Positions 1-38,177 of a stretch of 38,177 nt of DNA are shown piece by piece; position 1 is the stretch's first letter, and the number at the start of each line of letters is the position of its first letter. The position numbers and the translations under genes are program-made. The notes beneath the pieces are model-generated. The model did not search any database. It was given only the letters and a program-made list of their open reading frames with translations, and had not been told where the DNA came from. Source of the stretch: Deltaproteobacteria bacterium (GTDB taxonomy: Bacteria > Desulfobacterota > WTBG01 > CAIYCZ01 > CAIRTM01). Location of the stretch: positions 1-38,177 of the forward strand of contig JAJRXD010000041.1 in NCBI GenBank assembly GCA_024276465.1, given 5' to 3'.

Positions 1-1
1 C

Positions 2-1507
2 TACCCGAACATTACTGTTGTTCGCAGGCCGAAAAAAGATGGTTCTGTTTATTTTGGTCCCTTTGCTTCATCCCAGGCTGTCCGTGAAACATTAAAGGTT
101 ATACATAAAATATTTCCAATCAGAAAGTGCAGGACAGATCATCTGAAAAAAAATCGTCCCTGTATGTATCATCAATTAAGTCAGTGTCTTGCGCCATGTT
201 CTCATAATATAAATCATGATGAGTATCTCAAGGTGGTTAAGGATGTTCAGCTTTTTCTTCATGGCCATGGGGGTAAAGTCATGCAGGGGCTGAAAAGGAG
301 AATGGCTTTTGAAGCGAAGAACCTTAACTTTGAACTTGCCGCCATAATGCGGAACCGGATATCTGCCATTAAAAAAACAGTTGAAAGGCAGTCTGTGGTG
401 TCTCTTGATCTTGTTGACAGGGATATTTTTTCCTTTTACAGAGAAGGTCTTCAGATGGAGGTTACTGCTCTGTTTGTCAGAAGCGGCAGGATGATCGGAA
501 GCAGGAGTTTCTTTCTGAAAAATATTCAACTGTCTGATGAAGAGTCCCTGTCATCCTTTATTTCCCAGTATTACTACAGGGGTGAGTTTATACCAAAAGA
601 GATCATAGTGCCAATCAGGCTTGAAGACAGCAGGTTGCTTGAAGAATGGCTGAAGGAAAAAAAGGGGTCACATATTAAGATAATTAAACCCCAGAGGGGC
701 TCAAAAAAAGAGCTTTTAAAAATTGCAACCCAAAACGCCGGAATCATGTTCAGGAAAAACCGGACTGATGACATGGATTTTGAAGAAATTCTAAGGGAGC
801 TTCAGGGTAAACTGCATTTAAAAAATTTTCCCTCCAGAATTGAATGCTTTGATATTTCCAATATTTCCGGCACATCGGCAGTTGGTTCCATGGTTGTTTT
901 TGAACGTGGCATCCCTGTTAAGGAGGGATACAGGAGATTTCGCATAAAAAGTGTGCAGCAGCCCAATGACTATGCAATGATGTATGAGGTCCTGACAAGA
1001 CATCTTGACAGGGCAAAAAATGATGGCTCTTTGCCTGACCTTATGATTGTAGACGGGGGCAAGGGTCAGCTGAATGTTCTTCTTAAGGCCCTGCATGACC
1101 ATGGAATTACTGCTGTTGATACTGCTGCTCTGGCAAAGGGGAAAAAAACAGGCAAAATGGTCTGCAAAATCATGGGTGAAGAGAATGAAAAAGTTTTTCT
1201 GGCTGGCAGAAAAAACCCCGTGGTATTTTCCAGGCAGGCTAAAGCTCTTTTTATGCTGCAAAGAATCAGAGATGAAGCTCACCGTTTTGCAATCTCATAC
1301 CATAAAGCCCTGAAAAAGAAGAAAGATTTTACCTCCTCAATGGAAAGCATTCCAGGTATTGGAAGAAAAACCGTAAATGCTGTTTTGAAACATTTCGGCA
1401 GTCTGGAACAGGCAGGCAGGGCAACTCTGGAGGAATTTAACAATGTTCCCTCCCTGACAGAAAAAAGGGCTCTCAGTATATACAGGTTTTTTCATCCTTC
1501 CTCTTAA
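2..1507 (+). CDS. uvrC: UvrABC system protein C (excinuclease ABC subunit C), 5'-truncated by the window edge
   Basis: UvrC makes both incisions around a DNA lesion in the UvrABC nucleotide-excision repair complex in the cytoplasm. The frame is open from base 2, so the gene begins before the window. The first visible residues include YFGPFASSQAVRETL and FPIRKC, the end of the N-terminal GIY-YIG nuclease domain, followed by the Cys-rich RPCMYHQLSQCLAPC segment. Next comes the UVR motif (FEAKNLNFELAAIMRNRI, near base 310-360), which contacts UvrB. The RNase H-like second nuclease domain follows (ECFDISNISGTSAVGSMVVF and LMIVDGGKGQL with its catalytic Asp), then the C-terminal helix-hairpin-helix (SIPGIGRKTVNAVLKHFGS). 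The C-terminus is complete. An internal ATG at 164 is not the real start, because conserved family sequence continues upstream of it. The identification is certain; only the 5' end is missing. Confidence 0.97.
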   Translation, partial: YPNITVVRRPKKDGSVYFGPFASSQAVRETLKVIHKIFPIRKCRTDHLKKNRPCMYHQLSQCLAPCSHNINHDEYLKVVKDVQLFLHGHGGKVMQGLKRRMAFEAKNLNFELAAIMRNRISAIKKTVERQSVVSLDLVDRDIFSFYREGLQMEVTALFVRSGRMIGSRSFFLKNIQLSDEESLSSFISQYYYRGEFIPKEIIVPIRLEDSRLLEEWLKEKKGSHIKIIKPQRGSKKELLKIATQNAGIMFRKNRTDDMDFEEILRELQGKLHLKNFPSRIECFDISNISGTSAVGSMVVFERGIPVKEGYRRFRIKSVQQPNDYAMMYEVLTRHLDRAKNDGSLPDLMIVDGGKGQLNVLLKALHDHGITAVDTAALAKGKKTGKMVCKIMGEENEKVFLAGRKNPVVFSRQAKALFMLQRIRDEAHRFAISYHKALKKKKDFTSSMESIPGIGRKTVNAVLKHFGSLEQAGRATLEEFNNVPSLTEKRALSIYRFFHPSS

Positions 1508-1570
1508 ATTTCAAAACCATAAATTGATAAAAAACATATATAAATATATATCAGTAGTAATATCTTCTTA

Positions 1571-1598
1571 TTGACATCAATATATTATAAGTTAAAAT
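1571..1598 (+). promoter_or_regulatory. Sigma70-type promoter for the unknown protein/LonB operon
   Basis: TTGACA at 1571-1576 and TAAAAT at 1593-1598 are separated by 16 bases in a very AT-rich gap between uvrC and the next gene. The start codon at 1642 has GAGGAAA about 8 bases upstream. The -35 box is perfect and the -10 box is good. The operon start is inferred from position; no regulator site was recognised. Confidence 0.55.
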
Positions 1599-1641
1599 AG
1601 ATAACACAGCTCAGATTAATATATAAGCGAGGAAAATACAG

Positions 1642-2838
1642 ATGACAGAGCCTGACTATGTTAAAAAGTTATTTCCGAGTGATATATGGGTGATCTCTGA
1701 GAGCAGATTCAGAAATTTGGATTTAAGCGGGATTTGCAGGGATTTTGGTGCTAAAATAGTTAAAGAACATGGAATTTCTGATTTAGCCTGGTATATGCTT
1801 AACCCGAATCCTATTACAGTAGAAAAAAAGATAATCGGATGTGAAATCCATTATAAGCAGCCATTGTCTGTTAAAATCAAAGAAAAAATCAGGAAAATTC
1901 TTCCGGAAAAACTGCAGAAACTTTATAAAATTAAAAATATCCTGCCTCCTGAAGTATTAATATCAAATAGTACAGCAAAGACATCCTGCATTCATGACAA
2001 GGACCTTAAGGAACATTTTGATAAGCTTTATGGATTATTAATGCCATATGATGCAATGCTGAAAAGACTTTCACGATTAGATTCAAAAACAATATCTGAT
2101 ATAAAAGGCATATGCAGGGGAACAGGCGATAACCGCCTGCTGTTAGAGATAAAAAGAGACAGTATTGCTGAAAAAATCAGGTATCTGTTTGATTATGCAT
2201 TGAAAAATATTCCTGTTATTCTTCCAAGGGCATTTGTGGCAGATGGTCTGCTTGATATGAAAGGATTTAACTTTGCTTCTTATGATCCCGCAAATTCATA
2301 CAGATTAATAATTTTTCAGCATAATGGAGCATCCAGAGCCTGTGTTCTGGGTCGCAATAATCAAGTTCAATACTGGATTGAAAATGTTCGACTTATTAAT
2401 TATATGTATCTGCTTGAGCAGACAATCAAAACAGACCCTTATTTTTATGATTCGCTGAATCAGTGCAGAAAAGGCAATGCTAAACCCCTGTTACTGTTTT
2501 TCAACAGACAGCTTGAAATCGATTATTCAAAGGGCCATCTTCCCGGTATATATAAAAAAGCGTTTAAGACCTGTAACGTAGGGCCGGATGAAAGAAGTGC
2601 TGTTGTTAACTTATTGAAAAATTCTCAGCTTGGGATTTCATTGAAGTATACGCACAAATCCGATTCCGGCGAGGAGAAGCTTTTAACCAGTATTTCTGTT
2701 ATGCATGACTTTAAAGCGCTTGAGCCCCTTAAAGAGCATCTTCCGCAGCTATACCTGGAAATTAACAGGAGGGCACCTGTATCTGAAGCAGGCAGGTTTT
2801 ATCTGCTGGATTCAATGAGAGGAATCATAGATGAATAA
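1642..2838 (+). CDS. Protein of unknown function, translationally coupled to a LonB-like protease
   Basis: This 398-residue protein matches no family I recognise. It starts with ATG behind a GAGGAAA ribosome site. There is no signal peptide and no obvious transmembrane segment. It is rich in Lys, Ile and Leu and looks like a soluble mixed alpha/beta protein. It has a basic segment around residues 70-105 (many Lys in KIKEKIRKILPEKLQKLYK), a middle part with Arg-rich helices, and a C-terminal part with hydrophobic strands such as KPLLLFFNRQLEIDY. No Walker, HUH, PIN, nuclease or metal-binding motif was seen. The stop codon overlaps the start of the downstream LonB-like gene by 8 bases, so the two are almost certainly co-translated. 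The inference is that it works with the protease, for example as adaptor, substrate or regulator; nothing in the sequence decides which. Confidence 0.8.
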   Translation: MTEPDYVKKLFPSDIWVISESRFRNLDLSGICRDFGAKIVKEHGISDLAWYMLNPNPITVEKKIIGCEIHYKQPLSVKIKEKIRKILPEKLQKLYKIKNILPPEVLISNSTAKTSCIHDKDLKEHFDKLYGLLMPYDAMLKRLSRLDSKTISDIKGICRGTGDNRLLLEIKRDSIAEKIRYLFDYALKNIPVILPRAFVADGLLDMKGFNFASYDPANSYRLIIFQHNGASRACVLGRNNQVQYWIENVRLINYMYLLEQTIKTDPYFYDSLNQCRKGNAKPLLLFFNRQLEIDYSKGHLPGIYKKAFKTCNVGPDERSAVVNLLKNSQLGISLKYTHKSDSGEEKLLTSISVMHDFKALEPLKEHLPQLYLEINRRAPVSEAGRFYLLDSMRGIIDE

Positions 2839-5116
2839 TGATTATAATGAAAATGATTATTGCTGGATAAAAGAGTTGATGCACTATCCGGAAACCCAGC
2901 ATGAGCGCCTCAATTTCTTTGAAGATACTTCAGAAATCTCATTGCCGGAAGACCCGATTGAAAGGGTCATATTTCAGGACAGGGCAAAGCGTGCCATAAG
3001 AAAGATTGCGCAAAACAGGGGGCATATACTCATGGTTGGAAGGCCCGGAACCGGAAAATCCATGCTTGCCAATATGTTTAAAGATATTCTCGACAGATCA
3101 TTAGGTGACTACATAAGACCTAAAGAGACAATTGTGGCATTCCCCGGCAAAGACAAGAACCATATACGAATTGCTTATGAAAAACCTGAAATATTAGACA
3201 AGCATATTTTGAAAGTAAACCAGCAGATAGAAGCAGCGAAAAACAGTTTGGAAAAGTTCAGTCTTTCTGATCAGATAAATTCCGTAAAAAAAGTAAAAAA
3301 AGTATTGCTCTGGGCAACAGGTATAAGCCTTGCTGCCGGTATTTTTTTTCCTCCGGCATTTATTGCTGCGGGCCTGACCGGCATTGGTTCAATATTCATG
3401 TTTATGCAGGAGAACAATCATAAAGTTCAGGAAAAAATACAGAGAGAAACCCGTGACGGTCTGAAAGTGGAAATCAAGCATCTGTCTGATATGCTCCCTG
3501 AGATTCTGTATGATCCAAGGAAAGACAGGGACATGATGTCATTCATATCTGAACCCAATTCAAGGAATATGAAGGGTGGATTCAGACATGACCCTTATCA
3601 ATCCGGCAATCTGCACACCCCGGCACATAAGAGAGCATTTTTAGGCGCCCATGCAAAATCACCTGTTATCTATGTTGATGAGTTAAAGACCCTGGTTAAA
3701 GCCGGCTATATGTCAAGTATGCTTGAAATAATGCAAAGCAGGAAATTTATTCTTGAGGGTGGTAAGAACGCTGGAAGTGGTTCAGCAGACAGATCAGAGA
3801 ATTGCCTGAAAGCTGACAATATAATTATTGCATGCTGTAATCACGATACCCTCGCATATCTTCAGGAAGAAGGGGACGGAGCTTTTCTGAGCAGAATAGA
3901 AGATAAGGGGGAAATAATCCAGATGGAGAGCGCTGTTCCTGAGACCCCGGAGAATACACTTCAGGTTGCACAGTACATTAAGCAGGAAATAGTCAATCTT
4001 GGGAAGGAATTTAAAGCTACCTGGGGCCAGGTAATAGCAAAAGAAGGCCATGAAGGCGTCAGAAGGAGAAGCGAGCATATTTTTGGCAGAACCCTGCCGG
4101 CAGATTATAAGCTGCAGGAAAGGGAGTTTTCCAGAAAAGCTGTTGCGGAGATAATTAAAGAGCTCAGATGCCGCTGCTCAGACAGGAAATTGAGCAGCCT
4201 GCTGAGGCCGATTAACGGTGTAATTAAAACAGCTGAGCTTGAGGCTATACTTGACAACTCTCCCCTGGTGGAGCCCCGGCATGTCAGGCGTGCACTGGAG
4301 GAGCATGTAAGCCTTGAAGGTGTTCTTGCCAGAGAAATAACAGAACACAAAAGAGACCTGAAAAGGTACATAAGCTCCATGACCGACTCAATTGGCTATG
4401 TTGTAGGCCTTGCAGTTATTACTTCAAAATCAAGCGGTCAGATGTTTGGCCAGCCTTTGCCTATTCACTGTCAGATTAACACCGGGGGTGCAGACACGGT
4501 TATTGCATCCGGCAAGACAGGAGACATTGCAAAGGCAGCAGCACAGAATGTAAGGGCATCGATAAAAAAAATATTAAAAACAGTAGGCGCTCCTTATGTA
4601 GGGTGTGAGATGCATGTGGAATATATCCAGGCACACGGTGGTGTGGAGGGTGACAGCGCATCGGTTGCCATGGATATTGCGTTGATATCTGATTATATTA
4701 AGCAGCCTGTAAATCAGAGATTCGGTGTAACAGGCTCACTGACCGGTGACATTATTCTTGCAGTCGGTGGCGTTACAGAAAAGATCAGGTCGATAATGGA
4801 CCCGGAACTGGCAATGGAGGGCGCATGTATCCCCTGGCAGAACAAGCACGATATTGAGCCTCTTCTGATAAATGCAGAGTTTGAATATGTACAGAAGGAT
4901 GAAGTTCCGGGAATAAGAATTTTCAGGGCTGAGGAGAAAAAGGACCCCTTTGACATATATTTCTGCAAGACAAAATATAATGCCTACAAAATTTTAATGG
5001 GGGTTGGAAGGCAGGAGGTTGAAGACAGGATGGTGGAGAGAAGCAGGAAGGATTTGAGATCTGTCCAGGAGATAAAAAATTCTTTTCAGCAGACAGCAGA
5101 AAGTCTGGTAAGATGA
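2831..5116 (+). CDS. LonB-type membrane-inserted ATP-dependent Ser-Lys protease
   Basis: This 761-residue protein is a Lon-family AAA+ protease of the archaeal LonB type. Walker A is GRPGTGKS at residues 70-77. About residues 153-193 form a hydrophobic hairpin (WATGISLAAGIFFPPAFIAAGL and following) inserted between Walker A and Walker B, the LonB hallmark that anchors the ring at the inner face of the membrane. Walker B is VIYVDE ending at D283-E284, followed by a sensor-1 region (IIIACCNHD). The C-terminal protease domain has GVEGDSASVAMDIALIS with catalytic Ser609 and GGVTEKI with Lys651; GDSAS is the LonB form rather than the DGPSAG of LonA. The large N-terminal domain of LonA is absent. 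In the family, LonB degrades misfolded and membrane proteins using ATP. The gene overlaps its upstream unknown partner by 8 bases. Subfamily assignment is confident; substrates are unknown. Confidence 0.93.
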   Translation: MNNDYNENDYCWIKELMHYPETQHERLNFFEDTSEISLPEDPIERVIFQDRAKRAIRKIAQNRGHILMVGRPGTGKSMLANMFKDILDRSLGDYIRPKETIVAFPGKDKNHIRIAYEKPEILDKHILKVNQQIEAAKNSLEKFSLSDQINSVKKVKKVLLWATGISLAAGIFFPPAFIAAGLTGIGSIFMFMQENNHKVQEKIQRETRDGLKVEIKHLSDMLPEILYDPRKDRDMMSFISEPNSRNMKGGFRHDPYQSGNLHTPAHKRAFLGAHAKSPVIYVDELKTLVKAGYMSSMLEIMQSRKFILEGGKNAGSGSADRSENCLKADNIIIACCNHDTLAYLQEEGDGAFLSRIEDKGEIIQMESAVPETPENTLQVAQYIKQEIVNLGKEFKATWGQVIAKEGHEGVRRRSEHIFGRTLPADYKLQEREFSRKAVAEIIKELRCRCSDRKLSSLLRPINGVIKTAELEAILDNSPLVEPRHVRRALEEHVSLEGVLAREITEHKRDLKRYISSMTDSIGYVVGLAVITSKSSGQMFGQPLPIHCQINTGGADTVIASGKTGDIAKAAAQNVRASIKKILKTVGAPYVGCEMHVEYIQAHGGVEGDSASVAMDIALISDYIKQPVNQRFGVTGSLTGDIILAVGGVTEKIRSIMDPELAMEGACIPWQNKHDIEPLLINAEFEYVQKDEVPGIRIFRAEEKKDPFDIYFCKTKYNAYKILMGVGRQEVEDRMVERSRKDLRSVQEIKNSFQQTAESLVR

Positions 5117-5136
5117 TTTATATTGATTTCTTTACA

Positions 5137-5169
5137 GTGCTGTTAAGCACTAAAAGCATATAATTTTTT
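5137..5169 (+). terminator. Possible weak terminator after the LonB gene
   Basis: A perfect 6-bp stem (AGTGCT at 5137-5142, AGCACT at 5147-5152, loop GTTA) lies 21 bases after the stop. A T-run comes only at 5164-5169, about 11 bases after the stem, so intrinsic termination is plausible but not strong. Confidence 0.3.
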
Positions 5170-5180
5170 CTTTGTTTCTT

Positions 5181-5462
5181 TCATATAATAATTATTAAAC
5201 AATCATTAGAACCTGCACCGAATGACTCTGTGAATCCTGATATAATATATCCACCATCAGAGGTTTGTTGGACAGAAGAAGCCCCATCATTTCCATCCCC
5301 GCCATAGGTTTTAGACCACTTTTGCGAGTTATTATTTCTAAAAGTCTTCCAATCTTTGGGGTCCTGAGCTTCTGAATATCCGTAAAAAACAAAGATTGTG
5401 GACAGGAACATTATCAATGAACTTATTAATACTACTGATTTGACACTATTTCTTGTTTTCAT
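5181..5462 (-). pseudogene. Truncated exported repeat protein (first SDGGY-type propeller repeat only)
   Basis: The 93-residue reading frame begins with a convincing Sec signal peptide (basic MKTRNSVKS, hydrophobic [18 protein letters not shown], cleavage near SEA). It then has [45 protein letters not shown], written here as the visible order of motifs: [35 protein letters not shown]. This is exactly one unit of the long-repeat propeller proteins in which units continue with KTDSNGN and then repeat many times. Here the frame stops after that first unit (NDCLIIII, stop), and no further repeats can be read downstream on this strand. The start codon is directly abutted by a palindromic repeat element with no ribosome site. 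I therefore read it as the remnant 5' end of a larger gene. A functional short secreted protein is less likely. Confidence 0.6.
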
Positions 5463-5618
5463 AACAGTGGCTGAACGGAAAGTCCTGATTCCGAGTTGTC
5501 ATTGCGAGCCCCGATAAAATCGGGGAAGCGATCTCTTTGTTTCCAGGAGATTGCTTCGGTCATGCTTCCCTCGCAATGACAGAAAAAGTGTAATTAATGG
5601 ACTTTTCGGTCAGGTACT
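5463..5618. repeat. Nested palindromic intergenic element, copy A
   Basis: The outer arms are AGTGGCTGAACGGAAAGTCC (5466-5485) and the inverted GGACTTTTCGGTCAGGTACT (5599-5618), matching at 16 of 20 positions as an inverted repeat. Between them lies a second, different palindrome. It runs from GTCATTGCGAGCCCCGAT (about 5498) through a small hairpin CCCCGATAAAATCGGGG to the inverse CCCTCGCAATGACA (ending near 5581). The two levels of symmetry are centred on the same point. The arms also occur in copies B and C, which carry other inner palindromes. This copy abuts the start codon of the truncated repeat-protein gene. Confidence 0.8.
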
Positions 5619-5622
5619 ACTT

Positions 5623-5680
5623 AGTGACCGAACGGAAAGTCCTCTTTTTGTCATTTTGACCAACAGGAGAAATCTTGTTA
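5623..5680. repeat. Half element of the nested palindromic family
   Basis: Four bases after copy A, a new left arm AGTGACCGAACGGAAAGTCC (5623-5642) starts. It continues into TTTTTGTCATTTTGACC and CAGGAGAAATC, the left half of the inner module seen in copy B. No right arm follows. It is a solo half element, either decayed or formed by an incomplete event. It lies in the gap between copy A and the VapC gene; the rest of 5680-5780 shows no coding potential. Confidence 0.6.
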
Positions 5681-5780
5681 ATATAAAATAGTCCCTAATT
5701 TTCCAACATTTATTTACTTATTTAAGGGCGTCCCCTTTCTTTCCCAGCAACAAGCTGCAGTGCAGATATAAAAACCCTTC

Positions 5781-5813
5781 AAAACAAAAAAGCCAACCTG
5801 TTTGTGCTTGGCT
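5781..5813 (-). terminator. Rho-independent terminator of the VapBC operon
   Basis: Read on the minus strand, AGCCAA (5813-5808) and TTGGCT (5796-5791) form a perfect 6-bp stem with an 11-base loop, immediately followed by a T-rich tract (TTTTTGTTTT). It lies 29 bases after the stop codon of the toxin gene. Confidence 0.75.
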
Positions 5814-5841
5814 GATATTGGTATTGTTAAAACCTTATTTT

Positions 5842-6285
5842 TTATGGTGTCAGCACTTCTATTTCTTTATACTTTGCAAAATCATTCTGATTGTAAGTAT
5901 AAATGCGAGTAATATTGTTTAGAAGCATGGTAGCAGTTAGACTGAGATCAAAAATATCCTGTCGGGTTGTTTTGTGTTGTTTTAAAAGGACTATGGTTTT
6001 TTCAATTATCTCAGACCCTGGATATATCTTCAAAATATTTTTTGATTGAAGATATTTTTCCATCTCCGATAATGCTTCTTCTTGAGTTCTTGGGTTGCTT
6101 ACTCTTCTGGGATCAGTAATAGTGGCATAGAATTCATTTAACACTTGAGGACAAACGCACAGTGAAACATCACCCCTTACACCATTTTCTCTTAAGTCTG
6201 CGGAAGCCTGATAAAAAGTTGAATTTTTATCCGCAGCATAAACCAAAACATTGGTATCCAAAAGACTGGTTTCAGAGATAATCAT
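5842..6285 (-). CDS. PIN-domain ribonuclease toxin, VapC type
   Basis: This 147-residue protein has the PIN nuclease signature: LLDTNVLVYA with the first acidic residue D10, NEF with E51, a DIFDLSLTATML helix with D110/D113, and YTYNQNDF near the C-terminus with D135. In VapC toxins these acidic residues bind Mg2+ and cleave RNA, often tRNA, when free of antitoxin. Length is normal for the family. It overlaps the upstream antitoxin gene by 14 bases, the usual translational coupling of vapBC pairs, and ends at a clear intrinsic terminator. The locus is bracketed by repeat elements, a typical accessory setting. The RNA target cannot be read from sequence. Confidence 0.88.
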   Translation of the reverse strand: MIISETSLLDTNVLVYAADKNSTFYQASADLRENGVRGDVSLCVCPQVLNEFYATITDPRRVSNPRTQEEALSEMEKYLQSKNILKIYPGSEIIEKTIVLLKQHKTTRQDIFDLSLTATMLLNNITRIYTYNQNDFAKYKEIEVLTP

Positions 6286-6466
6286 AAATTTCCCTCCTGG
6301 TGAGCTTACCTTTCACACCCAAGGGCCAGCTATTAAAGAGAACTTCTTCTTTTACTTCTACCTTTGTCTGTTTCTTGTTGATTCTCTCCCTTACAAGTTC
6401 CACAATTTTCTGAATAAACTTAACCTCCTCTTGAGGCAAATCATGAACGTCTATTTGATTGATCAT
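6272..6466 (-). CDS. VapB-type antitoxin of the PIN toxin
   Basis: This 64-residue acidic/basic small protein starts with ATG behind a strong GAGGAGG ribosome site. The N-terminal half (LPQEEVKFIQKIVELVRERI) is a predicted helix. The C-terminal tail (WPLGVKGKLTRREIYDYL) carries a Trp and hydrophobic residues of the kind that wrap around a PIN toxin. It overlaps the toxin gene by 14 bases and is translated first, as usual for antitoxins. In such pairs the VapB-VapC complex represses its own promoter; no clear operator was identified in the 46 bases between the gene and repeat copy B. The call rests mainly on size, position and overlap with the PIN gene. Confidence 0.75.
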   Translation of the reverse strand: MINQIDVHDLPQEEVKFIQKIVELVRERINKKQTKVEVKEEVLFNSWPLGVKGKLTRREIYDYL

Positions 6467-6512
6467 GTTATTTCCTCCTCTAATTAAATTTAAGTGGTTG
6501 ATTTTTTATCAT

Positions 6513-6675
6513 AACAGTGGCTGAACGAAAAGTCCTTTTTTTGTCATTTCGACTCCCGACAGAACAGAATCGGGAGGAGAAATCGTTATCCCCTTGTTTT
6601 TCCGCAAGATTTCTCCCCGATTTATCGGGGTTCCTCGAAATGACAGTTTTTTGTAGTTTCCGTTCAGGTACTGTT
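6513..6675. repeat. Nested palindromic intergenic element, copy B
   Basis: The left arm AACAGTGGCTGAACGAAAAG (6513-6532) and right arm GTTTCCGTTCAGGTACTGTT (6656-6675) form an imperfect inverted repeat and match the arms of copy A. The inner palindrome is of another type: TTGTCATTTCGACTCCCGA with GGAGGAGAAATC on the left, GATTTCTCCCCGAT and CCTCGAAATGACA on the right. The element sits directly upstream of the antitoxin gene, so its left end could contribute promoter sequence; TATGAT can be read on the minus strand across the junction. Confidence 0.8.
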
Positions 6676-6949
6676 TAATTAATAAGACTTTATACGCCCC
6701 ATTGATTTTAATTTAGGTTAGTCAAAAAAGATTGTCAAGACCCACAGCTTCTTATTACTCCACCGGCAGTTCAAAACAGAAAGTACTTCCCCTGTCTTCT
6801 CCATCGCCCCTCTCACCTGTCTATTTGTTATTTCACTTTTTTAAATCCCGTATTTTAACTCCACCCGCTCTGTAAGCCATGGCAATACATCTTTTGCCTT
6901 GAGTTGATTTAGTGTACGCTGCCAAGAAATTCTCCTTAACAGAGTTGTT
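6676..6949. other. Non-coding decayed stretch
   Basis: I see no convincing gene here. Next to the transposase remnant, one frame on the minus strand (about 6846-6985) stays open and ends LPWLTERVELKYGI. It has no start codon or family motif I can name, and could be the decayed end of another mobile-element gene. The remainder is AT-rich without clear hairpins. Confidence 0.4.
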
Positions 6950-7182
6950 TCATATAATGCTTTTTTGCATGGAAGGAGGCAAACCCACAGTTATGAGGTG
7001 TACATGGTGGGCATAAGGCAGTAGGCCCATATCTCAACACCTGAACCCTGGCAAGCTCTGCTCAGCAGTGTCAGGTATTGTTGATAATCATCATCAGTAA
7101 AAAAAGTTTGTTGTCTCCGGTTACCACGCTGGGTTATGTGATGAGGCATGCCAGGGGCAACCACCCGTGCTATTCTTGCCAT
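6950..7182 (-). pseudogene. REP-associated tyrosine transposase (RAYT, IS200-like HUH family), frameshifted and truncated
   Basis: The N-terminal part is typical of the family: MARIARVVAPGMPHHITQRG, NRRQQTFFTDDDYQQYL, and then EIWAYCLMP. Family members continue NHVHLI, the HUH metal-binding motif. Here one base is missing, giving CLMP-TMYTS and a stop at 6991. Restoring one base gives HVHLITVGLPP for a few more residues before another stop at 6950. The region that would hold the catalytic Tyr is gone, so the enzyme is dead. RAYTs are single-strand transposases thought to move REP palindromes. This remnant lies among REP-like elements, but nothing shows that it mobilised them. An in-frame upstream ATG at 7212 exists, but 7182 is where family similarity begins. 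Confidence 0.8.
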
Positions 7183-7191
7183 TGCCTGAGC

Positions 7192-7219
7192 CTTATACCC
7201 TGCAAACAGCATATGTCAA
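7192..7219 (-). promoter_or_regulatory. Promoter of the dead RAYT gene
   Basis: On the minus strand TTGACA (7219-7214) and TATAAG (7197-7192) are 16 bases apart, just upstream of the ATG at 7182. Immediately farther out, 7220-7243 reads ATTAAGTATACTGTCCCCCG on the plus strand. From memory this resembles a sequence often found before this transposase group in Desulfobacterota, which could be its recognition palindrome; I could not search to confirm it. Confidence 0.45.
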
Positions 7220-7279
7220 TAATTAAGTATACTGTCCCCCGGAATACGGCCCACTATCGATTGACAGCTAAATTTTCGC

Positions 7280-8380
7280 TCAATCTCGCTGCGAAGCTAT
7301 TCCCGGACAGACTCCTATCAGATCATATATTTTTTTAACTGCCTTGTCTGTTGCCTGCCCCGGGTTAAAGAAAAACTTTTCTGCAAACTCTTTTCTTATC
7401 TCCTGTTTTTCTTCAGGGTGTTCAAGACAGTGGGTAACAGCCCTGCTGAGCCCTGCCATATCCTTTAAAAGATATCCTGCTGACTGTCCCCACTCTTCAA
7501 GATCTGACGTGGACAGGCCCCGCGCAAGCTCCATTTTTTTATGATGAGAAATGAGTCGAGGGACATGTATAAGGACCATGGGGCGGTTAAGAACAGAAAA
7601 CTCGTTTACCACAGAACTTATGTCACTTATCAGCAGATCACTGATAAACAGATAAGGGGTTATATCGTAGTCAAAAACCGCTCTCATCCTCGGGTGTCCC
7701 CTGTACCCATCCAGTATTTTTGCCCAGTCTTCCTTCATCCTGGGCTTCCACTGCTTATAAGCACGGTCATGAAGCTTAACGAGAAAATTTACAGGCATGT
7801 CTGAAACAGTTGAAATAATCTGCCTGCCATGCATCTGAAGCGACGAGCTGGTTACACTTGTACGGGTGGGGGCATAGAGAACCGTAGGGATGTCTGGATC
7901 AAGATTCAGCCCTTTCATAAGCTCATCCCTTTTGAGGGTTCCGTTAACAAGAGCATCAAGCTTTGGCATTCCTATGTTCTCAAACCGGTTGTCATCTTCA
8001 TGAAGATCCCATGTGGTCATAAACTTCTGCCGCATATAGGGCCCGATTAGAAACAGCTTGTCATAGGCAAGAGCTTTTTTATTAACAGCCCTGTTTTTCA
8101 AGGAACAGCCATGAAAAATCTGAACTTTTACATCCGCATTCCTGCGCTCGTAAAAAAAACTGGGGCAGATACACATGTCCCAGTGCTTTAACATGGAGAG
8201 GTATTTGTTGATAATAAGCTCATCTTCAAGCCCTATGGATCTGTAAAATTGTTTAGGATAATGGTTTGCGGTAAACCATATCTCAAGCCTGTTGTCCTGC
8301 TTAAGTCTCTGGTGAACAGGCTTAAACATTACATAATTCAGGGGTGTTGTTGCACAAAACAGTATTTTTTTTGTTTTCAT
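7280..8380 (-). CDS. CDP-glycerol glycerophosphotransferase-like enzyme (Glyphos_transf family)
   Basis: This 366-residue protein has the GT-B-like glycerophosphotransferase fold seen in TagF/TagB-type enzymes. Visible motifs are FHG at 89-91 followed by SLKN, YAPTRTS at 169-175, the VKLHD motif at 201-205, and SDLLISDISSVVNEF at 247-261 with the conserved acidic and Ser residues. They are followed by RPMVLI and a final GQATDKAVKKIYDLI helix. In the family these enzymes transfer glycerol-phosphate or ribitol-phosphate from a CDP-alcohol onto a growing chain at the cytoplasmic membrane. It is the last gene of a three-gene minus-strand operon, 22 bases after a CTP-type nucleotidyltransferase that could supply a CDP-activated donor. 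The C-terminal tail (GVCPGIASQRD) runs up to the decayed RAYT flank and may be altered. The exact substrate is unknown. Confidence 0.85.
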   Translation of the reverse strand: MKTKKILFCATTPLNYVMFKPVHQRLKQDNRLEIWFTANHYPKQFYRSIGLEDELIINKYLSMLKHWDMCICPSFFYERRNADVKVQIFHGCSLKNRAVNKKALAYDKLFLIGPYMRQKFMTTWDLHEDDNRFENIGMPKLDALVNGTLKRDELMKGLNLDPDIPTVLYAPTRTSVTSSSLQMHGRQIISTVSDMPVNFLVKLHDRAYKQWKPRMKEDWAKILDGYRGHPRMRAVFDYDITPYLFISDLLISDISSVVNEFSVLNRPMVLIHVPRLISHHKKMELARGLSTSDLEEWGQSAGYLLKDMAGLSRAVTHCLEHPEEKQEIRKEFAEKFFFNPGQATDKAVKKIYDLIGVCPGIASQRD

Positions 8381-8402
8381 GTTTTTAAAGTCTGTCTGTT
8401 AA

Positions 8403-9143
8403 TCACTTGTGTCGGGAAGTAAGTGTTTCACATATATGTGGATATATCTCACGCCGTGCCCTTTCAAGGTCTTCAGGAAAATCGATTTCTGTCCATGGAA
8501 GACCTTTGGTGCTTACGGCGTACAGATTATAAAAGGAGCAGATTTTCTGAAAGGCAAGGGGTGCCCACGCATTGACAACACTGTCCAGGACAAGATCATC
8601 AAGCATCTTATACAGGACTCTGATTCCCCTGTCAGAAAATTTCACAATTCCCACGTTCTCTCCATCTGCCACCTTCAGATCCATTGCCTTGCTGATGTCA
8701 ACTATCCTTCCCTCTTTAACCTGGACTTTCATCTCCTCTTCCCCCATCTCTTCCTGAAAACTTACAGTAAGCGCGTCAGGGTGTGGTGAGTTTAAGAGAT
8801 TTGCAAGAATGTCCGGGTGGAATACAACATCAGAGTTAAGGATAACAGAACCCCTGTGAACATTCTTTAAGGCAAGCCACAGGGAATAAATGCTGTTTGT
8901 TGTTTCAAATTCGGGGTTTGAGACATATCTGAATGAGCCGTCACAGTGCTGCTTTATCATTTTCTCGCAAAAGCCGGTGACAATGGTTATATCATCTATG
9001 CCGCATTTTTGAAGGGTTTCCACCTGATGCTCCAGAATGGTTTTGCTCCCAAGGGATAAAAGACACTTTGGAATGTTCTCTGTCAGCCTGCCAAGTCTTT
9101 TACTTTTTCCTGCTGCTAAGATTACAGCCTTGCTGGTTTTCAT
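8403..9143 (-). CDS. LicC-like sugar/alcohol-phosphate nucleotidyltransferase
   Basis: This 246-residue protein has the Rossmann-like nucleotidyltransferase fold. The NTP loop AVILAAGKSKRLG is at 6-18 with conserved PKCLL at 25-29. TTNSIYSLWLAL (81-92) and the metal site ILNSDVVFHP with D105 follow, and WTEIDFPEDLERA lies near the C-terminus. The SIYSLWLA and EID-PEDL motifs are those of CTP:phosphocholine cytidylyltransferases (LicC) and related enzymes, so CTP is the likely nucleotide. It sits 34 bases after the GT4 gene and 22 bases before the glycerophosphotransferase-like gene, in one operon. I infer that it makes the CDP-linked donor used by that transferase. A hexose-phosphate substrate cannot be excluded. 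Confidence 0.82.
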   Translation of the reverse strand: MKTSKAVILAAGKSKRLGRLTENIPKCLLSLGSKTILEHQVETLQKCGIDDITIVTGFCEKMIKQHCDGSFRYVSNPEFETTNSIYSLWLALKNVHRGSVILNSDVVFHPDILANLLNSPHPDALTVSFQEEMGEEEMKVQVKEGRIVDISKAMDLKVADGENVGIVKFSDRGIRVLYKMLDDLVLDSVVNAWAPLAFQKICSFYNLYAVSTKGLPWTEIDFPEDLERARREIYPHICETLTSRHK

Positions 9144-9177
9144 AAGCTTTTGCCTTGTCGCATGTTTTTTTGACTGT

Positions 9178-10470
9178 TTACGACCCCATCAATTTCCTGT
9201 TCAGAATTTTATAGTAGAGGTCCTGAAAGCATTCTGAGCGTTTTCTGTTATCTACCTTGTCCCTGACAAACGCATATGCCCTGCCCCCCATTTTTTCAGC
9301 CTTTTCCCTGTTCCTCAGAAAAAACAGCATGGCGTCTGCCATCATATTAACATCACCGGGTGGGACCAGAAGCCCTGTTTCCATCTGTTTTACGAATTCA
9401 CTGTTTCCTGCAATGTCAGTTGATATAACCGGCTTTGCCATTGCCATTGCTTCTACAAGACTTCCGGTGAGCCCCTCTCCCTTTTTTGAAGAAATCACAG
9501 CAAAATCAAGAGAGGCTATAATATCAGGGATATCTGTTCTGAATCCGGTAAAAATAAAATTGCCGCCAAATCCTCTGTCAATCATGCGGTTTTGACAGCT
9601 TTGATAATCTCCTCCGCCTGCAAGCAGAAACCGGGCATCGGGCATCTCTTTTATTACTTTAATGGCAGCATCAAGAAACAGGTCATGAGACTTCTTCCTG
9701 GCAAAGTTTGCAATCATACCAAAGAAAGGGGTGCTGTCTTCAATGCCGAAACTTTTTCTGACATGGCTGCCGTTAACACCAGGGTGAAAAGACTCAAGGT
9801 CAACCCCGTTATAAATGATTGCTACCTTGGCAGGGTCTACCTTTTTCGTTTTTATAAAAAGTTCTTTTATAGACTGTGCGTTGACTATAATGCTGTCCAC
9901 CTTTTTGCTGCCATAGATTTTTGCCCATGCTGGTGGAATGGAAAAGCTGTTTTTTTTGTTTCCAAGAAGAACAGGTATTTCCATTCCCAGGGAAGCTTTT
10001 CTGACAAAATTAAGGGCTCTGAAGCGATGGGTGTGCACAATGTCAAATTTTCCGGAAGATAAAAACTTTCTGAACCTGATCATCCCCTGATATTTCTTTA
10101 TCCTCTGCATGGGGAAGCTGAAAATTTTTATTCCATTATCAAGAAGGGTATCAAACGTGCCAAGTCCGGGAGGATTATCCCTGCTTTTAATATTAAAAGC
10201 ACAGCAAACATCATGTCCCAATTCCTTCAATCCCAGAGCAAGTCTCATCATCTGTATAGCTCCGCCTGAGCTCACAGTGTTGTGGCTTGCAACATGAACT
10301 ATTTTAAGTGGTCTTGTAATCTTGTTTTTAGGCATGTGGGCTAAGAATACTGACCGGATCCTGTTTCTTGAGTCATCGCCTTTTCCAGGGCGAGCAGCCA
10401 AGCCTTTGATCGCGGGATAAAAAAAATTTATAACAGGGGTGCTCCCGACGGATGGCCGGGAAGACATCAC
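9178..10470 (-). CDS. GT4-family glycosyltransferase
   Basis: This is a GT-B retaining glycosyltransferase. The N-terminal donor-side motif is KIVHVASHNTVSSGGAIQMM, with Gly-rich and VHTHRFRAL segments. The C-terminal half has the linker IIYNGVDLESF, then GMIANFARKKSHDLFLDA, FLLAGGGDYQ and FTGFRTDIPDIIASLDFAV. The EX7E-type nucleotide-sugar site follows (KGEGLTGSLVEAMAMAKPVI), then GLLVPPGD. The long form begins with GTG at 10470. Because similarity begins with KIVHVAS, ATG at 10335 is an alternative start and would remove 45 atypical residues; neither start has a clear ribosome site. It is the first gene of the envelope-glycan operon with the LicC-like and glycerophosphotransferase-like genes. 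It probably adds a hexose to a surface polymer or lipid-linked acceptor in the cytoplasm. Confidence 0.85.
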   Translation of the reverse strand: MMSSRPSVGSTPVINFFYPAIKGLAARPGKGDDSRNRIRSVFLAHMPKNKITRPLKIVHVASHNTVSSGGAIQMMRLALGLKELGHDVCCAFNIKSRDNPPGLGTFDTLLDNGIKIFSFPMQRIKKYQGMIRFRKFLSSGKFDIVHTHRFRALNFVRKASLGMEIPVLLGNKKNSFSIPPAWAKIYGSKKVDSIIVNAQSIKELFIKTKKVDPAKVAIIYNGVDLESFHPGVNGSHVRKSFGIEDSTPFFGMIANFARKKSHDLFLDAAIKVIKEMPDARFLLAGGGDYQSCQNRMIDRGFGGNFIFTGFRTDIPDIIASLDFAVISSKKGEGLTGSLVEAMAMAKPVISTDIAGNSEFVKQMETGLLVPPGDVNMMADAMLFFLRNREKAEKMGGRAYAFVRDKVDNRKRSECFQDLYYKILNRKLMGS

Positions 10471-10488
10471 TTAAATAAAACAGCAAAT

Positions 10489-10497
10489 ATTATAGCA
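10489..10497 (-). promoter_or_regulatory. Extended -10 promoter of the envelope-glycan operon
   Basis: On the minus strand TGCTATAAT (10497-10489) is a perfect extended -10 element. The expected -35 position holds only a poor match (CACATT). Transcription would begin about 12 bases before the GTG at 10470. Confidence 0.45.
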
Positions 10498-10576
10498 TTA
10501 TTGGACTTTTAAATGTGGTTTTTTTTTAGTAAAGTCTTATGTAGCAAAGATTGAATAATGGAATAAGTCAGGAGCT

Positions 10577-12082
10577 ATGAAAAAGGGAGTTGTGTATATA
10601 GTGGGTGCAGGACCGGGTGACCCCGGCCTGTTAACCATTAAGGGCAAAAATGTCCTGCAAAAGGCTGATGTTGTTATTTATGACCGCCTTGTAAACAAGG
10701 AGATGCTGGCACATGCCCCTGATAGGGCAGAACTGATTTATGCTGGAAAGGAATCAGGTAAAAATGCTTTTTCTCAGGACAGAATAAATGAATTGATTGT
10801 GCAGAAAGCCAGTGAGGGCAGGGCAGTGGTGCGGCTTAAAGGGGGGGATCCGTTTGTTTTTGGACGTGGTGGAGAAGAGGCCCTGCACCTTGTTGAACAG
10901 GGGTATGGTTTTGAGGTGGTGCCTGGGGTGACTTCTGCCTCAGCTGTGCCGGCATATGCAGGTATCCCGCTGACACACAGGGGCATATCCTCAAGTTTTG
11001 CAGTAATCACCGGACATGGAAAGAAGGGAACACCCATCTGCCAGGAAGAGATCTCGAAGGGTATCGACACACTGGTTTTTCTGATGGGCATGGAGAACCT
11101 TGCCAGTATAGTTGAGCAGCTTATTGCAAATGGAAAAACAGCTGAAACCCCTGCTGCTCTTATTCAAAATGGGACACTCCCTGAGCAGAAGGTGCTTGCA
11201 GGTACATTGGGACAAATCGCCCGGTGTGCTGAAGAAACAGGTTTTGGCCCCCCGGCACTGTTTATAGTTGGAGATGTTGTAGAATTGAGAGAAAAACTCA
11301 ACAGAGTTGAGAAAAAGCCACTGAGGGGAAAAACAGTGGTTATAACAAGGCCGGAAGCACAGGCAGATTCTTTTGGGGAAACGATTATTGCACTTGGAGG
11401 CAGGGTTGTAAAGCTGCCTGTTATTGAAATCAAAAGAAAAACAGATTTAAAAAGGCTTTGTAAAATTTTTAAAAATATTGATGCGTTTGACTGGCTTGTT
11501 TTTACAAGTGCTAATGCTGTTGAGATATTTTTTGATGAACTTGTGTCAGAAAATGTGGATATCCGTGTGCTGAAGGGAATCAAAATCTGTGCTATTGGTC
11601 CTGCAACTGAAGCAAAACTGAGGCAAAGGGGGATTCTGACTGATCTGGTTCCGGACAGGTACTGTGCCGAAGGTATAGTGGATGCCCTGGAAGAAAGAAT
11701 TAAACCCGGCATGAGGGTTTTGCTGCCCCGGGCACAGGGTGCCAGAGCAGTACTTGCTGAAGGGTTGAGAGAGATGGGGTTGCACGTAGAGGAAATATAT
11801 CTGTATGAGGCAGTAGTGCCATTGCGCATAGATGATGAAATTGTTGAAAAAATTATCAAAGGGTGTGCAGAAATTATAATTTTTACAAGTCCGTCAACTG
11901 TCAGCAATTTTGTCGATATTGTCGGGAGAAAGCATGTTAAACAGATTGATTCAAAAACAAAAACAGCATGTATCGGGCCGATAACCTCAGATGCTGCACG
12001 AAAGTTCGGGTTTACGGTTGATATGGAAGCGGAAAGTTATACAATTAACGGTCTGATAGATGCCCTGGCAGCAATGCAGTAA
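10577..12082 (+). CDS. cobA-hemD: Fused uroporphyrinogen-III C-methyltransferase / uroporphyrinogen-III synthase
   Basis: This 501-residue bifunctional enzyme works at the branch point of tetrapyrrole synthesis. Residues 1 to about 245 are a SUMT (CobA) methylase. It has VYIVGAGPGDPGLLT with the SAM-binding GAGPGDPG at 10-17, VVRLKGGDPFVFGRGGEEA, PGVTSASAVPAYAGIPLTHR, and VFLMGM. It makes precorrin-2 from uroporphyrinogen III. From about residue 249 a HemD domain follows (RGKTVVITRPEAQADSFGE, DWLVFTSANAVEIFF, KICAIGPATEAKL, IIIFTSPSTVSNF), which closes and flips ring D of hydroxymethylbilane. The gene has an AGGAGCT ribosome site just before ATG. Such fusions occur in Desulfobacterota and Clostridia, where products feed siroheme, cobalamin and alternative heme. 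It stands alone here, convergent with the nitrilase gene. Confidence 0.95.
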   Translation: MKKGVVYIVGAGPGDPGLLTIKGKNVLQKADVVIYDRLVNKEMLAHAPDRAELIYAGKESGKNAFSQDRINELIVQKASEGRAVVRLKGGDPFVFGRGGEEALHLVEQGYGFEVVPGVTSASAVPAYAGIPLTHRGISSSFAVITGHGKKGTPICQEEISKGIDTLVFLMGMENLASIVEQLIANGKTAETPAALIQNGTLPEQKVLAGTLGQIARCAEETGFGPPALFIVGDVVELREKLNRVEKKPLRGKTVVITRPEAQADSFGETIIALGGRVVKLPVIEIKRKTDLKRLCKIFKNIDAFDWLVFTSANAVEIFFDELVSENVDIRVLKGIKICAIGPATEAKLRQRGILTDLVPDRYCAEGIVDALEERIKPGMRVLLPRAQGARAVLAEGLREMGLHVEEIYLYEAVVPLRIDDEIVEKIIKGCAEIIIFTSPSTVSNFVDIVGRKHVKQIDSKTKTACIGPITSDAARKFGFTVDMEAESYTINGLIDALAAMQ

Positions 12083-12116
12083 GGCTTGGATTATAGCAGA
12101 AATATTGTGTTTAAAT

Positions 12117-12899
12117 TCAATACAGCTCCTCCCTCCTGCTTGAGCGAACCGGTATCATCCTGCGTACAGAGGAAATCCTGTCTTTGTTTACCTCCCCTGT
12201 AATTAGTTTCTCGGATTTCTCATCGCATGATGCAAGAGCTACTCCAAACGGATCTATAATGCAGCTTGATCCGCAAAAATTGAGTGCCCCATCTGTGCCA
12301 ATACGGTTTGACGCAACAACATATGCCTGATTTTCTATCGCACGTGCAGTTGTGAGGGCTGTCCAGTGTTCAGATCGTGTTGAAGGCCAGGCAGAGCAGA
12401 CCACCAGAACCCCGGCCCCTTTTAACATCAGGGAGCGGCTTACTTCAGGGAACCTTAGATCAAAACAGATTGAAAAGCCCCAGATCATGTCATCTATAAT
12501 GACTGTTTCAAGAGAGTTCCCGGGAAGGAAGTATCGATCTTCGCAAACCGGATGTGGTGAAAACAGGTGTGTTTTTCTATATTTGAAAACCAGGTCTCCT
12601 TTGGGGTCAAGCACTGCAATTGAATTATAAATATCAGAACAGACTTTTTCAGAGATTCCGCAAACCAGATAGATTCCCAACTCTGATGCGGTATTTTTTA
12701 ACGTGGCAAACGGCAGTTCCGACCAGGTTGATGCCTTTTCCGGAATTAAAGATATGTCATAACCCGTGTCTGTCATTTCGGGAAAAACAACCATTTCGCA
12801 CCCCTGTTCCCTGGCCAGCCTTGAAAACGATTCAATTTTAAAACAGTTCTCCGGGACTTCTCCAGGCGAACAGTTTATTTGCGCAACCCCTATTTTCAT
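12117..12899 (-). CDS. Carbon-nitrogen hydrolase, nitrilase/omega-amidase-like
   Basis: This 260-residue cytoplasmic amidohydrolase has the Glu-Lys-Cys triad of the nitrilase superfamily: FPEMTDTGY with E41, KYRKTHLFSP with K109, and GFSICFDLRFPE with C145. All are at usual spacing, and the length is normal for one CN_hydrolase domain. Close relatives hydrolyse small omega-amides such as alpha-ketoglutaramate or ureido/carbamoyl compounds; the exact substrate is not evident. I chose ATG at 12899 because conserved sequence (MKIGVAQINCSPG) begins there; an in-frame TTG four codons upstream is possible. It ends 34 bases from the convergent cobA-hemD gene. Confidence 0.88.
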   Translation of the reverse strand: MKIGVAQINCSPGEVPENCFKIESFSRLAREQGCEMVVFPEMTDTGYDISLIPEKASTWSELPFATLKNTASELGIYLVCGISEKVCSDIYNSIAVLDPKGDLVFKYRKTHLFSPHPVCEDRYFLPGNSLETVIIDDMIWGFSICFDLRFPEVSRSLMLKGAGVLVVCSAWPSTRSEHWTALTTARAIENQAYVVASNRIGTDGALNFCGSSCIIDPFGVALASCDEKSEKLITGEVNKDRISSVRRMIPVRSSRREELY

Positions 12900-13203
12900 C
12901 CTTATTCCCAACAGTTTTTTCAGTTAAACATAAGTGCCCTGGCCTGTTGTAAAAACTTTTCTGCAAACTGTATAAAGCTAACAATATCCAAATGGGTTGT
13001 AAAGAGTTTTTGTGTTGTGACTGTGGCATGGATATACAACCAAAAAAGCAGGTACCTGCGATACTGGTGTCAGGCCTTTTTCTTTGACACAAACTTTTCA
13101 TTATTCTATACTTTTTCAGGCAAACAACCAAAGAGGTTCTGTTGAGATACAGACGCAGGGTAATGACAGGTAAGCCAATCAAAGTTGGGAGACTGTTGCA
13201 AAG

Positions 13204-13725
13204 ATGAATATGAACCCACCTGAAATTTTAAATGGTACAGGTACCGGCGCAGGTGATTTAAGGCGTACATTTATTGACAAAAATGGTGGAAGGTTCGTTA
13301 TCCGCACTGCGGATAAAAAGGACTATGATTTGCTTTTGAGTATGTATGATATGTTTGAACCTAAAAGGTGCGCACAGGGTATCCCCCCTGCTGATCCCGA
13401 ACTGCGAAGAAAACTGATAAAAAAAATCATAGAAGAATCTGTAAACGTTGTTTCTGAAAATGGGCCTGTTATTGTAGGGCATGCATGTCTGATTGATATT
13501 GACCCCGGGATACGTGCAGAGCTTGAGATTGCAGTTCATCAGGACTGGAGAAACAGGGGTGTGGGAACTGCAATGATGTCCCTGCTTATCGATGTTGCCC
13601 GGCAGTTGGGATACAGCAGAATCTGGCTGACTGTGGACAATACTAACCGCAGGGCAATCCATATTTACCAGAAGTACGGGTTTACGTTTACGGGCCCTTT
13701 GATTCTGAGCGGGAAATGGAGTTGA
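13204..13725 (+). CDS. GNAT-family N-acetyltransferase
   Basis: This 173-residue protein carries the GNAT acetyl-CoA site: ELEIAVHQDWRNRGVGTAMM, with the Q/RxxGxG loop as RNRGVG at 116-121. It is followed by LLIDVARQLGYSRIWLTV and the C-terminal DNTNRRAIHIYQKYGF typical of the fold. Acceptors in this superfamily range from amino groups of small molecules to protein N-termini, and none can be chosen here. The N-terminal 30 residues (many Gly and Thr) are outside the domain. It stands alone, convergent with the DUF3786-like gene. About 300 bases upstream (12900-13203) hold no gene that I can support. Confidence 0.85.
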   Translation: MNMNPPEILNGTGTGAGDLRRTFIDKNGGRFVIRTADKKDYDLLLSMYDMFEPKRCAQGIPPADPELRRKLIKKIIEESVNVVSENGPVIVGHACLIDIDPGIRAELEIAVHQDWRNRGVGTAMMSLLIDVARQLGYSRIWLTVDNTNRRAIHIYQKYGFTFTGPLILSGKWS

Positions 13726-13781
13726 ATCTCAAGTGAATACAGGCGACTTTATCAATGTTTTTTAAGTTGATTTTAAACAAC

Positions 13782-14423
13782 TTATTGCCCCCTGGCCTTT
13801 ATCATTTTAAAAACAATCTGTTGACACAGAACCGCAATATCTTCAGCTGAAAGAAATTTTTCAATGCTGGAATCAAACAGTATGTTTCCCGAAGGTGGAA
13901 ATTCGGCATCCCCTTTCCAGATAACAAAATAAACTGGAACAAAGGGAAGGGCAGTGACCTTAACACCAGCATCTCCCTGACGCACCTCTTCTCCCCCAAG
14001 TGCCTGTGAAGCCCTGATCATACTTTCAGGATGTGTGCCGAATGTGTTTAAAAAAGGTTTTGTGCTTCTTTTCTCAAATGCAGGAAAATAATTGGCCCCG
14101 TCTCTGACCTGTCTGTAATTGATTAAAGAGTTGGTCATCCGGATTGTCCGGGCATTTGAAAGATAGTGAAGTATTAATATTTTTTCCCAGACATGGAGAG
14201 GGTCTGATGAACCGGCTGAGAAAACAAATTCCGGAATATCAACATATACATCTTTATTTAAAAAGGTAATTTTTATATTAAAACTTTTTTCTGAACTACT
14301 CAGCACTTCCGCACCTGCATTTATACAGCATGAATGCACGTCTTTCCGGATAAGCTCATTGCAAGCCAGATTGAGTGCTTCTTCATAGGCAATCTCGAAA
14401 CTGTTTTTTTTGTCTTTAGTCAT
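13782..14423 (-). CDS. DUF3786-like protein
   Basis: This 213-residue soluble protein matches, from memory, the DUF3786 pattern. It has an N-terminal helix, a middle strand block (FNIKITFLNKDVYVDIP), DPLHVWEKILILHYLSNA, GANYFPAFEKRSTKPFL, and the C-terminal KVTALPFVPVYFVIWKGDAEFPPSG followed by ILFDSSIEKFLSAEDIAVL. DUF3786 proteins are common in strict anaerobes, and some are fused or linked to corrinoid or Fe-S proteins, but their function is not established. Two Cys (HSCCIN) occur in the N-terminal part. It is monocistronic, with a decayed repeat copy (D) upstream. No regulation is visible. Confidence 0.65.
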   Translation of the reverse strand: MTKDKKNSFEIAYEEALNLACNELIRKDVHSCCINAGAEVLSSSEKSFNIKITFLNKDVYVDIPEFVFSAGSSDPLHVWEKILILHYLSNARTIRMTNSLINYRQVRDGANYFPAFEKRSTKPFLNTFGTHPESMIRASQALGGEEVRQGDAGVKVTALPFVPVYFVIWKGDAEFPPSGNILFDSSIEKFLSAEDIAVLCQQIVFKMIKARGQ

Positions 14424-14497
14424 TGCAGGGATATACTAAACTATATGTGACCATTTTGTCAGTATGTCTGGTTTTCAGGAGTTTCCCCGAAAAATAT

Positions 14498-14590
14498 ACC
14501 TGTTACTGCGTAATATCGCGCCTAAAGGCGCTCCTACAGAAAATTATTGATCAGATTTTAACCTGAATCCGGGTTTTCGTTCAGGCACTA
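14498..14590. repeat. Nested palindromic element, right half, copy D
   Basis: This stretch is nearly identical over about 90 bases to the right half of copy C (17206-17297). It includes ATCGCGCCTAAAGGCGCTCC, the linker AAAATTATTGATCAGATTTT, and the right arm TTTTCGTTCAGGCAC. The left arm and left inner half are missing or unrecognisable, so this is a half element between the DUF3786-like gene and the Tat-protein gene. The other 150 bases of this gap show nothing. Confidence 0.75.
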
Positions 14591-14672
14591 TCTAAAAAAA
14601 GGAGGGCAGATCAATATGAAAAACTTGAGCATGCCCCCTTTATTGAAAGTAAAAAGCCGATGGTTTTTAAAA

Positions 14673-15677
14673 TTATAATTTTCCTGCTAATCTTTTCAGT
14701 TTGTATTCCAGATGTGACTTATATGGATAAGTGTAAGAAGGAACAGACCGCATGCCTCTGCCAGGGGGGGCGTCACTGGCAATATTATTGAACTCTTCGA
14801 TCACATAGAATACAGACCCTATGATATCTATTGTTCCACCATGCTGAACTTTGTGTGGGTACAGCACACATTTTCTGTATTTCTCATGAAGTTCGTTTGC
14901 CTCAGGGTCGTTCCAGTGAATGTTTACTGCAATGCACCTGATTTCCCAGGTTGGCGACTCAATACCCGCATAAACGTCAATGTAAAGAACATTGGCCACT
15001 GGATTTGCCATGGTGTTTAGCAGATAATGGCTTTCCTTGAAACCATAATTCTGCATAACATAATCCTGACCAGAATAGAGGTCGGTTGTTGCTAAAACTG
15101 ATCGTTCCCAGTAGGTTGAATCTTCAACCAGTGCCTTTTTCCATTCAAAGGAGTAAGGCCCACCACCTGTTTCGATTTTTTCCTCATATACTGCCAGGTA
15201 TTCATCAATGTACTCTTTTTTAGGAACCAGTGTTACGCTTTTAAAAGCATTGTTCAGGTGAAACATGCTGTCGCCCCGGCCTGTCTTTCTGTTGCTGCAG
15301 GTAGCAATACCAGGTGTATGCTGCCCGCCATTGCCAACCTCTCTGTTGGTTTGAAGCCTGTCATACCAGTCAAGGTGATCGTTAATATGCCATGTGATAA
15401 ACTCATCGTCCAGTTCCCTGACAGGATATTTCTGCCACCACCCATCCACCTTTGCCCAGATAGTCTTCTCGCTTTCAACAAGGCTGGTATTTACAACCGA
15501 TTGCCTGAAGTATTCCTGTCCGTTTTCAGGGTTGATTTTCCAGAAATCTGCCTTGCTTTTAGGGGCTGTAGCAGCCTGTGCTTCTGATTGTTTTGATTTG
15601 AACGGCAAAGCCATTCCAGCCATGGCTGCACCAGCCATTTTGAGAAATGATCTTCTTTGAATCTTGTTTTCTTTCAT
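14673..15677 (-). CDS. Tat-exported protein of unknown function
   Basis: The 334-residue protein starts with a textbook twin-arginine signal: QRRSFLKMAGAAMAGMALPF, then a region ending near AQA. It would therefore be exported folded to the periplasm, often a sign of a cofactor or metal. The mature part is rich in Trp, Tyr and Asn (DGWWQKYPVRELDDEFITWHINDHLDWYDRL, written here only as a landmark near residues 78-110) and has several His and two Cys (TCSNRK, RKCVLYPH). I recognise no known domain and no CxxCH heme motif or CxxC iron-sulfur cluster. The ATG has GGAGAGGG eight bases upstream. The next gene upstream on the same strand is the glycyl-radical mini-protein, 148 bases away, but co-transcription is uncertain. 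Confidence 0.85.
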   Translation of the reverse strand: MKENKIQRRSFLKMAGAAMAGMALPFKSKQSEAQAATAPKSKADFWKINPENGQEYFRQSVVNTSLVESEKTIWAKVDGWWQKYPVRELDDEFITWHINDHLDWYDRLQTNREVGNGGQHTPGIATCSNRKTGRGDSMFHLNNAFKSVTLVPKKEYIDEYLAVYEEKIETGGGPYSFEWKKALVEDSTYWERSVLATTDLYSGQDYVMQNYGFKESHYLLNTMANPVANVLYIDVYAGIESPTWEIRCIAVNIHWNDPEANELHEKYRKCVLYPHKVQHGGTIDIIGSVFYVIEEFNNIASDAPPGRGMRSVPSYTYPYKSHLEYKLKRLAGKL

Positions 15678-15825
15678 TTTTGCCCTCTCCTGTACTCATT
15701 GGTAATCTCTTCTTACAGCAAAGTCTCAGGCTAACTGGTTCCCAAGTGCTTTGTCAGAGTCTGTCTGTTAATTGTATACAGTTTCAGCAGAAAAAAAGCA
15801 ACAGGTAAAACTGTTATTATCCCGG

Positions 15826-16134
15826 TTAAATATTGAATTTTCGCCTGTCGTGAAGCTCGGCGAGTTTTCCGGGATTCCAGCTTGAAATTTTGGTAAAGTA
15901 TCCTGTAATTCTTGTTATGCCCTCCACATGCAGTCCCCTGTTAATTTCTTCCATCAGTTCAGGCTCGGACATCTGTTCCATTTTCCAGTATTTGATGGCT
16001 GTTGAGCTTTCGGGATTATTTTTATACCAGGCAAGGGCTTTGTTTCTGAAGCATAATTGTTCTGCTTCTTCATGATCTGAGCATTCAATGCTTTTATTTG
16101 TATCCAGGAATTTGTTGAGTTCTTGAGATGTCAT
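15826..16134 (-). CDS. Free-standing NrdD-type glycyl-radical domain protein (GrcA-like in design)
   Basis: This 102-residue protein ends with ITRITGYFTKISSWNPGK followed by LAELHDRRKF. It closely follows the C-terminal glycyl-radical segment of class III anaerobic ribonucleotide reductases (E. coli NrdD: RVCGYLG, then FNAGKQEEVKRR). Gly78 sits at the radical-bearing position. It lacks the whole NrdD barrel and also the CxxC...CxxC zinc ribbon that normally precedes this segment; only two Cys are present (IECSDHEEAEQLC). The N-terminal part looks helical (EEAEQLCFRNKALAWYKN, MSEPELMEEINRGL). I chose ATG at 16134 because GAGGAGGG lies 7-9 bases upstream; a longer frame to 16191 lacks this. By analogy with GrcA/YfiD it could act as a spare radical domain for a damaged NrdD, but this is inference. 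A split nrdD subunit or another role is possible. Confidence 0.75.
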   Translation of the reverse strand: MTSQELNKFLDTNKSIECSDHEEAEQLCFRNKALAWYKNNPESSTAIKYWKMEQMSEPELMEEINRGLHVEGITRITGYFTKISSWNPGKLAELHDRRKFNI

Positions 16135-16195
16135 TTGGTGCCCTCCTCTGTGAGATATTATTGTGTGATGTGGGTGAACTTCATAGAGCAATAAG

Positions 16196-16229
16196 ATGAG
16201 AATAATTCTTAAATGATATTCATTCTCAT
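16196..16229. promoter_or_regulatory. Fur-like double operator upstream of the glycyl-radical mini-protein gene
   Basis: The 34-base segment is a near-perfect dyad (ATGAGAATAAT on the left, the inverse ATTCATTCTCAT on the right). It contains two 7-1-7 units resembling Fur sites: TGAGAATAATTCTTA (16197-16211) and TGATATTCATTCTCA (16214-16228), matching TGATAATnATTATCA at about 12 and 13 of 15 positions. It lies 62-95 bases before the start of the downstream minus-strand gene and after the proC stop. Fur-family binding (Fur, PerR, Zur) is inferred from the pattern. Confidence 0.5.
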
Positions 16230-16278
16230 GTCAAGAAATAATTTCCTGAAATTTGAATTTTATGGATTTTTGTTATTT

Positions 16279-17094
16279 TTACTTTCCAAGTTCTTTTGAT
16301 CTGTTCACTGCTGCTTCAACTGCATCCATTATAATTCCCCTGGCAGACCCCTTTTCAAGAACGTGAATTCCAGCAATGGTTGTCCCCCCGGGAGATGTTA
16401 CAAGGTCTTTAAGTTTTGCCGGAGTTTCTCCAGCATCCAGAACAAGTTTTGCTGCACCAAAGCAGGTCTGTGCTGCAAGTTTTTGCGCTGTGCTGCGTGT
16501 CAGCCCTGCTTTGACCCCTGCATCTGCCATAGCCTCAATAATAAGGAAAAAATATGCAGGTCCGCTCCCGCTAAGGCCGGTAACCGCGTCCATCAGCTCC
16601 TCGTCAATCACAACGGTTTTTCCAACTGCTTCAAATATTTTTTTAGCAATAGTCAAATCATCTCCTGTTGCTGATGGCCCTAAACACAGAGCCGAAGCAC
16701 TTTCAAGTACTTTTGCTGCAATATTCGGCATTATGCGAATAATGCGCCCCTTACCGGAAAGGCCTTGGGATATTGCGCCGGATTTTACTCCTGCTGCAAT
16801 TGACAGCAAAAGTTTTTTTTCATCTGTAACAGGATTAATTTCGCTGAGTAATACCTTCATGTTTTGGGGTTTAACAGCCAGAAGTATTACATCAGCCCCT
16901 GAAACAATCTCATGATTATCCAGGGAAGTGCTGACCTTGAAGGCTTCTTTAAGATATTTAAGCCTCCTGCTCTGTATGTCGGAAACAGTTATCTGGCTGG
17001 CTGAAATCAGGCCGGAAGCTAAAACACCCCTGAGAATGTTTTCTGCCATCGCTCCCCCGCCTATAACACCAAGTTTTAAAGTCTTAACATCCAT
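16279..17094 (-). CDS. proC: Pyrroline-5-carboxylate reductase
   Basis: This 271-residue enzyme catalyses the last step of proline synthesis, NAD(P)H reduction of 1-pyrroline-5-carboxylate. The N-terminal Rossmann motif is KLGVIGGGAMAENILRGVL, followed by DVILLAVKPQNM and LLLSIAAGVKSG. Further on are IIRIMPNIAAKVLESASAL and VTGLSGSGPAYFFLIIEAMADAGVKAGL, the active-site region with the Ser-Gly-Ser-Gly-Pro signature, and then VTSPGGTTIAGIHVLE. Length is standard. It is followed 50-80 bases later by the Fur-like operator, so the next gene probably has its own promoter. Upstream lies repeat copy C. Confidence 0.96.
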   Translation of the reverse strand: MDVKTLKLGVIGGGAMAENILRGVLASGLISASQITVSDIQSRRLKYLKEAFKVSTSLDNHEIVSGADVILLAVKPQNMKVLLSEINPVTDEKKLLLSIAAGVKSGAISQGLSGKGRIIRIMPNIAAKVLESASALCLGPSATGDDLTIAKKIFEAVGKTVVIDEELMDAVTGLSGSGPAYFFLIIEAMADAGVKAGLTRSTAQKLAAQTCFGAAKLVLDAGETPAKLKDLVTSPGGTTIAGIHVLEKGSARGIIMDAVEAAVNRSKELGK

Positions 17095-17128
17095 TTTTAA
17101 TCCTCAAGATATAATGTTTTTTCTGCTA

Positions 17129-17298
17129 AGCAGTGGCTGAACGGAAACCCTGTTTTTTTTGTTGGTGTGGCGTATGTAGGAGCCGGCTTTAGCCGCGAAA
17201 AACAGACCTGTTGCTGCGTATATCGCGCCTGAAGGCGCTCCTACAGAAAATTATTGATCAGATTTTAACCTGAATCAGGACTTTTCGTTCAGCACACT
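17129..17298. repeat. Nested palindromic intergenic element, copy C
   Basis: The left arm AGCAGTGGCTGAACGGAAAC (17129-17148) pairs with the right arm GGACTTTTCGTTCAGCACAC (17278-17297). These are the same outer arms as copies A and B. The inner palindrome is a third type: GTAGGAGCCGGCTTTAGCCG (17175-17194) on the left and CGCGCCTGAAGGCGCTCCTA on the right. A linker of about 30 bases (TTATTGATCAGATTTTAACC) before the right arm is shared with copy D. Confidence 0.8.
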
Positions 17299-17340
17299 AA
17301 GGAAGATATCTTAGCAGATGAAAAAAATTCAGTCAAATTA

Positions 17341-18660
17341 TCATATTACTTCTCCTACAAGGTCATAGGTAAGAGCCTTTATGACCCGGATATCTGCAAA
17401 AGAGCCGGCAGGCAGATCTTCATTAATAAAAACAACCCCGTCCACCTCAGGTGCCTGATACTGCGTTCTTGCCCTGAGTCTGTACTTATTATCTTCTAAT
17501 GAGATGCCTTCTACAAGAACCTCGAAGTTATTTCCTATCAAGGCTTTGTTTTTATCCTTTGAAATTTTTGCCTGCAGGCGCATAAGTTCATTATAGCGAT
17601 GTTTTTTTGTTTTTTCAGGAACTTTTCTGCCAAGTTTTGAAGCTGGTGTTCCCTCTTCATCCCTGTATTCAAAAGCACCCAAATGGTCAAATTTCATATC
17701 AGCAGCAAACTGAAGCAGAGCATCAAAATTTTTGTCGGTCTCACCCGGAAACCCTACAATAAAAGTTGTTCGTATGGAAAGACCTGGTACCACCTTTTTC
17801 ATTTCTTCAAGAAGACAGATGATTTTTTTTTCGGTGATTCCTCTGCCCATTTTTTTCAGCATTGAATCTGTGATATGCTGAAGAGGAAGGTCTATGTAGT
17901 TGCAGATGTTTTCTTCCCCGGCTATTATTTTGAGTATGTCAGTGTTCAGATTTGCAGGGTGACAGTAAAGAAGGCGTATCCATCTGAGCCCTGGAATCAG
18001 AGCCATTTTTTTTAAAAGTTCAGCAAGTCTTCCATATTGGGTTGTATCCTGGGCTATCAGGTTGATTTCCAGTATTCCGTTATCAACAAGCTTTCTGCTT
18101 TCTGCTAAAATTGATTTTGGGGAGCGTCCCGCGTAAGGACCTTTTATGCGGGGTATGGCACAGTAGGTGCAATGGTGGGAGCAGCCTTCAGCAATTTTCA
18201 GATAGGCGCTGCTTCCAGGGCTGGAAAGGGTCCTGGGGGTTGAGGAACCCATCAAAAAGGTTGGGCTGCAGGCCTGGAGCCGTGAAATTTTACTGCCGGA
18301 AGTTAATATTTTAACATGTTTTGAAATTTTTTGAAATTCTCCTGTTCCCAGGAAAAGGTCCACTTCCGGAAGCTCTTTCAGCAGTTCATGCTGATACCTC
18401 TGGGGCAAACATCCGCAGACAATAAGATATCGACATGAACCGGTTTTTTTCTGTTCAGCAATCAACAGAATAGTTTCAATCGATTCCTTTGTAGCATCCC
18501 GGATAAATGCACAAGTGTTAATTATAATAATTTGCGCTTCTTCTCTGCTGCCGGTAAATTGATAACCACTCTTTTTTAAACATCCAAGCATAACTTCGCT
18601 GTCAACCAGGTTCTTTGAACAGCCCAGGGTTTCAAGGTAAACTTTTTCTTTCAGTTCCAT
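17341..18660 (-). CDS. rimO: Ribosomal protein uS12 methylthiotransferase RimO
   Basis: This 439-residue radical SAM enzyme adds a methylthio group to the conserved Asp of ribosomal protein S12. The N-terminal MTTase domain has the three cluster Cys: C14 (LETLGCSKNLVDSEVM), C50 (NTCAFI) and C84 (CGCLPQRY). The radical SAM motif is EGCSHHCTYCAIPRIKGPYAGR with C160, C164 and C167. The C-terminus has a TRAM-like domain (VLVEGISLEDNKYRLRARTQ, YQAPEVDGVVFIN). The NLVDSE and IPRIKGP sequences distinguish RimO from MiaB. Its start overlaps the upstream radical SAM gene by 10 bases, so the two are translationally coupled. Confidence 0.96.
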   Translation of the reverse strand: MELKEKVYLETLGCSKNLVDSEVMLGCLKKSGYQFTGSREEAQIIIINTCAFIRDATKESIETILLIAEQKKTGSCRYLIVCGCLPQRYQHELLKELPEVDLFLGTGEFQKISKHVKILTSGSKISRLQACSPTFLMGSSTPRTLSSPGSSAYLKIAEGCSHHCTYCAIPRIKGPYAGRSPKSILAESRKLVDNGILEINLIAQDTTQYGRLAELLKKMALIPGLRWIRLLYCHPANLNTDILKIIAGEENICNYIDLPLQHITDSMLKKMGRGITEKKIICLLEEMKKVVPGLSIRTTFIVGFPGETDKNFDALLQFAADMKFDHLGAFEYRDEEGTPASKLGRKVPEKTKKHRYNELMRLQAKISKDKNKALIGNNFEVLVEGISLEDNKYRLRARTQYQAPEVDGVVFINEDLPAGSFADIRVIKALTYDLVGEVI

Positions 18661-19619
18661 GTGTCAGCCTTTGTAAAATCAGGGATAAAACTGGCGTCAA
18701 GGGTTTCCCAATCCTGAATCCAGCCGTTTTCAAAACCAAGGGACTCAAGTGTCTCTATGGCCCGAAAATAATCCTCCCCTGCTGTTCCTGATTTAAGTTT
18801 TTCAAACTTGTGTGCCTTATAGCATGGCCTGTATTGAGCCATCAGGCTGATTGAAACAGAGGGGCCAAACAGCTTAACCAGGTTTTTTAAAACAGATGTG
18901 GTTCCCGATATTCCGTGGGGTAAAACAAGGTGCCGGACAATAAGTCCCCTTAGTGCTATTCCATTGCTGTCCATTACAAGGTGGCCTGTCTGGCGAAACA
19001 TTTCCAGCATGGCGCGGGAGTTGATCATGCTGTAATTTTCAGCTGAAGAATACATGGTTGCGTATTCATCCTGTGCGTACTTGGCATCAGGCAGATATAT
19101 ATCAACAATACCTGTGAGAATCTGCAGCACAAGAACATCTTCATACCCGTTTGTATTATAGACAACCGGGATTTCAAGACCGTTTTGTGCTGCCTGGAAC
19201 AGGGCGCTGATTATATGTGGCAGGTAATGAGCTGCTGAAACAAGATTAATATTATGACAGCCTGCATCCTGAAGAGCAAGCATCATGGAAGAAAGCTCCC
19301 TGGCGGAAATTTCTTCCCCGCGGGCCTCATGGCTTATCTGGTAGTTCTGGCAATAGCAGCATTTCAGGTTGCAATGGGAAAAAAAGATTGTCCCCGACCC
19401 TCTGGAGCCGGAAATTGCAGGTTCTTCTCCAAAATGAGGGATTGCCCTGGCAACTTTAACCCTGTGTGAAGCATTGCACCTGCCCCTTTCCCCTTTTGCT
19501 CTGTTAACACCACATTTCCAGGGGCAGAGTCTGCAGGGCGAAAATATTTCGAACAGCTGCTTAATTCTTTTTTCAAGTTCACTGTTTTGAAGCAGATGAA
19601 CATAACCAGGCTGTTTCAC
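18651..19619 (-). CDS. PflX-type radical SAM protein (COG1313-like)
   Basis: The 322-residue protein has the radical SAM motif CNLKCCYC with C83, C87 and C90 ligating the SAM cluster (C88 is extra). The N-terminal Cys array is CRLCPWKCGVNRAKGERGRC at 29-48, as in proteins annotated PflX, which resemble pyruvate-formate-lyase activases. Also typical are GSGTIFFSHC, HNINLVSAAHYLPHI, VYNTNGYE, DIYLPDAKY and VRHLVLPHG. The family lacks an agreed substrate; glycyl-radical activation has been suggested from similarity only. It overlaps rimO by 10 bases. The divergent 233-base region upstream separates it from etfB. The glycyl-radical mini-protein 2.5 kb away makes an activase role worth testing, though no direct link is visible. 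Confidence 0.85.
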   Translation of the reverse strand: MKQPGYVHLLQNSELEKRIKQLFEIFSPCRLCPWKCGVNRAKGERGRCNASHRVKVARAIPHFGEEPAISGSRGSGTIFFSHCNLKCCYCQNYQISHEARGEEISARELSSMMLALQDAGCHNINLVSAAHYLPHIISALFQAAQNGLEIPVVYNTNGYEDVLVLQILTGIVDIYLPDAKYAQDEYATMYSSAENYSMINSRAMLEMFRQTGHLVMDSNGIALRGLIVRHLVLPHGISGTTSVLKNLVKLFGPSVSISLMAQYRPCYKAHKFEKLKSGTAGEDYFRAIETLESLGFENGWIQDWETLDASFIPDFTKADTWN

Positions 19620-19696
19620 GTTATTCCTTGACTTGATCTCAGGAGGTTTGTTATAAAAATTTATCCAAACAGAGGATTGATCTGTATTTCAGCTCT

Positions 19697-19716
19697 AAAA
19701 TATTATCATATAATAC
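19697..19716. promoter_or_regulatory. 16-bp AT palindrome in a divergent intergenic region, copy 1
   Basis: ATATTATCATATAATA has 6-bp arms (TATTAT, ATAATA) around CAT. The identical 16-mer occurs at 27882-27897, also between divergent genes. It may serve as a -10 region or an operator. The remainder of 19620-19852, between the PflX-like gene and etfB, shows no other structure. Confidence 0.3.
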
Positions 19717-19852
19717 AAAAAAGACAGAAGATAAAAATTAATTTACACAGATTGTGCCGTGCCCACCCTGATAAGTGTTTGCCCTGAAAAAATACAAATT
19801 TTAAATCGCTTAATTCAGGCAACTAATAATTCCGGATTATTGATAACTGATT

Positions 19853-20713
19853 ATGAGTTATAAAATTATTGTCCTGATTAAACAGGTTCCTGACACCACT
19901 GCTGTTTCATCACAGACCATGAAAGAAGATGGAACGCTTAACCGCGGTGTGCTTCCTGCTGTTTTTAATCCAGAGGATCTTAATGCCCTTGAAATGGCTT
20001 TGAGCATTAAGGAACGCTACGGAGGAAGCGTGATTGCCGTTACAATGGGTCCGCCTTCGGCAGCGGACATTCTGCGGGACGCCATGTACAGGGGTGCTGA
20101 CAAGGTGTTTGTTTTAACCGACAAACGGTTTGCTGCATCAGACACTCTTGCAACATCCCGTGTGCTGAGCCAGGCGGTCAGGAAGATCGGAGGCTTTGAT
20201 ATTATTATTTGCGGCAGGCAGGCAATAGACGGCAATACAGCACAGGTAGGGCCGCAGGTTGCAGAAAAACTTGGCATAAATCAACTCACATATGTTGAGG
20301 AAATAGTGGATTTAACAGATGGAAAAATTTCTCTGTGGAGAAGTGTTGAAGAGGGAAAAGAGCTGGCAGTGTCCAGCATCCCGCTTCTTTTAACCGTCAC
20401 ACAAACAGCCAATATTCCAAGACCGCCATCAGTAAAAAAAATCATGAAATATAAAAACGCTGAAGTTAGAAACAGTTTGTCCGAAGCATGCGGAATTAAT
20501 GATCTCAGCAGCAGGGGGCTTCTTATAGAACAGTGGGATGCTGAAAGTATTGGCATGGATCCTGAAATGTGTGGAGCTTCAGGATCACCAACGCAGGTTA
20601 AAAAAACTGAAAAGGTTGTGCTGAAGGGAAAACAGTTTAAAAAAATTGAACAGACAGATGAAGGGATAAGGGAACTTTTGCAGGAGCTGATTAAGGATTA
20701 TGTTTTTGACTGA
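19853..20713 (+). CDS. etfB: Electron transfer flavoprotein beta subunit
   Basis: This 286-residue subunit binds AMP or a second FAD and passes electrons from acyl-CoA dehydrogenases. It begins with KIIVLIKQVPDT, and has the FNPEDLNALEMAL segment and the signature ICGRQAIDGNTAQVGPQVAEKLG. The KQVPDT start and this overall form resemble ETF groups that include bifurcating members, but bifurcation cannot be assigned from this alone. It is slightly longer than usual at the C-terminus (a Lys-rich tail KGKQFKKIEQTDEGI). etfA follows after 38 bases, and the dehydrogenase after that, as one operon. Confidence 0.95.
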   Translation: MSYKIIVLIKQVPDTTAVSSQTMKEDGTLNRGVLPAVFNPEDLNALEMALSIKERYGGSVIAVTMGPPSAADILRDAMYRGADKVFVLTDKRFAASDTLATSRVLSQAVRKIGGFDIIICGRQAIDGNTAQVGPQVAEKLGINQLTYVEEIVDLTDGKISLWRSVEEGKELAVSSIPLLLTVTQTANIPRPPSVKKIMKYKNAEVRNSLSEACGINDLSSRGLLIEQWDAESIGMDPEMCGASGSPTQVKKTEKVVLKGKQFKKIEQTDEGIRELLQELIKDYVFD

Positions 20714-20751
20714 TCTCTTAAATTCGCAACTCCTTGAAATTTCTCAGAACG

Positions 20752-21774
20752 ATGGAACAGACGGGAGAAGTCTGGGTTTTTATCCAGCGCAGTAAAGAAA
20801 AAATTGTTGAAGCATCACTTGAAATTCTTGGCCGGGCCGGGGAACTTGCAAAAGAGCTTAAGGTTCCGGTTGTCGGAATTTTAGCGGGGAACAGCGCAGA
20901 GTTTTTAGCACAGACAGTAGTGACATATGGTGCAGATAAAGTATATGTGCTGTGTTCTTCATATTTAGAACAGTACACAACCAATGCTTATGCAAGGTCA
21001 ATTTCCACACTTATAAAAAATAAAAATCCTGCAATAGTGCTTTTTTCAGCAACTCCTCAGGGCAGAGACCTTGCGCCGCGGATTGCTTCTGCCCTTGGCG
21101 CAGGGCTGACAGCTGACTGCACAGACCTTAAAATCGGCTCATATACTCACCCGCGAACGAGAAAGAAATACAGCAAAATTCTTTTACAGATAAGGCCTGC
21201 GTGGGGCGGCAACATTATTGCCACCATTGTTAACCCTGAGACCAGACCCCAGATGGCCACAGTCAGGGAAGGCATGATGAAGGTTCCTGTTCCTGATGGT
21301 TCTGCCGAAGGGGAAATTGTGAAGCTGACGCCTGATGTGGGACAGGCTGACATTAAAACCGTAATTGTACGGCAGGAGCTTGAGAAAAAAACAGTTGACC
21401 TTAAGGGTGCCAGCGTAATTGTTGCAGGTGGTGCGGGTGTTGGCTCTGTGGAAAACTTCGAACTTCTCAGGCATCTGGCGCATTTGTTTGGCGGTGAGGT
21501 TGGAGCAACGCGGGCAGCAGTGGACGCGGGTTTTATCTCTCATGATCATCAGATAGGACAGACTGCCCTGACAGTAAGGCCGAAGCTGTATATAGCATGT
21601 GGAATTTCAGGGGCTGTACAGCATCTTGCGGGTATGGATGAGTCGGGGAAGATAGTTGCTGTTAATACTGACCCCGAAGCACCCATATTTGGCATTGCTC
21701 ACTATGGAATTGTTGGTGATCTTAAGGACATTATTCCAAGGATGATTAACACATATAAAACATTGAGCCATTAA
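20752..21774 (+). CDS. etfA: Electron transfer flavoprotein alpha subunit
   Basis: The 340-residue FAD-binding partner of EtfB. The N-terminal domain has VWVFIQ, VVGILAGN, ADKVYVL and PAIVLFSATPQGRDLAPRIA. The C-terminal FAD domain has IVAGGAGVGSVENFELLRHLA, GATRAAVDAGF, IGQTALTVRPKLYIACGISGA, and AVNTDPEAPIF. The classical SGRG start of the FAD domain is replaced by AGGAG. I chose ATG at 20752; a TTG at 20734 would add six residues, and neither has a good ribosome site. It touches the dehydrogenase gene: the stop is followed directly by its ATG. Confidence 0.95.
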   Translation: MEQTGEVWVFIQRSKEKIVEASLEILGRAGELAKELKVPVVGILAGNSAEFLAQTVVTYGADKVYVLCSSYLEQYTTNAYARSISTLIKNKNPAIVLFSATPQGRDLAPRIASALGAGLTADCTDLKIGSYTHPRTRKKYSKILLQIRPAWGGNIIATIVNPETRPQMATVREGMMKVPVPDGSAEGEIVKLTPDVGQADIKTVIVRQELEKKTVDLKGASVIVAGGAGVGSVENFELLRHLAHLFGGEVGATRAAVDAGFISHDHQIGQTALTVRPKLYIACGISGAVQHLAGMDESGKIVAVNTDPEAPIFGIAHYGIVGDLKDIIPRMINTYKTLSH

Positions 21775-23499
21775 ATGAATTTTTTTACTGAAAATGAAGA
21801 CCTGAAATTTATTCTTGAAACTGCTGACCTGAGCTATATTATCAAAATGTACGAAAACAACTTCCGGGAGGGTGATGCCTGTGATTATGCCCCAAACAGT
21901 ATAGAGGATGCCATTGAAAATTATAACAGGGTTCTTGAGGTTGCGGGTGATATTTCAGGCAGAATCATTGCTCCGTTGAGTGAAAGTATCGACACTGAGC
22001 CGAATTATTTACAGGATGGAAGGGTAATATATTCCCAACCAGTACAGAAATGTCTCAAAGCCTTCTGCCAGGCAGAGCTTATGGCCTGCACAATTTCCAG
22101 AGAATATGGAGGCCTGAACCTCCCGAATTTTATTTTTACCATGCTTGTTGAAATTATTTCCCAGGCAGATGCCGGCATCCAGAATATTTTCGGACTTCAG
22201 GGGATAGGCACTGTTATTGAAACATTTGCGGATCATAAATTAAAGGAAAAATACCTTCCGCTTTTTGCAAGTGGTAAGATTACAGGGGCAATGGCGCTTA
22301 CTGAAGATGAAGCTGGAAGCGATTTGCAGAACATTAAACTCAGGGCTGAAGAAAACCCTGACGGGACATGGAGACTTAACGGTGTAAAGCGCTTTATTAC
22401 AAACGGAGGTGCGGACATTCTACTCGTTCTTGCCAGGTCTGAGCCGGAAATAAAAGATGGTCTGGGTCTGAGCCTTTTTCTGTGTGAAGGGGGGAGCAGT
22501 GTCAGTGTAAGACGTCTTGAGGACAAGCTGGGGATCCACAGCTCTCCGACCTGTGAACTTTGTTTTAACGAAACACCAGCATACCTGATAGGAGAAAGGC
22601 AGAGAGGTCTTGTAACCTATGTGCTTGCCCTTTTAAATGGTGCACGGCTTGCCACGGCTGCCCAGTCAACCGGTATTGCCCAGGCAGCCTTCAACGAAGC
22701 TCTGGCTTATGCGCAGGTAAGAAAGCAGTTTGGAAGAAGGATAGAGGCGTTTGCCCCCGTGGCTGAAATGATTACGAAAATGAAGGTGGCAATTGAAGCT
22801 TCCCGTGCCCTTACCTATGAAACGGCAAAAGTAATGGATATGTCAGCAGCAACAGTTAAACGATTGAATTCTGAAAACATTGAATCAACAGAGAAAAAAC
22901 AGCTCAGAAGGAACTCGAAAAGGTTTGAACGGCTTGCAATGCTTCTTTCCTCCCTTGCAAAGTACTATTGTTCTGAAATGAGCATCCGGGTAACCAGGGA
23001 TGCAATGCAGGTGCTGGGTGGAAGCGGGTACATGAAAGATTATCCGGTTGAAAAGTATTATCGTGATGCCAGAATTACAAATATTTACGAGGGGACATCA
23101 CAGATGCAGATTTTAAGTGCTTTCAGGGGAATTCTCAGCGGGACAATGGAAAAATATTTTCACGAGTTAAGCTGTTTTGATTTTCCCGGACAGCAATCAG
23201 CGCTGGAAAAGAAGCTTCAGCGGGGGAGAAAACTTCTTTCTCAGTCAGTTGATTTTCTCAATAACCGGAAAGACAGCCAGGCTGTGGAGCTTTACAGCAG
23301 ACAGGTTGTTGATATGGCGACAGAAATTCTCATCGGCTATCTTTTTCTGAAACAGTCGTTAAGATCCTCCAGAAAGTTAAAGATTGCAAAAATGTATATT
23401 AATGACCTGGGCCCGGTGTTTAAAATGAGGGCAAGTTATATTAAGAAAGCTGACACAGCATGCCTGAAAAACTATGCTCTGATTGTTAACAGGATTTGA
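21775..23499 (+). CDS. Acyl-CoA dehydrogenase (long, about 570-residue type)
   Basis: The 574-residue flavoprotein oxidises an acyl-CoA at the alpha-beta position. It shows FAD/substrate motifs ITGAMALTEDEAGSDLQNIK and WRLNGVKRFITNGGADI, then ARLATAAQSTGIAQAAFNEAL-like text near 22640-22710 and QVRKQFGRRI-type sequence. DAMQVLGGSGYMKDYPVEKYYRDARI follows, and NIYEGTSQMQ with E439 at the place of the catalytic Glu of medium-chain dehydrogenases. About 110 residues of C-terminal helical extension follow, as in longer bacterial members. It starts directly after the etfA stop codon, so EtfBA are its likely electron acceptors. Chain length or aromatic specificity cannot be told. Confidence 0.93.
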   Translation: MNFFTENEDLKFILETADLSYIIKMYENNFREGDACDYAPNSIEDAIENYNRVLEVAGDISGRIIAPLSESIDTEPNYLQDGRVIYSQPVQKCLKAFCQAELMACTISREYGGLNLPNFIFTMLVEIISQADAGIQNIFGLQGIGTVIETFADHKLKEKYLPLFASGKITGAMALTEDEAGSDLQNIKLRAEENPDGTWRLNGVKRFITNGGADILLVLARSEPEIKDGLGLSLFLCEGGSSVSVRRLEDKLGIHSSPTCELCFNETPAYLIGERQRGLVTYVLALLNGARLATAAQSTGIAQAAFNEALAYAQVRKQFGRRIEAFAPVAEMITKMKVAIEASRALTYETAKVMDMSAATVKRLNSENIESTEKKQLRRNSKRFERLAMLLSSLAKYYCSEMSIRVTRDAMQVLGGSGYMKDYPVEKYYRDARITNIYEGTSQMQILSAFRGILSGTMEKYFHELSCFDFPGQQSALEKKLQRGRKLLSQSVDFLNNRKDSQAVELYSRQVVDMATEILIGYLFLKQSLRSSRKLKIAKMYINDLGPVFKMRASYIKKADTACLKNYALIVNRI

Positions 23500-23511
23500 G
23501 CTTTTCCCGTT

Positions 23512-23536
23512 ATCCCTTTGGTGAGGGATCTGTTTT
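23512..23536 (+). terminator. Terminator of the etf/acyl-CoA dehydrogenase operon
   Basis: ATCCC (23512-23516) and GGGAT (23525-23529) form a 5-bp stem with an 8-base loop. The tail CTGTTTTTAAGG gives a short T-run. It starts 13 bases after the stop codon. Confidence 0.5.
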
Positions 23537-23622
23537 TAAGGAAACTCTTTCAAGGATGCTATTGACACAGCCTTTTTTTTGGAACAAAATTAAATAGAGT
23601 ATTTGTCAGGTGAATGTTAATG

Positions 23623-23720
23623 TTGATGAACTCGTAAAGAGTCATCAATGTAGTTTCAGATGGCTAAGTTAAAAGTTCAATATATAACGCAGTAGAGTGG
23701 GCTTTTAACGGCGCCATCAA
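23623..23720. repeat. 98-bp inverted-repeat element
   Basis: The left end TTGATGAACTCGTAAAGAGT (23623-23642) and the inverse of the right end (GCTTTTAACGGCGCCATCAA, 23701-23720) match at about 14 of 21 positions. CATCAATGT also occurs twice (23643 and 23715). No coding capacity is present. It differs in arms from the nested palindromic family and ends four bases before the reading frame of the Cys-cluster protein. Confidence 0.5.
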
Positions 23721-23753
23721 TGTTTGTCAGTAAAAGAGGTTGAGAGCAAAGCA

Positions 23754-24134
23754 ATGACCTTAATGAGTTTTGAAGAAATGAAAAGGAGATATGACGGGGG
23801 AGAAGATTCTCTTGAACTGACTCTTGAGAAATGGGAAAGGATCCTTAAACATTCAAATACAATTTTTCATCTGAATCATTATCAGGATCTTTTAAAAGCT
23901 GCTATTGTCCCTATTTTCCTCTGTACGGAATATGCAAACCAGTGTCACATGTGTCCGATTTTCAGTGTCTGCAAACAGGGGCACTCAGAGCACTGGATAA
24001 AACTCATGAGGGTAGTTCAGGCTTATGCTATTGCGGGGGATATTCTTCCGAAGGATCCTCTCCATGGTCAGATAGAAACATTTGTAAAAAAACTGAAGCT
24101 GTGCCGCGAAGATATTTTAAGCAAATTAAATTAA
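23754..24134 (+). CDS. Small cytoplasmic Cys-cluster protein of unknown function
   Basis: This 126-residue protein has a compact C-x6-C-x2-C-x5-C array (CTEYANQCHMCPIFSVC, C57, C64, C67, C73) followed by KQGHSEHW with two His, in a mostly helical chain. Such spacing could bind an iron-sulfur cluster or zinc. No known domain was recognised, and there is no signal peptide or membrane segment. I chose ATG at 23754 because GAGGTTGAGAG lies upstream; a TTG at 23724 and an ATG at 23763 are alternatives. It is alone, between a small inverted-repeat element and a gap with repeated TGTCCAAAA motifs. Confidence 0.7.
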   Translation: MTLMSFEEMKRRYDGGEDSLELTLEKWERILKHSNTIFHLNHYQDLLKAAIVPIFLCTEYANQCHMCPIFSVCKQGHSEHWIKLMRVVQAYAIAGDILPKDPLHGQIETFVKKLKLCREDILSKLN

Positions 24135-24150
24135 TAATTAAGTTCATTCT

Positions 24151-24414
24151 TGTCCAAAATCGGTTTTTATTTGGACAGCATTATTGCTTTTAGGTTGCAG
24201 AGATTTATTGTCACAACACAGTAAAACGTCTAAAAGGCCTTATCATGAGGTTTTAAAGACCTTTTTTGGATGCAACTTGTATTTTGTTGCCACTATTTTG
24301 TTTTGGACAGCATATAAAGTGAACTAACAACCTGGTTTTTAGAAATCATAGTCAGTAATGCAAAATCAATCACTTGGCTTGTCCAAAAAGGCAATTTCAG
24401 ATTATTTTGGACAG
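24151..24414. repeat. Recurring TGTCCAAAA motif in an intergenic region
   Basis: The motif TGTCCAAAA or its inverse TTTTGGACA (one copy one base shorter) occurs five times in about 265 bases: 24151 (direct), 24170 (inverse), 24301 (inverse), 24380 (direct), 24406 (inverse). The first two and the last two pairs face each other as inverted repeats about 20-26 bases apart. The gap 24135-24464 has no gene. It also holds a weak hairpin (AAAAGGCC at 24232, GACCTTTT at 24258) that may end the upstream transcript. The motif looks like a binding site repeated around a promoter. Confidence 0.5.
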
Positions 24415-24464
24415 TAGTGAAGTAAGTTATTATGCTGATTCAGGTAATAAAGGAGGATGGTAAA

Positions 24465-24617
24465 ATGATAGAGAAGCAAAACGAAGAAGAGCTTGAAATG
24501 CTTTTTAAAAAATTTGATGAGAAGATTTGTGAGTTTGAGCAAAAATTTTTAACAGTAGAAAAAAAAATTCAGGATGTTAGAAAAAAAAAGGTTATGGACG
24601 AGGAAGAACAAAAATAG
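24465..24617 (+). CDS. 50-residue coiled-coil small protein
   Basis: ATG at 24465 has a strong AAAGGAGGA ribosome site seven bases before it. That decides the start against the longer in-frame ATG at 24432, which has none. The product is highly charged (many Glu and Lys) with a heptad-like pattern (LEMLFKKFDEKICEFEQKFL) that suggests a short coiled coil. It has no known domain. It lies between the TGTCCAAAA region and the excisionase-like HTH gene, 101 bases upstream of the latter. Function unknown. Confidence 0.6.
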   Translation: MIEKQNEEELEMLFKKFDEKICEFEQKFLTVEKKIQDVRKKKVMDEEEQK

Positions 24618-24718
24618 TATTTTTATTGACAAAGATTACAGTGTTTAGTAGGAAAACAGATCCATAGACTTACTTATAAAAGAATTAAAGATGTTCCATG
24701 AAATAAAAAGGAGAAGAG

Positions 24719-24910
24719 ATGGCTGAAATAATGACGCCAAAAGAAGTGGCAAAATACCTTAAAATGTCAGTATTGACAGTTTACAAGCATGCAAAGCAGG
24801 GAACAATTCCAGGTTTCCGTGTTGGAAATTCATGGAGGTTTGATAAAGACAAAATAGATGAAGTCCTGGTAAAGGGGGGATCAAACCCAAATTTTAACAG
24901 CAGTACATGA
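24719..24910 (+). CDS. Excisionase-like helix-turn-helix DNA-binding protein
   Basis: This 63-residue protein is one winged HTH of the excisionase/MerR-like HTH_17 type: IMTPKEVAKYLKMSVLTVYK, then HAKQGTIPGFRVGNSWRF and DKDKIDEVL. Such proteins bind DNA as small regulators or as directionality factors of integrases. The ribosome site is AAGGAGAAGAG. No integrase or recombinase is in the window, so a regulatory role is more likely. rpe follows after 15 bases and may be co-transcribed. Confidence 0.85.
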   Translation: MAEIMTPKEVAKYLKMSVLTVYKHAKQGTIPGFRVGNSWRFDKDKIDEVLVKGGSNPNFNSST

Positions 24911-24925
24911 GGGGAACAACTTGTT

Positions 24926-25588
24926 TTGAGTATGAAAAAAAAGATTTCTCCTTCTATTCTTTCTGCAGATTTTTCCTGTCTGGAAAAAGAGATTAAAGCA
25001 CTGGAAGAAGCCGGTGCTGACTACATCCACATTGATGTAATGGACGGGCATTTTGTTCCCAACATTACAATTGGACCTCTGATTGTAGAAGCTGCAAAAA
25101 AAGTTACAAAACTTCCCCTTGATGTTCACCTTATGATAGAAAATCCCGACTTATATATTGAAGCATTTGCAAAGGCGGGAAGCTCAATCCTTACAGTGCA
25201 CCCGGAAGTATGTTACCACCTTCAAAGAACCCTCAAAGCCATTAAGGACAGCGGGGTAAAGCCTGCTGTTGCCCTGAATCCGGCAACACCTGTTTGCTGT
25301 CTGGATCATGTGCTGGATGATATTGAAATGATTCTGATAATGACAGTGAACCCTGGTTTTGGTGGCCAGAAATTCATTTCTGCAATGCTTCCAAAGATTA
25401 AACAGCTGAGGCACAGGCTTGACAGCGAAAACAGAACAATTCCCATTGAGGTAGACGGGGGGGTTGTTCTGGAAAACATAGGAGAGGTTTCAAAAGCCGG
25501 AGCAGATGTTTTTGTTTCAGGTTCAGGCGTTTTAAAGACTGCTGATTATAAAAAAACAATTTTACACATGAAGAAACTGATTGCCTGA
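24926..25588 (+). CDS. rpe: Ribulose-phosphate 3-epimerase
   Basis: This 220-residue TIM-barrel enzyme interconverts ribulose-5-phosphate and xylulose-5-phosphate in the pentose phosphate pathway. Motifs are SPSILSADFSCLEKEI, YIHIDVMDGHFVPNITIGP with the metal His/Asp, LDVHLMIENPD, LILIMTVNPGFGGQKFI, and EVDGGVVLENI, followed by ADVFVSGSGV. Length is standard. The start may be TTG at 24926, which has GAGGGG at suitable spacing, or ATG at 24932. It follows the HTH gene by 15 bases. Confidence 0.95.
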   Translation: MSMKKKISPSILSADFSCLEKEIKALEEAGADYIHIDVMDGHFVPNITIGPLIVEAAKKVTKLPLDVHLMIENPDLYIEAFAKAGSSILTVHPEVCYHLQRTLKAIKDSGVKPAVALNPATPVCCLDHVLDDIEMILIMTVNPGFGGQKFISAMLPKIKQLRHRLDSENRTIPIEVDGGVVLENIGEVSKAGADVFVSGSGVLKTADYKKTILHMKKLIA

Positions 25589-25688
25589 ACAGTCCGGGGT
25601 TCTGCGTCTGCAGCCTGATTTTAGCTCAACAGCCTAACAAATTCCGACAACAAAATTTTTTTACAGATGCTTGTTGACAGGTAATTGT

Positions 25689-27158
25689 ATGCTGCAAAAC
25701 ATTTCAGTATCATTTGTCAGGAGTCTGGCAGTCCTGAGTCTAATTGTTGAAATCTGTTTTTCCTGTCTGTCCTGCACTTCTGTAAGGTCAAACCCGGAAA
25801 CCTCTGTGCCCGTGCAACAGGCAATGATTGACAGCAATGAGGATAACAGCACTTATCCGGAACTGAAAATCCGGAATGTTGTCCCGGTTATGGATAACGC
25901 CACAATAGAACCCGTCAATATAGCGGTTAAGGATAAATCCGACAACAAAACCGTTTTGCAATCCAGCTTGCCTGACATTGTTTCTGCTCCCCTGCATCAT
26001 TTTACCTTAACCGGCGGGACCGCTGAAAGCACAGCAGGGCAGAGCTGGGCATTACCTGCAAACGATGTTGTTGTTACTGCTTATGACAGGCTTGGCAATA
26101 TTAAGGCTGATTATACAGGCCGGGTATACTTCCTTTCAACTGATGGAGCAGCAACTCTGCCCTTTACAGCGGTTTCAAAATATACTTTTAGTCTGGCTGA
26201 CAGAGGGTCCCACACTTTTGCCGGGACAGGTTTTATTCTTAAGACAACAGGCAGGCAAACCATTACAGTTACAGACGGTACAATCAGTAAAACAAGTGCT
26301 GAAATTATAGTCTACTGTGATGGTTCGAAATGGTCTGAGGCTGCAGGGCCGGCAGATTTTACTCCAAGAAAAAATCACAGCTGTGTAACATTTGATAAAA
26401 AAATATGGGTCATAGGAGGAGTTGCAGGCTATAAAAGGAACGATGTGTGGTATTCGCCTGATGGCGATAAATGGGTATGTTCCACAGAGCATGCTGGTTT
26501 TACTCCGAGATCAGATCATTTAACTCTGGTATATGACAACAAAATCTGGATGATCGGCGGTGATGATGGGAATTATTTTATGGGGACAAACGATGTCTGG
26601 TATTCAGAGGACGGTTCAGCATGGATAGTGGCTACTGAAAATGCAGCGTTTTCCAGAAGATATTTTCATGATGGTGTGGTATATGACAACAGGATGTGGG
26701 TAATCGGGGGCAAATTTCAGGATGATGTCTGGTGGTCAAAAAATGGATCTGACTGGTTTCAGGCTGACAGTAATCCGGCATTTGGTTCAAGATATGGACA
26801 TTCATGTGTGGTATATGACAACAGGATGTGGGTAATCGGAGGATACAGTGCTGGTTATAAAAATGATGTCTGGTGGTCCACGGATGGCTCCAAATGGCAC
26901 CAGGCCACTGCAAATGCAGGTTTCAGCCCGAGATACGGGCATGAAAGTCTGGTATATGGTAATAAAATATGGGTAATAGGGGGGCACGACGGCAATCCTG
27001 AAGGTGATGTCTGGTATTCTAAGAATGGTTCAGACTGGACAGCGGCAACTGAAATGGCTGATTTTGGAACAAGAAACGGACACGCCTGTACAGTATTTAA
27101 CAACAGGATGTGGCTCATTGACGGGAATTTTTCAGGTGATGTCTGGTATTCATACTGA
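25689..27158 (+). CDS. Exported Kelch-repeat beta-propeller protein
   Basis: The protein of about 489 residues starts at ATG 25689 with a signal sequence (hydrophobic SLAVLSLIVEICFSCLSC). The Cys near the end could be lipidated, but the lipobox is poor. An Ig/filamin-like region follows (FTLTGGTAESTAGQSWALP, then VVVTAYDRLGNIKADYTGRV and AVSKYTFSLADRGSHTF). Next come six Kelch units, each with an IWVIGG core and a DVWYS..DG..W end (cores IWVIGG, IWMIGG, MWVIGG, MWVIGG, IWVIGG and MWLIDG). Six units close a beta-propeller, usually for protein or glycan binding at the cell surface. The gene is alone, facing the convergent release-factor-like gene. Confidence 0.85.
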   Translation: MLQNISVSFVRSLAVLSLIVEICFSCLSCTSVRSNPETSVPVQQAMIDSNEDNSTYPELKIRNVVPVMDNATIEPVNIAVKDKSDNKTVLQSSLPDIVSAPLHHFTLTGGTAESTAGQSWALPANDVVVTAYDRLGNIKADYTGRVYFLSTDGAATLPFTAVSKYTFSLADRGSHTFAGTGFILKTTGRQTITVTDGTISKTSAEIIVYCDGSKWSEAAGPADFTPRKNHSCVTFDKKIWVIGGVAGYKRNDVWYSPDGDKWVCSTEHAGFTPRSDHLTLVYDNKIWMIGGDDGNYFMGTNDVWYSEDGSAWIVATENAAFSRRYFHDGVVYDNRMWVIGGKFQDDVWWSKNGSDWFQADSNPAFGSRYGHSCVVYDNRMWVIGGYSAGYKNDVWWSTDGSKWHQATANAGFSPRYGHESLVYGNKIWVIGGHDGNPEGDVWYSKNGSDWTAATEMADFGTRNGHACTVFNNRMWLIDGNFSGDVWYSY

Positions 27159-27264
27159 GCAGCAGGCGCTCAGGGGGGGATGAGCACTGATGCTTTCCGG
27201 GGACTGTTCCGGACCAGCGTGTCTTGTATCCGAAACTTTTTACTTTCGTGCCTGTATTTTGTTT

Positions 27265-27810
27265 TTACGACTTTTTCAATGGTTTAAAGTTATAATTTTG
27301 GCGTAAAGTGTTCACAGCATTTAACAGGTCCCTGTCCCTGCTTAAAGCTTTATTCAATTTCCCTGTTGTTGTGTTTAATATTTTTGAGGCAGAACTTACA
27401 CTTCCTTCTGCCAGGAATATGGCATCAAGTATTGTTGCGCAGAAAACAGGGTATAATGGGTTCCTGATATTTATGTGCAGGGGACGGTCTTTCCGGAATA
27501 TCTCTTTTATATTTGTCTGGATTTTAAATGTCGAATGCGAAGGGTCTTTTCTGACATTAAGAGCAACAGCCTTTTTAAGCCTTTTCAGGGCTTTAAGCTT
27601 GTTTTCTGCCTGTGACCTGCTTTCTTCAGCTATAACTGAAATATCTGTTTTGCAATGAGTGATGCGAACAGCACTGTATGTCCTGTTTCTTTTTTGTCCT
27701 CCGGGACCGGAAGCTGCATAAGCATCTATTTTACATTGTCTGATAAACTGTTTTTCATCAAGGCTTAAAAAAGGATAGGAACCTGACGGAAGAATTTTAA
27801 ATCCCTTCAA
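27265..27810 (-). CDS. GGQ-containing release factor-like protein (RF-1 domain)
   Basis: The 181-residue protein has the peptidyl-tRNA hydrolysis motif YAASGPGGQKRNRTYSAVRI with G37-G38-Q39, then SRSQAENKLKALKRLKKAVA, all of the RF-1 domain. It lacks the codon-recognition domains of RF1 and RF2. The C-terminal part (SSASKILNTTTGKLNKALSR, DRDLLNAVNTLRQ) resembles a helix-turn-helix rather than the Lys/Arg-rich tail of ArfB. It is therefore a release-factor-like protein of unclear ribosome target, perhaps for rescue. It is divergent from the BNR-repeat gene. Confidence 0.82.
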   Translation of the reverse strand: MKGFKILPSGSYPFLSLDEKQFIRQCKIDAYAASGPGGQKRNRTYSAVRITHCKTDISVIAEESRSQAENKLKALKRLKKAVALNVRKDPSHSTFKIQTNIKEIFRKDRPLHINIRNPLYPVFCATILDAIFLAEGSVSSASKILNTTTGKLNKALSRDRDLLNAVNTLRQNYNFKPLKKS

Positions 27811-27866
27811 TAATTACCTCCTTGAAAAAAAACAGCTAATTCTAAGGGAATTGGCATAAGATTTGA

Positions 27867-27896
27867 TTGATTACAACAAAGATATTATCATATAAT
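27867..27896 (+). promoter_or_regulatory. Promoter of the BNR-repeat protein gene, overlapping palindrome copy 2
   Basis: TTGATT (27867-27872) and TATAAT (27891-27896) are 18 bases apart. The -10 lies inside the 16-mer ATATTATCATATAATA (27882-27897), which is identical to the one at 19700-19715, so a factor binding the palindrome would block this promoter. Confidence 0.45.
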
Positions 27897-27964
27897 AAAA
27901 CAAATTAGCATGGTTTGAATAATTATTCCATGGAAAGAACTTAACGCAGACCAACTACTAAATT

Positions 27965-30733
27965 ATGATACTGCTGGCAAACAGACTGAAAACCGGTTTT
28001 TTTATACCTGTTTTTTTCATATTTTTTTCAATATCAGCATACGCAGCAGTGGAAACTTCTTTCCCGTCAGTGGGAATTACAGGTGGTCCTGTTTTTGCGA
28101 TTGCTGTTTCAGATGACAGCAATGATTCAGTTTATGTTGCTACTGGCGATGGAATATTTAAAAGCGAATATGAAGAAGATATATGGAGGCCTGTTAATAC
28201 GGGCTTAGGATCAACATATGTCTATGATGTGGTACTGCATCCGGTTACATCAACAATTATCTATTCTGCAACAGAAGGCGGGATTTTTTACAGTACAGAT
28301 GGCGGTGAAAAGTGGGTAACCAGAGGGCTTAAAGATTCCAAGGTGTATTCTCTTGCCATTCACTCTGTATCAACCACTTATCTTGCTGCAGGAACTGTCC
28401 TGGGTGTTTTTACAAGCACTGACGGAGGATCAAGCTGGACCAAAAATCCAACAGGGCCTCAAGATGTTTTTAATGTTGCTTATGATCCTGACACCAGTTC
28501 AAAAATTTATGCAGGAAGCTTTGGAAAAGGGATTTACAGAAGTACTGACTTTGGAGCAACCTGGTCTAAAACCGGCGATGGTCCAAGCTTTGTACAACAC
28601 ATTGCAGTTAATCCTGCAAGTACCAGCATTCTGTATGCGGCCACGAACAGCGGCATATATAAAAGCACTGACAGTGGAACTGCGTGGTCCATTATTAATG
28701 CTGATTTGTCAGGTGTGCCTGTATACAGCATTGCCATATCACCTTCAAATCCATCAATTGTTTATGCTGCAACAGACATGGGGGCATACAAAACTACTGA
28801 TGCAGGCAGTTCATGGAGCAGAATTATCAGCGGAATAGCAGTTGACGGCACGCAGGGGCCTTTTGTCAGGGAAATAGTGATCGACCCGTCCAGCACAGCT
28901 ACACTTTATGCCGGCATCTACAGTGGTGCCACTAATGATGCTGATATTTATAAATCTACAAACAGCGGAAGCTCATGGGTGCAGATAAATCGTGAGCTGG
29001 CAAACACAACTGTTTACTGCCTTGCTTTTGATTCTGAAAACCAGGATGTTGTTTATGCAGGAACAGGTACAATCGGGATTATTAAAAGCAGTAACAGCGG
29101 GCTGAGCTGGAATGAGGCTAACAAAGGGTTGACCAAGTACCTTGTCAAGGCAATAGCTGTAAATCCCGATTCATCAACTGTTTATGCAGGAACAACAAGC
29201 GGACTTTTTATCAGTACCAATGCGGGAGATGAGTGGGAAGAAGCAAGTCCGAATTATGACATTTACAGTATTGGAATAGATCCGCATACACCTGAAAACA
29301 TTTTTATAGGAACAAACTGGGGGATTTTTCTGAGCACAGATGATGGTGGAACATGGTCATCGCTGAACAACAAGCTTGAAAATCCATCTGTTTTAAACAT
29401 TGTTTTTCATCCCGATGATTCGGGAACATTATATGTTGGGACAAACGGCGATGGTATTTTCAAAAGCACTTCAGGGGGTGAAAGCTGGCTGGCAATAAAT
29501 GAAGGGCTGGATTACCTGCAGGTTTTGTCTCTTGCTATTGATTCTTCAAATCCTGACACTCTTTTTGCGGGAACCAGAGGGGGTGGGGTTTACAGGAGTT
29601 CCAATGCAGGAGAAACATGGGAGATTGCAAGCCGTTCTTTTGGCGGTCTTTCAGTAAACAGCATTGTTATAAACCCTGATGATCCGGAAATTGTATATGC
29701 TGGAATGGAATCCAGAGGTTTTTACAGAAGTGTTGATGGAGGGGAAAGCTGGGAGGTAGGCTCAAATGAAATTTCAGACAAAACGGTTTATGCCCTTGCT
29801 TTTGATCCGGAGAATTCCCAGACACTTTTTGCTGCAATTGAGGGTGATATTTCAATTTTTACATTTAATTCTCTGCCTTATCCTCCTTCTGACCCCTCTC
29901 CGGCAGATGAAGCAGTGAACCAGCCTGTTACAGCCACATTAAGCTGGACAGCCTCAGATCCTGATGCAGGAGACAGCCTGTCATATAAAGTATATTTTGG
30001 AACTGATGAGGACCCCAAAGCCAATAATGCTGTCAAGGTAACCTCTACTGATTATGATCCTGGTGTCCTGATGTTCGGACAGACATATTACTGGCAAATA
30101 ACAGCTGTTGACAGCCAGGATGCTGAGACCCAGGGACCTGTCTGGTCTTTTTCCACTGTAATCAGCACTCCACCCCTGGTACCATCAAATCCGTCACCAA
30201 AGAATGGATCAGAAGATGTGCCTTTGCCAGTTACATTAAGCTGGAGCGGAGGAGATACTGATAATTCAGATATTGTTGTATATGATTTATACCTTGGAAT
30301 TTTTGAACCTCCGCCACTTAAAAAGGAAAATCTGGAGAAGGCTTCCTACCAGTCCACAACAGCCCTGATGTCTTTTACTACTTATTACTGGAAGATTGTT
30401 TCACGGGACAATAACGGTCTTGAAACCCAGGGCCCTGTCTGGAGCTTTAAAACCGGCATGCCGGAAAAATGTTATTTTGAAAAAGCATTAAGCAGCAAAG
30501 AACCGGTGCTGAATGTTTTGAGAAGGTTTCGTGATACATGCCTCATGAAAACTGAGCAGGGAAGAGCCCTTGTTGCTCTTTACTATATCCTGTCCCCTGC
30601 CCTTGTATCAACTCTTGAACATCTGCCTGAATTTAAAAAACAAACGCTGGAACTGCTTGAAGAAATTATTCCTGTTATTGAAAACAGATTGCAGGAAGGA
30701 GAGTGTAAAACAGATACATTTAATGTAAAGTGA
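27965..30733 (+). CDS. Large exported BNR/sortilin-type propeller protein with Fn3 domains and a CFI-box-like C-terminus
   Basis: This is a 922-residue secreted protein. The signal peptide is hydrophobic (FFIPVFFIFFSISAYA). From about 40 to 640 it carries more than ten repeats of roughly 40-45 residues with cores such as YAGTxxGIYKSTDSGxxW and VYAGMESRGFYRSVDGGESW, the BNR/VPS10-like propeller pattern. Two Fn3-like domains follow: PPSDPSPADEAVNQPVTATL to QGPVWSFSTV, and VPSNPSPKNGSEDVPLPVTL to QGPVWSFKTG. The C-terminus from C836 (CYFEKALSS, VLNVLRRFRDTCLMKTEQGR, ALYYILSPAL) follows the layout of CFI-box C-terminal domains (CFIATAAYGS, LRxFRD, GR, YYxxSP), with CYF in place of CFI. Such proteins are probably surface or extracellular; the ligand is unknown. 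Confidence 0.85.
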   Translation: MILLANRLKTGFFIPVFFIFFSISAYAAVETSFPSVGITGGPVFAIAVSDDSNDSVYVATGDGIFKSEYEEDIWRPVNTGLGSTYVYDVVLHPVTSTIIYSATEGGIFYSTDGGEKWVTRGLKDSKVYSLAIHSVSTTYLAAGTVLGVFTSTDGGSSWTKNPTGPQDVFNVAYDPDTSSKIYAGSFGKGIYRSTDFGATWSKTGDGPSFVQHIAVNPASTSILYAATNSGIYKSTDSGTAWSIINADLSGVPVYSIAISPSNPSIVYAATDMGAYKTTDAGSSWSRIISGIAVDGTQGPFVREIVIDPSSTATLYAGIYSGATNDADIYKSTNSGSSWVQINRELANTTVYCLAFDSENQDVVYAGTGTIGIIKSSNSGLSWNEANKGLTKYLVKAIAVNPDSSTVYAGTTSGLFISTNAGDEWEEASPNYDIYSIGIDPHTPENIFIGTNWGIFLSTDDGGTWSSLNNKLENPSVLNIVFHPDDSGTLYVGTNGDGIFKSTSGGESWLAINEGLDYLQVLSLAIDSSNPDTLFAGTRGGGVYRSSNAGETWEIASRSFGGLSVNSIVINPDDPEIVYAGMESRGFYRSVDGGESWEVGSNEISDKTVYALAFDPENSQTLFAAIEGDISIFTFNSLPYPPSDPSPADEAVNQPVTATLSWTASDPDAGDSLSYKVYFGTDEDPKANNAVKVTSTDYDPGVLMFGQTYYWQITAVDSQDAETQGPVWSFSTVISTPPLVPSNPSPKNGSEDVPLPVTLSWSGGDTDNSDIVVYDLYLGIFEPPPLKKENLEKASYQSTTALMSFTTYYWKIVSRDNNGLETQGPVWSFKTGMPEKCYFEKALSSKEPVLNVLRRFRDTCLMKTEQGRALVALYYILSPALVSTLEHLPEFKKQTLELLEEIIPVIENRLQEGECKTDTFNVK

Positions 30734-30785
30734 GAATATTTATGGACATGAACAGAGATATACTGCTGCAAAAATGTTACTTTTC

Positions 30786-30809
30786 GGCCCTTTTTCGGGG
30801 CTTTTTTTT
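30786..30809 (+). terminator. Terminator of the BNR-repeat protein gene
   Basis: GGCCC (30786-30790) and GGGGC (30797-30801) form a short GC-rich stem followed by eight T residues. A second hairpin, AATCGGG/CCCGATT (30829-30848) with a 6-base loop, follows without a T-run. Confidence 0.6.
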
Positions 30810-30868
30810 ACCTGTTTGAACTCTGTAAAATCGGGAATTTCCCCGATTAGAATGAGAGTTTCCTCCTA

Positions 30869-30898
30869 TTGAAATAGTCACCCTCAATTCTTTATAAT
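30869..30898 (+). promoter_or_regulatory. Promoter of the exopolysaccharide export operon
   Basis: TTGAAA (30869-30874) and a perfect TATAAT (30893-30898) are 18 bases apart. Only seven bases separate the -10 from the ATG at 30906, so the mRNA would be leaderless or nearly so. Confidence 0.6.
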
Positions 30899-30905
30899 TA
30901 CGCAC

Positions 30906-31532
30906 ATGAAAAGAAATGCAGGGGCACTTCTGTATAAATCCTTAAAACTTTTTTTTTTAATTACAGCTGTTTTTTTTATCTTTGCATGCTCAAGCGAATA
31001 TAACATTATCCCTCAAAACTCAAATCAACTTGTAAAGCTTCATGAATACCAGCCATATGTTATTGGGTGCGGGGATATGCTGCGGGTTGTGGTGTGGGGA
31101 CATGATGATTTATCTGTGAATGCGGTTGTAATGCCTGATGGTAAGGTATCGCTGCCTCTTGTGGGTGATATTCATGCCGAGGGACTGAGTGTTGAAGCTT
31201 TAAAAAAAGAGCTGAACAAAAAGATGAGTGAATATATTCTGGAACCAGCTGTATCTGTATCGGTTTCTCAGATAAAGAGCATGAAAATATATATTATTGG
31301 AGAAGTAAATCGCCCCGGCGAATATGATCTTGTTTCATATACAGATGTTCTGCAGGCTGTTGCAAAAGCAGGTGGTTTTACCATATATGCAAAGAAGAGC
31401 AAAGTACAGGTAATCAGAGACGATGGAAACAGAAGGATGAAAATAAAATTTGATTATAATCAGGTAGTAAAAGGTAAAAATCTGGATCAAAATATTCCTC
31501 TTAAACCAGGAGATGTTATAATTGTGCCATAG
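30906..31532 (+). CDS. Polysaccharide export outer-membrane lipoprotein (Wza/GumB-like)
   Basis: This 208-residue protein starts with a lipoprotein signal (MKRNAG, hydrophobic LFFLITAVFFIFAC with the lipidated Cys at about 28). The Poly_export domain follows: YVIGCGDMLRVVVWGHDDLS, VMPDGKVSLPLVGDIHAEGL, then the helix EALKKELNKKMSEYI. An SLBB-type domain comes next (SMKIYIIGEVNRPGEYDL, LQAVAKAGGFTIYAKKSKV, IPLKPGDVIIVP). It forms the periplasmic/outer-membrane exit channel for capsule or exopolysaccharide. It lacks the long C-terminal amphipathic helix of E. coli Wza, as do the shorter family members. It is first in the operon with the barrel, Wzz-like and kinase genes. Confidence 0.92.
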   Translation: MKRNAGALLYKSLKLFFLITAVFFIFACSSEYNIIPQNSNQLVKLHEYQPYVIGCGDMLRVVVWGHDDLSVNAVVMPDGKVSLPLVGDIHAEGLSVEALKKELNKKMSEYILEPAVSVSVSQIKSMKIYIIGEVNRPGEYDLVSYTDVLQAVAKAGGFTIYAKKSKVQVIRDDGNRRMKIKFDYNQVVKGKNLDQNIPLKPGDVIIVP

Positions 31533-31540
31533 ACTGAACA

Positions 31541-32872
31541 ATGAGAAAAGCTAACAGGCCCCGCCTTTCTGTTTTAATTACAGTATCGTTGTGTATAATC
31601 TATGTAAACAGGAATGCCCTTGGTTTTTTTTATTTCAAGGCTGACCCCGGGTTCTCCTGGAGCCTTTATTATGAGGATAATATAGCCAATGACAGGCACC
31701 GCAAGGCAGAAGATTTCAGCAATCACTACAAGCCTGCCCTGGATTTTAATTTTAGTTTTTCCAGGGTGTCATTAACCGGAAAAACAGAAATAGAGGTTAT
31801 TGAATATTTTGATGAAAAACAGTTTAATACTGTTGATCAGGACCACAATATTACAGCATCTTTTAAGCTTTCCCAAAGATCTGAATTCAGGATATCAGCC
31901 GGATACAGGGTTGACTCATACCCTGACAGTTATTTTCAGGAAGAAGACCTTTCAGGAACAGGGGGCGGGTTCAGTTTCAGAAGGTACAAAAACAGAACAA
32001 AGTTTGGTTCTGTAGCTTTGAAACATTCATTTTCTGAGCGGAGCAACCTGTCTTTTCGTTTCGTTCTTTCAAATTTTGACACACTTGTAACAGATGACAG
32101 TAATTTATACTACGCTCTTCTGGATTATACATCTGCTCTAAGCAGAAGAACAACCCTTAAAGTAAATTTTGTTTTCAACTATTTTCATTTCAACTATGAC
32201 GATATAATCGAAAGTGATATATACTTCCCTGAGCAGATTGAAACCGAAGATACAATTGAGCGTTTTTTTGACGCAGATTACGAAATGGAAACCTATAATG
32301 TTTCATGCGGTCTTGCTCGTGTCTTCGCTGACAATTTAAGACTGAATTTTTTTATTGGATGGCGTTATACAGAAACAGACCTGACAACAAAGACGGAAGA
32401 TTTGACAGAAATAGAGGAGGAAATAAAGGGGAAAATAATTTCCAGGCGCAAAAAAAACAGTGGAAATGACGTGACATTTTCCATGTCGCTGCAAAAAAAA
32501 TTTTCCTTCACAAACATCAGGTTGCTGGCTGATCAGAATGTTGGAATAAATCCCAATATTGGGGGTACTTATGAGCGCAGAAGGTTCATAATTGATGTAA
32601 CACATGAGTTTCCATATGGGCTGACCACATGGATGTCCCTGCAATACAATATGCATAAAACAGGCAGGGATGATGAGTTCAGTTACAGGATTGACAGGGA
32701 TTACTATTATATAACTACTGGAATCAGTTGTCAGTTTAACAACTGGTTGACCTTTGATCTGAATTATGCCCATTCAGGAAGAGATGACAATTTCAGGCGA
32801 ACCGAAACCAGAAGAAACACTGTTTATTTTGTTGTAAACTTTAAAATGTCAAGGCCCTACATTTTCAGATGA
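31541..32872 (+). CDS. Outer-membrane beta-barrel protein of the polysaccharide export operon
   Basis: The 443-residue protein has a signal peptide (LSVLITVSLCIIYV) and then many alternating strands with aromatic girdle residues (SWSLYYEDN, FNFSFSRVSLTGKTEIEVIE, SEFRISAGYRVDSY, and TFDLNYAHSGRDDNFRR and VYFVVNFKMSRPYIF at the end), as in large outer-membrane barrels. Barrels of this kind occur at this position in EpsL/exosortase-associated exopolysaccharide loci, so a role in polymer export or outer-membrane passage is likely. It starts 8 bases after the Wza-like gene and overlaps the Wzz-like gene by 4 bases. The exact subfamily was not verified. Confidence 0.78.
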   Translation: MRKANRPRLSVLITVSLCIIYVNRNALGFFYFKADPGFSWSLYYEDNIANDRHRKAEDFSNHYKPALDFNFSFSRVSLTGKTEIEVIEYFDEKQFNTVDQDHNITASFKLSQRSEFRISAGYRVDSYPDSYFQEEDLSGTGGGFSFRRYKNRTKFGSVALKHSFSERSNLSFRFVLSNFDTLVTDDSNLYYALLDYTSALSRRTTLKVNFVFNYFHFNYDDIIESDIYFPEQIETEDTIERFFDADYEMETYNVSCGLARVFADNLRLNFFIGWRYTETDLTTKTEDLTEIEEEIKGKIISRRKKNSGNDVTFSMSLQKKFSFTNIRLLADQNVGINPNIGGTYERRRFIIDVTHEFPYGLTTWMSLQYNMHKTGRDDEFSYRIDRDYYYITTGISCQFNNWLTFDLNYAHSGRDDNFRRTETRRNTVYFVVNFKMSRPYIFR

Positions 32873-34410
32873 TGCAGAATCAATCCAGACAGCAAATCAC
32901 GGAATATTTAGATCTTTTAAAACGGGGCAAATACTTTGTTATTGTGCCGATAATTATCTGTGTTGTTATTGGTTGTGCTGTTGCGTTTAAATTGCCACCT
33001 GTGTACAGGTCTGAAGTGAAAATATTTTACATGCAGGCTCAGGTACCGAAAAACATGTTTGTTCAAGCCATTAACATGTATCTGGAATCTGCAATTGTTT
33101 TTATTGAGGCAGTTACTTTCAGCAGAGAAAACAGTTTGAAGCTGATACAGGAGCTGAACCTGTATCCTGATCTGGTGGATGAAATCCCTGAGGATGACTT
33201 GATAGCCCATATGAAGGAACATTATGCTCAAAAATATATCTATACTGAAATCCCGGATAAGAACAGCAGGGTTCAGGAGGTGATTACCGGTTTTGAACTT
33301 TTTTTTGATCACAGGGATCCGCGAAAAGCGTTTGAAGCAGTAAAAAATATGGCCACAAGATTTATTGAGAATTACCGGAGTTTCAGAGAAGGCTTTGCCA
33401 CACAGACATCCTCTTTTTTTGTGGATGAAAAACAGAGGCTTAAAGAGGAAATTACTGATATTGACCAGAAAATATCAGAGTTTAAAAAAAGAAATATAGA
33501 CAGTCTCCCTGAGCTTTTTCAGTCAAACTACAGAATGCTTGAAACCCTGAACCAGAACCTGCTGACCCTTGATCAGGAAACCCGCTTACTGAAAGAAAAA
33601 AAGATAAACCTTGAATCCAGACTTGCAACAGTCAACCCCCTTATCTCCATGGAGGGAATGTCAGGTCAGAGAATTGTGAGCCCCGAAGAAAAGCGTACTG
33701 CCCTTAAATCAGAGCTTGCAATACTGCTCACGACATATTCTGAAAAACATCCGGATGTGATAAGGGCAAGGGGGGAAATAGACGCGCTGGAACGGGGAAT
33801 TGCTGAGAGAAAAAAAAACATGACATTAAAAGCCGGTGATGCAGGCAACAGGGGTTCCGGGACAAAAGAACTTCATGAGGAAAGCCAGACCGGTGCATAC
33901 AACCCTGCATACATAAATCTCAAGACCCAGCTTGAAGCCATTAATCTTGAGATAAAATCAGTAAAAAAAGAGAGAGCCAGAACTGAAAAAGAAATTCGTG
34001 AATATCAGTTCAAGGTGGGTAGAACCCCTCTGGTTGAAAAGGAATATAATGCACTTAACAGGGACCTTGAAAGCGCTCAGCGAAGGTACAATGAACTGGT
34101 AAATCAGGTCTTGAGCCTGGAAAGTTCTGCTGCCATGGAAAAAAGACAGATGGGTGGCAGACTTACAATAGGACAACCCCCGACTTTTCCTTTAAGGCCT
34201 ATAAAACCTAATCGGCTGCTGATTATTGCAGCCTCCTTTTTTGCAGGCACAGGGCTGGGGGTGCTTTTGCTTCTGGCATGGGATTCCATAACCCGGACAG
34301 TTAGAACACCACAGGACCTGTTAAAGCTTACACAGGTTCCTGTATTGTCTGAAATACCATTAATCATGGCGGATAACAGGGGAGGCAAGAGGGTTTTTTC
34401 AAGCTTTTGA
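32869..34410 (+). CDS. Polysaccharide co-polymerase / chain-length determinant (Wzz-like, GNVR domain)
   Basis: The 513-residue inner-membrane protein has an N-terminal Wzz domain (ITEYLDLLKRGKYFVIVPII) with transmembrane helix IVPIICVVIGCAVAF near residues 25-42. A long periplasmic coiled coil follows (EEITDIDQKISEFKKRNIDS and later KTQLEAINLEIKSVKKERAR), then the GNVR region near VGRTPLVEKEYNALNRDLES. The second helix is LLIIAASFFAGTGLGVLLLL near the C-terminus, followed by a short cytoplasmic tail. These proteins control chain length and couple polymerisation to export together with a BY-kinase, which is the next gene. Here the kinase is separate, as in Gram-positive and exosortase-type loci. 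Confidence 0.92.
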   Translation: MMQNQSRQQITEYLDLLKRGKYFVIVPIIICVVIGCAVAFKLPPVYRSEVKIFYMQAQVPKNMFVQAINMYLESAIVFIEAVTFSRENSLKLIQELNLYPDLVDEIPEDDLIAHMKEHYAQKYIYTEIPDKNSRVQEVITGFELFFDHRDPRKAFEAVKNMATRFIENYRSFREGFATQTSSFFVDEKQRLKEEITDIDQKISEFKKRNIDSLPELFQSNYRMLETLNQNLLTLDQETRLLKEKKINLESRLATVNPLISMEGMSGQRIVSPEEKRTALKSELAILLTTYSEKHPDVIRARGEIDALERGIAERKKNMTLKAGDAGNRGSGTKELHEESQTGAYNPAYINLKTQLEAINLEIKSVKKERARTEKEIREYQFKVGRTPLVEKEYNALNRDLESAQRRYNELVNQVLSLESSAAMEKRQMGGRLTIGQPPTFPLRPIKPNRLLIIAASFFAGTGLGVLLLLAWDSITRTVRTPQDLLKLTQVPVLSEIPLIMADNRGGKRVFSSF

Positions 34411-34508
34411 TAGTTTGTTTTTTTATCATTTTGACAGGGAGATTCATGTGCTGATTTTACAAATACTGAAAGCAGTTGAAAGAAAAAGGCTGTTTGGGGA
34501 TTTTAGCT

Positions 34509-35309
34509 GTGAGTAGAATTAAAGATGCCCTGGAAAAAGCAAAAATGGAGCGGGAAGGTGTACAGCCTGTATCCTTTGCTGACACACCAGAACCAGAGTC
34601 TGACAGCAGCAGTCCTGCTGGCTTACCCCAAACAAAATTTATCAACTATTCTGAAACTGCAATAAAAAAATATAAAATAATTACCCCTTTTTTTGACAAC
34701 ACTAACCTGAGTGAGCACTTTAAACTCCTCAGAGCAAAAACCATTTCGAGAGTGCAGGAAAATGACAACAGGACTATCCTGATAACAAGTTCTCTGGAAA
34801 AAGAGGGTAAAACATTTGTTGCAGTTAATTTAGCAGTGACATTTGCGAGGGAAGTGGATCAGACGGTTCTGCTTGTTGATGTTAACTTGAATAATCCCTG
34901 TTTACTGAAAGCATTTGGAATAAAAACTGAAGAAGGTCTTACTGACTACCTTCTTAATGACAAACCTCTTTCGGATCTGCTGATCAGCCCGGGCATAGAA
35001 AACCTGGTTTTATTACCAGCGGGAAGAAAGGTAACAAACTCTGCTGAACTGTTAAGATCAAAAAAGATGCAGCAGTTAATCAGCGAAATGAAAAATCGCT
35101 ATGAAGACCGTTACATTTTTTTTGATGCACCGCCAATGCTGACCTGTGTGGATACAATGGTTATGTCTAAATTTATTGACAAAGCACTGTTTGTTGTTGA
35201 GTCAGGAAGGGTGAAGCCGCAAAAAGTGTCAGAAGCGCTTAATCTTCTGGAAGAGAACAAAATTCTGGGCACTGTGTTAAACAAAAGAAGCCCTGTTTTC
35301 GCTCCTTAA
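34509..35309 (+). CDS. BY-kinase-like P-loop ATPase (CpsD/CapB type), without C-terminal Tyr cluster
   Basis: GTG at 34509 gives MSRIKDALEKAKMEREG, the usual start of the exosortase-type kinases; an in-frame TTG at 34476 would add 11 atypical residues. Walker A is ITSSLEKEGKTFVAVNLAVT (the usual IPGEGKS is altered to LEKEGKT). Walker A' is VLLVDVNLNNP, and YIFFDAPPML gives Walker B. RAKTISRV and NLSEHFKLLRA contact the co-polymerase. BY-kinases normally end with several Tyr that are phosphorylated; here the end is LNKRSPVFAP with none. It may act in complex assembly without autophosphorylation, or phosphorylate elsewhere. It is the last gene of the export operon. Confidence 0.87.
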   Translation: MSRIKDALEKAKMEREGVQPVSFADTPEPESDSSSPAGLPQTKFINYSETAIKKYKIITPFFDNTNLSEHFKLLRAKTISRVQENDNRTILITSSLEKEGKTFVAVNLAVTFAREVDQTVLLVDVNLNNPCLLKAFGIKTEEGLTDYLLNDKPLSDLLISPGIENLVLLPAGRKVTNSAELLRSKKMQQLISEMKNRYEDRYIFFDAPPMLTCVDTMVMSKFIDKALFVVESGRVKPQKVSEALNLLEENKILGTVLNKRSPVFAP

Positions 35310-35499
35310 GCCATACCTGCAGTGGACGCTTTTAAATCCGGGGGGACAATCACCGGACATATTATATCGGGAAAAACAGGCTCCCCAATCTCTTACAACC
35401 AGTTATGATGAAGCTGTCAATTTCCAGTAAAGTTACTGCAAATCAATTACTCAGGAAAAGTTTTTAAATCATAACTGTATGCAGGCTGATCAGAGAGCA
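35310..35499. other. Gap between the export operon and smpB
   Basis: I see no gene, terminator, tRNA or tmRNA here. The stretch has GC-rich patches (GGGGGGACAATCACCGG) and no clear hairpin. The ssrA gene, often next to smpB, is not in this gap. Confidence 0.5.
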
Positions 35500-35961
35500 T
35501 CACTTCCCGTATTTAAAGTCTCTTTCAGCCTCCCTTTTCATATCCTTTTTTCGGATATCCTCTCTTCGGTCATACATTTTTTTGCCTTTTACCAGCGCCA
35601 TCTCAACTTTTACTTTTCCCTTCTCATTGAAATAGAGTTTCAAAGGAATGAAAGACTGGCCTTTTTCCCTGATTTTGCCATAAAGTTTTTTTATCTCCCT
35701 GTTATGAAAAAGCAGTTTGCGTTTGCGCAGAGGATCATGGTTGAGCCTGTTGGCATACGGGCAGTGGCTGATGTGACAATCCACAAGATATATTTCATTG
35801 TTTTCAATACGCGCATAACTGTCCTTTAAATTTGCCCTCCCCATTCTGCAGGATTTTACCTCGCTGCCAAGCAGCACAATGCCAGCTTCAATGGTGTCAA
35901 CAATGTGGTAGTCATGGTGCGCTTTTTTGTTTTGTGAGATCAGCTTTTGTCTGTTTTTCAT
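35500..35961 (-). CDS. smpB: SsrA-binding protein SmpB
   Basis: The 153-residue protein binds tmRNA and delivers it to stalled ribosomes in trans-translation. Motifs are KAHHDYHIVDTIEAGIVLLG, SEVKSCRMGRANLKDSYARI, NEIYLVDCHISHC and NRLNHDPLRKRKLLFHNREI. They are followed by GKIREKGQSFIPLKLYF, VKVEMALVKGKKMYDRR and the basic tail DIRKKDMKREAERDF that inserts in the mRNA channel. Length is normal. It is alone on the minus strand. Confidence 0.97.
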   Translation of the reverse strand: MKNRQKLISQNKKAHHDYHIVDTIEAGIVLLGSEVKSCRMGRANLKDSYARIENNEIYLVDCHISHCPYANRLNHDPLRKRKLLFHNREIKKLYGKIREKGQSFIPLKLYFNEKGKVKVEMALVKGKKMYDRREDIRKKDMKREAERDFKYGK

Positions 35962-36064
35962 AGTATAATGGTTATCAGAAAATTGACTTGATTGTACAGG
36001 AATTTCCTTTTTGTCCTTTAAAGGATGTGGAAACCTCCAGTGGATATGTTCAGTTTTTGGTAGC

Positions 36065-36082
36065 CGCAGACTTTAGTCTGCG
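36065..36082. repeat. REP-like hairpin abutting the GT-C stop codon
   Basis: CGCAGACT (36065-36072) and AGTCTGCG (36075-36082) form a perfect 8-bp stem with two bases between. It touches the stop codon of the GT-C gene. It resembles the CTTTAG-centred hairpin in copy C. There is no T-run on the minus strand. Confidence 0.6.
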
Positions 36083-37882
36083 TTAAGTTCTATAAGGCTC
36101 AACAAAAAGGCGATAGACTTTTTTCTCAACCCCTTGAAGCTGACGGGTAACCTCAGGAATCATCAAAGGATTCTGAAGGGATATGGAACTGAACAGTTGT
36201 ACTGCTCTCTGGTAATCCCCAAGCCAGAACAGATAAACCAGGTACTTATATGTTCCATAAGGATGCATGAGCCCCTTTTCGTGAAGATTCTTGAGAATCC
36301 TGTATGCCTCGCTGTGGCGATGGAGAGCATTGAGCAGGAAAGCTTTCTCCCATTTGACACTGATGGTATCTGCATCCATGCTTTCCAGTTCGCTGAGGCG
36401 CGAGATACGGCTTGCTGCTGCCATGCTCAACCTGTCATTGGCTGATGACCTTGTGAAAAAGCCTTTTCTTTCTTTTTCCAGTACAGGCCTGTAGGCAATC
36501 CACCCGCATGCTGTCAGGGGCAGCAGCACCAGTAGAGCGTATGTAATCAGGCTGGTCATAACTGGTTTGCGAAGGGTGAAAAGATCCAGTGTTCTGTCAC
36601 AAAAAAATTTTAAACCATGCGCTGCCAGCAGGCTCAGGGGGACTATGTTAAGAAGTCTGTATCGCCACGTAACAAATGTCATGATATTTGACGCAAGAAT
36701 ACAGCCAAGTATACCACACAGAAGAAACCCCTGTCGATATTTTTTCAAATACAGCAGCCGCAGAACACCCAATCCTGCAAACATCACAAACAGGCCGAGT
36801 CCGCGTGGGGGCAGGGACAGGATAAGAGATTTTTTATTTATATAATAAAGATCATCAATTCCCTTTACCTCATAATTGTTAAAGAACAGCAGGGCTTTTG
36901 TTGAGATGAGGCCAAGTGTCTCTGCCGGGTTGGAGATGATAAAATTGAGGGTTTGTCGCAGATAAAACCTGTCAGAATCATCCGGTGTCATTGGATGCTG
37001 AGCCTGAATTTCAGCGTTCATCCGTGAATAAAATGTATGACCGTAGGGCCAGGGTGGAATGTCTTTGATCTGGTGGTATGTACCGTGCGCCCCCTTATGG
37101 AAACCTATAAAGGTATGAACACCTTTAGTGGGCAGAAACCACGGATACCTCTGATTCAGAAGGTCATTACGGAATTGAAAAAAAAGAAAAGATACAGTGA
37201 ATATCATGACTGCAGGCAGAAGAATCCTGAATTTTTCTTTTTTCGCAACTCCTTTTCCGGCAGCGATATAAACAAAAAATATCACTGCATAAAGGAAAGT
37301 GTTCAGCTGGATAAACAGTAAAGCTGTCAGGAGCACTCCGACAAGAGAACCAGTTAAAACAGAATTAAATGCAGAAAGGTGAGAGCGTTTTTTCGTAACA
37401 ATATAAAGAACGCTAATGAGGATAAAGATTTCCAGGGCTGATTTATGTAATGTTGAGTCGAAATATATAAGGCTGGGAAGAATTGTCCACATAAATGAGA
37501 AGGTAAAGGCAGCCCATCTGCTTTGCACAAGCCTGCTGACAAGAATAAAAATCAAAACAGCGCTCATGGATGCAATCAGGATATTTATGATACGGTGGAT
37601 AAACATTGAGTCCCCAATGAGCTTCTGTCCTAAAGCCAGCCAGTATGAATACAGGGGTGTTGAAAGCATCATGGGTTCAAAGTATGGTTCATCAGTGGAT
37701 GCCCCGGATGCAATTATACGGGCAGCCTGCCAGTTGAGATCAACATCCAGCCCCGGTGTTGGCGTCCTTATAGCAGGAATGCTGAAGCTTTCAATAACAA
37801 AGGCCAGGCGGATAATGCAGGCAACTGCAAAAATAAAGGCGCAGTATTTGAAGTTTATCTGCTGTGCTTCAGCTGTAATCAT
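36083..37882 (-). CDS. GT-C membrane glycosyltransferase (PMT/ArnT-like) with soluble C-terminal helical domain
   Basis: The 599-residue polytopic protein has about ten hydrophobic segments between residues 12 and 450, for example AFIFAVACIIRLAFVI, IINILIASMSAVLIFILVS and ALLVLLPLTACGWIAY. The first external loop has TPGLDVDLNWQAARIIASG with acidic residues D46 and D48, the usual place of the catalytic Asp in GT-C enzymes that use polyprenyl-phosphate sugars. The last 120 residues (SVKWEKAFLLNALHRHSEAY, RILKNLHEKG, YLFWLGDYQRAVQLF) look like a short TPR region. It probably transfers a sugar to a lipid, glycan or protein on the outer face of the membrane. It lies near, but opposite in strand to, the polysaccharide export operon. 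Confidence 0.85.
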   Translation of the reverse strand: MITAEAQQINFKYCAFIFAVACIIRLAFVIESFSIPAIRTPTPGLDVDLNWQAARIIASGASTDEPYFEPMMLSTPLYSYWLALGQKLIGDSMFIHRIINILIASMSAVLIFILVSRLVQSRWAAFTFSFMWTILPSLIYFDSTLHKSALEIFILISVLYIVTKKRSHLSAFNSVLTGSLVGVLLTALLFIQLNTFLYAVIFFVYIAAGKGVAKKEKFRILLPAVMIFTVSFLFFQFRNDLLNQRYPWFLPTKGVHTFIGFHKGAHGTYHQIKDIPPWPYGHTFYSRMNAEIQAQHPMTPDDSDRFYLRQTLNFIISNPAETLGLISTKALLFFNNYEVKGIDDLYYINKKSLILSLPPRGLGLFVMFAGLGVLRLLYLKKYRQGFLLCGILGCILASNIMTFVTWRYRLLNIVPLSLLAAHGLKFFCDRTLDLFTLRKPVMTSLITYALLVLLPLTACGWIAYRPVLEKERKGFFTRSSANDRLSMAAASRISRLSELESMDADTISVKWEKAFLLNALHRHSEAYRILKNLHEKGLMHPYGTYKYLVYLFWLGDYQRAVQLFSSISLQNPLMIPEVTRQLQGVEKKVYRLFVEPYRT

Positions 37883-38177
37883 AAAAAGATAAAGTTCTTA
37901 ATATTTGTTATTTTAGGCCCTGTTAATGCTAAGGGGAAAGATATATAAATTAGACACTTCCGTCAATATTATTGATTAATTTGATTTGATTTGCCAGGCC
38001 CTGATCCTCCCTGTGTCAGGATACCTGTTTTAAATTATTTACCCTCTTTCGTGTTTAAGTTGAAAATCAAAAAGAACTTATTTGGAACCGCAGATTCACG
38101 CAGACAGTCGCAGACTCCTGTGCGGATGACCTATCCGCCCAGGAACTTCCATCCCGATAAAACGGGATAAAAACATA
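37883..38177. other. Non-coding right end with small hairpins
   Basis: No gene is visible. The first part is AT-rich and upstream of the GT-C gene, so it should contain its promoter, though no clear box was found. The last 90 bases hold repeated CGCAGA units (about 38092-38113), a hairpin GCGGAT/ATCCGC (38122-38138) and ATCCCG/CGGGAT (38151-38168). They look like the start of another repeat element cut by the window edge. Confidence 0.5.

What the first reader, a model, noticed from the sequence alone, without database searches (positions are those of the whole stretch)
1642..5116. Archaeal-type LonB protease translationally coupled to an unknown 398-residue partner
The LonB-like protease has an intact Walker A/B, membrane hairpin and Ser609-Lys651 dyad. 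Its ATG lies inside the end of the unknown gene, and both follow a good promoter. A dedicated partner gene for a membrane LonB is not something I know as described. It could be an adaptor, inhibitor or substrate.
Basis: partly seen in the sequence, partly recalled or inferred. Interest (0 to 1): 0.6.

Follow-up and report, generated by a model that had tools for sequence, protein, structure and literature searches.

The report
Membrane LonB protease with obligate partner
In several groups of uncultured anaerobic bacteria, an unusual archaeal-type membrane protease gene (LonB) always overlaps the gene of an uncharacterised protein, so the two almost certainly work as one machine, most likely with the partner choosing or regulating what the protease destroys.

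Summary
A 398-aa ORF (U, 1642-2838) overlaps by 8 nt the start of an intact B-type Lon protease (2831-5116). The link survives when LonB is 50% and U only 19% identical. No other flanking gene is conserved. U is under purifying selection (dN/dS 0.10-0.26) and co-diverges with LonB (r 0.90). U matches no Pfam, NCBIfam, PHROG or PADLOC family and no solved fold significantly; one central stretch resembles the archaeal/eukaryotic insertion of ribosomal protein uL3 (probable, not proven). Canonical archaeal LonBs sampled here lack U, so this is a separate LonB subfamily with an obligate partner. Best reading: U is a dedicated subunit or adaptor of the membrane LonB. That step is inferred; inhibitor and substrate remain open. 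New variant of a known kind (dedicated Lon regulators such as SmiA and LarA are described for LonA).

The parts
1571..1598 (+). promoter-like TTGACA-16-TAAAAT, 11 of 12 matches, 43 nt before U's ATG
   Evidence: consensus match only
1642..2838 (+). U: 398-aa obligate partner, soluble by hydropathy and basic (pI 9.2), no known family
1822..2223 (+). U residues 61-194: stretch resembling the archaeal/eukaryotic insertion of ribosomal protein uL3
   Evidence: VIA Z 7.6, 97 aligned, rmsd 4.6 A; hhalign P 6e-6, score 50.6 vs at most 22.1 in 60 shuffles, limited to U residues about 141-194
2230..2835 (+). U C-terminal half (197-398), folds confidently alone, no significant fold match
   Evidence: AF2 pLDDT 89.6; Foldseek no match, VIA best Z 5.4
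2831..2838 (+). 8-nt overlap of U's end and LonB's start (translational coupling, inferred)
2831..5116 (+). LonB-type ATP-dependent protease, 761 aa
3038..3061 (+). Walker A GRPGTGKS (residues 70-77)
3299..3409 (+). hydrophobic, presumably membrane-anchoring hairpin (residues about 157-193), inserted in the AAA+ module
4655..4657 (+). catalytic Ser609 (GDS, B-type)
   Evidence: invariant in 50 relatives
4781..4783 (+). catalytic Lys651
   Evidence: invariant in 50 relatives
4901..5113 (+). conserved LonB C-terminal extension beyond the archaeal match (FDIYFCKTKYNAYKILMG...), a candidate docking site
   Evidence: archaeal LonB 3k1j aligns to residue 681; conserved in the subfamily; docking is inference

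Best explanation
U and this LonB form a two-gene operon for one membrane-bound proteolytic machine. Translation of LonB is coupled to the end of U, so both are made together. LonB sits on the inner membrane through its hairpin, with ATPase and protease parts in the cytoplasm. U is a soluble, basic protein that most likely binds the LonB ring and acts as its dedicated substrate-selecting or activating subunit (adaptor). Shown: the ORFs, intact motifs, overlap, obligate co-occurrence, co-divergence and purifying selection on U. Inferred: coupling, physical binding, membrane location, and the adaptor role.
For: Every one of 59 LonB relatives with upstream sequence has U directly upstream, same strand; three loci are cut. 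Even samples of genomes: in the window's phylum 7 of 297 carry U, by single sequence and by profile, and the same 7 carry LonB; in the class of G333 28 of 150 carry U and 29 LonB, the extra one starting at LonB residue 215 at a contig end. Divergent pairs (L125: LonB 50%, U 19%; L147: LonB 48%) are still adjacent and overlapping. No third gene is conserved in the flanks. U is absent from plasmid and phage records. Distances of U and LonB correlate (r 0.90; 2,000 permutations reach at most 0.25) and U changes about 2.9 times faster. dN/dS of U 0.10-0.26, LonB 0.03-0.14. Dedicated regulators of LonA exist (SmiA, PMC9204741; LarA, PMC10665427).
Against: No binding, expression or proteolysis data. 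Co-occurrence does not tell adaptor from inhibitor or substrate. No complex was predicted. Canonical archaeal LonB occurs without U, so LonB chemistry as such does not need it. The co-divergence partly reflects shared species history and physical linkage.
Confidence: 0.55

Rival explanations
1. U is a dedicated inhibitor or safety cap that keeps the membrane protease silent until a signal removes U, much like an antitoxin made before its toxin.
For: U is always encoded first, the order seen for many antitoxin and inhibitor genes (established knowledge); LonB of this clade is never seen without U.
Against: Single copy per genome, no presence on plasmids or phages, no defence-family match; canonical LonB needs no such cap.
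Confidence: 0.17
2. U is the dedicated substrate: LonB processes or degrades U to switch another activity of U on or off.
For: Obligate pairing; U evolves faster than LonB.
Against: A substrate with its own function would be expected sometimes without this LonB; none found in 447 genomes. U is predicted to fold stably (pLDDT 87.8).
Confidence: 0.12
3. U is an assembly or membrane-insertion chaperone of LonB, with no role in substrate choice.
For: Gene order U then LonB with overlapping frames favours co-translational assembly; only LonB of this subfamily has U.
Against: Canonical LonB assembles without U. Not otherwise tested.
Confidence: 0.13
4. The pair is only co-inherited neighbouring genes without functional link.
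For: Closely related genomes share synteny in any case.
Against: Flanks are otherwise not conserved; pairing holds across two bacterial phyla and one archaeal bin, down to 19% identity of U.
Confidence: 0.02

Closest known systems
Archaeal LonB (TIGR00764, MEROPS S16; Thermococcus onnurineus 3k1j, Haloferax volcanii HVO_0783)
   Same: AAA+ module with an inserted hydrophobic hairpin, B-type Ser-Lys dyad 42 residues apart with Asp before Ser, LonB LID similarity.
   Different: Scores 256.9 bits against a 516.6 cut-off; 761 rather than about 630 aa with a C-terminal extension; deep separate clade; always with U, whereas the canonical LonBs of the sampled archaeal phylum have none.
LonA adaptors and activators SmiA (Bacillus) and LarA (alphaproteobacteria)
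   Same: Dedicated protein that steers or activates a Lon protease (PMC9204741, PMC10665427).
   Different: They act on soluble LonA; U is 398 aa, has no family match, and is locked in an operon with a membrane-type LonB.
Ribosomal protein uL3, archaeal/eukaryotic type (PF00297)
   Same: Residues 61-194 of U's model align to the uL3 insertion (Z 7.6); profile match at the same place.
   Different: U is not called by PF00297; similarity in sequence is limited to about 50 columns and vanishes when residues 164-194 are masked.
Bacillus subtilis LonBA
   Same: Bacterial, presumably membrane-bound Lon (PMC9569914).
   Different: LonBA has its membrane insertion at the N terminus and an A-type active site (PMC9569914); here the insertion is inside the AAA+ module and the site is B-type.

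Membership tests
LonB subfamily of Lon (S16) | Ser-Lys dyad 42 residues apart, Asp before Ser | tested here: met
   D608-S609, K651; invariant S and K in 50 relatives; definition from PMC9569914
LonB subfamily of Lon (S16) | Membrane-anchoring insertion inside the AAA+ module between Walker A and B | tested here: met
   hydrophobic peak starting at 155-174 in all relatives, minimum mean 1.63; real membrane location not tested
LonB subfamily of Lon (S16) | Lon_C proteolytic domain | tested here: met
   PF05362 47.9 bits, cut-off 21.1
Canonical archaeal LonB (TIGR00764 equivalog) | Score above the curated cut-off | tested here: not met
   256.9 vs 516.6 bits; separate clade in the tree
uL3 ribosomal protein (PF00297) | Match to the family profile over most of its length | tested here: not met
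   no PF00297 hit for U or for its divergent members
uL3-like insertion domain (homology of one part of U) | Shared fold and sequence of the archaeal/eukaryotic insertion | tested here: inconclusive
   Z 7.6, under the 8 that would stand out; hhalign P 6e-6, still 1.5e-5 with the scan-selected sequence removed, but only 52 columns
Lon adaptor | Binds Lon and changes which substrates are degraded | not testable with these tools
   needs protein experiments
Anti-phage defence system (BREX BrxL and others) | Match to defence models, defence neighbourhood | tested here: not met
   BrxL only 13.2 bits over 96 residues of the protease domain; scattered single-member hits for U; no conserved neighbours

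The most novel reading that the evidence does not exclude
U descends in part from archaeal/eukaryotic-type ribosomal protein uL3 and was recruited as a ribosome- or rRNA-recognising adaptor that delivers ribosomal or nascent proteins to a membrane-bound LonB, a route of membrane-linked quality control not described before.
Probability: 0.1. Interest if true: 0.82.

Novelty: new variant of a known kind. Interest (0 to 1): 0.6.

Why it matters
As far as the papers searched here show, no dedicated partner of a LonB-type membrane protease has been described; the dedicated Lon regulators found act on LonA. An obligate partner in an overlapping operon gives a direct handle on how a membrane LonB picks substrates, and defines a LonB subfamily that existing models do not annotate. 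It is directly testable with two co-expressed proteins.

Tried and rejected
(1) Known family for U: Pfam, NCBIfam, PHROGs and PADLOC on 54 members gave only scattered hits in a few members near E 0.001-0.1; PDB profile search with A1 gave none, with the wider A2 only chance-level hits and no uL3 chain. (2) Known fold: Foldseek on whole U against PDB and BFVD, and on the C-terminal half against PDB, best E 0.1-0.6; VIA best Z 7.6 (uL3) and 5.4 (a protease propeptide, with NTF2-like rows below). A missing match is no evidence of a new fold. (3) Internal duplication of U: the halves do not align. (4) Longer operon or defence island: no third conserved gene. (5) Phage, plasmid or viral origin: no match. 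(6) The uL3 link was tested with reversed and column-shuffled controls (scores 15-22 vs 50.6), without the scan-selected sequence (47.9), and with three solved uL3 sequences alone, which gave the same register but no significance (20.7); therefore kept only as probable. (8) A complex model of U with LonB was not attempted, as only single proteins can be predicted.

Full report
What is there. The window carries, 134 nt after a uvrC gene (UvrC domains), a 398-aa ORF (U, 1642-2838) whose end overlaps by 8 nt the start of a 761-aa Lon-type protease (2831-5116). The protease has Walker A at 70-77, a hydrophobic hairpin at about 157-193 inside the AAA+ module, and S609/K651, 42 residues apart with Asp before Ser. 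These are the B-type features described in PMC9569914. By profile it is nearest to archaeal LonB (TIGR00764, E 4e-76) but far under that model's cut-off; the nearest solved structure by sequence is Thermococcus onnurineus LonB, 3k1j.

Co-occurrence. A scan of one genome per species for close LonB relatives gave 62 loci. In all 59 that hold sequence upstream of LonB, U lies directly before it on the same strand; the other three start inside LonB. Because that scan was seeded by LonB, I repeated the test on genomes drawn evenly. In the window's phylum (297 genomes; G132 there matches the locus titled uncultured Desulfobacterium, so Desulfobacterota, an inference) seven genomes have U, by single sequence and by profile, and exactly the same seven have a full-length LonB of this kind; all other hits are distant Lons, about 25-34% identical in the protease half. 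In the class of G333 (150 genomes; Thermodesulfovibrionia-like by the titles of members) 28 have U and 29 LonB. The extra one begins at LonB residue 215 at base 1 of its contig. No genome has U alone. The 14 genomes checked one by one carry one copy each. In two divergent pairs (L125, L147) LonB is about 50% identical and U about 19% (measured for L125), yet they still overlap by a few bases.

Nature of the link. Of 56 measured junctions 53 overlap, 39 by exactly 8 nt and 10 by 11 nt. No other gene recurs in the flanks beyond synteny of near relatives and common signalling domains. Distances in U and LonB correlate at r 0.90 (permuted maximum 0.25), and U changes about 2.9 times faster. U is under purifying selection, dN/dS 0.10-0.26 in the pairs where it could be computed; LonB 0.03-0.14. 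The correlation is partly due to common descent, so I take it as support for joint inheritance, not as proof of contact.

Relation to archaea. In 80 genomes of the phylum of a Nanoarchaeota bin (G308), 74 have canonical LonB above the model's cut-off. In 279 genomes of that phylum only G308 itself has U; the other weak hit lies in the gene of ribosomal protein uL3 (PF00297). G308 has the U-LonB pair, split over two contigs, and no canonical LonB hit. Its flanks look archaeal by eye (a Hel308-like helicase piece, a surface protein with a C-terminal anchor), but a single fragmented bin cannot prove this. In the tree the U-linked LonBs form one clade far from the canonical archaeal ones, with G308 inside the bacterial members. 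The distribution is patchy: none of the five sampled members of the window's family has the pair. Transfer between phyla is likely but not shown.

What U is. No curated family matches it. AlphaFold2 models it confidently (pLDDT 87.8, pTM 0.83; C-terminal half alone 89.6), without significant Foldseek matches. Two searches that were not aimed at it point to uL3. All top 50 VIA rows for whole U are archaeal or eukaryotic uL3, mostly over residues 61-194 (best Z 7.6; many ribosome entries repeat this chain, so the number of rows adds nothing). The U profile's only weak hit in the archaeal sample is uL3 (E 1e-4). hhalign of U against 31 archaeal uL3s gives P 6e-6 and score 50.6, against at most 22.1 in 60 column shuffles and 15-17 for reversed profiles. 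It holds without the sequence that drew attention (P 1.5e-5) but rests on about 52 columns and disappears if residues 164-194 are masked. I put the homology at about 0.6. U's basic charge (pI 9.2, family median 8.9) would fit but is weak evidence.

How it most likely works. U is encoded just before LonB, accompanies every LonB of this clade, and is conserved but fast-changing. The simplest account is a subunit that sets substrate choice or activity of a membrane-bound protease, as SmiA and LarA do for soluble LonA (PMC9204741, PMC10665427). A cap or inhibitor, an assembly factor and a dedicated substrate remain possible. The C-terminal extension of LonB, conserved in the clade and beyond the archaeal match, is a candidate docking site (inference).

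Verdict. Its role is open. A new variant of a known kind: a LonB subfamily with an obligate partner of unknown family in an overlapping two-gene operon.

Noticed in passing
L123 and L068 (genome G308, titled Nanoarchaeota): This archaeal bin carries the U-LonB pair, split over two contigs, and shows no canonical archaeal LonB, unlike 74 of 80 relatives; possible replacement, or an incomplete bin.
   Followed up: partly
L061 (Desulfobulbaceae bin MAG127): Its LonB falls inside the Nitrospirota clade with high support: lateral transfer or a misbinned contig.
   Followed up: no
window 5842-6285, minus strand: A PIN-domain protein (PF01850), a family with many toxin nucleases; no antitoxin gene was looked for.
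   Followed up: no
window 5461-5640: A short repeat-like element downstream of the pair, with GAACGGAAAGTCC near both ends and CATTGCGAG/CTCGCAATG inverted arms; looks by eye like a small non-coding mobile element.
   Followed up: no
L030 / L149 (G816): U is frameshifted in this Nitrospirota bin while LonB is intact; assembly error or a decaying U.
   Followed up: no
window 5181-5462, minus strand: A short ORF with a signal-peptide-like start and an '[15 protein letters not shown]' motif that ends early: perhaps a truncated secreted repeat protein.
   Followed up: no
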